From: Bdellovibrionales bacterium Ga0074139
GTDB taxonomy: Bacteria; Bdellovibrionota; Bdellovibrionia; Bdellovibrionales; Bdellovibrionaceae
DNA length: 64,000 bases
Reading direction: 5' to 3'
Assembly (NCBI GenBank): GCA_001464795.1
Contig: LNEB01000010.1
Coordinates: forward strand, 62,001-126,000
Shown: positions 1 to 64,000 of the stretch, piece after piece
Layout: the number at the start of each line of letters is the position of its first letter
How positions within the stretch are numbered: the first letter of the stretch is position 1
Translations under genes and position numbers: made by a program
Notes under the pieces: model-generated
What the model was told of the DNA's origin: nothing
What the model saw: the letters and a program-made list of their open reading frames with translations, nothing else
Database searches by the model: none

Positions 1-440
1 TTAAAAAAGCCAATGTGCCTGAAGGTATTCAAGTGGAAACCCTTGTGGGGGCAGATGAAAATGCTGTGGCGTTTCGCTTGCCTGACACCAATTCACCAGT
101 TTTAACAAAGGGTCCCTATGATTTTGCACTTGAAGTCAGTGGTTTATTTCCCGGCGCTGATCAGCCATTTCAGTTGCTTGTTTTTGGTGATGCAGAGTTT
201 TTAACTAACCATATGCTTTATCAAAGTTTAAACCGGGATTTGGCATTAAATTCCACTTCATTTCTGACTGAAGAAGAGGGCCTCATTAGCATCACTCCTC
301 GAGAGGTGAAAAGAACAGAGATCATGGTCACCACAGCCAAGCAAGGTACCTTTTATCTATTTCTGTTCGCAGTGCCCTTGATTCTGCTTATTATTTCGAT
401 CACGTTTTGGTATCAAAGGCGAGGTCATGCAAAGTCATGA
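1..440 (+). CDS. GldG-like ABC-transport-associated protein, C-terminal end only
   Basis: The reading frame is open to the left edge (frame starting at base 3), so this is the C-terminal part of a longer protein. A GTG at base 15 is in frame but is internal. The visible 145 or so residues form an extracytoplasmic domain followed by one membrane segment near the C-terminus (about residues 118-135 counted from base 15) and a short basic tail. That layout, directly followed by a DUF4340 protein, matches GldG-type proteins of the 'ABC-type uncharacterized transport system' family, whose operons also encode an ABC ATPase and permease. Those partners would lie upstream of this window. The family call rests on layout and neighbour, since the conserved N-terminal part is not visible. 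Confidence 0.6.
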   Translation, partial: KKANVPEGIQVETLVGADENAVAFRLPDTNSPVLTKGPYDFALEVSGLFPGADQPFQLLVFGDAEFLTNHMLYQSLNRDLALNSTSFLTEEEGLISITPREVKRTEIMVTTAKQGTFYLFLFAVPLILLIISITFWYQRRGHAKS

Positions 441-1729
441 AAAATAAGAATCTTCTGATCTTACTAGCATTGGTTTTTGGATTAGGCCTCTACGCCTATT
501 TCGGAGAATACAAAAGAGAGCTCAACGAAGTTGAAGAAAAAAAACAACTGAATCAAATTGTTACTTTTAAAAAAGATCAAATTCAGAAAATTGAAATTTT
601 AACTTCTGGGCAAAGTATCAAATTAAACCGAACTCCTGATGGTTGGAATTTGCTAGAGCCTGTCCAAGATCAAGCAGACAATGAGATCGTGGAATCCCTT
701 TTGGATCAAGTGATGTTAGAGCAAGCAGTCGATCAAATTTCAATAACCCCAGCTGTGGATTTAGCCGTTTATGGTTTAAGTCCCAGTCTTGGTTCCATTG
801 CATTTGAGGATAATAGTGGAAACAAGCAATCAGTGGAAGTTTCGTTGAAGAAAAACTTTGAAGGACTTTACTTTCTAAGAAAAGATAAGCAAGACACCAT
901 TCTGACTTCCGGTGACACTTGGTTTTCATTTTTATCCAAACCTGCAGAGGGCTTTAGAAACTTAAGGTTATTTAGACCCCTTATTTCCAAAGTGAATGAA
1001 ATTAATATTTCTAACCAACAAGGTCAGATTCACTTAAAAAACAAAGATGGTCAGTGGCAGGCTGAAAAATTCAATCAATTGATTCTAGATCAAAATTCTG
1101 TCAGAGAAATTTTGACTCAAGTGAGCTCCTCGAAAGGAATTCAACCACTACAAACTAAACCGTCGGGTAAAAGACTGATGTCATTACAGCTTCTGGGTGA
1201 TGCACTTAATTACAAGTCAGAATTTTACCTTGATAAAAATTCCAAGGATTTATTGGTATCTTTAAATGTTCCTGAAATGAATATTCGTTTTGGTCCTCAG
1301 GTCATGGAAAAGTTAAGGTCGATAAAATTATCTGATCTGCGTGATAAAACCCTGCCTTTCCAATTTGATAAAAAATCAGTTACAGAGGTTCAGTTAAAAA
1401 CAAAATTAAAATCCCAAAATTTTGTGAAAGTGAATGGCAAGTGGTCGGACAAGGATCAAGTCGTCAGTGATTTTATCAATAAAATGAATGCACTTAAGGT
1501 TTATCAGTATCTTAATCAACCAGTGACTCAATTGAATTGGACCTACAATGTCAGTATGAAAGATGCTCAAGGGAAAGTTCTAATGGATTTTTATTGGTCT
1601 GAGTTTAAAGATCACGAAGCGTTTGCTAAAACTTCCAAGTCTGATGAAATATTTCAAATGGATGATGCCCAAATCATTCAACTGGAAATTCAAAAATTGA
1701 TTGATCTAAAAGAATCGAGTGTAAAATGA
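437..1729 (+). CDS. DUF4340 domain protein
   Basis: About 430 residues. The ATG at 437 overlaps the TGA of the preceding gene (ATGA), and its product starts with Lys/Asn followed by a hydrophobic segment (about residues 5-22) that reads as a signal anchor; this start is preferred over an ORF start at 407 inside the upstream gene. The rest is a soluble periplasmic region with repeated beta-rich modules typical of DUF4340, a family found beside GldG/GldF-like ABC components. Role unknown; by context it belongs to the same envelope-associated ABC complex. The next gene again starts inside its stop codon, so the four genes at 1-3530 look like one translationally coupled operon. Confidence 0.75.
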   Translation: MKNKNLLILLALVFGLGLYAYFGEYKRELNEVEEKKQLNQIVTFKKDQIQKIEILTSGQSIKLNRTPDGWNLLEPVQDQADNEIVESLLDQVMLEQAVDQISITPAVDLAVYGLSPSLGSIAFEDNSGNKQSVEVSLKKNFEGLYFLRKDKQDTILTSGDTWFSFLSKPAEGFRNLRLFRPLISKVNEINISNQQGQIHLKNKDGQWQAEKFNQLILDQNSVREILTQVSSSKGIQPLQTKPSGKRLMSLQLLGDALNYKSEFYLDKNSKDLLVSLNVPEMNIRFGPQVMEKLRSIKLSDLRDKTLPFQFDKKSVTEVQLKTKLKSQNFVKVNGKWSDKDQVVSDFINKMNALKVYQYLNQPVTQLNWTYNVSMKDAQGKVLMDFYWSEFKDHEAFAKTSKSDEIFQMDDAQIIQLEIQKLIDLKESSVK

Positions 1730-2733
1730 AAATTGTCGTCAAGTCTCCGACTCGAGTGGATTTAGCTGGCGGGACCCTAGACCTTTGGCCACTTTATCAA
1801 TTTATCGGAGGGGCTACCACTGTGAATGTGGCCATTGATATTTGGACACAGGTGGAAATTGAAGAGAATCAAGAGCTCGAGTGGATTTCAAAGGATCTTA
1901 ATTTACATCTTAAATATCAAACACGTGAAAAAGCACTTTCAGACCCCGATCCACAGACTCAACTTTTTAGATCAGTTTTAGGCTTTTTTAATAGTCAAAA
2001 GGGTTTTAAATTGACCACCCAGTCTCAGTCGCCAGTAGGCGGGGGTTTGGGGGGCAGCTCTTCTTTGACCATTTCAATGCTTAAAGCTTTTGCCCAATTT
2101 TTTGATCATCAATTTTCTAGTGTTCATGAAATTGTCCATATTGCCCACAACTTAGAGGCGCAGGTTTTGAACACGCCCACAGGAACCCAGGACTATTATC
2201 CAGCTGTGACTGGTGGGCTGAATTTTTTAAAATACAGTGAAACTGGAATCAAGCAGCAGGTGATGGACATTAAAAACTCACCGTTAAGCGATCATTTTCT
2301 TCTGGTCTATACCGGTAAATCCCATCACTCGGGGATTAACAACTTTGAAGTTTTAAAAGCAGCTGTGCAAAAAGATTCAACCACTATAAAGGCCCTTCGA
2401 GATCTCAAACAAATTTCTTTAGAAATGCAAAAATCCTTACAGGATCAAAACTGGAAACTTTTACCCAGCCTTTTTAATTCAGAATATGAAGCTCGGATTC
2501 GTTTAGCCCCCTCATTTAGTAGTCCGGAGATACAGCATCTGGAAGTCATTACGAAAAAAGCAGGGGCTGAGGCTGTTAAAATTTGCGGAGCAGGCGGTGG
2601 TGGATGTATTCTGGTTTGGACTCCACCAAAAACAAGGGATCAGGTGATTGAGGCATGTCAAAAGCAAAACTTCCAAGTCATGAACGCAAGTCCCTGTCCC
2701 ATGATCGAGAACCCACTTCACAAAAGTTTTTAG
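1726..2733 (+). CDS. GHMP-family sugar/metabolite kinase
   Basis: 335 residues, about normal for GHMP kinases. Visible motifs are the N-terminal substrate motif around residues 8-20 (SPTRVDLAGGT), the glycine/serine-rich ATP loop PVGGGLGGSSS at about 102-112, and the C-terminal KICGAGGGG motif near 285. The N-terminal RVDLAGGTLD pattern is like that of D-glycero-D-manno-heptose-7-phosphate kinase and fucokinase-type members, so a phosphorylated sugar precursor of the envelope is a reasonable guess, but the substrate cannot be read from sequence. Start ATG overlaps the upstream TGA by four bases. The 3' end overlaps the next gene by 79 bases, which is unusually long. Confidence 0.8.
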   Translation: MKIVVKSPTRVDLAGGTLDLWPLYQFIGGATTVNVAIDIWTQVEIEENQELEWISKDLNLHLKYQTREKALSDPDPQTQLFRSVLGFFNSQKGFKLTTQSQSPVGGGLGGSSSLTISMLKAFAQFFDHQFSSVHEIVHIAHNLEAQVLNTPTGTQDYYPAVTGGLNFLKYSETGIKQQVMDIKNSPLSDHFLLVYTGKSHHSGINNFEVLKAAVQKDSTTIKALRDLKQISLEMQKSLQDQNWKLLPSLFNSEYEARIRLAPSFSSPEIQHLEVITKKAGAEAVKICGAGGGGCILVWTPPKTRDQVIEACQKQNFQVMNASPCPMIENPLHKSF

Positions 2734-3530
2734 GACTTAGTTTAGCAGGTGGTAAAACTGACAAAGCTTGCCTTGCACTCATCGATCACTACCCTCAGCA
2801 AAATAAAGTTTTTCTATCTAAGCTTTTTCACTCCATACAGGCCGAAGAAAATATTTCCTCTGATCTGAAAATTGCTGATTTAATTATTGGTTATTCACCA
2901 ACTGTAGAAACATTGGCTGTGGATCAACCTTGGTCACTTCCACAATGCATGACCTGTCAACTCAAGTGCCCGGGTTTTGAAATCTGCCAAGAGTCCCATA
3001 TCCAGTGGTTTTGGAACAAGCAAAAGTCAGATCGTAAAAAGAAAAAATCAGTGAAAATTTTTACTCCCTACACTCAACGATGTGTGGAATCTATTATTAG
3101 CTCTGAACTCGAACAAAGTTTTGAGGTTTCCCACGCCATGGGGGCTAATTCAGCGCCCCTGCTAGCCAGGGCGCATTTTTTAAAGAAGCGATGCTCTGAA
3201 GTGGACTGGATCGAAGTCTTTCCACCATTAAGTGTGTGGCGTTTGGGAAGACATCTGAAAATTAAAAAAAGTGATTTAAGGTCTTACCGTAAATCAGCAG
3301 TTGGCGAGGCCTGTAGGAAGCAAATTTTAACTTCTTTGCAAGATCATGATGTGGTTTTTTTATACAAAGAAGATATCCAGATCATGGTGCATAGTGTGCA
3401 CGCCTTTGATGCCTTCATTTGCGCTTACACAGCCTACCTTAAAGAAAAGAAAATGACCGAGAAGCGTCCCGATCATTTTCCTAAGAATGAAGACTGGATT
3501 GAATTTCCAATCACTGAAATAAAAATATGA
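2655..3530 (+). CDS. DUF429 domain protein
   Basis: 291 residues, matching the DUF429 family (predicted nuclease-like RNase H fold) by the FLGLSLAGGKTDKA opening near residue 25, the AVDQPWSLP segment and the MGANSAPLLARA and WIEVFPP segments further on. A Cys cluster (CMTCQLKCPGFEIC) lies near residue 98-111 and could bind metal. The start at 2655 lies 79 bases inside the GHMP kinase gene; an AGGTG about 8 bases upstream supports it, and no later ATG occurs before the conserved core. The biochemical function of DUF429 is not established. The gene end forms a perfect hairpin with the end of the convergent VWA gene. Confidence 0.7.
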   Translation: MSKAKLPSHERKSLSHDREPTSQKFLGLSLAGGKTDKACLALIDHYPQQNKVFLSKLFHSIQAEENISSDLKIADLIIGYSPTVETLAVDQPWSLPQCMTCQLKCPGFEICQESHIQWFWNKQKSDRKKKKSVKIFTPYTQRCVESIISSELEQSFEVSHAMGANSAPLLARAHFLKKRCSEVDWIEVFPPLSVWRLGRHLKIKKSDLRSYRKSAVGEACRKQILTSLQDHDVVFLYKEDIQIMVHSVHAFDAFICAYTAYLKEKKMTEKRPDHFPKNEDWIEFPITEIKI

Positions 3531-3542
3531 TTTTTATTTCAG
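3514..3542. terminator. Bidirectional terminator-like hairpin between convergent genes
   Basis: A perfect 13-base-pair inverted repeat (3514-3526 with 3530-3542, loop ATG) spans both stop codons of the convergent DUF429 and VWA genes. The stem is AT-rich (only two C-G pairs per side, at its base) and carries a run of five A on one side and five T on the other, so either strand could form a weak intrinsic terminator. Inference from structure only. Confidence 0.45.
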
Positions 3543-5150
3543 GCAAGCATAATTAATTTTGTAATCCCCAGCAGGCAAAGCATCATCAAATTTTAAATTA
3601 ACACCTTCCACTTTATAAGTGGCTGTGAAACTGATGCCGTCCTTTGTTAATGTGATGGGAAACTCAGGCAGTGGTTCACAAGTTAAAGTCATTTGTTTAA
3701 TTAGATCTCGGATAGCTGTCGAGATCCCGTTCACCTGAGAGGCGTAATCACTTTCACAAACAGAACCAATCACACCACCAGTTAATTCTGAAATTGTTTT
3801 GTAACGAAATCCGTAAGTGGCACCCTGAGTATTCTTACAATCGGTATCATCTGGTTTGGTAATGATCGAATGAAATGAATAAGCCTTCTGATTAAGAAAA
3901 TTTGTAGAAATTAACTGTAGTAACTGCTGGGGATCATTTTTAGTTGTGTTGGCAGATTCATCTTCATCTGTGATAACTAAAGTTGCAAAGTTAGCACCTT
4001 CTCGAAAAAACTGATGGCTTGAAGCTTTTTCAACAAATCGGTAAACAGAGCGAATTCCTTGCTCACTTCCCGAACCTGTTTCGGGGCGCTGAAGAGTCAG
4101 GCCTAATGCGTTTTGAGCAACGGTTTCATCTAAGCTAGATTCCACCCATTTTGCTCCATTTTGACCCACGATAGGAATTAAATCTCCGTCTCCGTAGTAG
4201 ATCACACCTTTATTAGACTTTGTTGGATTGGGATCAGTCGTAGTTACACCAATGCGGTAGTCAAAACCTCGTAAGATGGAAAGCATATTTCGCACACGCT
4301 GAGCCATGTTTTTTTGTTCAAAGGCCATGGATCCTGAGTTGTCGATCACAATCAACACATCCACTTTTTTGTCTTCTTTAATTAAAATATTTTGTGATAA
4401 AAATTTGGCAAGGCTGACCACATTCCATTGCACAGACTGTATTGAAACTTGATCAAAATTGTCTTTAGCTTCCACTGAAAAAGTGTAATTACCTTCTGGC
4501 ATTTGAGATAACAGAACGGTGTTGATTCCAGCTTGGCAAGTTCTCTGTATAGAATTGAGACGACATTTTACTTCTTTTACTCCCGAAACATCACTGACAG
4601 AAAATTGAATCTCTGAGCTCTCGCCTTGTTGCAAGCTTGCAGCGGGGGATTTGATGAATTGGATCTCGGGACCTACATTATCATGAAGGATAGAGGCTCT
4701 GTAACATAATGATTGAAGACCATCGGGTTCTTTGAATTTCACAGAATAAATGACTCTCGAGTTTTTTGTAAAATCAGATACGAGTTTTGAAGCAACGAAA
4801 GGTTCGAAAACTCCGCCCTGGCATTCTGCATTTGAACTTATTTTGATTTCGTTGAAGAACGGATAGATGCTGCCAAATTGAAGTCTAAGTGAATTATCAT
4901 TTGTTGATGTTGCACCATCATTAATAGTGAAAGTGAACTCAGCTTCATCGGTAGGAGCTTCTTCAACGATAGGAGCTGTATCATCAGGATTCAGTGTGCC
5001 CTCAGAGCTATCACTACTCGGTGGTGGAGATACGATAGTAAAATCAGCTTCACCTGTTACCACAGTGCCAACTTCGACAGCTCCTTTATCTTCACTCGAA
5101 AAACATCCACTCATTGAAGCTGCTAATGCTATGATGAAAAACTTCTTCAT
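3534..5150 (-). CDS. VWA-domain lipoprotein
   Basis: 538 residues. A lipoprotein signal peptide ends at a lipobox SMSGC with Cys16. Then a Ser/Pro/Glu-rich linker, a region with paired cysteines resembling an Ig-like or cadherin-like module (about 160-245), and a von Willebrand factor A domain starting at DVLIVIDNSGSM, with MIDAS residues D270, S272 and S274. VWA domains bind proteins through a metal ion, so a cell-surface or periplasmic adhesion role is likely. Start is supported by AGGAG upstream. Paralogous VWA lipoproteins are common in Bdellovibrio-like genomes. Upstream bases 5151-5256 hold the promoter; an ATCAC-AA-GTGAT palindrome at about 5209-5220 may be an operator. Confidence 0.8.
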   Translation of the reverse strand: MKKFFIIALAASMSGCFSSEDKGAVEVGTVVTGEADFTIVSPPPSSDSSEGTLNPDDTAPIVEEAPTDEAEFTFTINDGATSTNDNSLRLQFGSIYPFFNEIKISSNAECQGGVFEPFVASKLVSDFTKNSRVIYSVKFKEPDGLQSLCYRASILHDNVGPEIQFIKSPAASLQQGESSEIQFSVSDVSGVKEVKCRLNSIQRTCQAGINTVLLSQMPEGNYTFSVEAKDNFDQVSIQSVQWNVVSLAKFLSQNILIKEDKKVDVLIVIDNSGSMAFEQKNMAQRVRNMLSILRGFDYRIGVTTTDPNPTKSNKGVIYYGDGDLIPIVGQNGAKWVESSLDETVAQNALGLTLQRPETGSGSEQGIRSVYRFVEKASSHQFFREGANFATLVITDEDESANTTKNDPQQLLQLISTNFLNQKAYSFHSIITKPDDTDCKNTQGATYGFRYKTISELTGGVIGSVCESDYASQVNGISTAIRDLIKQMTLTCEPLPEFPITLTKDGISFTATYKVEGVNLKFDDALPAGDYKINYACLK

Positions 5151-5256
5151 AAAAATCTCCTGATGAATCTAGGATCAGCGAGTTTTAAAAATTAATAAAG
5201 AAATTCAATCACAAGTGATCAAAATGAAATCGACTGACTAATACTTGATCAAAAAA

Positions 5257-6387
5257 TTAAACTTTAGGAAGGGGTCTGAATAGTTCTTTTAGCTCGGGTT
5301 TGTGAGAAGGTTGTGAATCAAGTGCTGAAACCCAGGTTTCAGGTGTTTCCATACATAAAAATATTTTCCATTTTTCATTATTCTTTTTAAACTGATTGTA
5401 AAGAGTGCGAAACATTTCGTGGCGAAGACTAGCATCATATCTAAGCTTGGCCCCTTCGGACGGAAACATCTCTGCACTCGTAACTAAGGAAGACAGGCCA
5501 AAGCGTTGCCTCATCATATTTTTTTGTTCAGGTTGAAACCTGAGAGTTCCCATAGAGATCACATTGACTTGTTCAGGTGTGAATCGACATATTATTTCGT
5601 TCACAAGGCCCAAGTAATTTGATTTCCAATCTGGATGCCAAATAAGAGGATCCAAGTGAAAGGCGACAGAAAATCCAGCCTTAATACACTTTTCTGCAGC
5701 TAAAAGCCTTTTCTCAAGACTTGCAGTCCGATGTTCTTCTTGATCAATCACTTCTTGGCAGTTCAGCGACCAGCTGACCACTGTATTGGGGCTAGGCCCT
5801 AGATCTAAAAATTGATCCACTTGATCTGACTTTGTTTTAAATTCTAAAGTCCAATGGGGGAGCTTTTGAAAAAAGGGAATTAGTTTTCTTGAAAATAAAG
5901 TCAGCCCATCCAGCGATAAGGAATCAATGATTTCTCCTGTTCCTACGCGAAAGGGAAGGTGAGCACTTTTTTCAGACATATCTGTTAATTCTTGTAGAGC
6001 CTGATCAAGATTTGAATAAATTTTAGCGATGGGTGTATTTAAATAACTTTGTAAATAGCAATAAGAGCAATTCATATTGCATTGAGAGCCCAAATTAAGA
6101 ACATGATAGTTGCAGCAATTCAGTACTTTAGCTTGTGATGATCCAGGACAGCGCTTAAAAAATTGGCCTTTAAATTCCGTAATAAACAAATTTTTCTTAG
6201 AGCGATCAAATTCTTCTGCAGATAGCGTCCTTTTGAGTTCTGACCAGGGTTGTTGGTCAACAAATTGGATTTTATTTTTTGGAAAAATTTGAGTGAATCT
6301 TTTTGCAACATCGGAATCAGCTGATTGATGATCAATAAAAACAGTATCAAAAAAATCGAGCAATTCTATTGAAGGTTGGAATTCCAA
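5257..6387 (-). CDS. Spore photoproduct lyase-like radical SAM protein
   Basis: 376 residues. The radical SAM cluster motif CNMNCSYC gives C103, C107 and C110, followed by YLQSYL as in spore photoproduct lyase (SPL). The N-terminal part also resembles SPL. In Bacillus SPL a conserved Cys (Cys141) in an AACTSD segment donates the hydrogen atom; the matching segment here, about residues 146-152, reads FRVGTGE and has no Cys. Therefore the canonical spore photoproduct repair reaction is unlikely, and a non-sporulating predator would not need it. The gene overlaps the upstream gene by 22 bases, so the two are probably co-translated. Radical SAM membership is sure; the reaction is unknown. Confidence 0.8.
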   Translation of the reverse strand: MEFQPSIELLDFFDTVFIDHQSADSDVAKRFTQIFPKNKIQFVDQQPWSELKRTLSAEEFDRSKKNLFITEFKGQFFKRCPGSSQAKVLNCCNYHVLNLGSQCNMNCSYCYLQSYLNTPIAKIYSNLDQALQELTDMSEKSAHLPFRVGTGEIIDSLSLDGLTLFSRKLIPFFQKLPHWTLEFKTKSDQVDQFLDLGPSPNTVVSWSLNCQEVIDQEEHRTASLEKRLLAAEKCIKAGFSVAFHLDPLIWHPDWKSNYLGLVNEIICRFTPEQVNVISMGTLRFQPEQKNMMRQRFGLSSLVTSAEMFPSEGAKLRYDASLRHEMFRTLYNQFKKNNEKWKIFLCMETPETWVSALDSQPSHKPELKELFRPLPKV

Positions 6388-7112
6388 GAGGAAGCCACTT
6401 TCTTCAGGTTTTCAGCAATTTTAAGAAGTTCGGTGGGTGAGCTAGCAAAAAATTGAACATCAAATCCAGCTGTATCACCTTTTCGGTGTAATTTTGTTTT
6501 AATGGGACCTGACCAAGGAAGTGATGAGCTCTTTAAGTATTCATCTCTTTTGGATGTTTCAGGAAACCGCACAAGGCGAAGTTGTGATAAATTCTTTGTG
6601 AGTAATTCATCAATGGGGTGATTCATAAGAATCAAATCTGTTAGCCATTCAATTTTTTGAGCTGTATCTGACTTGGACTCAGGCTTTTCTATTATTGAAT
6701 CTGCAATCTTGATACTTTGTTCTAAACTCAGAGAAAGCAGCGGAAAAAGCTCGGAAGCTCCCATTTTTTTCATTCCCACCCAATTTTGAAAATCCAGTGG
6801 AAGCTGTACTAATAATTCGCAAATCTTATAAAAATCAGAGCTTGGATGAAAGCCGTAAGTTTGAATCAAATGATCTTTGTTCAGCCAGCCCGTAGAAAGT
6901 GGGTGACTAAGAATCCGAGCGACTTCTGGAAAAGTCAGCAAAGGGTGAACTTCAAAAATCTGCAAACTGGTTTTTTCAGGAGACTCATAGGGAAGTCTGT
7001 GAATCGATTCAGTTTCATTCAAATCAAATCCTGCAATTAGAACATCACCGATGGAAATGGAGGGAAGACTTGATGGCCAGTTGAGCAATGGAAAAAAATC
7101 GAGACGTTTCAT
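6366..7112 (-). CDS. Unknown protein coupled to the SPL-like radical SAM gene
   Basis: 248 residues, no signal peptide or membrane segment, so probably cytoplasmic. I do not recognise the family with confidence. The centre (about 60-165) is helical, with a GFHPSSDFYKICELLVQLP stretch and a following SLEQSIKIAD stretch that faintly recall the helix-turn-helix and linker region of ParB-like proteins; this is weak. The C-terminal part (about 205-240) looks like a small alpha/beta module. It ends 22 bases inside the radical SAM gene, and no room exists for a separate promoter, so it is most likely a functional partner of that enzyme. It is divergent from the HAD-like gene at 7134, with 21 bases between start codons. 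Confidence 0.6.
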   Translation of the reverse strand: MKRLDFFPLLNWPSSLPSISIGDVLIAGFDLNETESIHRLPYESPEKTSLQIFEVHPLLTFPEVARILSHPLSTGWLNKDHLIQTYGFHPSSDFYKICELLVQLPLDFQNWVGMKKMGASELFPLLSLSLEQSIKIADSIIEKPESKSDTAQKIEWLTDLILMNHPIDELLTKNLSQLRLVRFPETSKRDEYLKSSSLPWSGPIKTKLHRKGDTAGFDVQFFASSPTELLKIAENLKKVASSWNSNLQ

Positions 7113-7133
7113 GTTTTTCTGGTATCATGGGAT

Positions 7134-8192
7134 ATGGCGAAATGGCAACACTGGCAAACTCGAGCGCAAATTTTTGGTGATGTGGCCTTTTTTTCCTATG
7201 TTCCAGAGGCCGTCGAAAGAAAAGCTTCTCAAGTTTTTGTCTGGGATATGGATAAAACCTATTTGGACACCTCCATCGACAGTGTCAGCGGGCTTTTACA
7301 AACTATTCTTGAAAGGGCGATGAGCAAGCGTAATGTGCCAGGAACGGATACTTTACTGCAGGCCCTATCCAAGCGGTTTGTCAGCCCCAACGTTGAAGAT
7401 CGAAGTTTCCCCATCTATTTTATTACGGCCTCACCTCCGCAAATGGAGGAAAGAATCATCGAAAAATTGCAGATCGATTCCATACGTCCTTTGGGTTGCT
7501 TTTTTAAGGACAACTTAAAAAACCTGGTCCCGGGTCGCTGGTGGAGGCTCACAAAACAAGTGGGTTTTAAAATTCAGGCTCTTTTGCAACTTAGAATGCG
7601 TCTCAGGGATGATGTTCGGCAAATCTGTTGGGGTGATGATTCTGAAGCAGATGCTATAATTTATAATCTTTATTCTGATATTTGTGCTCGTCGGTTTTCA
7701 ACACAAGCCTTGCGTTCAATATTAGAAGATCTTGGATGTACATCGGATCAAGTGGACGAGATTCTAATATTACAAGCCCAAGTTCCTGACCGGGATCCAG
7801 TGGAAAAAATCTATATTAATTTAGCCAAAGACACAGATCCTGATTACTATTTAAAGTTTGGTAGGCGAACCATGCCTACGATGAACACTTTCCAGGTGGC
7901 CATTGATTTATTTCAGTTCGGATGGTTAGAAACTCAAGACGTTTATGATATCGCCAACAACATGACCCATTCCTACGATTTTACTCCTGAAGAATTGATG
8001 AGCTCCTTTCAGGAATTGATTCGCAGAGGAATTGTAAATGAAAAAAGCTATAACAAATTAAAACCTTTTTTTGTTGAAAAGGGATTGCTGCATGCCTCTT
8101 TTGAACCCAGCACACCACTAGTGACCGAGACCACTATTTTGCATGATCCATGGATTCCCGACAGAATCGATTACATTAACGATTATCGTTAA
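7134..8192 (+). CDS. HAD-like phosphatase related to App1/DUF2183
   Basis: 352 residues. All four HAD-type motifs can be read: DMDKT (D38, D40, T42), FITAS (about 97-100), a lysine in FFKDNLK (about 125), and GDDSEAD (167-173). The layout resembles the catalytic domain of App1-type phosphatidate phosphatases and other DUF2183 proteins. The C-terminal third (about 235-350) is an added helical region of unknown role. Likely a cytoplasmic phosphatase; the substrate, possibly a phospholipid, cannot be told. The last 17 bases overlap the convergent gene and form a perfect palindrome. Confidence 0.7.
   Translation: MAKWQHWQTRAQIFGDVAFFSYVPEAVERKASQVFVWDMDKTYLDTSIDSVSGLLQTILERAMSKRNVPGTDTLLQALSKRFVSPNVEDRSFPIYFITASPPQMEERIIEKLQIDSIRPLGCFFKDNLKNLVPGRWWRLTKQVGFKIQALLQLRMRLRDDVRQICWGDDSEADAIIYNLYSDICARRFSTQALRSILEDLGCTSDQVDEILILQAQVPDRDPVEKIYINLAKDTDPDYYLKFGRRTMPTMNTFQVAIDLFQFGWLETQDVYDIANNMTHSYDFTPEELMSSFQELIRRGIVNEKSYNKLKPFFVEKGLLHASFEPSTPLVTETTILHDPWIPDRIDYINDYR
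8176..8192. repeat. 17-base palindrome shared by two convergent gene ends
   Basis: TTAACGAT-T-ATCGTTAA is a perfect 8-1-8 inverted repeat. It is exactly the overlap between the HAD-like gene and the convergent AgmX-like gene and contains both TAA stop codons, so both proteins end in Asn-Asp-x-Arg. Confidence 0.85.
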
Positions 8193-8598
8193 CACGTTTC
8201 ATGACGATGGGGATTGTGAAGGAAAAGCTTTCACCTAAAAAAGTAGGAAACTTCAACCTGTAGCCAGTTTCAATCAAACATTTCAAAGTATTGGAATCGA
8301 TTTTTTGTGAATTTAAAATTTTGAATTCTTTCACTCGGCCGTTGGGCTCAACATCAACATAGATTTGCCAAACTTGGTCGTCAGGATTCATTCGGCTTTG
8401 CAGCCAGCATCTTTGAAAATTTCGAGTCTGTTGAATGAGACTGTTTCTTAGGCGAGGTGCCAGTTCGTTACCTGGATTCTTAAGAGAATTATTTTTATTT
8501 TGAGTGGGCTTAATTTGATAATAAGCACCGATCAAAACTAGCAAAATGCCGAATAGAATAACTAATATTTTTTTAGCAAGCCGAGGAGTAAGACTCAT
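8176..8598 (-). CDS. AgmX/PglI C-terminal (TonB-C-like) domain protein
   Basis: 140 residues. A short cytoplasmic N-terminus, one membrane segment (about 9-27), then a periplasmic domain with the pattern of the AgmX/PglI C-terminal family: a first Cys in FQRCWLQ (about 81), a G-R-V beta strand (VEPNGRVKEFKI), a second Cys in LKCLIETG, and a closing FP motif. Such domains are common in Myxococcus and Bdellovibrio relatives and are structurally like TonB C-termini, acting as envelope adaptors. The two cysteines may form a disulfide. It is 18 bases from secG, which is upstream on the same strand, so the two could be co-transcribed. Confidence 0.65.
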   Translation of the reverse strand: MSLTPRLAKKILVILFGILLVLIGAYYQIKPTQNKNNSLKNPGNELAPRLRNSLIQQTRNFQRCWLQSRMNPDDQVWQIYVDVEPNGRVKEFKILNSQKIDSNTLKCLIETGYRLKFPTFLGESFSFTIPIVMKRVNDNR

Positions 8599-8616
8599 CG
8601 AAAATGTTCAGTACAA

Positions 8617-8994
8617 CTATTTAGTTTCAGGAGTTGCAGCTGGAACTTCCTGAGTGGTGGCTGCTGGTGCAGTTGTTGCTGGAGTATCGGCTGGTGCAAC
8701 GGGTGCATTGGCCGGTGCGACAGGAGCGGATACAGTTCCTAAGTTTTCCACAACTGATTTTGTTTTTTGAGCAGTCATCACTGAAAGGCCAATGGATGTA
8801 AGCGCAAATACAACGGCGACCCAACGAGTGGCTTTTGCAGCTAAAGTTTGAGCACCACCAGAACCTAAAACGGAATTGGAGCCGCCACCGCCACCGCCAA
8901 TGCCAAGAGCTCCACCCTTAGAGTCTTGAATGAGAACAAGTCCAATCAAAACAAGTGCGACAAGGATGTGAACGACAGTAATAAGTGTTTCCAT
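8617..8994 (-). CDS. secG: SecG preprotein translocase subunit with Ala/Pro-rich tail
   Basis: About 125 residues from the ATG at 8994, which has GGGAG upstream; a longer ORF to 9057 would add a non-conserved leader. Two membrane segments (about 2-22 and 52-72) flank the diagnostic VLIQDSKGGALGIGGGGG loop of SecG. It is part of the SecYEG channel in the inner membrane. After the second membrane segment the protein has a low-complexity Ala/Pro/Thr tail of about 45 residues with repeated APVAPA units, which most SecG proteins lack. Confidence 0.92.
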   Translation of the reverse strand: METLITVVHILVALVLIGLVLIQDSKGGALGIGGGGGGSNSVLGSGGAQTLAAKATRWVAVVFALTSIGLSVMTAQKTKSVVENLGTVSAPVAPANAPVAPADTPATTAPAATTQEVPAATPETK

Positions 8995-9119
8995 ATTGGA
9001 GCTCCCAGGTTTAATAAGTGGGGACAGTAAATGAAGACGCAGGATCTGACACTTCATTATGCTTAGCGTTAACCAAGATCTTCATGACAAAAACAAAGGC
9101 CTATGGGACCTCAAAGGAC

Positions 9120-9755
9120 ATGTATTTTATTGCATTTGAGGGCCTCGACGGATCAGGTAAAAGCTCTTTATTACAGCTGCTTGAATCCCTGTTAAAAAGC
9201 CGCGCCATTGATTACGTCATCACTCGAGAGCCCGGAGGCACACCTTTGGGTGACAAAATCAGAGACTTGATTTTAGAAAAATCACAAAATCCACCTACGG
9301 CTCGCACCGAACTCCTTTTGTACGAAGCGTCTCGTGCACAGCATGTGGATCAGCTCATTCGTCCTGCACTTCAAAGTAAAAAATGGGTTTTGACCGATCG
9401 ATTCACTGCCAGCAGTTTAGCCTTTCAAGGCACAGCCAGAGGCATTGGTTGGGAAAAAGTGGAAGCCCTTAACCATTTTGCCACTGACGGACTTTCGGCA
9501 GATCTTAATGTTTTATTGGATTTGTCAGTTCAAGAAAGTGAAAAGCGCCGTAAAAATCGTGAAGCCACAAGCGGAGTTTTGGCAGACCGAATCGAGTCCG
9601 AAGCTCAAGATTTTCACCAGCGAGTTCGCCAAGGATTTTTACAAGCGGCTCAGGTGGATGCACAAAAATGGCTTATTTTAGATGCTTCAAAACCATCCAA
9701 TGAGTTATTTATCGAACTGCAAAAAAAGCTTATTCAATTAGGTTGGATTTCTTAA
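9120..9755 (+). CDS. tmk: Thymidylate kinase
   Basis: 211 residues from the ATG at 9120, which places the P-loop FEGLDGSGKSS at residues 6-16 as is usual. Phosphorylates dTMP to dTDP in DNA precursor synthesis. The TREPGGTPLGDKIR segment, the DR(F/Y) motif in LTDRFTASSLAFQG and the lid region with RIE are all present. Upstream in-frame starts exist at 9018 (GTG) and 9084 (ATG) but would add unconserved residues; no strong ribosome binding site decides between them. It is directly followed, with no spacer, by holB and then tatD, a classic tmk-holB-tatD order. Confidence 0.92.
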   Translation: MYFIAFEGLDGSGKSSLLQLLESLLKSRAIDYVITREPGGTPLGDKIRDLILEKSQNPPTARTELLLYEASRAQHVDQLIRPALQSKKWVLTDRFTASSLAFQGTARGIGWEKVEALNHFATDGLSADLNVLLDLSVQESEKRRKNREATSGVLADRIESEAQDFHQRVRQGFLQAAQVDAQKWLILDASKPSNELFIELQKKLIQLGWIS

Positions 9756-10700
9756 ATGAATTCATTACGCAACTCTATCATCGGCCATGAGGCTTTGTTT
9801 AATGCCTGGTCAAAGCTTATCAGTAAAGAAAGTCTTGAAGGGACTTTTTTATTCGTAGGTCCTTCTGGTATAGGAAAAATAAAATCCACTTTTGCCATGA
9901 TTCAACAAGTGCTATGTGAAGGCGAACTTGATCAAGCCTGTGGACAATGTGGATCTTGTTTAAGAGTTTCTCAAAGGCAACATGAAAGTGTTTTGCACAT
10001 TCAGGCCGAAGGGGCTTCTATCAAAGTAGATCAAGCCCATGATGTTCTGCATTTTTGTCAGCTTAGGTCATTATCTAAAAAAAGATTTGTAATTATTGAA
10101 GAGGCAGAAAAATTAAGGGCTGCTACAGCTAATATTTTACTGAAAACCCTTGAAGAGCCCCCTCACGGAACTGTTTTTATTTTGACTGCAGCATCTACAA
10201 CCAGTGTCCTTTCGACAATCAGGTCCCGCGCAAAAGTTTTTAAATTTAATCCACTTTCTATCGAAGATATGCAGAAGCACCAAGTGGGTCCTGATTGGGC
10301 GATCTTGGCCTCTCAAGGGCGAATGGATCGACTGACAGAGTTGGTCGAGAATCAAAACTTTGAGTTTCGAAAAAGTTGGGCTCACTTTTTAAATCAACTC
10401 CTGACTTCAGATGATTTTTTATCTCAAGAAGCTTGGAAGGACTTGGTTAAAAACCGAGAAGATTTAAAAATGGGTCTTTCCTTTATGCTCAGTATGATTC
10501 GGGATGCGAGTTTTCTTTACTGGAATGAGAAAGATGTTTTAAGAAATATGGATCTCAGAGATGATTTAAAGAAATTATCACAAATGCCTATGGAAAAATT
10601 AGAAGTCACGTTTGTTAAGATTCTTGAGCTGCAAAAACAGCAAGCTTTTAATAAAGACGCTGTCTTATCATTTGAATCCTTGTATATTGGACTTCGATGA
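9756..10700 (+). CDS. holB: DNA polymerase III delta-prime subunit
   Basis: 314 residues. A clamp-loader subunit with a P-loop-like GPSGIGK (35-41) followed by Ile instead of Ser/Thr, so ATP binding is probably lost, as is usual for delta-prime. A zinc module has Cys54, Cys62, Cys65 and Cys68. The LLKTLEEPP motif and the SRA segment at the place of the SRC motif (arginine finger) follow. The start ATG directly abuts the tmk stop codon. The downstream tatD gene starts in its stop codon. Confidence 0.9.
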   Translation: MNSLRNSIIGHEALFNAWSKLISKESLEGTFLFVGPSGIGKIKSTFAMIQQVLCEGELDQACGQCGSCLRVSQRQHESVLHIQAEGASIKVDQAHDVLHFCQLRSLSKKRFVIIEEAEKLRAATANILLKTLEEPPHGTVFILTAASTTSVLSTIRSRAKVFKFNPLSIEDMQKHQVGPDWAILASQGRMDRLTELVENQNFEFRKSWAHFLNQLLTSDDFLSQEAWKDLVKNREDLKMGLSFMLSMIRDASFLYWNEKDVLRNMDLRDDLKKLSQMPMEKLEVTFVKILELQKQQAFNKDAVLSFESLYIGLR

Positions 10701-11494
10701 TGACAAATTATTTTATTGATATGCACGCCCATTTGGATCGCTTGGAACATTCTCCAGAAGAGGCCTTGCAATTAGCTCTCAAAGAAAATATTCAGCAAAT
10801 CATCACCATCGGAACAGAACCTCAGGACTGGCCTGTGGTTATACAAATCGCGGAAAAATTTTATCCTCAAGTCGCTTGCACAATTGGTGTTCACCCCCAC
10901 GACGGCATCACTTGGTCAGAGCAGGCTGAAGCCCAGATGCGGCAATTGGGTCCCAAAAAAGAAGTGGTCGCTTTAGGCGAAATGGGACTGGATTACTATT
11001 ATAATAAAACTCCAGCTGCCATTCAGAAGGATTGTTTTCGCAGGCAACTGCAAATTGCAAGCGAGCTCAATTTGCCTGTGGAAATTCATACTCGTGATGC
11101 AGAGCCTGATACAGTGGAAATTTTATCGGAATTTAAGGGCCGGGTAACTGGTTTGATTCACTGTTTTACTGGAACTCAGTGGCTGGCGGAAAAAGCTCTT
11201 GATTTGGGATTTAATATTTCAATCAGCGGAGTTGTGACTTTTAAAAATGCTGATGATTTGCGAAAAACGGTCCAGTACTTGCCGATGGACAGAATTCATG
11301 TGGAAACAGATGCCCCCTTTTTGTCCCCCGCACCGCTCAGAGGCAAAAAAAACACATCCTCTCATATGATTCACACGGCAAAGGTAGTGGCAGATCTTAA
11401 GGCTGTAACCATGGAAACATTGGCCCATCAGACCACTGCGAATGCCTATCAACTGATGCCCAAGCTGAATGCTCTTCTTGCTTCAAAATCCTAA
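10697..11494 (+). CDS. tatD: TatD-family metal-dependent hydrolase/DNase
   Basis: 265 residues, normal length. The metal-binding HAH motif (H10 and H12), GEMGLDYYY, the EIHTRDA segment and IHCFTG with its conserved His are all visible, and the C-terminal ETDAPFLSP gives the conserved Asp. TatD-like enzymes are cytoplasmic metal-dependent nucleases/hydrolases. The ATG overlaps the holB TGA by four bases, so tmk, holB and tatD are one operon. A second in-frame ATG at 10700 is an alternative start. Confidence 0.88.
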   Translation: MMTNYFIDMHAHLDRLEHSPEEALQLALKENIQQIITIGTEPQDWPVVIQIAEKFYPQVACTIGVHPHDGITWSEQAEAQMRQLGPKKEVVALGEMGLDYYYNKTPAAIQKDCFRRQLQIASELNLPVEIHTRDAEPDTVEILSEFKGRVTGLIHCFTGTQWLAEKALDLGFNISISGVVTFKNADDLRKTVQYLPMDRIHVETDAPFLSPAPLRGKKNTSSHMIHTAKVVADLKAVTMETLAHQTTANAYQLMPKLNALLASKS

Positions 11495-11504
11495 ACATGA
11501 GACA

Positions 11505-11541
11505 AAGACCACCTTCAATCCTTTAATCAATTAGGGGTCTT
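11505..11541 (+). promoter_or_regulatory. Leader hairpin covering the gap ribosome binding site
   Basis: AAGACC (11505-11510) can pair with GGTCTT (11536-11541), whose 5' part belongs to the AGGGG ribosome binding site (11533-11537) of gap. Folding would hide that site. No promoter boxes are obvious in the 51-base gap between tatD and gap. Inference from complementarity only. Confidence 0.3.
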
Positions 11542-11545
11542 AGCT

Positions 11546-12550
11546 ATGAAAAAATTAAAAGTTGGTATCAATGGATTTGGTCGCATCGGTCGAGTTCTTT
11601 TTCGTGCAGGTTTTGATCAACTCGATATCGTAGGTATAAATAATCTCGACTCTATTGCAGGTTCTGCCCACCTTTTGAAATACGATAGTACTCATGGTCA
11701 GTTTCCAGCGGATGTTTCTCACACGGAAAACGCTATTGTGGTGAACGGTAAATCAATTCCTTACTCTTCAACAAAAAATCCAGCTGAAATTCCTTGGAAG
11801 GATTGGGGAGTTGATGTGGTTTTAGAATGCACGGGAGCTTTAAAAGACCGTAATGATTATCAAAAACATATCACGGCCGGAGCAAAAAAGGTGTTTATAT
11901 CAGCACCTGCAGACGGTGTTGATATGACAGTTGTTTTTGGTATCAATCATGAAAGCTATGATCCTTCTAAACACCAATTCATTTCCAATGCATCATGTAC
12001 AACCAATTGTTTAGCCCCCTTAGCAAAAGTTCTTCAAGAAACCTTTGGTATTGAACACGGTATGATGACAACCATTCACTCTTACACCAATGATCAAAAA
12101 ATTCTGGACTCTTCACATAAAGATCTAAGACGGGCGCGCACAGCGGGTGCTTCTATGATTCCCACATCGACGGGTGCTGCAAAAGCCGTGGCTCTTGTTC
12201 TTCCGCAGCTAAAAGGAAAAGTGGACGGCATGGCCATCCGAGTTCCTACTCCGAATGTTTCTTTGGTGGACTTCACTTTTAGATCAGAAAAAGATTTAAC
12301 TAAAGATCAAGTGAATCAGGCTTTGATAGAAGCCTCACAGACAAATTTAAAAGGTGTACTTGCAGTTGAAAAAAAGGAACTTGTGTCCATTGATTTCAAC
12401 GGTAACAAATTCAGTTCAATCATTGATCTACCATCCACAATGGTTGTGAACCCAAGAATGGCAAAAGTATTATCTTGGTATGATAACGAAACTGGCTTTA
12501 GTCACCGCATGGTGGACTTCATCAAGTATATGACTGAAAAAGGAGTCTAA
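11546..12550 (+). CDS. gap: Glyceraldehyde-3-phosphate dehydrogenase
   Basis: 334 residues, full length. Type I GAPDH of glycolysis. NAD-binding GINGFGRIGR at 8-17, catalytic SNASCTTNC with Cys151, and the catalytic His in the HSYT segment following it. At the place where NAD-specific enzymes usually have Asp (IND), this protein has INN (Asn33), which may loosen NAD specificity toward NADP; this is inference. It is followed after 5 bases by pgk and then tpiA, so the three lower-glycolysis genes are an operon. The ribosome binding site AGGGG may be inside a leader hairpin. Confidence 0.95.
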   Translation: MKKLKVGINGFGRIGRVLFRAGFDQLDIVGINNLDSIAGSAHLLKYDSTHGQFPADVSHTENAIVVNGKSIPYSSTKNPAEIPWKDWGVDVVLECTGALKDRNDYQKHITAGAKKVFISAPADGVDMTVVFGINHESYDPSKHQFISNASCTTNCLAPLAKVLQETFGIEHGMMTTIHSYTNDQKILDSSHKDLRRARTAGASMIPTSTGAAKAVALVLPQLKGKVDGMAIRVPTPNVSLVDFTFRSEKDLTKDQVNQALIEASQTNLKGVLAVEKKELVSIDFNGNKFSSIIDLPSTMVVNPRMAKVLSWYDNETGFSHRMVDFIKYMTEKGV

Positions 12551-12555
12551 TTCCA

Positions 12556-13761
12556 ATGCAAGGCTTGAAAAATATAAAAACCATCGGTGAGTTCGAATAT
12601 CAAGATAAGGTCGTTTTTTTAAGACTTGACCTCAATGTTCCCATGGAAAATGGGAAAATCTCTGATGAAACTCGAATCACTGCAAGCCTGCCTACGATTA
12701 AGTATCTTTTGGAAAAAGGGGCCCGGGTTTTGATGGCTTCCCACTTAGGAAGACCTAAGTCCCGTGAAGATAAAGAATTTTCCCTAGAACCTGTCGCAAA
12801 AAGGCTGTCTGAACTTTTAAGCACAGAAGTTTTTTTGTTGGACGAAGTGGAAAGTGCTGCCATCAAGCATCTGGTCATGGGCATGAAAAAAAATCAGTTG
12901 GTTCTTTTGGAAAACATTCGTTTTGAAGAGGGTGAAACAAAAGATTCTGAAGAATTGGCACAGGAATTAGCTAAACACACTGATATTTATATCAATGACG
13001 CCTTCGGTGCTTCCCACAGGGCCCATGCTACGATCCACGCCTTACCAAAACTCATGAAAAACAGAGGTGTCGGACTTCTTATTGAAAAAGAAATTCAATT
13101 TCTTGATCAGCTTATTAAAAATCCAAGTCGTCCTTACTGGGCCATTTTAGGTGGTTCAAAAGTTTCTGACAAAATTGCAGTTATTGAAAAGCTTTTAGAT
13201 GTGGTGGATGGATTTATTATTGGTGGTGCCATGGCCTACACATTTTTAAAAGCCATGGGGCACCAAGTGGGTAGCTCAAGAATTGAACAGGATAAAGTTC
13301 GTTTTGCAGCTGAAATGGTCGAACGAATCAAAGCCCGTAATAAATCACTTTTACTGCCAATCGATCACATTGTTTCCACTGGAATTAAAAATGTTTCTGA
13401 TATTAAAACCATAAAAGAAGTTAATATCCCTGAAGGATACATGGGGGTCGATATCGGGCCTCAATCCATCGCCCAGTTCAATGCCGCTTTAAAAAATGCA
13501 AAAACTATTTTTTGGAATGGTCCCATGGGTGTGTTTGAAGTTCCTGAAATGGCCAAAGGAACTTTTGCCATAGCAAAAATTTTATCCGAAGTGGACGCTC
13601 TTAAAATTGTAGGTGGCGGTGATAGTGCAGCAGCTGCCGAAGCTTCAGGTTATGCTAGCAGTATGACTCATATATCGACGGGTGGCGGGGCCAGCCTTGA
13701 ATATCTTCAAGGCGATGTGATGCCAGGACTAGAAGCTGTTCGTTATAAACATGGAAGGTAG
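12556..13761 (+). CDS. pgk: Phosphoglycerate kinase
   Basis: 401 residues, normal length. The N-terminal RLDLNVPM segment, the ASHLGRPK substrate loop, the GGSKVSDKI motif and the C-terminal GGGDSAAAAE nucleotide site are all present. Converts 1,3-bisphosphoglycerate and ADP to 3-phosphoglycerate and ATP. Five bases after gap and seven before tpiA, so co-transcribed. Nothing unusual seen. Confidence 0.97.
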   Translation: MQGLKNIKTIGEFEYQDKVVFLRLDLNVPMENGKISDETRITASLPTIKYLLEKGARVLMASHLGRPKSREDKEFSLEPVAKRLSELLSTEVFLLDEVESAAIKHLVMGMKKNQLVLLENIRFEEGETKDSEELAQELAKHTDIYINDAFGASHRAHATIHALPKLMKNRGVGLLIEKEIQFLDQLIKNPSRPYWAILGGSKVSDKIAVIEKLLDVVDGFIIGGAMAYTFLKAMGHQVGSSRIEQDKVRFAAEMVERIKARNKSLLLPIDHIVSTGIKNVSDIKTIKEVNIPEGYMGVDIGPQSIAQFNAALKNAKTIFWNGPMGVFEVPEMAKGTFAIAKILSEVDALKIVGGGDSAAAAEASGYASSMTHISTGGGASLEYLQGDVMPGLEAVRYKHGR

Positions 13762-13768
13762 TTCGATT

Positions 13769-14482
13769 ATGAAAATTTTTGCAGCCAATTGGAAGATGTA
13801 TAAATCCCCCCAAGAGACTCGGGAATTTTTTGCTCAACTTTTATTACCAGCGCAAAGCCAGCTCGTTTTAGTATTCCCACCTGCACTTTGTGTAGAATCT
13901 GCCATTGAATCAACTAAAGGCACTCAAATTAAAATTGGCGTACAAAATATTTCATCAAAATCAGAAGGCGCACTTACAGGTGAAAACAGCGCCAGTGTGG
14001 CAATGTCCATGGGCTGCGAATATGCATTGGTTGGTCACTCTGAACGCCGTAGCTTGTTTGCTGAATCAGACTCTGTATTGAACCAAAAAGTTAAATTTGC
14101 GCAAGATATTGGAATGCGCTGCGTGTTTTGCATTGGAGAAACTTTAGAACAAAGAAAATCAGGACAAACATTTGAAGTTTTAAAAAATCAACTTCAGCTA
14201 GGCTTAAAAGATGTTAAGTCCGAAAAGCTGATCATTGCTTATGAGCCTGTATGGGCCATTGGAACGGGACTGACAGCGACTCCTCAGCAGGCACAAGAAA
14301 CTCAAAGCCAAGTAGTCACATGGCTAAACGAAAATGGATTCAGTGGAGCACCCGTTTTGTACGGCGGAAGCGTGAAGCCCGATAACGCTAAAGAATTGAT
14401 CCAGCAAAAATCCATTTCTGGATTTTTAATTGGTGGGGCGTCTTTAAATCCAGAATCCTTCGCACAAATATGCCAAAGCTAA
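13769..14482 (+). CDS. tpiA: Triosephosphate isomerase
   Basis: 237 residues from the ATG at 13769, which gives the expected opening MKIFAANWKMYK and has GGAAGG about 12 bases upstream; the ATG at 13751 inside pgk is less likely. Catalytic residues visible are Lys9 in NWKMY, His in LVGHSERR and Glu in AYEPVWAIGTG, and the phosphate loop YGGSVKPDN is intact. Last gene of the gap-pgk-tpiA operon; its stop codon is inside a hairpin that also covers the end of the convergent gene. Confidence 0.96.
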   Translation: MKIFAANWKMYKSPQETREFFAQLLLPAQSQLVLVFPPALCVESAIESTKGTQIKIGVQNISSKSEGALTGENSASVAMSMGCEYALVGHSERRSLFAESDSVLNQKVKFAQDIGMRCVFCIGETLEQRKSGQTFEVLKNQLQLGLKDVKSEKLIIAYEPVWAIGTGLTATPQQAQETQSQVVTWLNENGFSGAPVLYGGSVKPDNAKELIQQKSISGFLIGGASLNPESFAQICQS

Positions 14483-14510
14483 AAAATTATTTCTGATCTT
14501 TAGCTTTTTT
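14475..14510. terminator. Bidirectional terminator-like hairpin at tpiA end
   Basis: AAAGCTAAA (14475-14483) pairs with TTTAGCTTT (14499-14507), followed by more T on the + strand and, read on the other strand, by A-rich sequence pairing back. It includes the tpiA stop codon and the last codons of the convergent gene. An intrinsic terminator for the glycolysis operon is likely. Confidence 0.5.
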
Positions 14511-15494
14511 AGGTGCACTATAACTTTTATCTTGTGTTTGATCCACGATGGTCTCATTTAAAATGGCAACTTGTTTAGAAGCCCATTCACAAGTCTTCGT
14601 CAGATCATCACGCACAGCCTGAGCTGTCTTATCACTGCGCTTTTGTCCATTTTTAAACTCAGCAAAAGGATTGGTTTTAATTTTTTCTGGATCACACAGG
14701 CCCTTCATTTGCTGTTGGTACTTTTCGTACAAAGAAGGTTTTATTTGAGAGCTAATTTCAGCTGCAATCCACGTTCCTCGGTTTCCATTGGCAGTGGCCA
14801 TTTGATGGCACTCTTCCGTCGGCCAAAGTCCACGTTTTGCACAAAAGGGCTTAGCTGTTTTTGAACATTCACCTTCCAATAATGAATTACAATTATCTGA
14901 AAGATCCAAACCAAATAGAATGGGGTTACATACCGATAATCCTGGGGCACAAGATTTGTTTTTTTCTGTTATTCCATCTATTCCCATCCAATTGGGAATC
15001 TTTTGAAACCCTGTGCATGGGTCTTCTTCAATGACAAATCCTGAATGCATGCAGCGAAAATGGGTTGGCTCGGTCTTGGTTTTTTGAGGTTCAGAATCGG
15101 TGACGACTGGCTTTTTAGTTTCTGGTTTTTTAGTTTCAGTTTTCGCAGCTTGCTTTTCCAGTGGTGGTTGGGGGATATTTCTATTTAATTCAGGATTAAA
15201 ATAAGTGGGTGAGGTTTCTTGTGGCACAACCTGAGGTGATGGTGAAGTTGCAGTTTTTGGTTTTCGGCTCCAGTTAGACAGATCAGGCTTTACGTTGGCG
15301 GGTGATCTGGATCTGTCGGATTCATTCTCTGCTGAGTAGGATGACTTTTTTGTGATTCCTACAACTATTTTTTGAACTTCTGTCAAATAGCGAACCTGTT
15401 GTTCTTGGCTTAAAGCTTGAAAGCTATTTGAGTCAATCAATTCAAAGGCATTCACATGTAAAGATAAAATTAAAATGCTTAAAATGATTTTCAT
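14487..15494 (-). CDS. Secreted Cys-rich protein beside a murein peptidase
   Basis: 335 residues with a signal peptide (about 1-16, ending LHVNA). A Pro/Lys/Thr-rich linker (about 60-145) leads to a Cys-rich C-terminal region (about 150-290) with at least eight cysteines in patterns such as CAPGLSVCNP, followed by a charged tail. The CxxGxxxCNP module recurs in secreted Bdellovibrio-type proteins, including some with peptidase domains. No catalytic motif is recognised. Its start overlaps the stop of the upstream gene for an LAS-type peptidase by one base, so the two are probably made and exported together. Function unknown. Confidence 0.65.
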   Translation of the reverse strand: MKIILSILILSLHVNAFELIDSNSFQALSQEQQVRYLTEVQKIVVGITKKSSYSAENESDRSRSPANVKPDLSNWSRKPKTATSPSPQVVPQETSPTYFNPELNRNIPQPPLEKQAAKTETKKPETKKPVVTDSEPQKTKTEPTHFRCMHSGFVIEEDPCTGFQKIPNWMGIDGITEKNKSCAPGLSVCNPILFGLDLSDNCNSLLEGECSKTAKPFCAKRGLWPTEECHQMATANGNRGTWIAAEISSQIKPSLYEKYQQQMKGLCDPEKIKTNPFAEFKNGQKRSDKTAQAVRDDLTKTCEWASKQVAILNETIVDQTQDKSYSAPKKAKDQK

Positions 15495-16987
15495 TACTTA
15501 ACTCCATTCAGGCAAGATTTCATTAGTTTCGGGTTTAATTCTGATCCTATTTTTCTTGGAAAACAAATATGAAGATGATCATCGTGATGTTTTTCATCAT
15601 GCAAGCAGTTGGGTAAATCTTTTCGGCTTGTAAAGCAAGGCCCAGATCCTAATTCACTAGCTAACTTTAAAAATTCACTGAATTTTTCTTTATTAAAGTG
15701 CTCGCTTTTGAAGCTGCGACCTCCTGCTTTTGTGTCAATGTTATACATGGGTCTTATGTCAATGCATTCACCGTTGGTGTGTCCATTGCTGGGCCAGATT
15801 TTTTCATTCACTCTGTGGACATGCAGTGCGTGACTTGCGTTTCCGAATTCGACTTGGCAGCTGAAATTATTATTGAGACAATGCTTTTTTTGATAGGTTT
15901 TTAACAGCTGTGTAAATCCACAGGCCACTTCTGGCTTTAGATAGGTGTCTGCATGTCCTGGTTCAGGTTCATATTGAAGAGATCCAAAAGGGCCTTTTTT
16001 ATAGCCAGTTTTTGGATCCACATCGCTAACGGGTAATTGGACAAAGCCCCGCGAGTCTACAAAGTTAAATTGAGACATGGTCATTCTTTGTTGTTGATTT
16101 AATACATCTAGCAAACTTTGCAGAGGTGCCACGAAATCTTTTTTCATGGGTATCATTTCATTGGCAAGGCAACTTTCACAATCTGATTCAAGTGAAACAC
16201 GGGTTGAAATTTGATTCCCTGTTTTTGGATTCAAGGCTTTGTAAATGGCAAAGTCTCGGCACTCACCATCGGGTCCACAGCAATGGTTGACCAAATATTT
16301 TTTATTTTCTTGCGCTAACTCTAGGGCGATAGCTTCTTCGCCAGTGTCGCTTGCAATATTTTTATATAAAGGGGAATCTTTTTTAAGCATAAAAATATAA
16401 CCCTTTTGATCTTCTACTTTTTCAAGGTCTTCAAACTTAACGAAGCCCACACTGCCAGGTCCTGCAAATTCGGGCTTTATACTGCTATTAAAAAAGTGCT
16501 CTCGGTAGGTGGCAATTGATTTTATTTTTGGGTTGGCATTTTCGTGGAGTTTTTTTGTATCCGGTGGAACACTTAAAACTCGAACACCAAGAAGAGTTCT
16601 GGGCGAAATTTTTTTCTTTGGATTTTGTTCAAATAAGGCCTGTGATAGTGGATGAAGTTGCACCACAGATCTTTTAGGAACAATAAAAGGGTGTTTAGAT
16701 TCGCTTTGTTCGCCAATTAAATAGTTTTTGTTAACTGCTGCACTTGTGTCGTTTTTAGAATCAAAACCTGTGATTGTGACCCACTGAGGTGGTGTGTCAC
16801 GAGTTTCTTTTTTGCAGTAAGGTAAGTCCCGCATGGTACAGGTTCCTTTTTGCAGACAATCATTTTGCGCATAAAGTGTCAGCGGATGACCTAAAACTAG
16901 GCCTCCTAATAATATTAAAATAAATGCAGATTTTAGATCACTTTTCACAATCAAGTTTTCATCGGTTTTTAGCCATGTGTTCTTCAA
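15494..16987 (-). CDS. Secreted MepA/LAS-type murein peptidase
   Basis: 497 residues. An N-terminal hydrophobic segment (about 20-40) ending in LYAQ acts as signal peptide. The C-terminal quarter carries the zinc ligands of the LAS (MepA / D-Ala-D-Ala carboxypeptidase) fold: HxxGxxxD with H403 and D410, and DDHLH with H471 and H473. The long N-terminal half has Cys pairs and an SH3-like feel (about 60-240) and could bind cell wall. A peptidoglycan endopeptidase or carboxypeptidase acting in the periplasm, or released into prey, is likely. Upstream is a 7-1-7 palindrome that may be an operator. Followed by a coupled Cys-rich gene. Confidence 0.7.
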   Translation of the reverse strand: MKNTWLKTDENLIVKSDLKSAFILILLGGLVLGHPLTLYAQNDCLQKGTCTMRDLPYCKKETRDTPPQWVTITGFDSKNDTSAAVNKNYLIGEQSESKHPFIVPKRSVVQLHPLSQALFEQNPKKKISPRTLLGVRVLSVPPDTKKLHENANPKIKSIATYREHFFNSSIKPEFAGPGSVGFVKFEDLEKVEDQKGYIFMLKKDSPLYKNIASDTGEEAIALELAQENKKYLVNHCCGPDGECRDFAIYKALNPKTGNQISTRVSLESDCESCLANEMIPMKKDFVAPLQSLLDVLNQQQRMTMSQFNFVDSRGFVQLPVSDVDPKTGYKKGPFGSLQYEPEPGHADTYLKPEVACGFTQLLKTYQKKHCLNNNFSCQVEFGNASHALHVHRVNEKIWPSNGHTNGECIDIRPMYNIDTKAGGRSFKSEHFNKEKFSEFLKLASELGSGPCFTSRKDLPNCLHDEKHHDDHLHICFPRKIGSELNPKLMKSCLNGVK

Positions 16988-16998
16988 TAATTCGTGTG

Positions 16999-17013
16999 TA
17001 TCAATAATTGATA
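16999..17013. promoter_or_regulatory. Operator-like palindrome upstream of the murein peptidase gene
   Basis: TATCAAT-A-ATTGATA is a perfect 7-1-7 inverted repeat 12-26 bases upstream of the peptidase start at 16987. It is placed where a regulator could block transcription or translation initiation. No regulator is named by the sequence. Confidence 0.35.
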
Positions 17014-17085
17014 ACGCGTCAAGTCAATGTGTCATGAAATGGGCTGTAATGGGAATAAAGCTGTCTCTCTCTTTTGCAAGACAAA

Positions 17086-17105
17086 GGACTAAGATAAACT
17101 AGTCC
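17086..17105 (+). other. Stem-loop in the leader of the zinc-ribbon gene
   Basis: GGACTA (17086-17091) and TAGTCC (17100-17105) form a 6-base-pair stem with an 8-base loop, about 30 bases before the start at 17137. It has no T run, so it is not a terminator. Role unknown. Confidence 0.3.
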
Positions 17106-17136
17106 CATATCAGTGTGGGTGAGAGGTTAGGAACCA

Positions 17137-17382
17137 ATGAATCACCGTCTTCATTTGAGACGTTGTCATGCTTGTCACCATGTTTGTGAAGCAGCGCCAG
17201 GCCAGCTAATTAAGAATTGCTCTGTATGTAGTAAAGAACTGATCCCATTTTTTTACTTCGATGAGTCCTGGGCCATAGGAGTGAAAACAGAAATGGAAAT
17301 GGCTGAGGAGTACAAAAGTTCAGCTCTTCCTTGGCGGGACTATCCGCCCATATTGGGGCTGACAGTTTATTGGGATTCGTGA
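17137..17382 (+). CDS. Small zinc-ribbon protein
   Basis: 81 residues. CHACHHVC near the N-terminus (Cys10 and Cys13) and CSVC (about Cys28 and Cys31) form a CxxC...CxxC zinc ribbon, followed by an acidic, aromatic-rich tail. No membrane segment. The start has GAGAGG-like purines about 12 bases upstream. The TGA is inside the GTG start of the threonine dehydratase gene (GTGA), so the two are translationally coupled. Such small zinc-ribbon proteins are frequent in Bdellovibrio-type genomes; the function is not known. Confidence 0.65.
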   Translation: MNHRLHLRRCHACHHVCEAAPGQLIKNCSVCSKELIPFFYFDESWAIGVKTEMEMAEEYKSSALPWRDYPPILGLTVYWDS

Positions 17383-18599
17383 ATAATGAAAAAATGAAAG
17401 TTTCATTCGAAAATATTCGCGAAGCCCGGTCACGTTTAGAAAAAATGATACAATTGACCCACGTCGATCACAGTGTCAGTGCCAGCCGATTAGCAGGTGC
17501 TGAAATTTTTTTTAAATTTGAAAATTCACAAAAGACCGGAAGTTTTAAAATTCGTGGAGCTTACAATAAAATTTCTACGTTAAGTGAAGATGAAAAAAAA
17601 CGTGGAGTTGTGGCCAGTTCAGCTGGTAACCATGCTCAAGGTGTGGCTTTATCTGCTACTCTTGCTGGAGTTAAAGCCACCATCGTTATGCCGCAAACGG
17701 CACCCTTAGCTAAAGTTATGGCCACTCAAGCCTACGGCGCTGAAGTTATTTTACATGGTGATATCTATGATGAAGCTTTTGAAAAAGCCCAAGAACTTTC
17801 TAAAAAACAAAATCTTGTTTTTATTCCTCCCTATGAAGATCCGCATGTGATCGCAGGACAGGGAACAATAGGGCTTGAACTTTTCGAGCAAATTCCTGGT
17901 TTAGATACGGTTGTGATTCCTGTTGGTGGTGGCGGACTTATTAGTGGAATTGCCATAGCACTCAAAACATTAAATCCAAAAATTCGAATCATTGGAGTGC
18001 AAAGTGAACAGGCCCCTGGAATGGTGGATTTATTCAAAGGTGTGCAGCCTAATCAAAAACTTTTAAAAATTGCAACCATTGCAGACGGAATTGCAATTAA
18101 GAAACCATCGAAGCTAATGTTTGATAATTTCATCTCTAAGTACGTGGATGAAATGGTAACAGTCAGTGACGATGAAATTTCAGAAGCCATTGTGTTTTTG
18201 CTTGAAAGAGTGAAAACCGTGGCTGAAGGCTCTGGAGCTGCGGGTTGTGCCGCCGTGTTGAACCGTAAAGTCCAGTTGGGGAAAAAAAATTGCATTTTAC
18301 TGTGTGGTGGAAATATCGATCTTAACATGATTGCAAAAGTCATCGAAAGAGGCCAAATCAAACGTGGAAGACTAGTTCCCCTTTCTGTGATTGTGGAAGA
18401 TGTACCAGGAAAGCTAAATCAGCTGACTCAGATTTTAGCAGAGCAGAAGGCTAATATTTTGCAAGTGCATCATGATCGGGTATCAGCTGGACTTTATTTG
18501 AAGGAAACTAAAATTGAATTTGAACTTGAAACAAGTAGTCCAGAACACGTCCAAAGAATTCGTGAAGCACTCATTAAAATTGGTGCAAAAATTGTTTAA
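17379..18599 (+). CDS. ilvA: Threonine ammonia-lyase with ACT domain
   Basis: 406 residues from the GTG at 17379 (or 401 from the ATG at 17394). The PLP lysine is Lys57 in GSFKIRGAY (numbering from the GTG), and the PLP phosphate loop PVGGGGLISG is intact. The C-terminal 75 or so residues form one ACT-like regulatory domain (VIVEDVPGKLNQL). This single-ACT layout is that of the TdcB-like/ilvA1 group rather than the 510-residue biosynthetic enzyme. Makes 2-oxobutanoate from threonine. GTG is preferred because it overlaps the upstream stop and has GGGA just before it. Confidence 0.85.
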   Translation: MNNEKMKVSFENIREARSRLEKMIQLTHVDHSVSASRLAGAEIFFKFENSQKTGSFKIRGAYNKISTLSEDEKKRGVVASSAGNHAQGVALSATLAGVKATIVMPQTAPLAKVMATQAYGAEVILHGDIYDEAFEKAQELSKKQNLVFIPPYEDPHVIAGQGTIGLELFEQIPGLDTVVIPVGGGGLISGIAIALKTLNPKIRIIGVQSEQAPGMVDLFKGVQPNQKLLKIATIADGIAIKKPSKLMFDNFISKYVDEMVTVSDDEISEAIVFLLERVKTVAEGSGAAGCAAVLNRKVQLGKKNCILLCGGNIDLNMIAKVIERGQIKRGRLVPLSVIVEDVPGKLNQLTQILAEQKANILQVHHDRVSAGLYLKETKIEFELETSSPEHVQRIREALIKIGAKIV

Positions 18600-18621
18600 T
18601 GCAAATCGACCTAGGTCTTGT

Positions 18622-18649
18622 TGAAATAATAAACACTTAATCCGATAAT
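18622..18649 (+). promoter_or_regulatory. Sigma-28-like promoter, overlapping a sigma-70-like one
   Basis: TGAA (18622-18625), 15 bases, then TCCGATAA (18641-18648) matches 7 of 8 bases of the FliA -10 consensus GCCGATAA and 3 of 4 of TAAA. The same stretch also reads as TTGAAA-N17-GATAAT, a fair sigma-70 promoter, so the two cannot be told apart by eye. The lipoprotein gene starts about 23 bases downstream. Confidence 0.5.
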
Positions 18650-18671
18650 ATTATATCGGGGGTTCAAGTTT

Positions 18672-19970
18672 ATGATTCTCAACTGGTTTAAATTATTTTT
18701 TTTGATGACCAGCAGCTTATTTTTAATCAGCTGTAGTGGTGGGTCCTCAGTTGCGGGTGGCGATAACTTTCCTTCAGTTCTTCCAGAAGATCCAACTGCT
18801 GGCTTTGATTCTAATAACTTCTACATTGCCGTTCGAAATACATCTGAAGTGAACTCACACTTTCGAACTGTGGGTTCGTTTTCCAGTCGATGTGAAGTCG
18901 TCGAAGGTGCTTCAAATCAAGATTTATCCTGCATAGTTGATATTCCAGAAGGAGATCTTTATTTTCATGGATTAGATTTGGCTTATAATATTCCTCCTAA
19001 TATGTGTCAGTACGTTAGAAGATCAACTTATTGGTACTATAACAGCGAAGTTGGCTTTGGCCCCGAGAGCGTTGATATTACTGTGAACTTAGATGCGAAC
19101 GACAACATCACCTCATCGGTTTGTATCATTGATGGGGTCAATTCATGTGCAACTGCGTCTCACCTAGAGGCCACTATTACCACAAGCGGCAGTAATGTGA
19201 CTGCGGGATGTGTTTATGACCGAACTTCACTGGGTCAGGGCAACTGCTGTTTTGGTGATTACACATTAACAAAGACAATCACGAAGCCTGCAACTGCGAC
19301 GATTTCAGAAACGACTGAAGAGTCTTGGAACGTACCAACTGGTGGAATGAAATCTTGCATCGGTGGAGCAGCTCGCACCAACTGGCCAGACTTGGGTTTT
19401 ACGGTCGAGGGTTATCCTGGCTCTATAACTACATTTGCAGGTGATGGTTTGGCAGAAACTTATAATTTAATTGCACCTATCACGCGCCCTAATGAAGGAA
19501 CTAATTTTCCTATTGCTAATTTTTATACACCTGCCAGTCATACCCACGTTTCATTTAATACAGCGACAGTTTCAACTGTGCCTTATTTTATCAACCCACA
19601 AACGGACCGTAACGGTTCTGGGATCATTTCCGGTAATGAAGCCTATACTTTTATTTGCCTGAATGAAGCTTATGAAGTTCGTCACCGAATTCGTGTTTAT
19701 GTTCGGGAATGGGACGGATTCGGGGATTACCTAGGTTACATTGCGACCGAAGGAGCCAATCCTGCCTATGTTCCTGATCGTCCTACAGATCTTGATACGG
19801 CCCCAGGTTGTGATGGTTTGATTGGTCTGTGTAACGACTTGGCTGATAGCGATGATTTTGCTAGAAGTCTTGTGGACTACACAATTAATCCAACAAATAT
19901 TTATTATGATCAAGCCGGTGAAGAAAGATTTCGAATTAGGAACTTTCCTTCAGAAGACTACGATAACTAG
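18672..19970 (+). CDS. Cys-rich lipoprotein of unknown function
   Basis: 432 residues. The lipobox LISC gives a lipidated Cys at about residue 21, followed by a Gly/Ser-rich stretch. The rest is a beta-rich secreted region with more than ten cysteines (for example GNCCFG) and no recognised enzyme motif. Probably an outer-membrane-anchored surface protein stabilised by disulfides. It has its own promoter with a sigma-28-like reading, which would fit expression in the free-swimming phase. Its TAG stop overlaps the TAG of the convergent gene in the shared tetranucleotide CTAG. Single-gene transcription unit. Confidence 0.7.
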   Translation: MILNWFKLFFLMTSSLFLISCSGGSSVAGGDNFPSVLPEDPTAGFDSNNFYIAVRNTSEVNSHFRTVGSFSSRCEVVEGASNQDLSCIVDIPEGDLYFHGLDLAYNIPPNMCQYVRRSTYWYYNSEVGFGPESVDITVNLDANDNITSSVCIIDGVNSCATASHLEATITTSGSNVTAGCVYDRTSLGQGNCCFGDYTLTKTITKPATATISETTEESWNVPTGGMKSCIGGAARTNWPDLGFTVEGYPGSITTFAGDGLAETYNLIAPITRPNEGTNFPIANFYTPASHTHVSFNTATVSTVPYFINPQTDRNGSGIISGNEAYTFICLNEAYEVRHRIRVYVREWDGFGDYLGYIATEGANPAYVPDRPTDLDTAPGCDGLIGLCNDLADSDDFARSLVDYTINPTNIYYDQAGEERFRIRNFPSEDYDN

Positions 19971-21112
19971 CTAATCTTGTATTCAAAGGTTTGCAAAGAT
20001 TTGATTGGCTGACTTAAAATTTTTCCAGCTTGAACGACTAAAATTTCACAATCTTTAAGAGCTAAAAAATGCAGCCCATTGGTCGTTGCTGTTTGAGCTT
20101 TAATAAAATCACAACTCTGACCCCAACACTCACGCATTTGATCTGAATTAATGAATTTTTTTGACTCATTTTCTAAAACTTGAAACCACCCATCTTTCGA
20201 ACATGTCCAATTTTCCACCGGGCGCTTCATTTTTAAAAGCATTTGCTTAATATGAGACTCTAAAAAGGGGGCTCCAAGTAAATGAGCCAAGGCCGGAGCC
20301 TTGGGTGAGCTGTGACTCAGCCAGCTTTGCCTTGGTTTTAAAATTTGGAAAAAACTTTCAGTCCCTTGGTTGTAATAACTTAAACTTCCTAGGCTTTTAT
20401 TCAAAGCATAGACCAAAATGGAATCGACAACTTTTTCACAAACTTGGATTTGATTTGACTGTGAAGAGCCAGTTAAATCAATGCTGCACATTTTTTCTTG
20501 AAATTGTATTTTTGCATTTAAGATCTCTCCACTGGCAGTTTTTGCTTTATGTTGAGATTCGATCCAAGGAGTTTCTTTAAGAGCAGATTTGAGTGCTGAA
20601 TTTGATGCTTGAAAAAAGTTTTCAAGATTTTGTGCAGAGAGCTCGGAAGATTTCCAGATAAGATATTTTTTTAGTTTAGTTATTAGTGGATTCAATTTTA
20701 ACACTTGTGGCTGTACAAGTTCCAAATAGTTTTTTGGAATATGAGGATTTACTTCTCCTGAAATTTTAATTGGCAGGGGTGGTATTTTAAAACCCACATC
20801 TTCCCACTTTTCTGACAAATTCCAAGCCAAGGTGCTTTCCATTCGCACAGACCAGATCAAGGGACCCAGGCGACCTAAAAAATTGATTCCATGGGGTGTG
20901 ACGCCTCCGATGTGAGTGTCATTGACAGCCATCCAATCACCATCTTGCAAAGGAAAATATGAAATTGCAAAACGAGCCGCTTGAATCGGAGACAAAAAGT
21001 AGGCTGCACTTTTAGTGTTGGCAGAAAGAATATGACCTTGTAAATCCAAAAATGCACTGGATTGAACTTCAGGTGCAAAAAGATTATGAAGAGTTTCAAA
21101 GGTCTGAATCAT
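19967..21112 (-). CDS. Divergent hydantoinase B/oxoprolinase-like protein
   Basis: 381 residues, much shorter than the usual 520-580 of HyuB. Similarity is seen at GDWMAVNDTHIGG (about 57-69), where HyuB has GDxxxxNDPxxGGTH, and at IDLTGSSQSNQ (about 212-222), where HyuB has VDFSGTSPQ before a conserved Asn and NxG (YYNQG) further on. The HxxD that follows GG in the family is not kept (VTPHG). It may be a pseudoenzyme or a repurposed scaffold. The start overlaps the stop of the HyuA-like gene by four bases (22 residues into the same operon order A then B as in true hydantoinases). The family call is moderate; a database profile search would settle it. Confidence 0.5.
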   Translation of the reverse strand: MIQTFETLHNLFAPEVQSSAFLDLQGHILSANTKSAAYFLSPIQAARFAISYFPLQDGDWMAVNDTHIGGVTPHGINFLGRLGPLIWSVRMESTLAWNLSEKWEDVGFKIPPLPIKISGEVNPHIPKNYLELVQPQVLKLNPLITKLKKYLIWKSSELSAQNLENFFQASNSALKSALKETPWIESQHKAKTASGEILNAKIQFQEKMCSIDLTGSSQSNQIQVCEKVVDSILVYALNKSLGSLSYYNQGTESFFQILKPRQSWLSHSSPKAPALAHLLGAPFLESHIKQMLLKMKRPVENWTCSKDGWFQVLENESKKFINSDQMRECWGQSCDFIKAQTATTNGLHFLALKDCEILVVQAGKILSQPIKSLQTFEYKIS

Positions 21113-22395
21113 AAATAATTTTTCCCAAGTTCATGCAAATCAGGTAGACTGTTTTGTGCATGTATTTTTTTGAAACCGGCAGCATCTAATGTTGGTAAAA
21201 CAGTTTCCACCAAAGGACCCAGCAAGTAAATTTCATCAGTCGAAGCCATGTGAAAAATTTCATTGGACCACTGTTCAATGGCTCTTTGTTTCAGAACCAA
21301 TTTTTTAACATTCAGCTCATCGATATTTTTAAAACCTAATTGGGATGAAAGCTGTCGGTTGAGTTTTTCGACACCAATGGACTTCACTTCAAATTGAGAA
21401 GTAAAAAGCTCGGGTTCAATCACTAAATCTAACAAGGTAGGCTTAAGGCCACGACCCAAGAAAACAGGCCCAGGTTCAAACTGATCAGACTTTCCAATCC
21501 ACTGCCATTCACCAAGGACATTTTTTTCTAAGGTTTGAGTGGGCTGTTGTTTCAAAAGACTCACTTCCGGCAAAGGATGGATGCAGTTCACTTCACCCCA
21601 AGGTGTCCAGCGTGTGGCCTGTGGTTGGCCAATTTTAAAGCAACCGTCCCAATCTAAAATAAAAAGATCCACTGAAGTGGCTTTGTTTTTCTGTGCCCAC
21701 AGATGCATCAGATGGGTCCAGGCGGATGTGAGTCCGTAGCGATTAAGAGTAGAATCTTTCAAAGTGAAATCTTCGTCTAACCATTTGACCGAAGCTTTGC
21801 ATTCAATTTGTTGAAGAGTCGTCTGAACTTCTTCAGTCATTTCGTGAATGGGGCCCGAGCAAGATGCATTCAGTAAGTTTCTTCGCCAATGCAGAAATGC
21901 ATACTGTCCATCTTCTGGAATGCAAAAGTTTTCAAAACCTTCTGCTTTAAATTTATCAAGAACTGCAGCAGGGGGGAAGCACTGCCAGGCGATTCTTTTT
22001 ATCGTGTGCTTTTTTAGCAATTCAAGGGATTCATTCATCCAAGTGTCTGACCAGTCTTGAAGGGGTTCGACTAAAATGACTGATTCAGAATGGATCGGAG
22101 AAGTTTGTAAAAAGGAAGTGACTTGTTCAAGTCCCTTTGGGAATACAGCCGCCACCGAGCCACCCAGTCTTAATCCTGAAAGGCGGTCGGCAAATTCGTC
22201 AAGCAGAACGACTTCAGTCAGTGTCCCTGCGAAAGGTTTTAAAAGTGATTCTAATACTGATTTGAATTTGTGCTTAGAATACAGCCAGCGACGGCTGAGT
22301 AAAATTTCTGAATTGTTTCTGACAAAGACAGCATCACAAAAAGACACACCTCTGTGCAACAGGAGTCTTACATTTTCTGATGTGAAATCTGCCAT
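21109..22395 (-). CDS. Divergent hydantoinase A-like protein
   Basis: About 428 residues from the ATG at 22395; a TTG at 22431 would add 12 residues but breaks the family-like start. True HyuA is about 680-700. The N-terminus (VRLLLHRGVSFCDAVFV) lines up with the VDxGGTFTD start, the centre (SVDLFILDWDGCFKIG) with the DIGGTSTD motif, and the end (EPGPVFLGRGLKPTLLDL) with GPAxYGRGGxxxTVTD. In each case the glycines and aspartates that bind ATP phosphates are missing, so ATPase activity is unlikely. The neighbour HyuB-like gene follows with a four-base overlap. Divergent from hisC. Confidence 0.5.
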   Translation of the reverse strand: MADFTSENVRLLLHRGVSFCDAVFVRNNSEILLSRRWLYSKHKFKSVLESLLKPFAGTLTEVVLLDEFADRLSGLRLGGSVAAVFPKGLEQVTSFLQTSPIHSESVILVEPLQDWSDTWMNESLELLKKHTIKRIAWQCFPPAAVLDKFKAEGFENFCIPEDGQYAFLHWRRNLLNASCSGPIHEMTEEVQTTLQQIECKASVKWLDEDFTLKDSTLNRYGLTSAWTHLMHLWAQKNKATSVDLFILDWDGCFKIGQPQATRWTPWGEVNCIHPLPEVSLLKQQPTQTLEKNVLGEWQWIGKSDQFEPGPVFLGRGLKPTLLDLVIEPELFTSQFEVKSIGVEKLNRQLSSQLGFKNIDELNVKKLVLKQRAIEQWSNEIFHMASTDEIYLLGPLVETVLPTLDAAGFKKIHAQNSLPDLHELGKNYL

Positions 22396-22464
22396 GCTTG
22401 TTGAACCCGCAAAAGGACCATGATAACTCAAAAAGGTATCTTCTGAAAAGGAAGGAAATTGGAC

Positions 22465-23556
22465 ATGAGAATTTCTCCGGAATTATTGAATTTAGTTCCT
22501 TACAAGCCTGGTAAGCCGATATCAGAAACTCAACGTGAATACGGGCTGACCCAAATTATTAAATTGGCTAGCAACGAAAATCCATTGGGCCCTAGTCCAC
22601 TAGCACAGAAAGCAATTTCTTTGGCATTGGCATCTCAGCATTTGTACCCAGATCCCACTCATTTCAAAATGATCGAAACTGTTTCTGAAAAGTGGAAAGT
22701 TCGAAAACAGAACTTAGGTTTTGGTAATGGTTCAGACGAATTGATCGATTTACTTTGCCGCATTTACTGCGAACCAGGGCAGGCTGTTTTAACCATCCAT
22801 CATGCCTTTGCCGCCTATGAAATCAGTGCTGCTGCTAATCGTGCAAAAGTGATTAAAGCTAACCCTGAGGACTTGATAGAAACTTATCAGAAAAATAAAG
22901 CACAAGTGCGACTGATTTTTGTGCCAAATCCCAATAATCCAACGGGATCCTACATCAATAAAACCCAAGTTCAGCAACTGATTGAGTCAGTAAAAGGCGA
23001 AGAAGTATTAGTGATTTTTGATGAGGCCTACAATGAGTTCGCAAGAGCGCATGATTATGTCTCAGCACAAAACTTTTTCGATCCTCAAGGGCAAGTTGTG
23101 ATTTTAAGAACCTTTTCAAAAGCCTACGGATTAGCAGGGCTTCGCGTAGGGGCCATGATCGCCCCCGATTCAACAGTTGATATTTTCAACCGAATTCGAA
23201 AGCCATTTAATGTCAACGACCTTGCACAGGTGGCTCTGGTTGCTGCTCTGCAGGACGAATCTTTTATGAAAAAGACGCAAGAAATCACCTGGAAGGGGCT
23301 TGATTACTTCTATATTCAATTTGAAAAACTCAAACTCCCTTATTTTAAATCTCAGGGTAATTTTGTTCTTTTCGACACACGTCGTGACGCAAAGCTTGTT
23401 TTTGAAGGTTTATTAAAAAAAGGAGTGATTCTTCGCCCGGTTGCCAATTATGGTTTCCCCAAGCACCTCAGAATTAGTGTGGGGCTTGAATCAGAAAATC
23501 AAATGGCATTAGAGGCTCTCGAGAAGGTACTCCACGAGGTACCAGAGGATGTTTGA
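22465..23556 (+). CDS. hisC: Histidinol-phosphate aminotransferase
   Basis: 363 residues from the ATG at 22465, which has GGAA about 9 bases upstream; a TTG at 22459 is possible. Fold-type I PLP aminotransferase with LASNENPLGPSP near the N-terminus, FVPNPNNPTG in the middle and the PLP lysine Lys219 in TFSKAYGLAGLRVG. Converts imidazole acetol phosphate and glutamate to histidinol phosphate, though HisC-like enzymes also act on aromatic amino acids. No other his genes lie here, so a broader aminotransferase role is possible. Close to cmk. Confidence 0.85.
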   Translation: MRISPELLNLVPYKPGKPISETQREYGLTQIIKLASNENPLGPSPLAQKAISLALASQHLYPDPTHFKMIETVSEKWKVRKQNLGFGNGSDELIDLLCRIYCEPGQAVLTIHHAFAAYEISAAANRAKVIKANPEDLIETYQKNKAQVRLIFVPNPNNPTGSYINKTQVQQLIESVKGEEVLVIFDEAYNEFARAHDYVSAQNFFDPQGQVVILRTFSKAYGLAGLRVGAMIAPDSTVDIFNRIRKPFNVNDLAQVALVAALQDESFMKKTQEITWKGLDYFYIQFEKLKLPYFKSQGNFVLFDTRRDAKLVFEGLLKKGVILRPVANYGFPKHLRISVGLESENQMALEALEKVLHEVPEDV

Positions 23557-23603
23557 CGTTGAACTTGATGGTAGAAAACTTTTTTAAGAATACGGAACTA
23601 GAT

Positions 23604-24263
23604 ATGGGTTGGATTGTAACAATCGATGGGCCTGCTGCTAGTGGTAAATCCACAGTCAGCCGAGAGCTTGCGAAAAGAATGGGTTGGAACTGGGTTTCGA
23701 CGGGGGCTTTTTACCGTGGACTGGCGTTCGTGGCCTTGCAAAAAAATATTCAATTTGACGACATAGATGCCCTTTTAGCTCTTAGTCATTCTGATGAATG
23801 GTCAGTCAAGATGTCCGATGATAAAACCTGTGTTTACTTTAACGACACTGATGTTACGGATATGATCTTCCGTGAAGATGTGGGAAATTTTGCCTCTAAA
23901 ATCAGTCACTACCCTGAAGTTCGTAAGTCTTTGCTGGATCATCAACGGGCCTGCTCATTAGGTGGCGCTGGATTGGTGGCAGAGGGCCGTGACTGCGGCA
24001 CTGTTGTATTCCCCAATGCTCATGCTAAAATCTATTTAACGGCTGATCAGACTCATCGGGCCGCTCGCAGGGCAGCCGAAGAGGGTGGTTCTGCAGAAAA
24101 CATTATGGCTTCACAGCAACAACGTGACCAGCAAGACTCCACTCGTAAAGTGGCTCCGCTTCAGGTTCCTGAACAGGCCTTCGTCCTTGATACCACCCAT
24201 CTTTCTTTGACAGACGTGATGGAAAAAGTGGAAAAATTCATTCGCGTTAAAATTCCCGTCTAA
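23604..24263 (+). CDS. cmk: Cytidylate kinase
   Basis: 219 residues from the ATG at 23604, with GGAA just upstream; longer starts at 23553 and 23568 would add an unconserved leader. The P-loop IDGPAASGKST lies at residues 6-16 or so, and the EGRDCGTVVFP segment and RRAAEE lid are as in Cmk. Phosphorylates CMP and dCMP. The cmk-rpsA order is widely conserved. Between cmk and rpsA lies a strong promoter, so rpsA is probably also transcribed on its own. Confidence 0.92.
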   Translation: MGWIVTIDGPAASGKSTVSRELAKRMGWNWVSTGAFYRGLAFVALQKNIQFDDIDALLALSHSDEWSVKMSDDKTCVYFNDTDVTDMIFREDVGNFASKISHYPEVRKSLLDHQRACSLGGAGLVAEGRDCGTVVFPNAHAKIYLTADQTHRAARRAAEEGGSAENIMASQQQRDQQDSTRKVAPLQVPEQAFVLDTTHLSLTDVMEKVEKFIRVKIPV

Positions 24264-24287
24264 AAGTGTCTCAACATGAAACAATCT

Positions 24288-24312
24288 GGCCTTTTCCTTT
24301 GACACAAAAGGC
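24288..24312 (+). other. Stem-loop after cmk overlapping the rpsA -35 box
   Basis: GGCCTTTT and AAAAGGCC, separated by about ten bases, form an 8-base-pair stem downstream of the cmk stop. There is no T run after it, so it is a poor terminator; the loop contains the start of the rpsA -35 box. Confidence 0.35.
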
Positions 24313-24327
24313 CTAAAACCTTACAAC
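24299..24327 (+). promoter_or_regulatory. rpsA promoter (sigma-70 type)
   Basis: A perfect -35 box TTGACA (24299-24304), 17 bases, then TACAAC (24322-24327; four of six bases of TATAAT). Transcription would start near 24334, giving an 85-base leader before rpsA. Confidence 0.6.
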
Positions 24328-24355
24328 CGTCAGACTAATATGAAGAGTGGATCCG

Positions 24356-24383
24356 ACCGGGGTTTTGAACACCCAGCGCCGGT
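24356..24383 (+). promoter_or_regulatory. Stem-loop in the rpsA leader
   Basis: ACCGG (24356-24360) pairs with CCGGT (24379-24383), and GGT with ACC just inside can extend the helix. It ends about 20 bases before the AGGAGG of rpsA. S1 proteins of other bacteria control their own synthesis through leader structure, so this is a candidate autoregulatory site; that is inference. Confidence 0.35.
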
Positions 24384-24418
24384 TTTACGAGGTTTGCTTT
24401 TCTCAGGAGGTAATTATT

Positions 24419-26218
24419 TTGACTATGGGTAAAACACTTAACAAATCCAAGGCTGAAAAAGCTAAGGTACTCGCCTTTTTGGACGCGGAAGATTCAAAAA
24501 TTCCGTCAAATCCAGGGTTCTACAATGAAAAATCCAAAGAGGATTTCAGTTCGCTCTTCGAGCAAACTTTAAATGAACAAGACTTTAAAGTCGGAGACGT
24601 TGTTTCTGGCCGCGTTGTTGAAGTTCAAACTGACTACGTACTTGTTGATATCAATTATAAGTCTGAAGGCTTAATTGATATTAATGAATTCCGCGTGGTT
24701 GATGGCGTTCGTCAGGTTCAGCCTGGTGACAAAATCGAAGTTTTGATCGACCGAATTGAAAATGAAAACGGTATGATCGGCTTATCAAAAGATAAAGCGG
24801 ATATGCTGCGTGCGTGGACTGATATTTCGAAAGCTGCTGAAAATGAAGAAGTGATCGAAGGTATCGTAGTGGCAAAAGTAAAAGGTGGTTTAAGCGTTGA
24901 TATCGGCGTGAAAGCTTTCTTGCCAGGTTCACAAATCGATTTACGTCCTGTTCGCAATATGGATGTTTACATCGGTAAGAAATATAAATTTAAAGTTATC
25001 AAGTTTAACAAAAAGCGTGGAAATATCGTTCTCAGCCGACGTGCCCTTCTAGAAGAAGAGCGTGAAAGCATGAAGACTCAGACTCTTGATCAAATGAAAG
25101 AAGGATCTATCGTAACTGGTCTTGTGAAAAACATCACAGACTACGGAGCTTTCATTGATTTAGGTGGTATGGACGGTCTTTTACACATCACAGACATGAG
25201 CTGGGGACGCATCAAGCATCCTTCTGAAATCTTGAATGTGGGTGACGAGCTTCAAGTTAAAATTTTGAAGTATGATCAAGAAAAAGAACGCGTATCTTTA
25301 GGCGTTAAGCAACTTCACCCTGACCCTTGGGAACAAGTTAAAATTGGCTTCCCCATCGGTGCTAAAACAAAAGGTAAGATTGTTTCTGTTACAGAATACG
25401 GTGCTTTCGTTGAATTAGCAGAAGGTGTTGAAGGCTTGATCCACGTTTCAGAAATGAGCTGGACAAAACGTGTTAAGCACGCCAACCAACTTGTTCAGCA
25501 GGGACAGGAAGTTGACGTTCAAGTTCTTGAAATTGACGGCGAACAACGTCGTATTTCACTAGGAATGAAGCAGCTTCAAACAAATCCATGGGTCGAGATG
25601 AAAGAATCTTATGCTCCTGGAACAATCATTGAAGGTGAAGTTAAATCAATCACTGACTTTGGTATCTTTGTTGGTATCGAAGAAGGCATTGACGGACTTG
25701 TTCACATTTCTGATTTCTCTTGGACAAAACGAGTTAACAATCCCACTGAAATGTTTGCTAAAGGTGCGAAAATTCGTGCAGTTGTACTAGGTGTTGATAT
25801 CGAAAATGAAAGATTCAGCCTTGGTATTAAGCAGCTCGAAGGTGACCCTTGGTCAAATATTGAAAACAAGTATGCAATCGGAACTCAACACGAAGTAAAA
25901 GTAACTAAGCTTGCTGACTTCGGAGCTTTCGTAGAACTTGAAAGTGATATTGAAGGATTAATTCACATTTCTGAACTGACAACTGACAAAATCAACCATC
26001 CGGAAGATTTCATCGCAGTTGGTGGAACAGTAAAAGCCGAAGTGATTTCTATTGATAAGGATGCAAGAAAGATTGGTCTTTCTTCTAAACTTGTTAAACT
26101 CAGAGACTCTAAAGCTGATGTGGAAGATTACGTGAAAAAAGCAACTTCGACTTCTAAAACTTCACTTGGTGATGTTTTCGGAGACGCTCTTAAGAACGTA
26201 AAAACTGATAAAACATAA
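24419..26218 (+). CDS. rpsA: Ribosomal protein S1
   Basis: About 599 residues with six S1 RNA-binding repeats in a row, each with the pattern G-x-V-x-x-[I/V]-x-x-[F/Y]-G-A-F-[V/I]-[D/E] and ending in L(I)HIS-type strands (for example KNITDYGAFIDLGGMDGLLH). The start is decided by the ribosome binding site: AGGAGG at 24405-24410 is 8 bases before a TTG at 24419, ideal spacing, but 14 bases before the ATG at 24425. I therefore choose the TTG (TTG-ACT-ATG); the ATG would shorten it by two residues. A longer ORF start at 24347 is before this site and is unlikely. Followed by a strong terminator. Confidence 0.93.
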   Translation: MTMGKTLNKSKAEKAKVLAFLDAEDSKIPSNPGFYNEKSKEDFSSLFEQTLNEQDFKVGDVVSGRVVEVQTDYVLVDINYKSEGLIDINEFRVVDGVRQVQPGDKIEVLIDRIENENGMIGLSKDKADMLRAWTDISKAAENEEVIEGIVVAKVKGGLSVDIGVKAFLPGSQIDLRPVRNMDVYIGKKYKFKVIKFNKKRGNIVLSRRALLEEERESMKTQTLDQMKEGSIVTGLVKNITDYGAFIDLGGMDGLLHITDMSWGRIKHPSEILNVGDELQVKILKYDQEKERVSLGVKQLHPDPWEQVKIGFPIGAKTKGKIVSVTEYGAFVELAEGVEGLIHVSEMSWTKRVKHANQLVQQGQEVDVQVLEIDGEQRRISLGMKQLQTNPWVEMKESYAPGTIIEGEVKSITDFGIFVGIEEGIDGLVHISDFSWTKRVNNPTEMFAKGAKIRAVVLGVDIENERFSLGIKQLEGDPWSNIENKYAIGTQHEVKVTKLADFGAFVELESDIEGLIHISELTTDKINHPEDFIAVGGTVKAEVISIDKDARKIGLSSKLVKLRDSKADVEDYVKKATSTSKTSLGDVFGDALKNVKTDKT

Positions 26219-26272
26219 GGTTTATGGCGTAATGCTTTAGCTAACGCCAAGAATCATGACAAGAATCTAGAG

Positions 26273-26307
26273 TCGGGAGAGTCTTAAAGCTCTCCCGATT
26301 TTTTTTT
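26273..26307 (+). terminator. Intrinsic terminator of rpsA
   Basis: TCGGGAGAG (26273-26281) pairs perfectly with CTCTCCCGA (26290-26298), with an 8-base loop, followed by nine T. A clear Rho-independent terminator 55 bases after the rpsA stop codon. Confidence 0.92.
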
Positions 26308-26327
26308 ACAAATGTAAGGTGAATGTC

Positions 26328-27269
26328 ATGAAATCGTTTTTTAAAATTGTTCTCGTTATTTTAGCTCTGATTGGACTTTCAGCCCTCATTAAATCAGGTG
26401 TTCAATCTTATAGTGGAAATGTGGCAAGTGTGGGGATGAATTCGCCATCCATTCTTCATCTCGATTTGGTTGGTGTGATCATCAACGGAAAACAGTTTTT
26501 AGAAAATTTAAAAACTTACCGGGAAGAAAAAAATATTAAAGCCATTGTGATCAACGTGAACTCACCTGGTGGTGCAGTCGGTCCTTCTCAGGAAATATAT
26601 CAAGAATTGATCAAAACTCGGAATGAATTCTCAAAGCCTATTATTTGCTACACTTCAGGGATGATGGCCAGTGGTGGTTATTACGTGGCTCTTGGTTGTG
26701 ACAAAATTGTAGTGGCTCCAGGTGCATTGATTGGTTCGATTGGTGTGATCATGAGTTTTGCTAACCTTGAAAAACTTTACGATTGGGCAAAGATCAGCCG
26801 CTATTCGATCACCTCAGGAAAATTTAAGGACTCAGGTGCAGAATACCGAGCTATGCGTGACGACGAAAAGCAGCTGTTTCAAGATATGATCGATGATGTT
26901 TATAAACAATTTAAAGATGAAGTGAAAACAGCAAGAAAAGATTTAACTGAAGAAATTTTAAATGAATACACAGATGGCCGAGTTTTCACAGGTAAGAAAG
27001 CAGTGGAGCTTAAATTTGCTGATGTGATCGGGACCTATGAAACAGCTGTAGAAGAAGCAGCTGCCTTAGCAGAATTAAAAAAAGATCAGTATAAAATTTT
27101 TGAAGTTCCCAAAAAATCTCGCTCCATTTTTGATTTGGGTGAAGAGCCATCAGAGGACACCATTAATGGTTTAGCTTCACAAGTGGCAAAACAGGGCTTA
27201 CAAAAATTTTTAGGTTTGCAGCTTATGAATCAACCTACTTATTTAATGCCTGGAATTTGGCTTGAGTAA
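26328..27269 (+). CDS. sppA: Signal peptide peptidase SppA-type protease
   Basis: 313 residues from the ATG at 26328, with AAGG about 8 bases upstream. One N-terminal membrane segment (about 4-24) anchors a periplasmic S49 peptidase domain. The catalytic Ser lies in TSGMMASGGYYVAL and the Lys in ITSGKFKDSG, the Ser/Lys dyad of the short SppA form. It cleaves signal peptides left in the membrane. The last eight bases overlap the TTG start of the HIT gene, then rhomboid follows with ATGA overlap, so sppA, HIT and rhomboid are one operon. Confidence 0.88.
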   Translation: MKSFFKIVLVILALIGLSALIKSGVQSYSGNVASVGMNSPSILHLDLVGVIINGKQFLENLKTYREEKNIKAIVINVNSPGGAVGPSQEIYQELIKTRNEFSKPIICYTSGMMASGGYYVALGCDKIVVAPGALIGSIGVIMSFANLEKLYDWAKISRYSITSGKFKDSGAEYRAMRDDEKQLFQDMIDDVYKQFKDEVKTARKDLTEEILNEYTDGRVFTGKKAVELKFADVIGTYETAVEEAAALAELKKDQYKIFEVPKKSRSIFDLGEEPSEDTINGLASQVAKQGLQKFLGLQLMNQPTYLMPGIWLE

Positions 27270-27780
27270 AACAAGCAGCTCTCAACTTAATCGGCGCATT
27301 CTTTTTAGGCCCAAACGTTATAAATACGTTAAAGGTGCAAAAGATGTGGGGGGTTGTGTTTTTTGTTTAGCTGCTAAAAAGAAAAAGTCTTTGAAAACTC
27401 TTTGTCTCTATCAAACTCAGCACTCCATGGTTGTGCTCAATAAATTCCCTTACAATTCAGGACATCTTCTAGTTTTACCTAAAAGACACGTTGGTGAAAT
27501 TTTTGACTTAAGTGATGTTGAATATCAAGACTTACAACTCACAGTTCGCTTAGCTGCTGAAGCCATTCAGAAAGTTTATCAGCCTTCAGGTTTTAATCTA
27601 GGGCTCAATCATGGTAAAGCGGCTGGTGCAGGGATTCCTCATCACATTCACTATCATATTGTTCCACGCTGGGAAGGGGATCTTAACTTTTTCCCACTCA
27701 TTGCAGATACTAAAGTTGTCATTGAAGAGCTCGATCAAAGTTTTAAAAAGCTCTCGCAATTCTTTGAAGGTGTTTCATGA
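27262..27780 (+). CDS. HIT-family nucleotide hydrolase/phosphorylase
   Basis: 172 residues from a TTG at 27262 (GGAA upstream), inside the end of sppA. The histidine triad HxHxH is H128, H130 and H132 in HHIHYHIVPR. The C-terminal stretch GLNHGKAAGAGIPHH and RWEGDLNFFP match the AP4A-phosphorylase-like HIT group. CxxC near residues 32-35 (CVFC) may bind zinc as in that group. The likely substrate is a dinucleoside polyphosphate or similar. The start codon is inferred from overlap and the lack of an upstream alternative. Confidence 0.85.
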   Translation: MSKTSSSQLNRRILFRPKRYKYVKGAKDVGGCVFCLAAKKKKSLKTLCLYQTQHSMVVLNKFPYNSGHLLVLPKRHVGEIFDLSDVEYQDLQLTVRLAAEAIQKVYQPSGFNLGLNHGKAAGAGIPHHIHYHIVPRWEGDLNFFPLIADTKVVIEELDQSFKKLSQFFEGVS

Positions 27781-28523
27781 ATCGACCCATTCAGTTCAGT
27801 ATTGCTCCATTTACTCCAGCCATAAAATGGATTGTTATTATCACTTCAGCCTGTTGGTTTGGAGTCCAGCTATTTGGTGAATCTTTACTTAAATTTCCAT
27901 TGTCTTCTTACTTTGCTTTAGTGCCTGCAGAAGTTTTATTTGAATTCAAAATTTGGCAAACACTGACCTATATGTTGATGCACTCAAGCCAGATCACACA
28001 TATTTTATTTAATATGTTAATGCTTTGGTTTTTCGGTGGAGAGCTCGAGCAACTTTGGGGGTCTCGCAGATTTGTGACTTACTATCTGCTGACGGGATTT
28101 GGGGCCGCTATTATTTATTGTTTTGGTATGGCGGCTTATGCTTACTTTTCTGGGGATGGTCGTAATTTAGTGATTCCTGTGGTGGGTGCTTCTGGTGCTT
28201 TGTATGGAATCATGCTGGCTTACGGTATTTTGTTTGGGCATCGAACCGTCTACTTCTTTATGATCTTTCCGATGAAAGCCAGAACCTTTGTGGCTCTGAT
28301 GGGGTTGATCGAGTTTGCCAATATGGTCTCCAGTCAAACTTCAGGCTCTAACGTGGCTTATTTGGCCCACCTTGGAGGTCTGGTGTCGGGGCTTGCGATA
28401 TTTTGGCTGCAAAGCCGTTTGAAAAATCGGGATGAGTCAAAAAAGGCGGGTCGTAAATCACGGCATCTTCACCTGGTTGTTGATAATGATAAAAAAGAAG
28501 ATGGCCCTAAATATTGGAACTAA
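27777..28523 (+). CDS. Rhomboid-family intramembrane serine protease
   Basis: 248 residues with six membrane segments. The catalytic dyad is Ser139 in GASGALYG and His198 in AHLGG; the HILFNMLMLWFFG motif in segment two is also typical. It cleaves membrane proteins within the bilayer. A charged cytoplasmic tail of about 40 residues follows the last segment. The ATG overlaps the stop of the HIT gene. The neighbours sppA and rhomboid suggest a small membrane-protein turnover operon. Confidence 0.88.
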   Translation: MNRPIQFSIAPFTPAIKWIVIITSACWFGVQLFGESLLKFPLSSYFALVPAEVLFEFKIWQTLTYMLMHSSQITHILFNMLMLWFFGGELEQLWGSRRFVTYYLLTGFGAAIIYCFGMAAYAYFSGDGRNLVIPVVGASGALYGIMLAYGILFGHRTVYFFMIFPMKARTFVALMGLIEFANMVSSQTSGSNVAYLAHLGGLVSGLAIFWLQSRLKNRDESKKAGRKSRHLHLVVDNDKKEDGPKYWN

Positions 28524-28566
28524 TGCAATTTTGTGATATGTAATCCAAGTCCTTGAAGGAGGCCCC

Positions 28567-28752
28567 ATGTCTTTAGATAAATCATTGAAAAATTTGAAAT
28601 TCGATAAGCGCTTAACTGAGTACAATCTCAACAAGGGCCTGCTGACTCAGGACGAACTGAAAAAACATCTCGATGCTTTACAAGATGTGGGATCAAAAAT
28701 TGATTTAGTAAGCCTTAAAAAAGAGGCTTCAGATAATACAGATCTCAATTAA
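28567..28752 (+). CDS. Small conserved-type protein, unknown
   Basis: 61 residues, charged, with no membrane segment; two amphipathic helices are likely. A GGAGG-like site (AAGGAGG, 28555-28561) sits about 5 bases upstream of the ATG, which supports a real gene. Its last four bases TTAA are shared with the stop codon of the convergent L,D-transpeptidase gene. I do not recognise the family. Confidence 0.65.
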   Translation: MSLDKSLKNLKFDKRLTEYNLNKGLLTQDELKKHLDALQDVGSKIDLVSLKKEASDNTDLN

Positions 28753-29714
28753 TCAAATGATATAACGGACCCAGTTTGATCTAAGGGGTTTCTTTTTTCT
28801 GATAAAGATTCCCCAGTTTCCTTGGCCGGTGACCATTCTTCACGAATAATCTTATAGTCACCATCTTTTAAAACAGCATAGATAATCTTAACACCATAAT
28901 CAGTGTGTTTGTTGGAAGTGTACTTTTGAAGAGTACGAACAATCATTTTATCATTATGAACTAGCAAAAACGGCTGATCCAGACGTACTTGCACAAACTC
29001 GTACTGCTGAGTCAGTTTTTCTTTGTGACGCTTCCAGGATTTAAATTTAAAACCAGGTGCAGAAAAAGATTCGTCATAAAATGACATATACTTTTCAACA
29101 TTCTTGGATTCCCAGGCGTGTATCCAGTCCTTCAGGAATTGGGCTTTCTTTTCTCGTAGCTTGATATGCTCACTCATTGGAACATATTTAACTTGATCAA
29201 AAATCAAGATGGGAGTTTGTTTAAACTCGATATATTTTTCAAGTTTTTCAATGTCTTCATTGCGAACCACAACACAGCCTCGAGATCCCCGAGTCAGTGG
29301 CACGTCGTCAGGAACTGAGTGCAACCAAATTCCGTAACCTGTTTTGCCTTCTCTGACATCAAAGAGGTTAGGGTAGTCCATTGTAAATGCCATTTTTCCA
29401 TAAAGTGAAAAAGGAATTTCTGGTTGAGTCTTTTTAGTTTGGAAAAAGTAAATGCCCTCGGGCGTTTTTTGATCATTTTCTTTTTCTTTTTTTCCATTGT
29501 TTTTGCCAATGTCAGTGTTCATCTCTTCCACTTTTTTGATGGTTTCACCATCACGCTCATAAACAAAAAGCTTCCGTTTTTCTTTATCAACCAGAAAGAC
29601 ATATTTGGAAAAAGCTTCTGTGGCAGAGATCTGCAACAAATTCTCAGGGTACAGTTCTTCCGCAAGAACTGGATAACTCAATAGTAATAAGAAGATGGCA
29701 GTTAAAAAAGACAT
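28749..29714 (-). CDS. L,D-transpeptidase (YkuD) with Cds6-like C-terminal domain
   Basis: 321 residues. Signal peptide about 1-18. YkuD catalytic region with a His in GIWLHSVPDD and the nucleophile in SRGCVVV, a YafK-like form of the motif. After it, from about residue 195, is an NTF2-like domain similar to that of Cds6-family L,D-transpeptidases. These enzymes attach or exchange peptides on peptidoglycan, and predatory Bdellovibrio use L,D-transpeptidases to reshape prey wall during growth, so that role is a fair inference. The upstream region has an ACCGATAG sigma-28-like half box at only moderate match. Confidence 0.8.
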   Translation of the reverse strand: MSFLTAIFLLLLSYPVLAEELYPENLLQISATEAFSKYVFLVDKEKRKLFVYERDGETIKKVEEMNTDIGKNNGKKEKENDQKTPEGIYFFQTKKTQPEIPFSLYGKMAFTMDYPNLFDVREGKTGYGIWLHSVPDDVPLTRGSRGCVVVRNEDIEKLEKYIEFKQTPILIFDQVKYVPMSEHIKLREKKAQFLKDWIHAWESKNVEKYMSFYDESFSAPGFKFKSWKRHKEKLTQQYEFVQVRLDQPFLLVHNDKMIVRTLQKYTSNKHTDYGVKIIYAVLKDGDYKIIREEWSPAKETGESLSEKRNPLDQTGSVISFD

Positions 29715-29822
29715 CGCAAATGTACTATCGGTTAAAACTGTCTAAAATATGAACTGTTCGAAGTCATAAATGTTACTTTTTTGTCTCAAGATGAGAATGT
29801 CAAAGAAAATAGACTTCTGTCC

Positions 29823-29850
29823 TAAGACGAGAGTCGAGTTCTGCCGATAA
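29823..29850 (+). promoter_or_regulatory. Sigma-28 (FliA)-type promoter of fliL
   Basis: GCCGATAA (29843-29850) is an exact match to the FliA -10 consensus. TAAG (29823-29826) sits 16 bases before it, one base from the usual TAAA-N15. The fliL ATG is at 29882, about 24 bases after the expected transcription start. Confidence 0.7.
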
Positions 29851-29881
29851 AGATATGTAACTTAATAAAAAGTGAGATTTT

Positions 29882-30403
29882 ATGGCTGAAGAAAAAAAGG
29901 ATAAAAAAGAAGGTGCAGAAAAGAAAAAACTGCCCATTCAAAAAATTCTGACCTTTGTATTTGTATTTTTTAATTTATCTGTGACCAGTGCTGGAGCATT
30001 TTTAGTCTACAGCTCGACCTTAGGTTGGGAATCACCTAAGATCACAGAGGACAGCATTAAAATAGATCCTCTTTTTCAATACACAGCACTCGAAAACGTT
30101 CCCTATGTTTACACAATGGAAAAATTCACAGTGAATTTAAACGGTGAGCCGAAAAGAACAATCAGGCTTGAGGTCAATTTGAATATGTTAGGCAAAAAAG
30201 ATTTTGAAGAGGTCATGGACTTTGACAACAGAGCCCGCGTCAGGGACCGCATTGTTCAACTACTCAATGATAAGTCTTTTTCAGAGCTCGAGAGCATCCA
30301 GGGAAAGTTATTCTTAAAGGATAAAATTGCCATGGAAATTAACACGATTCTGAACAAAGGTGTGGTCAAAGACGTCTTCTTTACTGATTTTGTTGTTCAG
30401 TAA
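29882..30403 (+). CDS. fliL: Flagellar basal-body protein FliL
   Basis: 173 residues. A Lys/Glu-rich cytoplasmic N-terminus, one membrane segment (about 23-45), then a periplasmic domain with the FliL pattern (FTVNLNGEPKRTIRLEVNL and the closing VKDVFFTDFVVQ). FliL sits by the stator and modulates torque. Gene stands alone, away from other flagellar genes, and has an exact FliA -10 box upstream, which fits a late motility gene. A hairpin after its stop may hide the ribosome binding site of the next gene. Confidence 0.85.
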   Translation: MAEEKKDKKEGAEKKKLPIQKILTFVFVFFNLSVTSAGAFLVYSSTLGWESPKITEDSIKIDPLFQYTALENVPYVYTMEKFTVNLNGEPKRTIRLEVNLNMLGKKDFEEVMDFDNRARVRDRIVQLLNDKSFSELESIQGKLFLKDKIAMEINTILNKGVVKDVFFTDFVVQ

Positions 30404-30434
30404 CTCCAGACTTCCTACAATACAGGGACTGGAG
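30404..30434 (+). promoter_or_regulatory. Hairpin covering the ribosome binding site of the M16 peptidase gene
   Basis: CTCCAG (30404-30409) pairs with CTGGAG (30429-30434); the latter holds the GGAG ribosome binding site for the gene at 30442. TCC/GGA inside can extend the stem. No T run follows, so translation control is more likely than termination. Confidence 0.4.
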
Positions 30435-30441
30435 AAATTCT

Positions 30442-31773
30442 ATGAAGTCCCTTGTTCTATTGCTTACCTTCTTTTTGGCCTCAACACTCAATGCTGATTC
30501 ACTCAAAATTGAACTGGCTGTTGAAAAATTCAAACTCAAAAACAATCTGACTGTTCTATTGCACCGAGACCCTCAATCTCCGCTGGTCAGTTATCATACC
30601 TGGTACCGTGTAGGCTCTCGAAATGAAGCCATGGGCATCACAGGCTCAGCTCACATGCTAGAGCATATGATGTTTAAAGGATCAAAAAAGTATTCAAATA
30701 AAGAATTTGATCTGATCATGCACTCTAATGGAATGGTAAATAATGCATTTACTTCTTTTGATATCACAGGATTTTATCAAAATTTACCTAGCTCTAAGCT
30801 TGAGCTAATGATGGATCTTGAAAAAGACCGTATGAGCTCCTTACTTATCAAGCCAGAAGATTTAGTCAGTGAAAAAGAAGTTGTGAAGGAAGAGCGCCGG
30901 TGGCGGGTGGATAATAATCCCCAATCACTTCTTCGCGAACAAACATTAGAAATTCTATTTAAAGGTCACCCCTATCGTTGGCCCATTATTGGTTACATGA
31001 AAGATATTGAAAACTATGATCATGCAACTCTCAGACGTTTTTATGAGCAGTATTACGGGCCTAATAATGCTGTTCTTGTTATTGTCGGAGATATTGATAT
31101 TCAAGAGACTAAAAGATTAGTAACACAATATTACGAAAACCTACCAACAAAAGAAGTTCCAAAAGAGCCTGAATTTAAAATTACACCACTGACAAAGCAA
31201 CACACTTTGCAGCTGTATAAAGACGTACAAGTTCCAAGCCTTATGATTAGCTACCAGTCTGTACCTGACCGACATCCTGATAGCTATGCTTTAGAAGTTC
31301 TATCGCAGATCTTAGCTAACGGAACCTCAAGTCGATTATCAAAAGATCTTGTTTATAACCGACAAATTGCTAATGCAACTGGAGCCTATCAATGGTCACT
31401 GAAGCAAGCAGGACTATGGGGTGTGTTTGTTTCTTTAAAACCAGGAGCATCAGAGAAGCGAATCATGGAGTCTGTGGACCGAGAAATATTCAGACTCAGA
31501 AACCAACTTGTGACAAACCGAGAGCTGCTGCGTGCAAAAAATCAATTTATGGCAGGCTTTGTGGATGGATTGTCCACATCTGATTCTAAGGCTAGAGCTT
31601 TGGCATCTGCAGAAATTGTGACAAATGATTATCAAACTGTTTTTAGTGATGTGGAAAAATATCAAGCAGTGACAGCTGAAGATTTAAAAAGAGTGGCTGC
31701 AAAGTACTTGAACTCAAATGCTCGAGTTATTGCCTGGTTAAGGCCTGAATCACAAAAGAAGAAAGAAAAATAA
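30442..31773 (+). CDS. M16 zinc peptidase, catalytic subunit
   Basis: 443 residues with a signal peptide (about 1-18). The inverted zinc motif HxxEH is intact (H71, E74, H75 in HMLEHMMFKG), and a conserved downstream Glu follows. Two M16 half-domains are present, so this is the active subunit of a periplasmic two-subunit M16B-type peptidase. It probably degrades peptides or small proteins, for example from prey. The next gene, 3 bases later, codes for the non-catalytic partner. Translation may be limited by a leader hairpin. Confidence 0.85.
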   Translation: MKSLVLLLTFFLASTLNADSLKIELAVEKFKLKNNLTVLLHRDPQSPLVSYHTWYRVGSRNEAMGITGSAHMLEHMMFKGSKKYSNKEFDLIMHSNGMVNNAFTSFDITGFYQNLPSSKLELMMDLEKDRMSSLLIKPEDLVSEKEVVKEERRWRVDNNPQSLLREQTLEILFKGHPYRWPIIGYMKDIENYDHATLRRFYEQYYGPNNAVLVIVGDIDIQETKRLVTQYYENLPTKEVPKEPEFKITPLTKQHTLQLYKDVQVPSLMISYQSVPDRHPDSYALEVLSQILANGTSSRLSKDLVYNRQIANATGAYQWSLKQAGLWGVFVSLKPGASEKRIMESVDREIFRLRNQLVTNRELLRAKNQFMAGFVDGLSTSDSKARALASAEIVTNDYQTVFSDVEKYQAVTAEDLKRVAAKYLNSNARVIAWLRPESQKKKEK

Positions 31774-31775
31774 AT

Positions 31776-33101
31776 ATGAAAAATTTAATCCTACTATTTC
31801 TGTTTTTATTATCTGGATGCGCGCTCACGACAACTGATTCCACACAATCCACTGCAAAGAAGACCTATAAAAATGAGCGTCTTGTTCAATTGGATAATGG
31901 GCTAAAAGTTTACCTCGTTCAAGATGACAGTTTACCTCAGGTGGCACTGCAATTACTCATTCCTGTTGGAAACGCCTTTGAGCCATCAGGGCTAGAAGGT
32001 TTGAATTCTTTAACTTCAAGTTTGCTAGATAAGGGAACAAAAAAACAAAAGGCACTAGAAATTTCAGACTTGCTAAGTGATTCAGGAGCTGATTTTGATT
32101 CAAATGCAGGTTATGATTTTACCATTTTATCAACACAAGCTTTAACCACTGAATTTCCTAAAGTTTTAGATCTATTTGTCAAAATCATGACTGAGCCTCA
32201 GTTTCCCGATGATGAAATCAACCGAGTCAAGCAGCTGATGTTGGTGAGTTTGAAAAGTAGAAGAGATCGATCGGGAAGTTTGGCAGACCTCGAGATGACT
32301 CAAAATTTTTACTCGGGTCATCCCTACGGTCGAGATCTTTTTGGTTCTATGGATTCCATTAATAAAATTACAAGAAAAAATATTCTCGATTTCTATAAAA
32401 AGCACTATCATCCAAAAGGATCTTATTTAGCGGTTTCAGGTCGAATATCGCCTGAAATTGAAAAACAAATTCTCAAGCAGTTTAGCAGCTGGAATTCTAA
32501 TCAAGCTCGTGAAGTTCTCAAGGTTCCTTTCCAGGCTTCACAGAATGCAAAAGAAAAGTTTCGAGTTCTTCCAACACCGCACAAGGCCCAAACAGAAATT
32601 CGGATCATTCAACCTGGAATTCCTCGTGCCCATCCTGATTTTTTAAAATACCGATTGGCGAATGAAATTTTAGGAGGTTCTTTTGCAAGTCGTTTAAACC
32701 AAAAAATACGTGATGATTTGGGACTGACTTATTCCATTTATTCTTACCTGGACAACCGAGATGTATCAGGTTCTTGGGTGATTTCTACCTTTTCTAAAAA
32801 TGAAGCGGCTGATCAAACTATTTCTGAGATTCATAAACTTGTTAAAAACTTTTATGAAAAAGGAATTACGAATGAAGAACTATCAGCTGCTAAAAATTTA
32901 GCAAAAGCACAATTACCAAGAGCTTTGGAAACATCTGATAAGTTGGCTTTTAATTTAATGGTTCTAGATTTCTATGGTGTAGGTGCTAATTATTTCATTA
33001 CCTATAATGATGAGATCGATAAAATCACTAAAAATGAAGTCAACCAGGTGATTAGAAAACACTTCCAAGATCAACAGCTGCAAACTTTTAGCTTTCGATA
33101 A
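31776..33101 (+). CDS. M16-like non-catalytic partner lipoprotein
   Basis: 441 residues. Lipobox LSGC with Cys15, so it is a lipoprotein. The domain order is as in the upstream peptidase, but HxxEH is replaced by a stretch reading LNSLTSSLLDKG, so the zinc site is absent. The substrate-binding R...Y pair (SRLNQ and LTYSIYS) is kept, as in the B subunit of M16B heterodimers. It likely pairs with the catalytic subunit and anchors the complex to a membrane. Tight operon with the preceding gene. Confidence 0.82.
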   Translation: MKNLILLFLFLLSGCALTTTDSTQSTAKKTYKNERLVQLDNGLKVYLVQDDSLPQVALQLLIPVGNAFEPSGLEGLNSLTSSLLDKGTKKQKALEISDLLSDSGADFDSNAGYDFTILSTQALTTEFPKVLDLFVKIMTEPQFPDDEINRVKQLMLVSLKSRRDRSGSLADLEMTQNFYSGHPYGRDLFGSMDSINKITRKNILDFYKKHYHPKGSYLAVSGRISPEIEKQILKQFSSWNSNQAREVLKVPFQASQNAKEKFRVLPTPHKAQTEIRIIQPGIPRAHPDFLKYRLANEILGGSFASRLNQKIRDDLGLTYSIYSYLDNRDVSGSWVISTFSKNEAADQTISEIHKLVKNFYEKGITNEELSAAKNLAKAQLPRALETSDKLAFNLMVLDFYGVGANYFITYNDEIDKITKNEVNQVIRKHFQDQQLQTFSFR

Positions 33102-33107
33102 AATGAA

Positions 33108-33821
33108 TTAGGACTTCTTTTTCTTGTAATAAAAAAGTCCTGCAACAGAGCCTGCAACAAGTAGAAATCCTAAGATAAGACTTAAGCCTCCACCGCTTTT
33201 GTCTTCTGTAGATTCACTATACAAATCAGCGGGCATAGCAGGGCTAATCGCTTGACCTAATGTCCCTTGTCCTGGACGAATCTGGCTGGATTCTGTTTTT
33301 GCACTCAAGTCACGAGATGCAATAATATTCATACTCATGATGGCATTGTGAAACATACTACTGTACTTAGCATAAAAGTTTTTGTGCGCCGAGAAAGTCA
33401 CAAGCACAGCAATTCTATTTTTAACAGTCGTTAAATAACGAGTGAAATAATTAGGAACCTCGCTGCCGTTGTGAAGTCCGTCTAACCAGCGGTGATTGTT
33501 AATTTGCACATACTTGGCTTTGTACACCAACTGAGATTGAGCATTTTTGCCAAGTGTTGCAGCGGTCATTGGATTATTAAGATGGGTTTCATAAAGTTCA
33601 AAGGAGTCAGTGGGTCCCACTTCTTTAGCTGCTAGAATAATAATGGCTTCTTTTGAATCGGGCTGTTTAGCAGATCGACAGACCCATTCTGTTTGTTCAA
33701 GAACACAGTTCCAATCATCAGGCATTTCGAAAGCAATGTAGGCATTTCTAAAAACTTTGGCCTGGACCAGAGTCGAGATTGTTAAAATAAGAAAAAATGA
33801 AGCCCAATTTTTATTTTTCAT
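33108..33821 (-). CDS. Secreted protein with C-terminal membrane anchor
   Basis: 237 residues. Signal peptide (about 1-21), an extracytoplasmic domain (about 22-195) with a Cys pair (CVLEQTEWVC), a Ser/Pro-rich linker, then a Gly-rich hydrophobic segment near 212-230 and a KKKK tail. The arrangement is of a protein inserted by its C-terminus. I do not recognise the family. A single-gene unit, convergent with the M16 pair and divergent from the LysR gene. Confidence 0.6.
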   Translation of the reverse strand: MKNKNWASFFLILTISTLVQAKVFRNAYIAFEMPDDWNCVLEQTEWVCRSAKQPDSKEAIIILAAKEVGPTDSFELYETHLNNPMTAATLGKNAQSQLVYKAKYVQINNHRWLDGLHNGSEVPNYFTRYLTTVKNRIAVLVTFSAHKNFYAKYSSMFHNAIMSMNIIASRDLSAKTESSQIRPGQGTLGQAISPAMPADLYSESTEDKSGGGLSLILGFLLVAGSVAGLFYYKKKKS

Positions 33822-33876
33822 AGTGCATTCCTATAAGTTTCTTTTATGATCTTAAAAGAATTTGGAGGACGACGTC

Positions 33877-34782
33877 ATGTTGAATTTTCAGCAAATCTCG
33901 ACTTTTGTCACGGTGATTTCAGAGGGAAGTATGACTGCAGCTGCTGACAAGCTATTTCTAACGCAGCCAGCAGTTTCTCAGCAAATTAGAAATCTTGAGG
34001 AGTCACTTGGTGTAGATTTGCTTGTTAGAGGGGTTCGGCAAATTAAACCCACTCCACAAGGGGAAATCCTTTATGAACATGCGAAAAGAATTTTATCATT
34101 AGTTAGCCAAGCTGAAATTGCGATTCGTTCCATGGGTGCTGATATGCAAGGGACCCTGCGCATTGGAACTTTGAATTCACTAGGTCTGCATTTGATGTCT
34201 TCCATCATGAGTCGACTTCTTCGTTATAATCCTGATCTGTCAGTGAAAGTTCAGTACGACAAAGCCGATGAGCTTTTAAAACTTTACAAAAAAGGTCTTC
34301 TTGATATTTTAGTTTTGCCAGATACAGAAAAAGAATTTGGCTTTACCATCGAAGGTGCTCAAAAAAAGTTTTTGATGAAAGAAGAAATGTGGTTAGTCAG
34401 CAGCAGCACACAAACAGAAAGTGCCCCCGAGATTGAACTGACTCAAATCAAAAAATATCCACTTGTTTTGTTTAGTGAGGAATATCCTAGGTTTCAAGCC
34501 CACTTGATGGAAGCTCTGAAAGCAAAAAATGTCAGATACGATGTGGTTTTTGAAAGTTCCAATGTGGGAACATTAAAACGCGTGATCGAATCTGGCCTTG
34601 GTTGGGGTTGGTTGCCAGCGCATTCGGTGAAGAAGCAAGTTAGATCAGGTCGTTTGATGCGGCTTCATACGAAAGAATTTGAATACGTTTCAGATGTGAT
34701 TTTTTATTATAAGCCAGCTGGAGATGCGAAAGTTTTAGCTGAAAATTTTTATAATATCATTTCTCACCAAGAGAGAAGTTAG
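33877..34782 (+). CDS. LysR-family transcription regulator
   Basis: 301 residues from the ATG at 33877, placed 7 bases after GGAGGA; the TTG at 33862 is inside that site. N-terminal winged helix with the typical LFLTQPAVSQQIRNLEESLG (about 27-46) and a periplasmic-binding-like effector domain after about 90. Effector and targets cannot be read. Neighbours are a secreted protein upstream (divergent) and ppsR downstream (convergent). Its TAG overlaps the ppsR stop by four bases (TTAG). Confidence 0.88.
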   Translation: MLNFQQISTFVTVISEGSMTAAADKLFLTQPAVSQQIRNLEESLGVDLLVRGVRQIKPTPQGEILYEHAKRILSLVSQAEIAIRSMGADMQGTLRIGTLNSLGLHLMSSIMSRLLRYNPDLSVKVQYDKADELLKLYKKGLLDILVLPDTEKEFGFTIEGAQKKFLMKEEMWLVSSSTQTESAPEIELTQIKKYPLVLFSEEYPRFQAHLMEALKAKNVRYDVVFESSNVGTLKRVIESGLGWGWLPAHSVKKQVRSGRLMRLHTKEFEYVSDVIFYYKPAGDAKVLAENFYNIISHQERS

Positions 34783-35621
34783 AACAAAACAGAATCAGGC
34801 AGCCCCAAGCGGGCTGCAATCACACGCACGATTTCACTGGCTGTTTCTTCCAGTGCACGTTCAGTCACATTGAACACTGGCCATCTACGATTTTGTTTAT
34901 AAAGTTGCTCTGCAAATTCAATTTCTTTAGAAATTTGTGATAAAGATGCGTACTCACCGCCGGTGTCTTGACCGAATTTTTCTAAACGATTTTTTCGAAT
35001 TCTTTGCAGTGAATCCATATCAATAATCAGTCCCACCACACGTTTTTGATCCACTTTAAAAAGCTCTTCAGGAACAGGATTGCCTGGAACAAGTGGAACG
35101 TTAGCCACTTTCCAACCTTTATGGCTTAAAAAAATGGAGAGTGGAGTTTTGCTTGTACGACTGATTCCAACCAAAATAATATCGGCTTTATCAAGATCAA
35201 CTAAACATTTTCCATCATCGTGTTTAACTGTGTATTCGATGGCTTCGATGCGTTTGAAATACATCTCATCAGTATTTCGTAAAACATTCACCCGGGCCCC
35301 TGAAGTGACTCCAAAGTATTGATCAAGAGTTTCTAATAAGGGGCCTAGCAAATCAAAGCTCAGTAGACCTTTTTGAGTAGCTGATTCTTTTATTTTGGTA
35401 CGCATCTGTGGAGAAGCCACAGTGTAGATCACCATTCCACGGCGCTCAAAACATTCATCAATCAAAGATTCGATTTGCGTATCAGATCTGACATTTTTAC
35501 AGCGAACAATTTGGATGTCGGGCTTCTGATACTGCACAAGCGCAGCTCGGATAATTGTGGCAGCGGTTTCACCAGTTCCATCAGAAATAATATAAATGAC
35601 AGATGGAATTTGATCGATCAT
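34779..35621 (-). CDS. ppsR: PEP synthetase/PPDK regulatory kinase-phosphotransferase
   Basis: 280 residues, matching the DUF299 family. Opening ISDGTGETA (about 12-20) and a P-loop GISRTSKT (152-159) are typical. In this family ADP-dependent phosphorylation switches phosphoenolpyruvate synthase or pyruvate phosphate dikinase off, and a phosphate-dependent reaction switches it on. Neither target gene lies in the window. The start overlaps the upstream gene stop by four bases, so it is part of a run of small genes read leftward from nrdR. Confidence 0.87.
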   Translation of the reverse strand: MIDQIPSVIYIISDGTGETAATIIRAALVQYQKPDIQIVRCKNVRSDTQIESLIDECFERRGMVIYTVASPQMRTKIKESATQKGLLSFDLLGPLLETLDQYFGVTSGARVNVLRNTDEMYFKRIEAIEYTVKHDDGKCLVDLDKADIILVGISRTSKTPLSIFLSHKGWKVANVPLVPGNPVPEELFKVDQKRVVGLIIDMDSLQRIRKNRLEKFGQDTGGEYASLSQISKEIEFAEQLYKQNRRWPVFNVTERALEETASEIVRVIAARLGLPDSVLF

Positions 35622-36160
35622 GCAGTGAAAATTCTTTTCATTGATTTGGAAAGTTTAGGAATTTCATTTTGCATCCATAGATCTGGCACCGGAGAGAAAA
35701 GAACAAAAGAAAAATCTGCAGTAGGCTGAATAAGAAAAGCTCTTAATTTATTATTAGGATCCCAATTGAGATTCAACTTTTTCATAAAGACTTGGCTGGA
35801 AGTCGTCAGAACTTCAAAATTTTGAGTTTTAGGAAGTTTTAATTTTTGATTATGAAAATCATCAGCTGCAACGCGAATATTACCTTTTTGAAACAAGGAA
35901 ACCACGGAATACATTTGATCATTGTTTTCTAATAACAATCCTGATTCAAAATAGAGATTCATTTTTTTGAAAACAAAAAGAACTTTTTCAATATGACCGG
36001 ATGGGGCCAGTTCCAGTTGTTGATCAAGTGAAGAAAAATCAACTTGTAATTCAAATTGTTTTTGTAAAGGGATTGAAACAGGTTCGTTGTTATCTTGTAA
36101 AAGAGCTTCTAAGTGTTTAGCGAAATCTTTCCAGTTGAGTTTGAGAATTTGAGTTTTCAT
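35618..36160 (-). CDS. Unknown cytoplasmic protein
   Basis: 180 residues, no signal peptide or membrane segment. Alternates of charged and hydrophobic beta strands in the middle (about 60-120) faintly resemble a PilZ-like barrel, but the RxxxR and D/NxSxxG motifs of PilZ are absent. The stop is coupled to ppsR by a four-base overlap. No function assigned. Confidence 0.5.
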   Translation of the reverse strand: MKTQILKLNWKDFAKHLEALLQDNNEPVSIPLQKQFELQVDFSSLDQQLELAPSGHIEKVLFVFKKMNLYFESGLLLENNDQMYSVVSLFQKGNIRVAADDFHNQKLKLPKTQNFEVLTTSSQVFMKKLNLNWDPNNKLRAFLIQPTADFSFVLFSPVPDLWMQNEIPKLSKSMKRIFTA

Positions 36161-36182
36161 AACTCATATTGTTCATGGTAAT

Positions 36183-36638
36183 TTAGTCTTTATCAAGGAC
36201 CACAGTAAAATCTTGATGCTCTGTAATTTTCTGCCATTCCCTTGAGCATTCAGATGTGGAAATCCCTTTGGGTAAAAACAATCGCATGGTTGGGTAATTA
36301 AGCTTTTTCCAGTGTTCATGGAGCCTATTGGACCACTTTTGAATTTGCCCATTCCAAGGGGCTACCAGTAACCATTTTGCAGGCAACTGATGGGGACAGG
36401 CCACAAGTAGATCTAAGTTGGGTGAGGATATGTCATTAAATACCAGCTCATTTTCAAATAATAAGCCTTTTAAGTTTTGGCTCATTTGCGGTGTTTTATA
36501 GAGTTCGCTATTTGAAATAATATGATTGAGGTACCAATCAATTTGCGTAGTCCAATTGGAGTTCTGTAAATCAGGGCAGACCCACAAATCAGCTCCAGTA
36601 CTTAAGGCTGAAACTTGATTCACAGGTAGAATGGGCAT
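36183..36638 (-). CDS. Unknown protein coupled to nusB
   Basis: 151 residues from the ATG at 36638, which shares one base with the nusB stop (TGATG). No signal peptide or known motif; Trp-rich (seven or so) with a central LLVACPHQLPAKWLLV segment that looks like a buried beta strand pair. Located in the nrdR-nusB operon, so co-transcribed. Function unknown; no close family recognised. Confidence 0.55.
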   Translation of the reverse strand: MPILPVNQVSALSTGADLWVCPDLQNSNWTTQIDWYLNHIISNSELYKTPQMSQNLKGLLFENELVFNDISSPNLDLLVACPHQLPAKWLLVAPWNGQIQKWSNRLHEHWKKLNYPTMRLFLPKGISTSECSREWQKITEHQDFTVVLDKD

Positions 36639-37036
36639 CAATGACCCTTTCGAATTTGATCAAGAATTCCATTAATAAAAGAAGCAGAATCAGAAGTGCC
36701 AAAAATTTTTGCGATCTCAATGGCTTCATTAATAACAACTGCAGGCTGTATAGGTTGTGCAGAAAATTCCATCTCATAGACCGAAAGTCTTAAAATGTTT
36801 CTATCCACACTGGCCATTCTGTCCATTTTCCAATGCTGCGAAGCTTTTTGAATTCGAGAATCAATTTCTGATTTTTTTTCTCGGATGCCGTCGACAAGTT
36901 CTTGAGCGTATTTTAGGCTTTCTTGATCAACATCCATGATTTCAGATGTGGAAATAAGATCTCTGATGTTGATTTGCGGTGCAAATTCGGATTGAAAAAG
37001 GGACTGCAATGCCATTTCTCGGGATTTTCTTCTCAT
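36638..37036 (-). CDS. nusB: Transcription antitermination factor NusB
   Basis: 132 residues, usual length. The N-terminal RRKSREMALQSLFQ helix and the C-terminal AVVINEAIEIAKIFGTSDSASFINGILD are diagnostic. Acts with NusE in rRNA antitermination. Two bases after nrdR and one base overlapped with the next gene, so one operon. Nothing odd. Confidence 0.93.
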   Translation of the reverse strand: MRRKSREMALQSLFQSEFAPQINIRDLISTSEIMDVDQESLKYAQELVDGIREKKSEIDSRIQKASQHWKMDRMASVDRNILRLSVYEMEFSAQPIQPAVVINEAIEIAKIFGTSDSASFINGILDQIRKGH

Positions 37037-37038
37037 GA

Positions 37039-37551
37039 TTAATTCTGTACTTGGAGAAAGGGTTTAAGTGAAAGTTGAGGGCTTTGTTGATCTTCAACGA
37101 AGTCAGCAAGGTCTCGGTCTTCTAGGGAATCGACGAATTCTTGAACATCTTTAAATTGCCTGTAAACGCTAGAGAATCGAACGTAAGCCACGTCATCTAA
37201 AACTTTTAATTCAGCCATGACTTTGCGACCAATCAGCTTAGATGAAATTTCACTTTCACCCCGGTTGAGAGCCCAACCCCCAATGCGGTCAACGATGGAT
37301 TCTAATTGGTCGTGACTAACAGCTCTTTTTTGGCAGGCGGCCTGTAAACCTTTAAGAATTTTTTCTCTTAGAAAAGCTTCACGTCTTCCGTCTTTTTTAA
37401 CAATCATCGGGTAATTGACAACAAGCGTTTCAGCCGTCGTGAAGCGAGCCTTACAACTAAGACATTCACGGCGACGTCTGATGGATCCGTCTTTTTGAAC
37501 TCGAGTATCAAGCACTCGATCATCTTGTGTATGGCAAAAAGGACACTTCAT
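37039..37551 (-). CDS. nrdR: Transcriptional repressor NrdR
   Basis: 170 residues from the ATG at 37551 with GGGG just upstream; a longer ORF to 37599 has an unconserved leader. N-terminal zinc ribbon with Cys3, Cys6, Cys30 and Cys33, then an ATP-cone (about 50-135). Represses ribonucleotide reductase genes when dATP is high. First gene of an operon with nusB. A 7-1-7 palindrome at 37603-37617 is about 55 bases upstream. Confidence 0.92.
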   Translation of the reverse strand: MKCPFCHTQDDRVLDTRVQKDGSIRRRRECLSCKARFTTAETLVVNYPMIVKKDGRREAFLREKILKGLQAACQKRAVSHDQLESIVDRIGGWALNRGESEISSKLIGRKVMAELKVLDDVAYVRFSSVYRQFKDVQEFVDSLEDRDLADFVEDQQSPQLSLKPFLQVQN

Positions 37552-37602
37552 GAAACCCCAATTCAGAGACCAAGTTATCAGAGCCTCTCGCAATGACAAG
37601 CA

Positions 37603-37617
37603 TTTCGCAATGCGAAA
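37603..37617. promoter_or_regulatory. Palindrome between nrdR and the divergent gene
   Basis: TTTCGCA-A-TGCGAAA is a perfect 7-1-7 inverted repeat in the 105-base gap between divergent nrdR and the outer-membrane-type gene at 37657. It does not resemble an NrdR box by eye. A regulator could bind here for either gene. Confidence 0.35.
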
Positions 37618-37656
37618 ACAAGGCTTATTTTTGCCACCTTGTGATACGCTTTGAGC

Positions 37657-38271
37657 ATGATTTATATTTTAAAATTAACCGCTCTGTTTTTTTTCTTTTT
37701 CTTGAACTCAGCCTCTGCAGATCCTGTTGTGGGTCGAGAAGCCGCAGCTCCCTATTTCAGTGATGAATCAAGGCCCGCTCGCGTTGCAGGCCCCAGGGAC
37801 CATTACATGGTTTTGCACATTGGAAAGCTAGTCAATTCCAATGCCTGGAACTGGGGTTCCAGTGGGCGGGAAAAAGATGTGGGGGCTGCCACCATCGGAG
37901 TCACTTACCGAACGGGAGAATGGAAAGGTCTGACAGATACCCTCATCCGGCTTGATTTTAACGAATTTGATATCAAAGGTGAAAAGCCTCAAAAGCTAAG
38001 TTTCTTACCGATGATTATGTTTCCCGAGGCTTCCTCAGAGTTCCCACTGTATTTTGGAGCTGGTGTGGGTCCTGGGGTATTTTTTAATCAGGTAGGGGGC
38101 GAGGCCTATCTTACACTTGATTATCAACTTGTTGTAGGGATGAGATTTTTTAATGTTTTTGAAAGTGTGGGCTTTTCTGTGGAAAGTGGACTTAAGAATC
38201 ACATCCAGATTGGCGATGATGGCCAGCTCAACTCTGCTTTTTTTGCACTTGGTGCAGTGTTTACGTTTTAA
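37657..38271 (+). CDS. Outer-membrane-type beta-barrel-like protein
   Basis: 204 residues from the ATG at 37657 (TTG at 37651 is the alternative). Signal peptide with an unusual run of five Phe (about 10-16). After it a Pro/Arg-rich stretch, then alternating beta strands and a C-terminal Phe (GAVFTF), as in small outer-membrane barrels. Likely in the outer membrane. Followed directly by the methyltransferase gene, which starts right after its stop codon. Confidence 0.65.
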   Translation: MIYILKLTALFFFFFLNSASADPVVGREAAAPYFSDESRPARVAGPRDHYMVLHIGKLVNSNAWNWGSSGREKDVGAATIGVTYRTGEWKGLTDTLIRLDFNEFDIKGEKPQKLSFLPMIMFPEASSEFPLYFGAGVGPGVFFNQVGGEAYLTLDYQLVVGMRFFNVFESVGFSVESGLKNHIQIGDDGQLNSAFFALGAVFTF

Positions 38272-39471
38272 GTGAAAATCCCAGCCACTGTTTTTGAAAC
38301 TCTGCCACTGGTGCTTTTAGAAATCATAAAAAGCAAAAAACCACCGGATAAGGTTTTAGATTTTTATTTTAAACAGAATCGTAAGTGGGGAAGCCGTGAT
38401 CGTCGTTTTTTTGCTGAAATCACTTATGAAAATGTCAGATATTTTAGAAAATACTGGGCTCTATCTAAAGTACAAAATAAATTTGAGCAAAAAACACTGA
38501 ACGATGAGCAAGCTAAAAGAGTTTTAAAAAAATATTTTCAAGTTCATTATCCTGAAATAGTCACTCCCTATGATGTTGAATTGAATTCACCAAGTGGAGA
38601 GTTAAGTCCCATCGATGAGGCGTCTTACTCGAACTGGTTTTATGAATTGGGCCAACAAGAGTTAGGTGAGCAGTGGTCCATGGTTGCGAAAAGTTTAAAT
38701 CAAACTCCATCTGTTTTTTTAAGAACTAACACTTTAAAAATTGAGCGATCTGAGTTGCAGTCCTTGTTGGCCTCTGAAGGTCACGAAACGGAAGCGGTCC
38801 AGGGAAGTTCAGTGGCTTTAAAATTAAAAATTAGAAAAAGTTTAGCCTCGACGAAGGCCTTTCAATCAGGACTGTTTGAAATTCAAGATCTATCATCACA
38901 AAAAGTAGCCGAACTGTTACAGCCAAAACCAAATGAAAAAATTGTTGATGCTTGTGCGGGGGGTGGTGGAAAAACTTTGCACATTGCGAGTTTAGCAAAA
39001 AATAAAGCATCAGTCCTAGCAATGGATATTTACCAACCTAAACTTTTACGCTTAGCGGTTCGAGCCGAAAGGGCGGGGGCCACACAGATAAAAACTCAAG
39101 TCATTGATTCAAAAAATGTGATTAACAAATTAGAAAACTATGCAGATGCTTTATTGTTGGATGTGCCTTGCTCGGGTTCTGGAGTTATTCGCAGACATCC
39201 TGAAACAAAATGGCAATTTCAGCAAAGCGATTGGTTTCATGTGCAAAAAACTCAAGATCAAATCTTACAAGAATACTGTAAGATTGTGAAACCCGGTGGT
39301 CGTATGGTGTTTTCGACTTGCAGCATCTTTCCCACAGAAAATGAAAAAAAACTGCATCAGTTTTTATCAACTCATTCTGATTGGTCTCTCGAGACAAAAC
39401 AGACCTTTTTGCCTGAAGAAAATTTAGGTGATGGTTTTTTTATTGCGACACTTAATAAGGCCGTGCGTTGA
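38272..39471 (+). CDS. rsmB: RsmB-like 16S rRNA (cytosine-5) methyltransferase
   Basis: 399 residues from a GTG at 38272 that abuts the previous stop. N-terminal NusB-like helical part (about 1-130) and a SAM-binding methyltransferase domain: motif I VDACAGGGGKTLHIA, motif IV LLDVPCSGSGVIRRHPE with the first catalytic Cys, and motif VI FSTCSIFPTEN with the nucleophile Cys. Methylates C5 of a cytosine in 16S rRNA (C967 in E. coli); exact site is not shown by sequence, so another RNA m5C enzyme of the NSUN group is possible. Confidence 0.82.
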   Translation: MKIPATVFETLPLVLLEIIKSKKPPDKVLDFYFKQNRKWGSRDRRFFAEITYENVRYFRKYWALSKVQNKFEQKTLNDEQAKRVLKKYFQVHYPEIVTPYDVELNSPSGELSPIDEASYSNWFYELGQQELGEQWSMVAKSLNQTPSVFLRTNTLKIERSELQSLLASEGHETEAVQGSSVALKLKIRKSLASTKAFQSGLFEIQDLSSQKVAELLQPKPNEKIVDACAGGGGKTLHIASLAKNKASVLAMDIYQPKLLRLAVRAERAGATQIKTQVIDSKNVINKLENYADALLLDVPCSGSGVIRRHPETKWQFQQSDWFHVQKTQDQILQEYCKIVKPGGRMVFSTCSIFPTENEKKLHQFLSTHSDWSLETKQTFLPEENLGDGFFIATLNKAVR

Positions 39472-39481
39472 AATCCACTTG

Positions 39482-39510
39482 TTGACACTACCTTTAGCCC
39501 CTCTTAGCGT
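39482..39510 (+). promoter_or_regulatory. Putative promoter of the secreted protein gene at 39537
   Basis: A perfect -35 TTGACA (39482-39487), 17 bases, then TAGCGT (39505-39510; T1, A2 and T6 of the -10 match). Transcription start would be near 39517. AGGAGG (39527-39532) precedes the ATG by 4 bases. Confidence 0.35.
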
Positions 39511-39536
39511 TTTGAAATTAGATTTCAGGAGGGTAT

Positions 39537-40271
39537 ATGAAAATCTTAATTTTAGCAGCAGTCATGGGTCTTATTTCAGTGGCACAGGGTGCGGACGACC
39601 GTCACTATCAAATCAAAAAAGTTTACATCCGTCAGGTGAAAGATTCTCAAAAAGATCTCGTCACTCGTCAGGCGATTGACAATTTTACACAAGGTTGTGA
39701 AGCGGCTCAACCCGTTGATCCGAATGTAGGTCCTGTTATTCCCAATATTCCAGGAGCGCAAAATCCAATCGATATTATCGACGTGATCGTTGATAAAATT
39801 ATCAACATTGGTAAAAAAATCTGGGCCATCGTAGATGCGGGTCGACCCGTTGTTAATATTAAAGTTGATACAGCTAACGCTCTTCCTGCAGGTGTTCGTT
39901 GCTGGGATGAGTTAGAGGGTTGGAAAGCTCCTCAGTCACATCTTTATCAAGTGGATTATGAAAATGGTTTTGGATCCATCGTCGTTAGCTACGGATTCCG
40001 CGTATCATTTATTTCTGGTGGATCTTATAAAGGTAAGGGTCAGTACATTACTTTAGCTAGTGTTACGCCTGCAAACGTAGATGTTTCATGGGGCTTTAAA
40101 CTTGATGCTGTTGCAACTGTGCCAATGGTATTTAATCAAGGCTCAAAACAAGATCCTTTAGCTGGAATGCAGTTAGTAATGGATTGGAAAGTGGAATCAC
40201 CTTTGACGCAAATCCGCAGAGCTGAAAACTTTTTCGTGAACGGACAAGGTCAGTTTCAGAAATTGAAATAA
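39537..40271 (+). CDS. Secreted protein, unknown
   Basis: 244 residues with a signal peptide (about 1-18, ending AQGA). A strong AGGAGG ribosome binding site lies upstream, and a strong terminator follows, so it is a monocistronic, probably well-expressed gene. The mature protein has a hydrophobic IDIIDVIVDKIINIGKKIWAI stretch (about 78-98) that may be membrane-active or amphipathic, then beta-rich sequence with one Cys pair. Such small secreted proteins are common in Bdellovibrio-like genomes. Function unknown. Confidence 0.65.
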   Translation: MKILILAAVMGLISVAQGADDRHYQIKKVYIRQVKDSQKDLVTRQAIDNFTQGCEAAQPVDPNVGPVIPNIPGAQNPIDIIDVIVDKIINIGKKIWAIVDAGRPVVNIKVDTANALPAGVRCWDELEGWKAPQSHLYQVDYENGFGSIVVSYGFRVSFISGGSYKGKGQYITLASVTPANVDVSWGFKLDAVATVPMVFNQGSKQDPLAGMQLVMDWKVESPLTQIRRAENFFVNGQGQFQKLK

Positions 40272-40292
40272 TAAGTTTTTTAGTTTAATTTT

Positions 40293-40331
40293 AAAAAGGC
40301 CGGAAAAAATAATTTTTCGGCCTTTTTTTTT
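40293..40331 (+). terminator. Intrinsic terminator after the secreted-protein gene
   Basis: AAAAAGGCCG (40293-40302) pairs with CGGCCTTTTT (40318-40327), extended inside by AAAAA/TTTTT, with T residues through 40331. A clear Rho-independent terminator. Confidence 0.9.
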
Positions 40332-40348
40332 GAAGATTAAGGTGAGCG

Positions 40349-41269
40349 ATGTCTGTTTTAATTAAGTCTGACAAAGTTGAAAAAAAATTTGGATCTTTTC
40401 AAGCGGTTAAATCCTTAGACTTGGTTATTAAGCAGGGTGAGTGTTTTGGGCTATTGGGTCCCAATGGCGCTGGTAAATCCACTTTCATTGGCCTGCTTTA
40501 CGGTACTAGTTTAAGAACTTCGGGAGATTTAAAAGTCTTTGGCCTTGATCCTTCATCTAGTAGCCACCAAATTAAAAAAAGATTGGGTGTTGTCACTCAA
40601 GATAATGCTTTGGATGAAAGCTTAACAGTTTTCGAGAATCTTAATCTTTACTGTGGTTTTATCGGAATTGAATATGGACAAAGGAAAAAAAAGATTCAAG
40701 ACCTGCTTGAGTACATGAATCTATCACATAAAATTGATGCAAAAATATTATCCTTGTCGGGGGGGATGAAAAGACGTTTGGTTTTTGTTCGAGCGTTACT
40801 AAATGATCCAGAACTTCTTATTTTAGATGAACCTACAACGGGTTTAGATCCTGCCGTCAGACATTTACTATGGGGAAAAGTCAAAGAGCTCCATAAAAAA
40901 GGTACAACCATCATGCTGACCACTCATTATATGCATGAAGCCGAAGTTTTATGTGACAGGCTTGTGATCATGGACCAAGGGGAAATCAAAGCCGAGGGCT
41001 CTCCACAAAAATTGATCCAAAACTATGGCTCTGGATTCGTTGCTATTTTTGCATCGTTAATCAAAGAGGATTTGCAATCGGCACTTACACACTTTTCAGA
41101 TCTAAGTTTTAAAGAAGAATCATCCGGACTTTACGTTCGTGGTCCCAAATTGGAAAATTTATTTTTATTGCAAGAAAAACTAAAAGTCTCTGCCATGCAA
41201 ATTAGACCCACAAATCTGGAAGATGTTTTTTTAAATCACACAGGACAAGGTTTATCGGATGACGCTTAA
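40349..41269 (+). CDS. ABC exporter ATPase, NodI/DrrA type
   Basis: 306 residues. Walker A GPNGAGKS (37-44), signature LSGGMKRR, Walker B LLILDEPTTGLDP and the H-loop TTHYMHEAE are intact. The C-terminal extension after the ATPase core is typical of NodI/DrrA/CcmA-type ATPases. Pairs with the following permease by an 11-base overlap. Substrate unknown; NodI/NodJ-like pairs move lipids or lipo-oligosaccharides in other bacteria. Confidence 0.87.
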   Translation: MSVLIKSDKVEKKFGSFQAVKSLDLVIKQGECFGLLGPNGAGKSTFIGLLYGTSLRTSGDLKVFGLDPSSSSHQIKKRLGVVTQDNALDESLTVFENLNLYCGFIGIEYGQRKKKIQDLLEYMNLSHKIDAKILSLSGGMKRRLVFVRALLNDPELLILDEPTTGLDPAVRHLLWGKVKELHKKGTTIMLTTHYMHEAEVLCDRLVIMDQGEIKAEGSPQKLIQNYGSGFVAIFASLIKEDLQSALTHFSDLSFKEESSGLYVRGPKLENLFLLQEKLKVSAMQIRPTNLEDVFLNHTGQGLSDDA

Positions 41270-42044
41270 TAAATTATTTTCTATTTTTCATCTCAGTTGG
41301 TTGGTCAGCCACCGTAATTGGACAGTCTACAAAAAAGATTTTATTTCCAACACTTCTCCGACGTTGGCGGATCCCGCATTGATTTTAGTTTCCTTAGGCC
41401 TGGGTCTGGGCGGCTTCATTGCTGAAATTCAGGGAATGACCTATATGCAATTTTTAGCACCAGGCCTTGCTGTGGCCACAGCATTGTTCACTTCTTTTTT
41501 TGAAAGTAGCTACGGCTTTTACGTGCGAATGACTTATGAAAATGTTTTTAAAGCCATGTTGACCACACCCATCGGTGTACTTGAAATCGTTGTGGGCGAA
41601 CTTCTTTGGGTGGGGCTTAAAGGGGCTTTGATGGCCTTTGGTGTTGCGGTTGTCCTGGCGTGCTTTGGATTGATGGCCAATCTTTATTTGATTCCCATGG
41701 CAGCAGTTGTAGGTTTTCTTGTGGCCGTTCCCTGTGGGGCCATAGGCCTTCTGGCTACGGGGCTTGTGCATAACATTAATCAATTTCAGTCGGTTTATTC
41801 TTTTATTATTGCACCCATGTTTTATCTTTCAGGAATCTTTTTTCCGTTCGAACAGATCTCTCCGGTGATCAGGTGGCTTGCAGAAATTTTCCCACTGATT
41901 CATGGGGTCAGGCTTTCACAAAGTATTTTTTGGGATCAAAACATCCTACAAACATTTGCAGTTAGCGGAAGTATCTTAGTGTTCCAATCCCTATTGGTGG
42001 GGTATTTTTCTTACCGAGTGATCAAGAAAAAACTTGTTAGCTAA
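41259..42044 (+). CDS. ABC exporter permease, NodJ/ABC-2 type
   Basis: 261 residues with about six membrane segments and the ABC-2 family features of NodJ (PALILVSLGLGLGGFI and the FKAMLTTPIGVLEIVVGELLW segment). Overlaps the ATPase gene by 11 bases. The operon ends here; its 3' end is 3 bases from the convergent TonB-dependent receptor gene. Substrate not indicated by the neighbours. Confidence 0.85.
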   Translation: MTLNKLFSIFHLSWLVSHRNWTVYKKDFISNTSPTLADPALILVSLGLGLGGFIAEIQGMTYMQFLAPGLAVATALFTSFFESSYGFYVRMTYENVFKAMLTTPIGVLEIVVGELLWVGLKGALMAFGVAVVLACFGLMANLYLIPMAAVVGFLVAVPCGAIGLLATGLVHNINQFQSVYSFIIAPMFYLSGIFFPFEQISPVIRWLAEIFPLIHGVRLSQSIFWDQNILQTFAVSGSILVFQSLLVGYFSYRVIKKKLVS

Positions 42045-42047
42045 ACT

Positions 42048-43883
42048 TTAAAAATTTCTTTCCCAAGACACCAGCATGTTTCGGCCTTCGGAATAAAAAT
42101 CAATACTGATTTCAGGGCGCACATCAAACCAGTTGCTGACCCGTAAAGAGAATGTATTCAATTCGTCTGCTTTATACCTGAGACTTGAATTCACTAAGAA
42201 ATAGCCGGGGAAGGTGTAGCGAGAATTGGCAAAGAAATCATTTCTTTCACCGGTGCCGGTGCCCTCTAGGGTACCACCCCATCGATCAGCACTGTACAGC
42301 CAACGTAGAGTTCCAGAAACATTGGGTCTTCGTCTTAACTTTTCGTGTCTGACCTGATCCCATGGTTCTTGATAGGCATAGGACATCTGCAAAGTATTAT
42401 TTCCATCGACGGCAAAACTTCCAGCTGTTTCCACACCTCGAGTTTTGACTCGTGAAGTATTTTGGAACTGAAGAACCCCCATGCCTAAAGATCTTGTTTC
42501 AATGTAATTATTGAATGAAGTTTCAAAAAGAGTGACTGAAAATTCACCAGCAGAACTGAACTTAAAATCTTGAGTGACTGAATAGGTTTGAGAAGTCTCT
42601 GCTTCGAGATCCACATTGGGAAAGATTCCAAAACGTTGAGCTGAACTTGGAGCTCGGTAGCCAGTGACCCACTCGAGTTTTGTATTTTCAAATAATGTAA
42701 GTCCTAACTGGTAGCTGTTTTGTTCGTCAAATCCTGTGACTTTTTCAATTCTTCGGCCTGCTTCGAGTAAAGCATTTTTGTGAGGTGCGTACTTAAACAT
42801 AATAAAATCACTGCGTATTTCATCAAAGCGATCGGCGGTTCGAGGAGTTACACTAAGTGTGGCAGTTGAATCATCTAAGATAAAATCTTCCTTTTGATAG
42901 TTAAAGCCAGTGATGACTTGAATCTTTTCTGTATCAACTAAAGTCAAATTTAATTGGGCACCCTGAAGACCAGACTGAAATTTAGCATCCACATCTGCTG
43001 AAGCAGGATCAGAGAAGAAAAATCTCCAGCCTCTTTGTCCGAATAAAACAACTTGCGGTTTAAAATCCAAATCTTTGAATTTTAATGAAGCAGAAACTCC
43101 TGCTTGTTCGTCTTGGCGTTGTACATCCGAGTCAGCAATACTTTGCTGTCCCATATTATTAACTGTTGTGGGGTTTCTTGATTTGTCCTTGAACCAAAAT
43201 CCACGAAGTTGTGCTAGCACGGGTCCGTCTCTTTTAGTGTAGCCCAGATCAATATTGTGGTTCAATTGATCATAAAATTTATTAGAATCTAAAACAGGGG
43301 ATTCATTTTTTCTTTCCATGGTACGGCCTGAAATATTAAATGCTGAGCTTTCATCAATCAAAGTTTCAGTGGCCACACCAAGTCTGCGATCAAAAAGACC
43401 TTTTTTGTTTCCGTCGGGAAGACTTCCTGTTAGTGTGACTTGTCTTTTGTTTTCCAGATCTCGGCCGAAGGTTTCAATTTTAATGACACCCACAAGGGCT
43501 TGTCCGCCGTAAAGGACTGTTTGGCCGCCCTTTAGAATTTCGATTCTTTTTACGTTTCCAATGTCGAGGCTATTTAAATTCAAAGTTCTTTGAGACCAAC
43601 TGGTATCGTAAACAGGTGCGCCATCCACAATAAATAAAATGTGATTGGAGTCACCACCACGCAAGAACAGCTGAGGAGGCTGAAAGTTATTATTAAATAA
43701 ATTGATGTTTGCCTGTGTGGTGATTAGCGATATCAAATCAGGGGCTTTTGATTCTTTAATTGTTTTTTCGTCTAATACTACTTTTGAAGAGGAATTAAAA
43801 ACAGTGGCCTCGATGATGGTTTCGTAATTTTGAGCCATTGATAGTGTGGGGAATAAAAATAGAAGTGCGATTGTAAATTTCAT
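42048..43883 (-). CDS. TonB-dependent outer-membrane receptor
   Basis: 611 residues, a signal peptide (about 1-17), a plug domain (about 25-140, with the LRGGDSNHILFIVDGAPV segment) and a 22-strand-type barrel ending in WERNF with C-terminal Phe. The size is near BtuB (about 600), so vitamin B12 or a small siderophore or sugar are candidates; the sequence does not settle it. Last gene of the operon with an outer-membrane protein and TonB. No ExbB/ExbD gene here. Confidence 0.85.
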   Translation of the reverse strand: MKFTIALLFLFPTLSMAQNYETIIEATVFNSSSKVVLDEKTIKESKAPDLISLITTQANINLFNNNFQPPQLFLRGGDSNHILFIVDGAPVYDTSWSQRTLNLNSLDIGNVKRIEILKGGQTVLYGGQALVGVIKIETFGRDLENKRQVTLTGSLPDGNKKGLFDRRLGVATETLIDESSAFNISGRTMERKNESPVLDSNKFYDQLNHNIDLGYTKRDGPVLAQLRGFWFKDKSRNPTTVNNMGQQSIADSDVQRQDEQAGVSASLKFKDLDFKPQVVLFGQRGWRFFFSDPASADVDAKFQSGLQGAQLNLTLVDTEKIQVITGFNYQKEDFILDDSTATLSVTPRTADRFDEIRSDFIMFKYAPHKNALLEAGRRIEKVTGFDEQNSYQLGLTLFENTKLEWVTGYRAPSSAQRFGIFPNVDLEAETSQTYSVTQDFKFSSAGEFSVTLFETSFNNYIETRSLGMGVLQFQNTSRVKTRGVETAGSFAVDGNNTLQMSYAYQEPWDQVRHEKLRRRPNVSGTLRWLYSADRWGGTLEGTGTGERNDFFANSRYTFPGYFLVNSSLRYKADELNTFSLRVSNWFDVRPEISIDFYSEGRNMLVSWERNF

Positions 43884-43904
43884 ACTAACAAATTGACGGA
43901 TCCA

Positions 43905-44483
43905 TTATCGAGAATCAAGTCGAAATCTGTAGTTGTAGGTAATTTTCACGCTGACGGGTTGATTTTGTTTTTCGGCAGGACTGAAGCGAAACTGATAAAG
44001 TGCCTGTTGAGCCGTTTCATTAAGACCATGGCCAGGACCCTCTAGAACAATTACTTCAGTGACTGTTCCTGAGGGATCTATAAGTACCGATAACTTAACA
44101 ACTCCCTCTATGCGAGCCTGTTTCGCAGGTTCTGGATAGCTGGCTTTTATTTGTTTCAAAACTCGCGGTAATTTTGTGACTTGCTGTGATTCATAGACTT
44201 CAGAGGATTGATCCGAATCGGTATTTTCTGATTGTTGACTTACAATGTTTTGGCTTTCAAGCTTTTTGCCTTGTAACAATCCATCTGGTCGAGGTTGCGC
44301 TACAGGTTTTACTTTTTTTTGAATTTTTACACTTTCATCTTGTTTGTTGGTTTCAACAATTTCCACAGAAAGAATAGGATTTTCTATGTATTCAAATTTT
44401 CGGTAGCTTAAAAGCACCACAAATAGAAAATGAAGAAAAAAAGAGATCAGTAAAAAACGCTTCACGCGTCTAGAAATTAACAT
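43905..44483 (-). CDS. tonB: TonB energy-transducer protein
   Basis: 192 residues. One N-terminal membrane segment (about 8-25), a charged Gln/Ser-rich periplasmic linker, and a C-terminal TonB domain (YPEPAKQARIEGVVKLSVLIDPSGTV ... FRFSPA). Links inner-membrane energy to the outer-membrane receptor next door (21 bases apart). The stop of the upstream gene is one base before its start, so the three genes are co-transcribed. Confidence 0.87.
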   Translation of the reverse strand: MLISRRVKRFLLISFFLHFLFVVLLSYRKFEYIENPILSVEIVETNKQDESVKIQKKVKPVAQPRPDGLLQGKKLESQNIVSQQSENTDSDQSSEVYESQQVTKLPRVLKQIKASYPEPAKQARIEGVVKLSVLIDPSGTVTEVIVLEGPGHGLNETAQQALYQFRFSPAEKQNQPVSVKITYNYRFRLDSR

Positions 44484-45212
44484 TTAAAAAAAGATTTGCA
44501 AACCAGTCTTAATGCCATGCCTACGAATTTTAGCATCACCTGCTGTGGGACTCATTCTTTGTAGGTCTTCGAAGTAGTCTCCAAAGACTCGTAATTGACC
44601 AAAATCAATAAACAAACCACCTTCAGTTAAATGGCCATAAATTTTACCAAGATCAGTGGTGTCTGTGGGCTGATAGTAGCGGTAAAGACCTTTCAAGCCA
44701 AAATACTTAGTTAGGTAAAGATTGAGTTGAGCTTGAGTGGCAATGTTTTTCACTGACCTATCTTGAGTCAAATATTCAAACTGTCTTGTTCTCTGGCCAA
44801 CCGAAAGAGTCAACGATGTGCTTTGCAGCTCGCCCCCCAAAATCCGAAAATTAAGCAATCCTGTAACATCGGTGATATTTTCACTGGTGCTGTTTTCGTA
44901 CTCTCCTTGAAGACCCACAATTGAGGCATAAGCAGCAGCGCCACCAGATGTGGAGTTATAGGTTTTTTTGGGATCCACATCCACTTTAGATTCATAGTTA
45001 AAGCTTTCACCGCGAATAAAAAATTCGAAAGGTGACGGAGAGTTGATTTGTAACCATTGATCCATCAGGGCGTTACGATTTTTGGTGTTCAACCATTCTT
45101 GAAGAGTCCATCTTTTAGCTCCTGATTTTCCAGAAGATGAGGACTGGGCTGATGCAGCACCTGCCGATACGAGTAAAACAAAAGTTAAAGTGAGAGTCTT
45201 AAATTGAGACAC
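44484..45212 (-). CDS. Outer-membrane-type protein in the TonB operon
   Basis: 242 residues from a GTG at 45212, which has AAGGAGGA about 4 bases upstream. Signal peptide (about 1-22). The rest alternates beta strands and ends in QIFF, as an outer-membrane barrel does. First gene of the operon before tonB and the TonB-dependent receptor, so an accessory outer-membrane component is likely. Family not recognised. Confidence 0.65.
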   Translation of the reverse strand: MSQFKTLTLTFVLLVSAGAASAQSSSSGKSGAKRWTLQEWLNTKNRNALMDQWLQINSPSPFEFFIRGESFNYESKVDVDPKKTYNSTSGGAAAYASIVGLQGEYENSTSENITDVTGLLNFRILGGELQSTSLTLSVGQRTRQFEYLTQDRSVKNIATQAQLNLYLTKYFGLKGLYRYYQPTDTTDLGKIYGHLTEGGLFIDFGQLRVFGDYFEDLQRMSPTAGDAKIRRHGIKTGLQIFF

Positions 45213-45294
45213 AGGGTCCTCCTTGTGCTTTCTCTATTTTGGCAGATACGGCGCATAATAGAGTCAAAAATCTTAAGCTTTCTCATTGTGAAAG

Positions 45295-45310
45295 GTTGCT
45301 TATCTGCAAC
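45295..45310. repeat. Inverted repeat between the TonB operon and lgt
   Basis: GTTGC (45295-45299) and GCAAC (45306-45310) flank TTATCT in the 119-base gap between these divergent genes. It may be an operator or the loop of a small leader hairpin. Weak. Confidence 0.25.
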
Positions 45311-45331
45311 ACTCACGTCAAAATTGCCCTC

Positions 45332-46390
45332 ATGGTTCACAATCTCAGTCCATTTCTTATTCAATTTACTGAAACTTTTGGTGTGCGTTGGTACGGGCTT
45401 TCTTACCTCATTGGTTTTTTACTCGCCTACCTGATTATTTCCTGGATCGTTGAAAGACAAAATGCGGGCTTCAACCGAGCCCTCGTCGGAGATTTTATCA
45501 CAGCATCCGCCATCGGAACCCTTGTGGGTGGAAGATTGGGATATTGTTTATTTTATTCTCCTGATTTGTTTTTAAAATTTCGCCCTGATTTCCCCTTTTG
45601 GGGAGTGCTTGCTGTCAATGAAGGCGGCATGGCCAGCCACGGTGGCATCATTGGTATTATTTTAGCGGCTCTTTATTTTGCTAGAAAATACAGAATCAAT
45701 TCCTTGTATGCTTTGGATCTGACAGCAGTTGCTGGTCCTATGGGTGTGTTCTTTGGCCGCATCGCGAACTTTATTAATGGTGAACTGGTAGGGCGTCCCG
45801 CTCCTGAAAATTTTCCTTTAGGTGTTAAATTTCCTCAAGACATGTGGACTTGGCCTGGCAATGAACCGCAAAAATTAACAGCCCTTGTTGATGCCGCTGA
45901 AAAAGTCGGAGTGTCCCGGGAAAATTGGTTTCAGTGGGTGGACCGAAGTCCTCAGGATCCTGCTTCTAGAAATCAAGTGTATGATGTGATCAATCGATTA
46001 ATAGCAGAAATTCAAAATGGCAATCAGGCGGTGTCTGATGCGGTATCACCACTCCTCATTTTACGGCATCCTTCACAACTTTATGCAGCTCTCGGTGAAG
46101 GTTTACTGATATTTTTAATTTTGTTTTTTATCTGGAGAAAACCACGTAAACCAGGTTTTGTTGCAGCCTCATTTATTGTTGTTTATGCTTCTTTTAGAAT
46201 TATCACAGAAATGTTCAGAACTCCTGACGCCCACATCGGCTTTCAACTTTTTGATCTCACTAGGGGACAGTGGTTAAGCATAGGAATGCTAACAATTGGC
46301 CTTGTGATGATGTTCATCTGGAGCCGTGCCAGTTCGCTAACAATTAGTGGATGGAGCCGGGGACAGTCGATTAAGCTTCATAGGAAGTAG
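45332..46390 (+). CDS. lgt: Prolipoprotein diacylglyceryl transferase
   Basis: 352 residues from the ATG at 45332 (long in-frame starts upstream lack conservation). Seven membrane segments. The family signature GRIANFINGELVGRP (in PMGVFFGRIANFINGELVGRP) and HGGIIGII (in SHGGIIG) are present. Attaches diacylglycerol to lipobox Cys of lipoproteins, of which this window alone has at least four (VWA, 18672, M16 partner, 61741). A long extra loop (about 190-250) between membrane segments, EKLTALV..., is longer than in E. coli. Confidence 0.9.
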   Translation: MVHNLSPFLIQFTETFGVRWYGLSYLIGFLLAYLIISWIVERQNAGFNRALVGDFITASAIGTLVGGRLGYCLFYSPDLFLKFRPDFPFWGVLAVNEGGMASHGGIIGIILAALYFARKYRINSLYALDLTAVAGPMGVFFGRIANFINGELVGRPAPENFPLGVKFPQDMWTWPGNEPQKLTALVDAAEKVGVSRENWFQWVDRSPQDPASRNQVYDVINRLIAEIQNGNQAVSDAVSPLLILRHPSQLYAALGEGLLIFLILFFIWRKPRKPGFVAASFIVVYASFRIITEMFRTPDAHIGFQLFDLTRGQWLSIGMLTIGLVMMFIWSRASSLTISGWSRGQSIKLHRK

Positions 46391-46395
46391 GGAAA

Positions 46396-47637
46396 CTAAA
46401 TCATTCTTAAAGCCGCATCCAAGGCTTCAGTGCTTTGCTGGCCTGTTCCCATATTTTTCACTGCTACCATTTTCTGTGAAGCCTCGCTGGATCCTAAAAT
46501 AAAAGCAAACCGAGCATTCATGCCTGCGGCTTTTTTCATTTTCTTTCCCACTTGGCCGTTCCATAAAATTTCACAGTTTTTATTTTGTTTGCGTAGTTCG
46601 CTTGCAACTGTCAGTGCCCAAGCTTCACCCGCTTCATCAGCAGGGATAATGGCCACATCTAAAATTGTTTTTGGAATTAAATCTTGTGAAACGAGTTCAG
46701 CTAAACGCTCAAGTCCTGCGGCCCAACCCACACCCGGTGTGGCAGGTCCACCCATCATTTGAATAAGCCCATCGTATCTGCCGCCTGCTAAGACTGTACC
46801 CTGGGCGCCCAGTTGATCCGTGATGAATTCAAAAACAGTGTGAGTGTAGTAATCAATTCCTCTGACAAGCTTTTCATCAACTGTGAAGGGGATTTCAAGC
46901 TGAGTCAGTCCTAATTGAATTTGCTCAAAGAATTTTTTCGAGTGATCGTTCATGGAGGCCTGCATTTTGGGACAGCCCTCGATCAGTTTGCGGTCAGCTG
47001 CATCTTTTGAGTCTAGAATTCTTAATGGATTTTTTTCCAAGCGAAGCTGGCTGTCGCTTGAGAGTTCGGATTTAAATTTGGAAAAGTACTGCACTAATGA
47101 TTCACGGTACTGGGCCCTGGATTCTGCATCACCCAATGTGTTGATGTGAAGTTTGCAAGACGACTGCAGTCCTAAAATTTTGAGTAATTGAAAAGCATAG
47201 TGAATGGTTTCCACATCGCTGAAGGGGTGATCATAGCCCAAATTTTCAATGCCAATTTGGTGGAATTGTCGGTAGCGACCTTTTTGTGGTCTTTCATAGC
47301 GAAACATGGGACCCGAGTAGAAAAACTTGAGAGGTAATTTTTGCGCCAAACCTTCCGAAACAAAAGCCCGTGCGATACCAGCAGTGCCTTCGGGACGCAG
47401 GGTCACAGAGTCACCACCGCGGTCTAAAAATGTGTAGGTTTCTTTATGAACCATGTCGGATGTTTCACCCAAAGTGCGGTGAAAAACTTCTGACATTTCA
47501 AAAATGGGAGTTTCAATGGCTGAGAAACCGTACTTGTTTCCTAGGCTTCTTGCCTGTTCGCGAATCCAATGAAATTTAATTTCTAATTCAGGAAGGATAT
47601 CTTGAGTGCCTCGAACGCGCTGCAATGATTTTGTCAT
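46396..47637 (-). CDS. hisS: Histidyl-tRNA synthetase
   Basis: 413 residues from the ATG at 47637 (another ATG at 47643 adds two residues). Class II motifs: motif 2 around GPMFRYERPQKGRYRQFHQ, the His-specific LVRGIDYYTHTVFEF, and motif 3 GGRYDGLI ... AAGLERL. Charges tRNA-His. Standalone gene, divergent from the DUF3299 operon and convergent with lgt. No tRNA gene is near. Confidence 0.95.
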   Translation of the reverse strand: MTKSLQRVRGTQDILPELEIKFHWIREQARSLGNKYGFSAIETPIFEMSEVFHRTLGETSDMVHKETYTFLDRGGDSVTLRPEGTAGIARAFVSEGLAQKLPLKFFYSGPMFRYERPQKGRYRQFHQIGIENLGYDHPFSDVETIHYAFQLLKILGLQSSCKLHINTLGDAESRAQYRESLVQYFSKFKSELSSDSQLRLEKNPLRILDSKDAADRKLIEGCPKMQASMNDHSKKFFEQIQLGLTQLEIPFTVDEKLVRGIDYYTHTVFEFITDQLGAQGTVLAGGRYDGLIQMMGGPATPGVGWAAGLERLAELVSQDLIPKTILDVAIIPADEAGEAWALTVASELRKQNKNCEILWNGQVGKKMKKAAGMNARFAFILGSSEASQKMVAVKNMGTGQQSTEALDAALRMI

Positions 47638-47657
47638 AGGCATGAATCTAACATAAG

Positions 47658-48113
47658 ATGCTAAACATGCAAAATAAAGTATGGTTTTTAGTCGCAGGTG
47701 CCGGTGCTTTTTTATTAGGCGTCATCTTTTTCGTGGTGACTCGTCAATCGGCTTTGGCCACTGAAATTGATTGGCGATTATTAGGTGAAATGGATTATGT
47801 CACTGGCCAGGTGCAAGGCGAACTTAAAACATTAGATGGCACTCGGGTTCGAATCCCTGGTTTTATGGTTCCATTAGAAGACAACGCTAGAAAAGTAACG
47901 GAATTCCTACTAGTCCCCACACCTCAAGCTTGCATTCATGTTCCGGCTCCGCCGCCGAACCAAATGGTGCATGCAAAAATGAAGGATGAAGGGGCCGCTA
48001 CGGCTTTTGGACCCATTTGGATTCATGGTGTGTTTAAAATCGTCACTACTAAATCTATGTACGGTGATTCTGCTTTTGAAATGACAGTTGATACCATCGA
48101 GCCCTATCCATGA
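47658..48113 (+). CDS. DUF3299 protein with N-terminal membrane anchor
   Basis: 151 residues. N-terminal membrane segment (about 8-28), then the DUF3299 core RIPGFMVPLEDNARKVTEFLLVP and ACIHVPAPPPNQ (Cys92, His94), a conserved potential metal site. Its ATG is at 47658 (second Met at 47667). The stop overlaps the start of an ABC ATPase (ATGA), and a permease follows, so the three form an operon. The DUF3299-LolD-FtsX association is seen in other bacteria, and metal homeostasis or envelope assembly is suspected there, but not proven. Confidence 0.78.
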   Translation: MLNMQNKVWFLVAGAGAFLLGVIFFVVTRQSALATEIDWRLLGEMDYVTGQVQGELKTLDGTRVRIPGFMVPLEDNARKVTEFLLVPTPQACIHVPAPPPNQMVHAKMKDEGAATAFGPIWIHGVFKIVTTKSMYGDSAFEMTVDTIEPYP

Positions 48114-48772
48114 ATTTAAAATTACATGATTTAGAATTCAGTTATGATTCCAAACCCTTTTTGAAAATTTCTGACTTTGCACTCAATTCGGGAAGTAAAG
48201 TCTTTCTAGAAGGGGCCAGTGGCTCTGGCAAAACTACAATACTAGAAATCCTTAGCGGAGTTTTAAATCCTCAAAAAGGAGATTACTTTTTAGGTGAAAC
48301 AAATATTGCAAAATTAAAATCCAATGAAAAAGACAGTTTCAGACGGGATCAAATCAGTCTTATTTTTCAAAATTTTAATTTAGTTCCCTATTTAAATGTG
48401 AAAGAAAATATATTACTACCTTTCACGTTGGGTTTTAAGTCACTTGAGCCAGAATCTGTCATGAATGAAAAAATGAATCTCATGATTCGAAAGCTGGGAT
48501 TGCAAGATCATTTGAATCAGCCTGTTTCAAAACTCAGTCACGGACAGGCTCAAAGGGTAGCAGCCATTCGAGCTTTTTTGAAAAAACCAGCATTATTACT
48601 TGCAGATGAACCCACTAGTGCTTTGGATTTTGCTGCACGTGATGCTTTTTTAGAACTTTTATTTTCTCTATGTGAAGAACATAAAACCACTCTTATTTTT
48701 GTCAGCCATGATCCCACATTAAAGAAGTTTTTTGATCAAACAGTGCAAATGACAGATTGGAGGGTGGTGTGA
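48110..48772 (+). CDS. LolD/MacB-like ABC ATPase
   Basis: 220 residues. Walker A GASGSGKT (35-42), signature LSHGQAQRV, Walker B LLLADEPTSALD and switch His in FVSHDP are intact. Of the LolD/MacB group that powers FtsX-type permeases by mechanotransmission. Coupled on both sides: its start overlaps the DUF3299 stop, its stop overlaps the permease GTG. Confidence 0.85.
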   Translation: MNLKLHDLEFSYDSKPFLKISDFALNSGSKVFLEGASGSGKTTILEILSGVLNPQKGDYFLGETNIAKLKSNEKDSFRRDQISLIFQNFNLVPYLNVKENILLPFTLGFKSLEPESVMNEKMNLMIRKLGLQDHLNQPVSKLSHGQAQRVAAIRAFLKKPALLLADEPTSALDFAARDAFLELLFSLCEEHKTTLIFVSHDPTLKKFFDQTVQMTDWRVV

Positions 48773-49983
48773 AACTGATTCGCTTAGCTATTCAATCTTT
48801 ACTCAGTCGAAAAACTGTCTTCATTTTAAGTTTGGTGTCTGTTGCACTCAGTGTCAGTTTAATTTTAACATTACAAAATATTAAAACCTCCTCTGAAGAG
48901 GGTTTCACGCAAACCATTTCTCAGGTGGATTTATTAGTCGGGGCTCGAGGGGGACAACTTCAGCTTTTACTGTACAGTGTTTTTAATATGGGAAATGCGA
49001 CCAATAACGTTTCCTATGAATCCTATTTAAAATGGAAAAATCATCCCCAAGTTCAATGGACCATCCCTTACTCGCTAGGGGATAGTTACCGAGGCTTTCG
49101 AGTCGTAGGCACTGACCAGAATTTTTTTGAACACTACCGCTTTAAAGGGGATCAATCTTTAAAGTTAGCCACTGGTGAAAGTTTTAAAAATCCGCTCGAA
49201 GTCGTGATGGGGGCTCAGGCTGCAAGAGAGCTCAAAGTTCAAGTGGGGGATCAGGCTGTTATCACTCATGGTGTGACAAAAGGGGCTGGGGTTATTCACC
49301 ATGATGAAAATCCTTTTAAGATTGTTGGAATTTTAAAACCAACGGGAACAGCCTTAGATCAATCTGTTTATATTTCTTTAGAAAGCATGGAGCTGATTCA
49401 TCAGCCAGAACTGAAGGGTGAAATTCCTATCTCAAGCCTGACCTCATTTTTTGTACGCACGCAAAACCGGATTGATACATTAAGGCTACAACGTGAAATT
49501 AATGAATGGACCGAAGAGCCTTTAATGGCTGTTATTCCTGGTGTGGCTTTAAGTGAATTGTGGCGAAACCTTTCCTACTTTGAAAAAGCATTGCAACTGA
49601 TGGTTTATCTTGTGGCCGTGTTTGGACTTATGACTTTGGTGTTACTTGTGTTTCTAACATTAGATTCCAGAAGAAAAGAAATGGCAGTACTCAGGTCACT
49701 GGGAGCAAGTCCCACAACTTTGTCCACACTTCTTTTGATAGAAGTATTTATTCTTTCTTTCGTAGGTTCCATTTTAGGATTGATCCTCACAAGGCTTGGA
49801 TCTTTAATACTGAATCCTTTTTTGCAGGATCAGATTGGTCTTTACTTAAATGTTCGGATGATTAGTTTTTATGAGATTTTTATCGTAGGGGTTGTCGTTA
49901 TTGTGAGTTCGCTGGCTTGTTTGTTACCAGCTTGGAAAATGCAAAACCAGACATTGAAAGATGGTCTGGCTCCGAGACTTTAG
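48769..49983 (+). CDS. FtsX/MacB-like ABC permease
   Basis: 404 residues from the GTG at 48769, which overlaps the ATPase stop (GTGA) and has GGAGG about 5 bases upstream; a TTG at 48757 is earlier but lacks such spacing. One N-terminal membrane segment, a large periplasmic domain (about 40-270), then three membrane segments, the classic four-segment FtsX topology. Works with the LolD-like ATPase. A substrate is not shown; with DUF3299 it could handle metal-loaded protein or lipoprotein. Confidence 0.82.
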   Translation: MKLIRLAIQSLLSRKTVFILSLVSVALSVSLILTLQNIKTSSEEGFTQTISQVDLLVGARGGQLQLLLYSVFNMGNATNNVSYESYLKWKNHPQVQWTIPYSLGDSYRGFRVVGTDQNFFEHYRFKGDQSLKLATGESFKNPLEVVMGAQAARELKVQVGDQAVITHGVTKGAGVIHHDENPFKIVGILKPTGTALDQSVYISLESMELIHQPELKGEIPISSLTSFFVRTQNRIDTLRLQREINEWTEEPLMAVIPGVALSELWRNLSYFEKALQLMVYLVAVFGLMTLVLLVFLTLDSRRKEMAVLRSLGASPTTLSTLLLIEVFILSFVGSILGLILTRLGSLILNPFLQDQIGLYLNVRMISFYEIFIVGVVVIVSSLACLLPAWKMQNQTLKDGLAPRL

Positions 49984-49989
49984 GCATTG

Positions 49990-50550
49990 CTAAGCTTCGC
50001 TAGGTCCTAATAACCAGTTGCACATTTTCGCCCATTCAAATGCACCTGCCATGATGGCATCACAAACAGGATCTTTAATATCATAGTAAGCATCCACATT
50101 TTCTGGAAAATATTTGGCAAGTTGATGTTTAATTTCTCCGTAGGCATTTGCTGCAATTGGATGAGCGCGTAAATAATCACGAAATAAAATAGGATATCTC
50201 TGATTGAACGAATCTAATTTACGAATATGTAAATGTGCTCTGCGATTTATTCCTCGATAATGACGTTTTTCTAATTCAGACACTTCCAGTTGCATTCCTG
50301 GAGGGCAATGATCATGTGTGTGAGGACTAATTTCAAATCCTACCTTTTTAAGCTCGTCTTGGATATCGACATTCAGATCCAAAACTGTCATTTGAATATC
50401 AATAACATCTTTTGCAGCTAGCTGTGGAACGCTCGTAGAACCAATGTGATGAATTGCAACGGCCTTTTCGCCGACTGCCTTACGAATATTGACAGCAATA
50501 CTTTTGAATTCTTCTGGCCATTGATTTTTATAAGATAAAATTTCAATCAT
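49990..50550 (-). CDS. GrpB-family (UPF0157) nucleotidyltransferase-like protein
   Basis: 186 residues. The family motif HHIGSTSVPQLAAKDVIDIQ (about 39-58) is intact, carrying the GS and DIQ residues of the nucleotidyltransferase fold. Cytoplasmic, with no known substrate in general. Stands 31 bases from the BrnA gene on the same strand, so it might be downstream of brnTA in one transcript. Confidence 0.75.
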   Translation of the reverse strand: MIEILSYKNQWPEEFKSIAVNIRKAVGEKAVAIHHIGSTSVPQLAAKDVIDIQMTVLDLNVDIQDELKKVGFEISPHTHDHCPPGMQLEVSELEKRHYRGINRRAHLHIRKLDSFNQRYPILFRDYLRAHPIAANAYGEIKHQLAKYFPENVDAYYDIKDPVCDAIMAGAFEWAKMCNWLLGPSEA

Positions 50551-50581
50551 TCCGTTTTAATCACTCCATTTATTTATATAA

Positions 50582-50797
50582 TTACGCGACCCAATCAAGC
50601 TTAATTTTTCGTTTCGATTTTACGCAATCTTTGAGATACAGATCAATCAGCGTCTGATAGGGTAGTCCACACTCATCTGATAGTTTTTTAAAGTAATCAA
50701 TTACACTAGAACTTAGATTAATGCCTACTGCTTTCTTTTTAGAGGCATACGGGTTTTTGCGAGCCTTCATTTTGGATAAATCATATTCCTTCTTCAT
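50582..50797 (-). CDS. brnA: BrnA-like antitoxin
   Basis: 71 residues with a charged N-terminus and a C-terminal ribbon-helix-helix-like stretch (INLSSSVIDYFKKLSDECGLPYQTLIDLYL). Pairs with the BrnT toxin directly upstream, overlapping it by 17 bases, in the usual toxin-first order. BrnA neutralises BrnT and represses the operon through DNA binding. The N-terminal KKEYDLSKMKARKNP stretch is like BrnA family members. Confidence 0.75.
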   Translation of the reverse strand: MKKEYDLSKMKARKNPYASKKKAVGINLSSSVIDYFKKLSDECGLPYQTLIDLYLKDCVKSKRKIKLDWVA

Positions 50798-51065
50798 ATT
50801 TTTTTCTCTCTTTCTTTGTCGCTTTTCTAGCTGAAATTATTCTAATTTTTGAATCACGATCGCGTTCACAATAAATAATAATTAAAACTCTTGATGAAGC
50901 GCTCATGCCAAGAAGAATTAATCTATCTTCCACTTCTGAATGATCAAAATCGTAGAACTCGATTGCGTTTGGATCGTCAAAGACCTGCTTGGCTTCTTCG
51001 AACCAAATTCCGTGCTTTTTTCGGTTCTTTTTGTTTTTATCTTCGTCCCACTCAAACGTAATCAC
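50781..51065 (-). CDS. brnT: BrnT-like RNase toxin
   Basis: 94 residues from a GTG at 51065. BrnT fold signature: FEWDEDKNKKNRKKHGIWFEEA at the N-terminus (the usual FEWDxxKxxxNxxKHG) and RIISARKATKKERKKYE at the C-terminus. BrnT is a RelE-like ribonuclease that stops translation. A good -35/-10 pair with a large inverted repeat lies just upstream, and the antitoxin gene follows. No strong ribosome binding site is visible. Confidence 0.8.
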   Translation of the reverse strand: MITFEWDEDKNKKNRKKHGIWFEEAKQVFDDPNAIEFYDFDHSEVEDRLILLGMSASSRVLIIIYCERDRDSKIRIISARKATKKERKKYEEGI

Positions 51066-51086
51066 ATACTGATTGTATCTAGATAA

Positions 51087-51115
51087 TATATAGATATCAA
51101 CTATTTAAGTTTCAA
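51087..51115 (-). promoter_or_regulatory. brnTA promoter
   Basis: On the minus strand TTGAAA (51115-51110), 17 bases, then TATATA (51092-51087). It overlaps a large inverted repeat. Transcription would start about 15 bases before the brnT GTG. Confidence 0.55.
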
Positions 51116-51132
51116 ACAGGTAAATAGTTGAT
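51096..51132. repeat. 11-base inverted repeat overlapping the brnTA promoter
   Basis: ATCAACTATTT (51096-51106) and AAATAGTTGAT (51122-51132) are perfect complements around a 15-base centre that holds the -35 box. The left arm lies in the spacer of the promoter. BrnA antitoxins bind palindromic operators, so this is a likely autoregulatory site. Confidence 0.6.
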
Positions 51133-51145
51133 TTTTTTATAAAAA

Positions 51146-52960
51146 TTAAGCCGAAATTTTGACTTTGTCAGCTTTCTCGGCTTCATAATCAGAATACTCT
51201 GTTCGAACTTCAATCATGATACCATTTTCTTTGTAGCCACGAACTTTGTACATTTTCAATGGTTCCGATCGACCCTTCACTTCAGCGGCTCCTGCCAGTT
51301 CCACTAAAAAGTCATCACCCACTTTGGCCACCACTTCTTCGCTAATTAACAAATCAGCTCCAAAAGCTTTTGTGGAGGCCTCAATCCGTGATCCTGTATT
51401 CACAGTGTTACCGATCACAGTGTATTCCATTCTTTCTGTACTACCAATAGTTCCAGAAATCACACTGCCTGCATGTAAACCAATACCGATTTGTAGTGGA
51501 GGCTCACCCTTAGCTTTTCGCTTATCATTAAGCTCGACCAGTGCCATGCGCATTTGTAAGCAACTCATGACAGCGTAATGGGCGTCTTTATCACTTGATT
51601 TGGGTGCACCCCAAACCGCCATGATGGCATCACCAATAAATTTATCAACGACTCCGTGATTGCGATTAATAATTCCCACCATCACTTCAAAGTATTCATT
51701 CAGCATTTCAACGACTTCTTCAGGTGCTCTTTTTTCAGAAAAAGCTGTAAATCCCCGAATATCAGAGAAAAAAACGACCACATCTTTTTTCTGTCCGCCT
51801 AAACCAATATCTTGATTCATTAAATCGTCGGTCACACTGGATCCATGGAATTTGGAAAATAAATTTTTAACTTTATCACGCTCTTTTAGACCTTCTGTCA
51901 TATTATCAAAGGCAAAAGCTAAATCTTTAACTTCATCTTGGAATAATGTTTTAATTCGGCTGGAAGCTTTCACATCAAAGTTACCTTTGGAAACAATTCC
52001 AATCAGTTCTGCCAAGGTTTCAATGGGCTGGGTCAACGTCATAGAAAACAAAAAGATAATAAAAATAGAACCACTTAAAACAAGGCCAGCCATATAAAAA
52101 GCTTTTCTTCTGACTTCTCTGGCTGGTTCTAAAATAATATCTTCAGAAATAACTGAATAAGCTGTGACCCCGTAACGTGTTTTTGCAAAAGCTCCGAAGG
52201 AAGCTTCTTTGTTAGCTTGAATCAGTTTTTGCCCCCTGGGAGTTTTGCTATTGGATGAAAGTTTATAGATATCCGTGTTTGAGTAGTCTGTTTGCTTAAG
52301 AGCTTTTGATTCATCTGAATCTGCTAGTACGCGGCCACGACGATCTAACAATGTGAAAGTTCGTTCACGCTTTTCAGAAAAAGGTTTTTGTAAAGCTGAT
52401 AAACGGTAATAACTAATTCCAATTTGAATGGTACGGCCAAAAGAATCTTTTACCAATGGAATTCCAATGGCTATTAATGCCGGCTTTTGAGCTTCTGACC
52501 AATTGATAATTTCAATTTGATTCTGAAACACATTTTTAAAAGGAAAAGTCATTTTGGCTTTAACTTGTTCTAAGTAAGAAACATCAACTTTTTCTTTCGC
52601 AAATTCTTCTGGTTTAGCTTGTTTGATGATTAGTTTTTGCTGGTTATCGATGAGGCTATAGATCTCTAATGCTAACAGATCATTTTCTTGGCCGAAGTTG
52701 ATTTGAAAATCCTGTGACAAGTTATTGGGATCTGATTTTAAAAGCAGATTAGCTGTAACCTGAGTTCTTCCAACAAGGCTAGTGATTAAATTTTCCACTT
52801 CAGTGGCTTTTGAAGCCGCGTAGTCTAAATTAATACTTTCTTCTCTTTGTTTAGAAGTGGATTCGAAGTAATTTGAACTATTAATCGCAATCAATGTGGT
52901 GACTGAAATCAGAAGAAAGAAGGAAAGAAGAATTAGTTTTGCAGAAATGGGTATTCTCAT
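51146..52960 (-). CDS. Membrane adenylate cyclase with periplasmic sensor
   Basis: 604 residues from the ATG at 52960; an adjacent ATG at 52963 is too close to the GGAGG. Membrane segment (about 8-28), a periplasmic dCache-like sensor (about 30-300), second membrane segment (near 300-325), HAMP (about 325-380), then a class III cyclase catalytic domain: VFFSDIRGFTAFSE with metal-binding Asp, DKFIGDAIMAVWG with second Asp, and VIGNTVNTGSR with the transition-state Asn/Arg. Thr sits where Asp specifies adenine in many enzymes, a known variant. Makes cAMP. Its GGAGG overlaps the stop of the upstream barrel gene, so it is coupled. Confidence 0.85.
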   Translation of the reverse strand: MRIPISAKLILLSFFLLISVTTLIAINSSNYFESTSKQREESINLDYAASKATEVENLITSLVGRTQVTANLLLKSDPNNLSQDFQINFGQENDLLALEIYSLIDNQQKLIIKQAKPEEFAKEKVDVSYLEQVKAKMTFPFKNVFQNQIEIINWSEAQKPALIAIGIPLVKDSFGRTIQIGISYYRLSALQKPFSEKRERTFTLLDRRGRVLADSDESKALKQTDYSNTDIYKLSSNSKTPRGQKLIQANKEASFGAFAKTRYGVTAYSVISEDIILEPAREVRRKAFYMAGLVLSGSIFIIFLFSMTLTQPIETLAELIGIVSKGNFDVKASSRIKTLFQDEVKDLAFAFDNMTEGLKERDKVKNLFSKFHGSSVTDDLMNQDIGLGGQKKDVVVFFSDIRGFTAFSEKRAPEEVVEMLNEYFEVMVGIINRNHGVVDKFIGDAIMAVWGAPKSSDKDAHYAVMSCLQMRMALVELNDKRKAKGEPPLQIGIGLHAGSVISGTIGSTERMEYTVIGNTVNTGSRIEASTKAFGADLLISEEVVAKVGDDFLVELAGAAEVKGRSEPLKMYKVRGYKENGIMIEVRTEYSDYEAEKADKVKISA

Positions 52961-52970
52961 CATTTCCTCC

Positions 52971-54617
52971 TTAAAAAGTGTACTCAGCCATGAGGTTAAT
53001 ATAAATTCCGTCGATTGTAGTTTGAACGGTATCATTAGCATTCAGTCCATAAGGACTTGATTGCCATCCAGTTGTGTCAGATGAGTCCGAGTAATTGTAA
53101 GACTCCATTTTGTAATTGGCGCCAATAAGGCCCGTTAAACGACTGGAGTAGCGATAGCTTCCTAAAATTCCTATAGAAATATTTGGATCATTTCCAGAAA
53201 TTTTTCCACCATTAGGAAATTCAATTCCAGAAACGGGTAAATACAAGTGAGCATTGGCTTGAAGACCAATTTTTGGGGTCAAAGAATACCAGTACTCAGC
53301 TCCGACATGTGGCCCCAATACAGCCCCTTTGCCATATTTTCTATCTGTGTTGTTCTTATCTAAAAAGTTAGCAGTTGCAGATGTACTTGTTGTCCATAAA
53401 GCAGGGAATTCTTTGACGAATGCGCCCATGTGGTAGCGTACGTCAGAGCGATCAGAAAGTTCTTGTTTTCTAATGGCTGAAAATTCCATTCCCACAAAGT
53501 TATAGACTGAATTTTCAAAGACATAACCACCTACATCAGCAATGGCTAAAAAACCCCAATTGGATTTTGGCTCTAACCAACCTAAACCGAAACGTCCAGT
53601 GCCAGTGATGCTTGATGTTTTAAAACCGATAGCATTTTTGTAACTTGAATCTAAGGATATGGAGCTTGCATACCAACTCAAATGAGAAAACCAGCCGTTT
53701 TCGCGCTCGATGGATTTTCGCATTGTATTGACATATTCAGCAGCAGGAGAGCGGTCGCCTGAACGAACTTCAAATGTGAGCACAGAAAGTTTAGAGGGCT
53801 CACGAATGTTGGCTTTTGATTTAACTGCTAACTTGTAAACTCCACCTGGCCAGTTAGATTCAAAGTTCATACTTAAAGAATCATAATTTTCAAATTCCTT
53901 AAATTTCTGCCATTTTTTTAACTGTGGATTGTACTTGGCTAACAGAACATCATAATTTTCAGCATTTTCTACTTTTTGCCATTTTAATTCTCTGACAAAT
54001 TCTGTGTCTGGTTTTTCAATTTCAGCTTTTTTAAGTTCAGATCCAATAATTGTAAAAGGTAAATTTTCACTGAATTCACCGAAAACATCATCTTCTTTTG
54101 ATAGAGCTTTAATTTTATAGATGTATTTTTGAGCGGCACCTAATTCAACATCAAGACTTAGATCTTTTGTTTTCTTATCAACGACAACTTCATTTTTTTC
54201 GTTCATGACGATCAGTTGATACTCGTTCGCAACAGGGACGCCAAGCCATTCGAATTTAATTTTTGCATCATTGTCTTTGGTTGAAGGAATCATTGCATTG
54301 GCAGGTGGATATTTCATTTTTACAGGTTCTAGGTTCACATCAAGTTCTGCATAACCACTCCAGTCGCCAGGAACTTTTCTAGCGTCCAAGGACCTCAAGC
54401 GAAATTCATACTTTCCTACTGGCAGTCTTCCATTCCACTCAGGTTTCACACTGATAAATGCATTGGGTTTTTTGCTAGTGCCTTTTTTACGAATTTCAAT
54501 TTCATAGGATTTTGCTTCTTCGATAGGTTCCCACTCAAAATTAACTAAGCGTCGGTAAGGCTCTGCGTGGGCTAAGTGAAAACTAATAATCAAAAGAAGA
54601 AAAAAGTAAACTTTCAT
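52971..54617 (-). CDS. FN3-repeat protein with outer-membrane barrel
   Basis: 548 residues. Signal peptide (about 1-18). The N-terminal half holds two or three fibronectin-type-III-like modules (WEPIEEAKSYEIEIR, FEWLGVPVANEYQLIV, LKWQKVENAENYDVLL), each with the W...A..Y pattern. The C-terminal 240 residues read as an outer-membrane barrel ending MAEYTF with C-terminal Phe. It is one base from overlapping the FecR-FN3 gene and 11 bases before the cyclase start. Likely an outer-membrane sensor or anchor for the neighbours. Confidence 0.7.
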   Translation of the reverse strand: MKVYFFLLLIISFHLAHAEPYRRLVNFEWEPIEEAKSYEIEIRKKGTSKKPNAFISVKPEWNGRLPVGKYEFRLRSLDARKVPGDWSGYAELDVNLEPVKMKYPPANAMIPSTKDNDAKIKFEWLGVPVANEYQLIVMNEKNEVVVDKKTKDLSLDVELGAAQKYIYKIKALSKEDDVFGEFSENLPFTIIGSELKKAEIEKPDTEFVRELKWQKVENAENYDVLLAKYNPQLKKWQKFKEFENYDSLSMNFESNWPGGVYKLAVKSKANIREPSKLSVLTFEVRSGDRSPAAEYVNTMRKSIERENGWFSHLSWYASSISLDSSYKNAIGFKTSSITGTGRFGLGWLEPKSNWGFLAIADVGGYVFENSVYNFVGMEFSAIRKQELSDRSDVRYHMGAFVKEFPALWTTSTSATANFLDKNNTDRKYGKGAVLGPHVGAEYWYSLTPKIGLQANAHLYLPVSGIEFPNGGKISGNDPNISIGILGSYRYSSRLTGLIGANYKMESYNYSDSSDTTGWQSSPYGLNANDTVQTTIDGIYINLMAEYTF

Positions 54618-56452
54618 CAGTTGACCTTCACTTTTTTCATAGCGGGGGCTCGAAGATTACTTTTATCTGGAACCACTAGTGTTCTGCTAGTTGTAGGAGA
54701 GCCTGATCTGCCAAACTGATCAATGGATAGTATTTCCAAAGTGTATTCACCCGGCATTAGATTTTGTAAAGTGGCATGCGTACCCTTATATTTTTTATTC
54801 AGAACTTCTTTATTGCCTTCTTTATTTGTTTTGATAACCAGTTGGTATTCAGTAGCCCCTTCAACAGGGGTCCAATTGAGTTGACTTCTTCCTGAGTTTT
54901 CAGCTTTTAAAATTTCGCCAGCTGGTAAAAGCTCGGGAGCTGATAGTAATGGCATTTCTTTAACTTCGATTTCAGCTGTTTCTGCTGCACCTATTCGTCT
55001 TGCTTTTTTATCGAAAGCTTCAATGGATGCCAAATATCTGCCAGGGGCTGTTAGAACAGCTTTATTTTTTGTGTCTGTGGTTTCAAGTTGGCCTTCGGAA
55101 ACCTCTGGATTCGTCAAATTTTTCCAAGTGAGTTTCCAATTGGCGACTTCTTTTTGATCTTTTCCAGCTGTCCATTTTAGCTCAAGTTCAGGTGCTGTAA
55201 TGTAGTATTGTGTTTTATTAATATTATCCCAATTGACCTGAATAGAGACAGGGGCCGTTTCCGCTTTTTTCACGAGAGAAAATTTCTGCACTTTTCCAAC
55301 CCAGGGTTTTTCTGTGTCAGGATAAATGGAACTGAGTCTCCAGTAGTAATCACCGGCATTTAAATTTTCTAGTTCAAAGCGATCAACAGTATTTAAACGT
55401 TCTGCTTTAATTTTATTTTTTAATTGAGCATCGGTTGCAATTTCAACAATGTAGCCTGATGCTTCATCACTTTTTTGCCATTGAAGCTGAAGTTGTGAAG
55501 GGAATTCTTCAATTTCAATTTGTGAGTTGGCTGTTGGACTTAATGGGGTTGGAGTGCTTCTCGCCATAACATCAAGTCGATAAATTGGACTTTCAACGGA
55601 CTGATTCGGATTTTCTTGATTGGTTGCTTTAATTTTCCAGTAGTGACGACCTATCGAATAAAGCTGGGTGGCTTCTGCTTTTCCAAGTTCGACTTGGGTC
55701 ACATTGATTAATTTCTTTCTATTTTGACCTGTTAGGATTTGTGTTTTCCAACCCTCTGGTAGACCTGTCCATTTAAAATTCACTTCAGGCTTCTGACTTG
55801 GATCAAGATACACAGCTTTGTTAGGTAGAGGGGATATAATTTTTAATTGGCTGCTATCAAACTGCATTCCCTGAGAACCTAAAGTTCCTGTTTTACCTTT
55901 TGAAAGCTCTTGAGTTTTGCCATCATTGGATTCAACTTGTGCACTACCTTCAACGATTTGTAAGCTTAGGTTTTGACCAACTGCTTTTGATAAACTGGCA
56001 GATGCTTTCGATAGATCCACTTTTCCTTGTGCTGAATTAAGAACTAGGCCGGTGCTGCCTTTTTCTTGGTTGGCCTGTTGGGAGTTAACAAATAGGCTTC
56101 CTTCCATTAAATCCAAAGAGACTTCACCCTCGGCTTTAGAAAGAACAATTAAGGAATCTGACTCAAGATCAATAAATCTTCCATCTTCAAATTGGATGCG
56201 AACTTCACCATTAAGGCTTGTGCGAATGGCTTCACCATTAAAAAGTGGATCACCGGTGTTAACGGAGTGCCAAAGTAGACGAGTAGGAGGACGCCTAAGA
56301 ACTTCGTCTGAAACTTGCCCCACTTGTGCGAGTGGTGCCTCGAGGTTTAATGAATTGTGTTTTTCTGTGGATTTATACCACAGCAGTGTTGTCGCAAAGC
56401 CAATGCCTGATAGGCCTGCAGCTAAAATAAGTCTTCGAACTTGTGAATTCAC
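54617..56452 (-). CDS. FecR-domain protein with FN3-like repeats
   Basis: 611 residues. N-terminal membrane segment (about 7-24), then a FecR domain (about 60-200: GDPLFNGEAIRTSLNGEVRI and the repeated beta strands). After it come four FN3-like repeats with the pattern W.....A.GY.VEI (for example LQLQWQKSDEASGYIVEIA). FecR domains lie in the periplasm and read outer-membrane signals. First gene of the three-gene operon with the barrel protein and the cyclase; no sigma factor gene is near, unlike classic FecIR. Confidence 0.78.
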   Translation of the reverse strand: MNSQVRRLILAAGLSGIGFATTLLWYKSTEKHNSLNLEAPLAQVGQVSDEVLRRPPTRLLWHSVNTGDPLFNGEAIRTSLNGEVRIQFEDGRFIDLESDSLIVLSKAEGEVSLDLMEGSLFVNSQQANQEKGSTGLVLNSAQGKVDLSKASASLSKAVGQNLSLQIVEGSAQVESNDGKTQELSKGKTGTLGSQGMQFDSSQLKIISPLPNKAVYLDPSQKPEVNFKWTGLPEGWKTQILTGQNRKKLINVTQVELGKAEATQLYSIGRHYWKIKATNQENPNQSVESPIYRLDVMARSTPTPLSPTANSQIEIEEFPSQLQLQWQKSDEASGYIVEIATDAQLKNKIKAERLNTVDRFELENLNAGDYYWRLSSIYPDTEKPWVGKVQKFSLVKKAETAPVSIQVNWDNINKTQYYITAPELELKWTAGKDQKEVANWKLTWKNLTNPEVSEGQLETTDTKNKAVLTAPGRYLASIEAFDKKARRIGAAETAEIEVKEMPLLSAPELLPAGEILKAENSGRSQLNWTPVEGATEYQLVIKTNKEGNKEVLNKKYKGTHATLQNLMPGEYTLEILSIDQFGRSGSPTTSRTLVVPDKSNLRAPAMKKVKVN

Positions 56453-56516
56453 ATTACTTCTTTCGGAAAAAGACTTAAAATGATAAAGTCTTGAATTCTA
56501 AAACTAGGACTTAGAT

Positions 56517-56990
56517 ATGGAAAAAAAAAATTACATAACGCCTGTAGGATTTGAAAAGCTTAAAGCCGAGTACTCTGAGCTTTTGCACAAAGAGCGGCCC
56601 AAAGTCGTGGAAGTTGTCGCCTGGGCGGCCAGTAACGGAGATCGTTCTGAAAATGCAGACTATCAATACGGAAAAAAACGACTCAGAGAAATTGATCATA
56701 GACTGCATTTTTTAAATCAAAGACTGGACTCGGCAGAAGTCGTGGATCCTGCAAAAGTCCAATCTGACAAAATTGTTTTTGGAGCCACTGTCGAAATCGA
56801 AAAAGAAAATGGTGAAACTAAAGTTATAAAAATTGTCGGCGAAGATGAAATTGATATTGAAAAAGGATTTATTTCTTGGAAGTCACCAATGGCGCAAATT
56901 CTAATTGGTAAAAAAACAGGAGAATGTGTCAACCTACAAAAACCAGCTTCCAACGAAGAGCTGATCATTCTATCTATAAACTATATATAA
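56517..56990 (+). CDS. greB: Transcription elongation factor GreB
   Basis: 157 residues, normal. The coiled-coil tip SNGDRSENADYQYGKKRLREID is the GreB form, with the acidic residues that help RNA cleavage by stalled polymerase. C-terminal FKBP-like domain (KIVGEDEIDIEKGFISWKSPMAQ). The gene stands alone; the upstream leader includes AGGA. A GACTT/AAGTC small hairpin lies about 30 bases upstream. Confidence 0.92.
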   Translation: MEKKNYITPVGFEKLKAEYSELLHKERPKVVEVVAWAASNGDRSENADYQYGKKRLREIDHRLHFLNQRLDSAEVVDPAKVQSDKIVFGATVEIEKENGETKVIKIVGEDEIDIEKGFISWKSPMAQILIGKKTGECVNLQKPASNEELIILSINYI

Positions 56991-56998
56991 TTTAATCT

Positions 56999-57025
56999 TG
57001 AACTTATGCTTTTCAGTTCCGATAC
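56999..57025 (+). promoter_or_regulatory. Sigma-28-like promoter of the chemoreceptor gene
   Basis: TGAA (56999-57002), 15 bases, then TCCGATAC (57018-57025), six of eight bases of GCCGATAA. Spacing is exactly the FliA consensus spacing. It has the same TGAA-N15-TCCGATA form as the site before the lipoprotein gene at 18672. Start codon at 57051. Confidence 0.5.
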
Positions 57026-57050
57026 TAAATAATTCGGAGAATTAAAAATT

Positions 57051-58493
57051 ATGAAAAGTATGTCCTTAAAAGTGAAAATTTTAATTATTTCAATCGTACC
57101 CATGATGTTGTACTTATCACTTCTTGTGTTTTCTATTTTTTCTTTAAATGAATCAAGACTTGGAATTCAAACAATTTCAAATCGATTTTATCCACAAATT
57201 AAACATGCCCAAAGCGCAGAGCTTAATTTAGTTTCTTGTTTAAGGTACCTCAACTTAGCAATTATTGATATTAAAAATGGTCAAAGTGCAGCTAACAGTC
57301 TCACTCAATCAAAAAAATATTATGGGCTCATGAACGATGAGATCAATAAGTTTAGCAAAATTGAAATGAGTTCTTCGTTAAAAGAAAAATTTGATCCCGT
57401 GTATGAAAAAATTAAAGTATTTGATAATCAGTATGAAATTATAGTTCAAAAATTAGGTTCTGGGTTGCCACAGGAAGAAAATGAGGCGATTGAATTATTG
57501 GTCAATAAAAATTTTGTTAGTATTCGCAGTGATATTATCAAAAATCTAGAAGATATCTCTAGTTTTGTCGATACACGGGTTTCAACCATTACGAAAGAAA
57601 CGGAATCTAAAACTTCAAATTCTACACTTTTAATAACAATTTTAAGTCTAACTTTATTTCTTATATCTTCTGTCGTTATGTATTTTCAAACTTCCAAAGT
57701 CAGTCATTCGCTTATTCATATTAGCAAAGATCTTTTTGTATCAGCTGGTGAAATGACAAAGGCCATGACTCAATTGTCCTCGACCGCAACAGAGCTTTCA
57801 TCAAGCGCAACAGAGTCTTCATCCTCATTGCAAGAAAGTGTCGCCTCCTTGCAAGAACTCAGCAGTATGGTCAAATCAAATAGTGATAGTGCAGTTAAGG
57901 CAGCTGAAGTTTCTGACAAATGTAAGGATGAGGCACAGCAAGGCGTTATTGAATTACAAAGCCTCAATGTTTCAATGAATGAAATAAATAGTGTTTCTAA
58001 AAAAATGGTAGAAATTGTTCAAGTGATCGATGATATCGCCTTTCAAACAAATCTTCTCGCTTTGAACGCTGCAGTTGAAGCAGCCAGAGCAGGGGAGCAA
58101 GGAAAAGGTTTTGCTGTTGTGGCAGAGGCCGTTAGGTCTTTGGCTCAAAGGAGTGCGCAATCAGCAAAAGAGGTTTCAGATTTAATTAAGAAGAATTCAG
58201 AAGTTATCAAAAGTGGCACTCAAGTTGCTGACTCCAGTGGACAAGCATTAAATAAAATTGTTGAAGGAGTGATAAAAATCTCTCAGTTGAATCAAGAAAT
58301 AGCCAATGGTTCAAAAGAACAAGCCATTGGAATTGATCAGATCTCGACAGCTTTCAATCAACTTGATGCATCTGTGCAAAGCAATGCAAGTTCTTCTGAG
58401 TTGATAGCTTCATCTTCTGAAGAAATGTCTTCGCAGATACATCAATTGGAAATTCAAACACAAAGTTTAAAACAATTGGTTGCAGGTCAGTAA
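57051..58493 (+). CDS. Methyl-accepting chemotaxis protein
   Basis: 480 residues. Membrane segments at about 9-30 and 190-210 flank a periplasmic four-helix-type sensor (about 31-189). After the second segment a HAMP domain is not recognisable; a Ser/Thr-rich coiled coil ([13 protein letters not shown]) leads to the canonical signalling tip [37 protein letters not shown] (about 325-360). Ligand unknown. The upstream promoter is sigma-28-like, as for chemoreceptors elsewhere. Confidence 0.9.
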
Positions 58494-58497
58494 GAAA

Positions 58498-60000
58498 TTA
58501 TTTTTCACGGTGCAATCCCTGGAAATTCAAACAAGTCCAGATAGTGAAAGTTCTGGATAAATAAGCACCACGGTAAGTTTTAAATTCTTCGGGTGTGCAG
58601 GAGTCCCACTTTCCGTACTTCAAAGGGTCCGCTGGATACTTTTCTGTTGTGACAACAAGAGTGGGTTGACCATGAAAGCCTAGCAATGTTTGTCTTTTTC
58701 TTTGTACAACTGTGTAGTGACTGGTGACTGGAGAAAGCATAAATGTTTTTTGTTGGGTTCCCCAAAAAGTCTGTGCAGTTGTTTCGTAGCGAAGGGCTCC
58801 GATAAAGGGTTTCAAACCAAAATCACGATGATAGTTTTTTTGCAGTTCGTTGACTTTGTCTCCTAGTTCCTGCCAACCATGGAATTCATTGCTTAAATCC
58901 CAACGTGAATCCCAAGGTGTTTCAATTTTCAAAGCCGCATGCAAAGCAGGCATCCAGGGTCCAAGAAAAGGTGTATAAACAAGAACGTTTATTAAAATAT
59001 AGAAAAATAAAATTCCATTTTTTAGCCATTTTTTAAAACCTAGGGTTTCAGAGGTTAGAAAATACCCTACTGCCATAAGTAAATACAAATGGGCGGCCCC
59101 GGGCCAGTGCGGTTTGTAATCAGCCCACAAAGGTTGTGGATAAAAAATAACAAGGCTGGGGAGAGTCATACATATTAAAAAACGGAAACGAGCTTGTTTC
59201 CAGTTTTCTACAGAAAACTTTAAAGCATAAATAAATAAACCAAATACAACTGGGGTATAAAATAAAAATTGTGCAGAAAACCAACCAAGCCAACGGGTAA
59301 TAGAAAAACTGTTTCCTGTGTGACGATCGTAAAATTGATAATAAAAACCAGGCCATTCAAATTCATAATTCCAAATAAAAACAGGTAGGCAAACGAGTGT
59401 GGCCACCAAAACGCCGATCCAAGGCCACCGAGTGAGAAGAACTTTTCTGTGTGATGTGGCAAGTAAATAAAGTCCCATGGCAGGTGCAAGTAACGCCATG
59501 ATAAATTTAGAGTTAAGACCTAAACCCATGATGAGACCCAGCAAGAGCCAGGTTTTTTTATTCGACCATCGAAAGCTGTCCGGTCTGACTCCTTGCCAAA
59601 AGACCCATGATCCCATTAACCAAAACATAATAAAAGGAGCTTCCGGTGAGGCCACATAGCCGCCGAATCCATAAAACGGACTCCAAAGAAACAAAAGAGT
59701 CGCCACTTGTGCGGCTTTTTCACTAAATAAATCGCGACCCAGCAAATAGAAAAAATAAAGGGCGATGTGGTAGCATAAATACGATGGAAGTCTTACGCCC
59801 CAAAGGGTAGATCCCAACCATGAAGTGCTTATCTTTTCTAACCATGCAATGAGTCCTGGATGATCGAAGTAGCTGAGCATGAGCTCGTGTGTCCAGCTCC
59901 AGTGGTAGGCCTCATCATCTATGAGCCCAACAAAAGAGGTAAAACAAATTCTTATGAGTAAAGTAATGGCAAGAAAAAAATAAAAGAACTTATTTGTCAT
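58498..60000 (-). CDS. GT39-type (PMT/ArnT) membrane glycosyltransferase
   Basis: 500 residues with about ten membrane segments. The first loop carries LIDDEAYHWSW ... YFDHPGLIAWL, the metal-binding DDEAYxW and FDHP motifs of GT39 and ArnT-like enzymes that use polyprenyl-phosphate sugars. Likely modifies lipid A, lipids or proteins at the periplasmic face of the inner membrane. Stands alone, divergent from the oxidoreductase gene. Confidence 0.82.
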   Translation of the reverse strand: MTNKFFYFFLAITLLIRICFTSFVGLIDDEAYHWSWTHELMLSYFDHPGLIAWLEKISTSWLGSTLWGVRLPSYLCYHIALYFFYLLGRDLFSEKAAQVATLLFLWSPFYGFGGYVASPEAPFIMFWLMGSWVFWQGVRPDSFRWSNKKTWLLLGLIMGLGLNSKFIMALLAPAMGLYLLATSHRKVLLTRWPWIGVLVATLVCLPVFIWNYEFEWPGFYYQFYDRHTGNSFSITRWLGWFSAQFLFYTPVVFGLFIYALKFSVENWKQARFRFLICMTLPSLVIFYPQPLWADYKPHWPGAAHLYLLMAVGYFLTSETLGFKKWLKNGILFFYILINVLVYTPFLGPWMPALHAALKIETPWDSRWDLSNEFHGWQELGDKVNELQKNYHRDFGLKPFIGALRYETTAQTFWGTQQKTFMLSPVTSHYTVVQRKRQTLLGFHGQPTLVVTTEKYPADPLKYGKWDSCTPEEFKTYRGAYLSRTFTIWTCLNFQGLHREK

Positions 60001-60040
60001 TTATGGAGGCAAGTTAACATATGACTTCTAGAATTAATAC

Positions 60041-60069
60041 TTGAATCCCTCGTTTTTCAAACTTAAAAC
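60041..60069 (+). promoter_or_regulatory. Putative promoter of the oxidoreductase gene
   Basis: TTGAAT (60041-60046), 17 bases, then TAAAAC (60064-60069), a fair sigma-70 pair. The gene starts at 60087 after GGGGG. Confidence 0.4.
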
Positions 60070-60086
60070 TTCCGCTTGGGGGTTTC

Positions 60087-61682
60087 ATGAGTGAGCTTAA
60101 AAGTCAGTACGATGCGATCATTATCGGCGGTGGACATAATGGACTTGTGACGGCAGGTTACCTGGCTAAAGCGGGCTATAAAGTCGCTGTATTTGAAAAA
60201 CGAGCTGTCGTGGGTGGTTGTGCAGTGACCGAAGAACCCTTCAAAGGTTACAAATTTTCTTCTTTGTCTTACGTTAATAGTTTGTTCAAACCACAAATCA
60301 TTCAAGATCTGAAGCTTAAAGATTTCGGTTTTGATATGCTTCCTCGAAGTCCATCGAGTTTCACCCCCTTTCTTGATGGTCGTACTTTGTTAATGGGACC
60401 TGACAAAGATCTCAACCAAAGAGAAATCGCCAAATTCAGTAAAAAAGATGCAGAAAATTATCCAAAATATGAACATATGTTAGAAGAAATGGCCGAGGTC
60501 CTAGAGCCTCTTATGACCATGGTTCCTCCTAATCCGGGCAATCTGCATTTTTCGGATGTCACTGGTTTAGGCGGCTTGCTTTTCAAAAACAGAAAAAAGT
60601 TAAAATCCAATTGGCCAGAGCTCATGAGATTTTTAACAGGTTCGGCCACTGATATGCTTAATCATTGGTTTGAAAGTGAAGAGCTCAAGACAACATTAGC
60701 CACAGATGCGGTGATTGGTGCGAATGCCTCTCCTTCTATGCCGGGCACTTCTTATATTTTATTCCACCATGTCATGGGAGAGTGTAACGGTGTTCGTGGT
60801 GTATGGGGTTATATGCGCGGCGGAATGGGGGGGCTCACACAGTCTCTTGCTAAATCCTGTCAAGCTTTGGGAGTTGATATTTTCACTTCTCAGCCTGTTG
60901 AAAAAGTTATAGTTAAAAACAATAAAGCCGTTGGTGTTGTTGCAAACGGCAAAGAAATCCAAGCGACAATTGTGGCATCAGGTGCAGATCCCAATATGAC
61001 TTTTAACCGTCTTATTGATGAAAAAGATCTTCCGGAATCCTTTGTGCAAAATGTAAGGCGAATCAATTACGACAGTGCATCAGTCAAAATTAATTTAGCG
61101 CTATCAGAACTTCCAGACTTTAAAGCCATACCGGGCAAAAACTTAGCGCCTCATCATAGGGGAACCATTCATATTTGTCCCAATATGCAGTACATCGAAG
61201 AAGCTTACAGTGATTCGGTGGCAGGACGACCTAGCCAAAATCCAATTCTGGAATGCACAATTCCCTCGTCAGTGGACGATTCGCTTGCGCCGAATGGTCA
61301 TCATGTCATGAATATGTTTGTTCAATATGGTCCTTATAATCTTAAAAATGGTCAAACATGGGATCAGATCAAAGAAAGCTTTGCAGATCGATGTGTCGAT
61401 ATCATGACTCAGTACGCCCCTAATTTTAAAAGCTCCATTTTGCATCGTCAGGTCATTTCTCCTTTGGACATGGAGCGAGAGTACAGCGTGACAGGTGGTA
61501 GTTTGTTTCATGGTCGTATGTCATTGGATCAGATGTTTCATATGCGGCCCGTTCCTGGATACGCCAATTACCGAACTCCAATTAAAAATCTTTATTTGTG
61601 TGGTAGTGGTGCTCATCCTGGTGGGGGAGTTATGGGAACTCCTGGACTGAACGCAGCCCGAGAGATTTTAAAAGACTTCTAA
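60087..61682 (+). CDS. PYROXD2/CrtI-like FAD-dependent oxidoreductase
   Basis: 531 residues. FAD-binding Rossmann motif IIIGGGHNGLVTAGYLAKAG (about 11-30) and the following EKRAVVGG. The C-terminal GVMGTPGLNAAREIL is typical of this group. The full length and the SPSSFTPFLDGR segment resemble PYROXD2 (phytoene-dehydrogenase-like, retinol/carotenoid oxidoreductase type). No carotenoid genes are near, so the substrate is unknown. Likely soluble or peripheral to the membrane. GGGGG at 60076-60080 is its ribosome binding site. Confidence 0.8.
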   Translation: MSELKSQYDAIIIGGGHNGLVTAGYLAKAGYKVAVFEKRAVVGGCAVTEEPFKGYKFSSLSYVNSLFKPQIIQDLKLKDFGFDMLPRSPSSFTPFLDGRTLLMGPDKDLNQREIAKFSKKDAENYPKYEHMLEEMAEVLEPLMTMVPPNPGNLHFSDVTGLGGLLFKNRKKLKSNWPELMRFLTGSATDMLNHWFESEELKTTLATDAVIGANASPSMPGTSYILFHHVMGECNGVRGVWGYMRGGMGGLTQSLAKSCQALGVDIFTSQPVEKVIVKNNKAVGVVANGKEIQATIVASGADPNMTFNRLIDEKDLPESFVQNVRRINYDSASVKINLALSELPDFKAIPGKNLAPHHRGTIHICPNMQYIEEAYSDSVAGRPSQNPILECTIPSSVDDSLAPNGHHVMNMFVQYGPYNLKNGQTWDQIKESFADRCVDIMTQYAPNFKSSILHRQVISPLDMEREYSVTGGSLFHGRMSLDQMFHMRPVPGYANYRTPIKNLYLCGSGAHPGGGVMGTPGLNAAREILKDF

Positions 61683-61710
61683 GCGACTAACGTCCGGTTG
61701 TTGCTTACAG

Positions 61711-61729
61711 ATCAGATGAATTATCTGAT
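61711..61729. promoter_or_regulatory. Operator-like hairpin before the small lipoprotein gene
   Basis: ATCAGAT (61711-61717), GAATT, ATCTGAT (61723-61729) is a perfect 7-5-7 inverted repeat 12 bases before the ATG at 61741. No T run follows and no ribosome binding site is seen, so it may regulate a leaderless or weakly translated message, or serve as an operator. Confidence 0.35.
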
Positions 61730-61740
61730 ACAGTATTAAT

Positions 61741-61971
61741 ATGGGATGGCTGCTACTTTTTATTCCACTTTTTCTGGTGTCTTGTGCTTCTAAGCCAAGA
61801 AAAGAACCCCAAGTGCATCCCGCTGCCTTGTCTTCACAAACCTATTTTGTAGATTGGGGAATGCCAGTCCGAGAAATCAAAGAGCAGGAAGATTTTTTCT
61901 TTAAAAAATGTAACATTGATAATACAGGAACCTATCCAACTAAAACGACTTACGATTGCAATGATTTGTAA
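61741..61971 (+). CDS. Small lipoprotein
   Basis: 76 residues. Lipobox LVSC with Cys16 and a short mature part with an acidic middle and a Cys pair (Cys at about 58 and 74). No ribosome binding site is obvious; the ATG follows an inverted repeat by 12 bases. Family not recognised. The next tiny gene (62009) follows by 37 bases on the same strand. Confidence 0.65.
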   Translation: MGWLLLFIPLFLVSCASKPRKEPQVHPAALSSQTYFVDWGMPVREIKEQEDFFFKKCNIDNTGTYPTKTTYDCNDL

Positions 61972-62008
61972 ACTTAGTTAGATTATTTTTAATTTCAAGG
62001 GAGCCCAC

Positions 62009-62164
62009 ATGGATAAACAACTGACTAGTGCAGAGATTGAAAAAATTAAAGAAGATGAAGCTGTTATGAAAGAAATGATTCCTTATTTTGGACTTGCTGC
62101 TATTCCCATTATTATCACTCTTATTTTGGCTGTGACTTTTGCACCCAATATGACTCTTCCTTAA
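62009..62164 (+). CDS. 51-residue single-span membrane protein
   Basis: A complete small gene: AAGGGAG (61997-62003) is 5 bases before the ATG, and 51 codons follow. The product has an acidic helical N-terminus (about 1-23: KEDEAVMKEM) and one membrane segment (about 26-45: FGLAAIPIIITLILAVTF). Its last 44 bases overlap, on the opposite strand, the end of the transglutaminase-like gene. Function unknown; such short proteins often bind larger membrane proteins. Confidence 0.7.
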   Translation: MDKQLTSAEIEKIKEDEAVMKEMIPYFGLAAIPIIITLILAVTFAPNMTLP

Positions 62165-62753
62165 GATTCTTAGGGTGCCACCATTGTTTCAGTGGTAAAA
62201 AATCTCCTCTACGAATGTAGTTTTTCTTCAAAGTTTCATAACGCCTTTTACTTGCGGTGTACTTATGATGAGGAATGGTCAGCAAGTGATTTTCTAGTTT
62301 CCAAACATTTTTTGGACTTCGTCTCCAGTCGCAATTAACCTCATCTAAATGCGCCACTTGCCAGGCTGTGATCTGACCCGTTTTATCCACGTAGGGATCG
62401 TAGTAACTTTTAACTAGATCTTTAATATTTTTAAATTCTGGTTTGCGTCCGTTGAGGCCAAAATCCCTAGATTTGCCAACGGCTCCCCATAAATTATTTC
62501 GCCCTTGAAATAAAAATAAACAGTGGTCCAGGCCATCCTGACTTTCTAGACTTAAACACCAAGGGTCGTAGTCATGATATTCTAAAATTGCAGCAGCTAC
62601 AAAAACACCTTCAAGACAATGGGCTGTTTGAGATTGAATTGAAGATAAAGCCGATTGTAATTGTGGTTTTGGATTGTAATCAAAATCAAAAAGGTAGTTC
62701 TGCACTTCCCAAGGTGTTTTTAATTGACTCGCTAATTTGATGAAAGTGTCCAG
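62121..62753 (-). CDS. Transglutaminase-like cysteine protease-fold protein
   Basis: About 210 residues from a CTG at 62753, which I prefer over a GTG at 62705. The upstream codons encode a KTPWEVQNYL stretch that belongs to this family, and AAGGA is 7 bases before the CTG; there is no in-frame ATG. The likely catalytic Cys is in AHCLEG, and the His in GLDHCLFLF, followed by WGAVGKSRDF, as in a bacterial transglutaminase-like group of unknown substrate. The Asp of the triad is not clear. Cytoplasmic. The end overlaps the 51-residue membrane protein on the other strand. Confidence 0.6.
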   Translation of the reverse strand: MDTFIKLASQLKTPWEVQNYLFDFDYNPKPQLQSALSSIQSQTAHCLEGVFVAAAILEYHDYDPWCLSLESQDGLDHCLFLFQGRNNLWGAVGKSRDFGLNGRKPEFKNIKDLVKSYYDPYVDKTGQITAWQVAHLDEVNCDWRRSPKNVWKLENHLLTIPHHKYTASKRRYETLKKNYIRRGDFLPLKQWWHPKNLKEESYWVQKSQPK

Positions 62754-62780
62754 ACCATTATCCTTATCAATGATTTAAAA

Positions 62781-62810
62781 TTGCTTAATACTGACTAAGT
62801 TGATTATGCT
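62781..62810 (+). promoter_or_regulatory. Putative promoter of the YceI-family gene
   Basis: TTGCTT (62781-62786), 18 bases, then TATGCT (62805-62810). Start codon at 62832 after GAGGG (62823-62827). Confidence 0.4.
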
Positions 62811-62831
62811 AAATTCACTTAAGAGGGTAAA

Positions 62832-63305
62832 ATGAAAAATGTACTTTTTGTCTTTCTATTTTTAACGTCCAGTGTCTTTGCATCAGAGGCCACCGTAGAT
62901 ATTCGATTATCGCCTGCAGGAAATTTTTCAGCTAAAACTCCAAACGTTAATGGCTTTGCAAAAAAAGTAGGGAATCAAGTTGTTGCAGAAAATATTGTTG
63001 TTGATTTGAAATCACTTAAAACGGGTATAAGTTTACGAGATGAACACACATTGAAGTATTTAGACGTTCAAAATCATCCTCAAGCCATTCTTGTAAAAGC
63101 TGTAGGTGAAAATGGTAAAGGTTCAGGAATTATAAAAATCAGAGGCATTGAGAAAAAAATTGAGGGTTCATTTAAATTGTCAGGCTCACAACTTCAGGCT
63201 CAATTTCCAATATTATTGAGTGATTTTAAAATTGAGGGAATTCGATACATGGGCGTGGGAGTTAAAGACCAGGTCACGATCAAAGTACAGATACCTGTTA
63301 AGTAA
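62832..63305 (+). CDS. YceI-family periplasmic lipid-binding-like protein
   Basis: 157 residues. Signal peptide (about 1-17, ending VFAS). The mature part matches the YceI fold (lipocalin-like barrel): VDIRLSPAGNFSAKT at the start, SLKTGISLRDEHTLKYLDVQNHP in the middle and YMGVGVKDQVTIKVQIPV at the end. YceI proteins bind long-chain isoprenoids or quinone-like lipids in the periplasm. GAGGG is about 4 bases upstream of the ATG. Single gene. Confidence 0.85.
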   Translation: MKNVLFVFLFLTSSVFASEATVDIRLSPAGNFSAKTPNVNGFAKKVGNQVVAENIVVDLKSLKTGISLRDEHTLKYLDVQNHPQAILVKAVGENGKGSGIIKIRGIEKKIEGSFKLSGSQLQAQFPILLSDFKIEGIRYMGVGVKDQVTIKVQIPVK

Positions 63306-63361
63306 TTAAGCCAGCCTTAAGTCAGATTACAGAATTCACTAAATAATTCCGAATCATTAAC

Positions 63362-64000
63362 ATGGGATTTTTTCTTCTCACATGCAGCCTATTTCTATTA
63401 ATCAAAGCTTCTTATTCTATCATTTGTCATACTTACTTCGCTTTTGAATATGTAAAAAAAATTGGTCAGGTAGTTGGATTTTCTGAAGAAAAAAAAGGAT
63501 TTTTTCAAGTTGTCATTCGATTCCTAGGAATTAATGGTAAAGAGTACTTTTTTATTGATAGTGAGTTAAGTTCTGCACCTCAATTTGCCTCTGGAGATTT
63601 TGTAAATCTATTCATATCCAGTTCAAATACAAAAAAAGGTCGATTCAATCGACTACCCAATTTGATGACATGCTTTAGTTTTATATTATGGGCCGCTGTG
63701 CTTTATTCCATTGTGCATTTTTTCTATATTGTTCAATTCAGTCAAATTGCAGTCATATTGTTTTTATATTTTGGTTTGTCAGTGGCAGCACGTTTTCATC
63801 CAATTTTTAGCTTTTTTAAATTTGAAACAGAATTTCATAGGCCACAAATATTAGATTTAGAAAACTCAAAGCTTATCAGTTGGTCAGACAAATACCAAGG
63901 TCCCATACAAGTCGATCATTCACTTTGGATCTTAAAAAATTATATGTTTAAAGCTGAAAGATATTTATATTTAACTTCAGCGACTATGGCTCTAGTCCTT
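63362..64000 (+). CDS. Membrane protein, DUF3592-like, N-terminal part
   Basis: The ATG at 63362 opens a frame that stays open to the window edge (213 codons seen). An N-terminal membrane segment (about 3-23), a soluble domain (about 30-95) with the DUF3592-like pattern (GQVVGFSEEKKGFFQVVIRF ... GDFVNLF), then two membrane segments (about 102-125 and 128-142). No ribosome binding site is clear upstream. The rest of the gene lies outside the window, so length and role cannot be judged. Confidence 0.6.
   Translation, partial: MGFFLLTCSLFLLIKASYSIICHTYFAFEYVKKIGQVVGFSEEKKGFFQVVIRFLGINGKEYFFIDSELSSAPQFASGDFVNLFISSSNTKKGRFNRLPNLMTCFSFILWAAVLYSIVHFFYIVQFSQIAVILFLYFGLSVAARFHPIFSFFKFETEFHRPQILDLENSKLISWSDKYQGPIQVDHSLWILKNYMFKAERYLYLTSATMALVL

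What the first reader, a model, noticed from the sequence alone, without database searches (positions are those of the whole stretch)
51146..56452. FecR / FN3-barrel / adenylate-cyclase operon: a possible outer-membrane-to-cAMP signalling unit
Three overlapping or abutting genes encode a FecR-domain protein with FN3 repeats, an FN3-repeat outer-membrane barrel, and a membrane cyclase with a periplasmic sensor and intact class III motifs. FecR normally works with a sigma factor; here the output would be cAMP. The shared FN3 modules suggest the two envelope proteins touch, so a signal could pass from the outer membrane through the periplasm to the cyclase. FecR and cyclase genes do occur together in some other genomes, so the novelty lies mainly in the FN3-barrel partner.
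Basis: partly seen in the sequence, partly recalled or inferred. Interest (0 to 1): 0.7.

Follow-up and report, generated by a model that had tools for sequence, protein, structure and literature searches.

The report
Outer-membrane-to-cAMP signalling operon in predators
Three neighbouring genes, kept together across the Bdellovibrio phylum, encode an outer-membrane barrel on a stalk, a periplasmic rod anchored in the inner membrane, and the only recognisable cAMP-making enzyme of this genome, so they probably carry a signal from the cell surface to the inside, as one studied system in a plant symbiont does.

Summary
On the minus strand lie FEC (FecR + four FN3 domains, one inner-membrane helix), BAR (signal peptide, three FN3 domains, a predicted ten-stranded barrel) and CYC (periplasmic sensor, Cache-type in most homologues, then HAMP and an adenylate cyclase with all six catalytic residues). 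The order FEC-BAR-CYC recurs across the family; elsewhere in the phylum CYC often lies inverted beside FEC-BAR. In 144 phylum genomes, 36 have both BAR-type and CYC-type proteins, five BAR alone, two CYC alone; in 35 of the 36 they lie within 7 kb. No sigma-factor gene is within 50 kb. CYC is the only recognisable cyclase of its genome (97% complete). FEC ends in a predicted-disordered tail that is its most conserved 18-residue stretch. Best explanation: BAR reports an outer-membrane event through FEC to the sensor of CYC, setting cAMP. Contact, direction and signal are inferred. An experimentally studied analogue exists (Sinorhizobium NsrA barrel to CHASE2 cyclases, PMC7529298), and FecR/OM-protein/cyclase clusters are described in Campylobacterota (PMC9239204). 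Hence a new variant of a known kind; I found no paper on this one.

The parts
54617..56452 (-). FEC, 611 aa: N-terminal TM helix (about 4-32), FecR domain (about 38-200), four FN3 domains (204-298, 303-395, 404-495, 500-593), conserved C-terminal tail (594-611). No lipobox in the window copy and no anti-sigma-sized cytoplasmic domain.
54617..54673 (-). Conserved FEC C-terminal tail VPDKSNLRAPAMKKVKVN (residues 594-611) plus stop; V594, A602, P603 and K606 invariant in 27 homologues; residues 603-611 pLDDT < 50
52971..54617 (-). BAR, 548 aa: signal peptide, three FN3-like domains (22-94, 101-192, 203-285), conserved linker GDRSPAAEY...RKSI (287-303), ten-stranded beta-barrel (308-547) ending in Phe
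51146..52963 (-). CYC, about 605 aa (start ATG 52960 or 52963): TM1 (10-28), periplasmic sensor (dCache_1-like), TM2 (288-306), HAMP (306-360), class III adenylate cyclase domain (392-574); six catalytic/substrate residues D, D, K, T, N, R invariant in 30 sequences

Best explanation
A three-component trans-envelope receptor for cAMP. BAR sits in the outer membrane with three FN3 domains in the periplasm. FEC is anchored in the inner membrane and extends FecR plus four FN3 domains outward, with a short conserved C-terminal tail as a likely docking peptide. CYC spans the inner membrane with a Cache-like sensor. A ligand or mechanical event at the barrel changes the BAR-FEC contact; FEC then acts on the CYC sensor, and HAMP relays this to the class IIIb-type adenylate cyclase, changing cAMP read by CRP-like proteins. 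Shown (by sequence and prediction): gene linkage, domains, intact catalytic residues, sole recognisable cyclase. Inferred: BAR-FEC and FEC-CYC contact, sign of regulation, nature of the signal.
For: Order FEC-BAR-CYC in about 30 family genomes and retained, often with CYC inverted, in other orders where the flanking genes differ. Phylum survey: BAR/CYC 36 both, 5 BAR only, 2 CYC only, 101 neither of 144 (Fisher 4e-26, not tree-corrected); within 7 kb in 35 of 36. Topology and folds. All six cyclase residues invariant; closest solved cyclase domains are adenylate cyclases. Sole recognisable cyclase in its genome; three cNMP-binding proteins present. FEC tail is the most conserved window of FEC, recurs in most distant triads, and is absent from the FecR-FN3 paralogue that has no barrel partner. 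FEC FN3-4+tail versus CYC sensor partial distance correlation 0.67. Precedent: NsrA outer-membrane barrel needed for CyaK and CyaD1/D2 signalling in S. meliloti (PMC7529298).
Against: No direct evidence of contact or regulation. Within the family the flanks (greA upstream, LolE-like permease downstream) are also often conserved, so part of the linkage is plain synteny. Distance correlations rest on 12-24 taxa and are not fully corrected for the species tree. The Cache-like sensor could bind a ligand without FEC or BAR. Some genomes hold BAR paralogues without FEC or CYC next door. The co-occurrence thresholds and the tail were chosen or noticed after looking.
Confidence: 0.6

Rival explanations
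1. FEC alone is the periplasmic regulator of CYC, for example reporting peptidoglycan or envelope state; BAR is a co-expressed anchor or porin that is not a receptor.
For: A FecR-FN3 paralogue in the same genome is next to a HAMP-SpoIIE phosphatase and a kinase-like protein with no barrel gene. FEC divergence tracks CYC more than BAR (partial 0.82 versus 0.53). The two CYC-only genomes keep a FEC-like gene beside CYC (L099, L102). FecR-LysM proteins sit beside CHASE2 kinases in Burkholderia (PMC5192318).
Against: BAR is present in 36 of the 38 CYC-bearing genomes in the survey and carries its own FN3 domains and a strongly conserved linker; in L099 a BAR gene may lie beyond the contig end.
Confidence: 0.22
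2. The three are independent envelope proteins held together by operon inheritance, with CYC responding to a ligand through its Cache-like domain only.
For: Family-wide synteny of flanking genes; Cache domains usually bind small ligands directly (established knowledge); no contact data.
Against: The trio persists when flanks change and when CYC is inverted, and is mostly lost or kept together.
Confidence: 0.13
3. Classical FecR anti-sigma signalling with an unlinked sigma factor, the cyclase being incidental.
For: A FecR domain is present; six sigma-70 region 2 genes exist in the genome.
Against: FEC has only a few cytoplasmic residues before its TM helix, no anti-sigma domain, no sigma gene within 50 kb, and BAR does not look like a TonB-dependent receptor.
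Confidence: 0.03

Closest known systems
NsrA - CyaK/CyaD1/CyaD2 - Clr of Sinorhizobium meliloti (PMC7529298, PMC13001267)
   Same: An outer-membrane beta-barrel protein is genetically required for signalling through inner-membrane adenylate cyclases; output is cAMP read by a CRP-type regulator.
   Different: There the barrel is the C-terminal half of a roughly 1200-aa protein and the cyclases carry CHASE2 sensors; here barrel and FecR are separate FN3-bearing proteins and the sensor is Cache-like with HAMP. Whether NsrA itself carries a FecR domain was not verified (the primary paper is not held).
CHASE2 adenylate cyclase / phosphodiesterase / FecR-domain outer-membrane protein / TPR clusters of Campylobacterota (PMC9239204)
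   Same: FecR, outer-membrane protein and cyclase encoded together and proposed to share a pathway.
   Different: CHASE2 instead of Cache-HAMP; extra phosphodiesterase and TPR genes; no separate FN3 barrel described; reported as horizontally transferred.
FecA-FecR-FecI cell-surface signalling
   Same: Outer-membrane protein plus inner-membrane-anchored periplasmic FecR.
   Different: No TonB-dependent receptor, no anti-sigma region, no linked sigma factor; a cyclase gene stands in the place of the sigma factor.
Bd1116 of Bdellovibrio bacteriovorus HD100 (named in PMC6717892)
   Same: Probably the CYC orthologue: the genome of 3,782,950 bp (HD100 size, from memory) has class III cyclases at 1.05, 2.56 and 2.98 Mb, matching bd1116, bd2640 and bd3072 in order; the one at 1.05 Mb is the FEC-BAR-CYC member.
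   Different: Only listed as an annotated adenylate cyclase; the two neighbouring genes are not discussed there.
LIC11435 family (NCBIfam NF047756, Leptospira)
   Same: Its first FN3-like segment matches BAR (15 of 29 members) and FEC.
   Different: Match covers only about 50-60 of 360 positions and is far below the cut-off (18-34 against 380 bits); Leptospira gene neighbours not examined.

Membership tests
Class III adenylate cyclase (class IIIb type) | Guanylate_cyc catalytic domain | tested here: met
   PF00211 1e-30, over cut-off; closest solved domains are adenylate cyclases such as 2w01 and 3r5g
Class III adenylate cyclase (class IIIb type) | Two metal Asp, Lys and Thr for adenine, Asn and Arg of the transition state | tested here: met
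   All six invariant in 30 sequences; residue roles from established knowledge
Class III adenylate cyclase (class IIIb type) | Makes cAMP in vitro | not testable with these tools
   Needs an assay
Cache-HAMP transducer | dCache_1 periplasmic domain | tested here: inconclusive
   24 of 30 homologues match, best 2e-12; window copy only 0.011, below cut-off
Cache-HAMP transducer | Two TM helices flanking the sensor, then HAMP | tested here: met
   TM at 10-28 and 288-306; HAMP in 30 of 30
FecR anti-sigma / cell-surface signalling | FecR periplasmic domain | tested here: met
   PF04773 28 bits against cut-off 24; 20 of 27 homologues
FecR anti-sigma / cell-surface signalling | Cytoplasmic anti-sigma domain and linked ECF sigma factor | tested here: not met
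   TM helix starts at about residue 4-8; nearest sigma gene about 57 kb away
FecR anti-sigma / cell-surface signalling | TonB-dependent receptor partner | tested here: not met
   BAR is a predicted ten-stranded barrel with no Pfam TonB-receptor match
Outer-membrane beta-barrel protein | Signal peptide, antiparallel barrel, C-terminal aromatic or hydrophobic residue | tested here: met
   Hydrophobic N-terminus ending AHA-EP, ten long strands, ends EYTF; shape match to OpcA 1k24, TM 0.65 by target length. Prediction only
NsrA-type OM-barrel-to-cyclase signalling | Barrel genetically required for cyclase signalling | not testable with these tools
   Needs mutants

The most novel reading that the evidence does not exclude
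A dedicated FN3-rod relay spans the whole periplasm and is the sole gate of cAMP synthesis in these bacteria, using a surface barrel to sense contact with prey or surfaces, with the FEC tail as the switch peptide. The same FecR-FN3 rod is reused with other outputs (HAMP-SpoIIE phosphatase, kinase), making it a general modular way of wiring the cell envelope to cytoplasmic signalling.
Probability: 0.15. Interest if true: 0.85.

Novelty: new variant of a known kind. Interest (0 to 1): 0.55.

Why it matters
How Bdellovibrio-type bacteria sense the outside, including prey, is poorly known. cAMP is known to activate a c-di-GMP phosphodiesterase there (Bd1971, PMC6717892), while which cyclase supplies it, and what controls that cyclase, was left open in that paper. 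This operon names a concrete, deletable three-gene candidate with relatives in a genetically tractable predator, and suggests that outer-membrane-to-cyclase wiring extends beyond rhizobia and Campylobacterota with different parts.

Tried and rejected
A single-protein scan of genome contigs with FEC found nothing, and the 29-sequence BAR alignment was too divergent to scan; a seven-sequence alignment worked. The promoter/terminator scan gave no more sites than shuffles, so transcription limits are not resolved. BAR was not found in PLSDB plasmids, so no sign of plasmid mobility. PDB profile search with BAR gave nothing and with FEC only a weak FN3 match. Rejected: classical FecR anti-sigma role; adhesin or omptin function for the barrel (shape match only, no sequence support); literature hit PMC12034629 (the cyclase there is a two-hybrid assay). 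Leptospira gene neighbourhoods of LIC11435 could not be inspected with the scans left.

Full report
WHAT IS THERE. The finding lies on the minus strand of G000:C10 (window = G000:C10:62001-126000), a 2.9-Mb genome, 97% complete, whose same-genus relative G002 corresponds to a Pseudobdellovibrionaceae MAG (same 63,027-bp contig length). Three genes follow each other: FEC 56452-54617 (GTG start), BAR 54617-52971, CYC about 52960-51146. FEC stop and BAR start share a base (TGATG). The listed CYC ORF start at 53041 is not the likely one: GGAGG follows the BAR stop, and homologues start at MRIPIS, so CYC abuts BAR rather than overlapping it.

DOMAINS. FEC: PF04773 FecR 3e-6 and fn3 5.5e-6, both over cut-off, seen in 20 and 10 of 27 homologues. 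AlphaFold2 (11 sequences, pLDDT 82.2, pTM 0.47) shows an N-terminal helix, a FecR beta domain and four beta-sandwich domains (domain limits are my reading of the strand list); Foldseek returns tandem FN3 proteins. CYC: Guanylate_cyc 1e-30 and HAMP 4e-6; dCache_1 in 24 of 30 homologues but sub-threshold in the window copy; two TM helices at 10-28 and 288-306; both metal Asp, substrate Lys and Thr, and transition-state Asn and Arg invariant in all 30. The closest solved cyclase domains are adenylate cyclases. BAR has no Pfam match in the window copy, but homologues match fn3 and Ig-like families. AlphaFold2 (13 sequences, pLDDT 83.6, pTM 0.50) shows three beta-sandwich domains, a short helix and ten long antiparallel strands. 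Foldseek places the first part with fibronectin repeats and the barrel with OpcA (TM 0.65 by target length) and other barrels, at about 10% identity, i.e. shape only. The low pTM means that relative domain positions are not meaningful.

CONSERVATION. In about 30 family genomes the order FEC-BAR-CYC is kept on one strand. Flanking genes are also often kept in the family (a greA cluster in 28 loci, a LolE-like permease cluster in 20; some loci are duplicates), so part of this is ordinary synteny; but the trio also persists in loci where those flanks are gone, and in other orders and families of the phylum CYC is often inverted next to FEC-BAR. In a 144-genome phylum sample, BAR (profile, E <= 1e-15) and CYC (E <= 1e-60) co-occur in 36 genomes, BAR alone in 5, CYC alone in 2; in 35 of 36 the two lie within 7 kb on one contig, the exception being a fragmented draft. 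Fisher p = 4e-26 ignores the tree and is descriptive only. In the distant members the BAR match covers mainly the FN3 part, so a barrel there is less certain. The two CYC-only genomes still have a FEC-like gene beside CYC, one at a contig end. Two genomes of one genus lack the BAR and CYC types (G004 and G023); G004 is 2,657,893 bp, the size of B. exovorus JSS as I recall it, and has three other class III cyclases.

cAMP IN THIS GENOME. CYC is the only PF00211 match in G000; class I (PF01295) and CYTH (PF01928) searches are negative. Three cNMP-binding proteins exist, two of which look like CRP/FNR-type proteins by inspection. The same-genus genome G002 also has only this one class III cyclase; of the other family genomes checked there, one has one, one has none, and the rest have two or three.

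NOT A SIGMA SYSTEM. FEC has only a few residues before its TM helix and no cysteine in the first 45 residues of the window copy; the nearest sigma-70 region 2 gene is about 57 kb away. So the anti-sigma membership test fails.

THE TAIL. The last 18 residues of FEC are the most conserved 18-residue window of the whole protein (mean 0.67 against 0.46, rank 1 of 594), although the end is predicted disordered (603-611 pLDDT < 50). An AP(K) core recurs near the C terminus of most distant FECs. The FecR-FN3 paralogue in the same genome, which stands next to a HAMP-SpoIIE phosphatase and an Hpt/HATPase kinase and has no barrel gene, lacks it. This fits a docking peptide, perhaps for BAR; it was noticed after looking and is untested.

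CO-DIVERGENCE. With greA and the permease as controls in 12 taxa, partial distance correlations are FEC-CYC 0.82, BAR-CYC 0.77, BAR-FEC 0.53. With the cyclase catalytic domain as control in 24 taxa, FEC FN3-4+tail versus CYC sensor is 0.67 and versus BAR FN3 0.43. Residual species-tree signal remains, so these are weak support.

MECHANISM. Shown by sequence and prediction: linkage, compartments, intact catalytic residues. Inferred: BAR senses at the surface, FEC relays across the periplasm, the CYC sensor and HAMP pass it to the cyclase. The strongest reason to take this route seriously is outside this genome: in S. meliloti the outer-membrane barrel NsrA is required for signalling through inner-membrane cyclases CyaK and CyaD1/D2 in response to external signals (PMC7529298; PMC13001267). 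Campylobacterota carry CHASE2-cyclase clusters with a FecR-domain outer-membrane protein (PMC9239204). The present system differs in parts: separate FEC and BAR proteins, FN3 stalks on both, Cache-like/HAMP sensor. Hence new variant of a known kind.

KNOWN STATUS. EMBO J 2019 (PMC6717892) lists bd0081, bd1116, bd2640 and bd3072 as annotated adenylate cyclases of HD100 and calls them subjects of ongoing study. The position of the family member in the HD100-sized genome points to Bd1116. No paper found in the held library discusses its neighbours; most subscription papers are not held, so published work may exist.

Noticed in passing
L112 (G000:C7:66000-76000) 1726-7342: FecR-FN3 paralogue (577 aa) divergent from a HAMP-SpoIIE phosphatase (636 aa) whose membrane-proximal part matches the CYC profile, and overlapping an Hpt/HATPase kinase gene; suggests FecR-FN3 rods may be wired to other outputs.
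   Followed up: partly
window 50582-51065 (-): BrnT toxin (PF04365 4.5e-29) with a BrnA-like antitoxin (just under cut-off) directly downstream of the operon.
   Followed up: partly
L061, L062, L063: Solo BAR paralogues in one genus without FEC or CYC next door; in L061 the neighbours are a PDC/Cache-type histidine kinase and a 1293-aa Calx-beta protein.
   Followed up: partly
G004 (2,657,893 bp) and G023: Genomes of one genus in the same family lacking both BAR and CYC types while same-genus G028 and G031 keep the operon.
   Followed up: no
window 56517-56990 (+): GreA-type transcription elongation factor divergent from FEC; this neighbour cluster is kept in 28 loci.
   Followed up: partly
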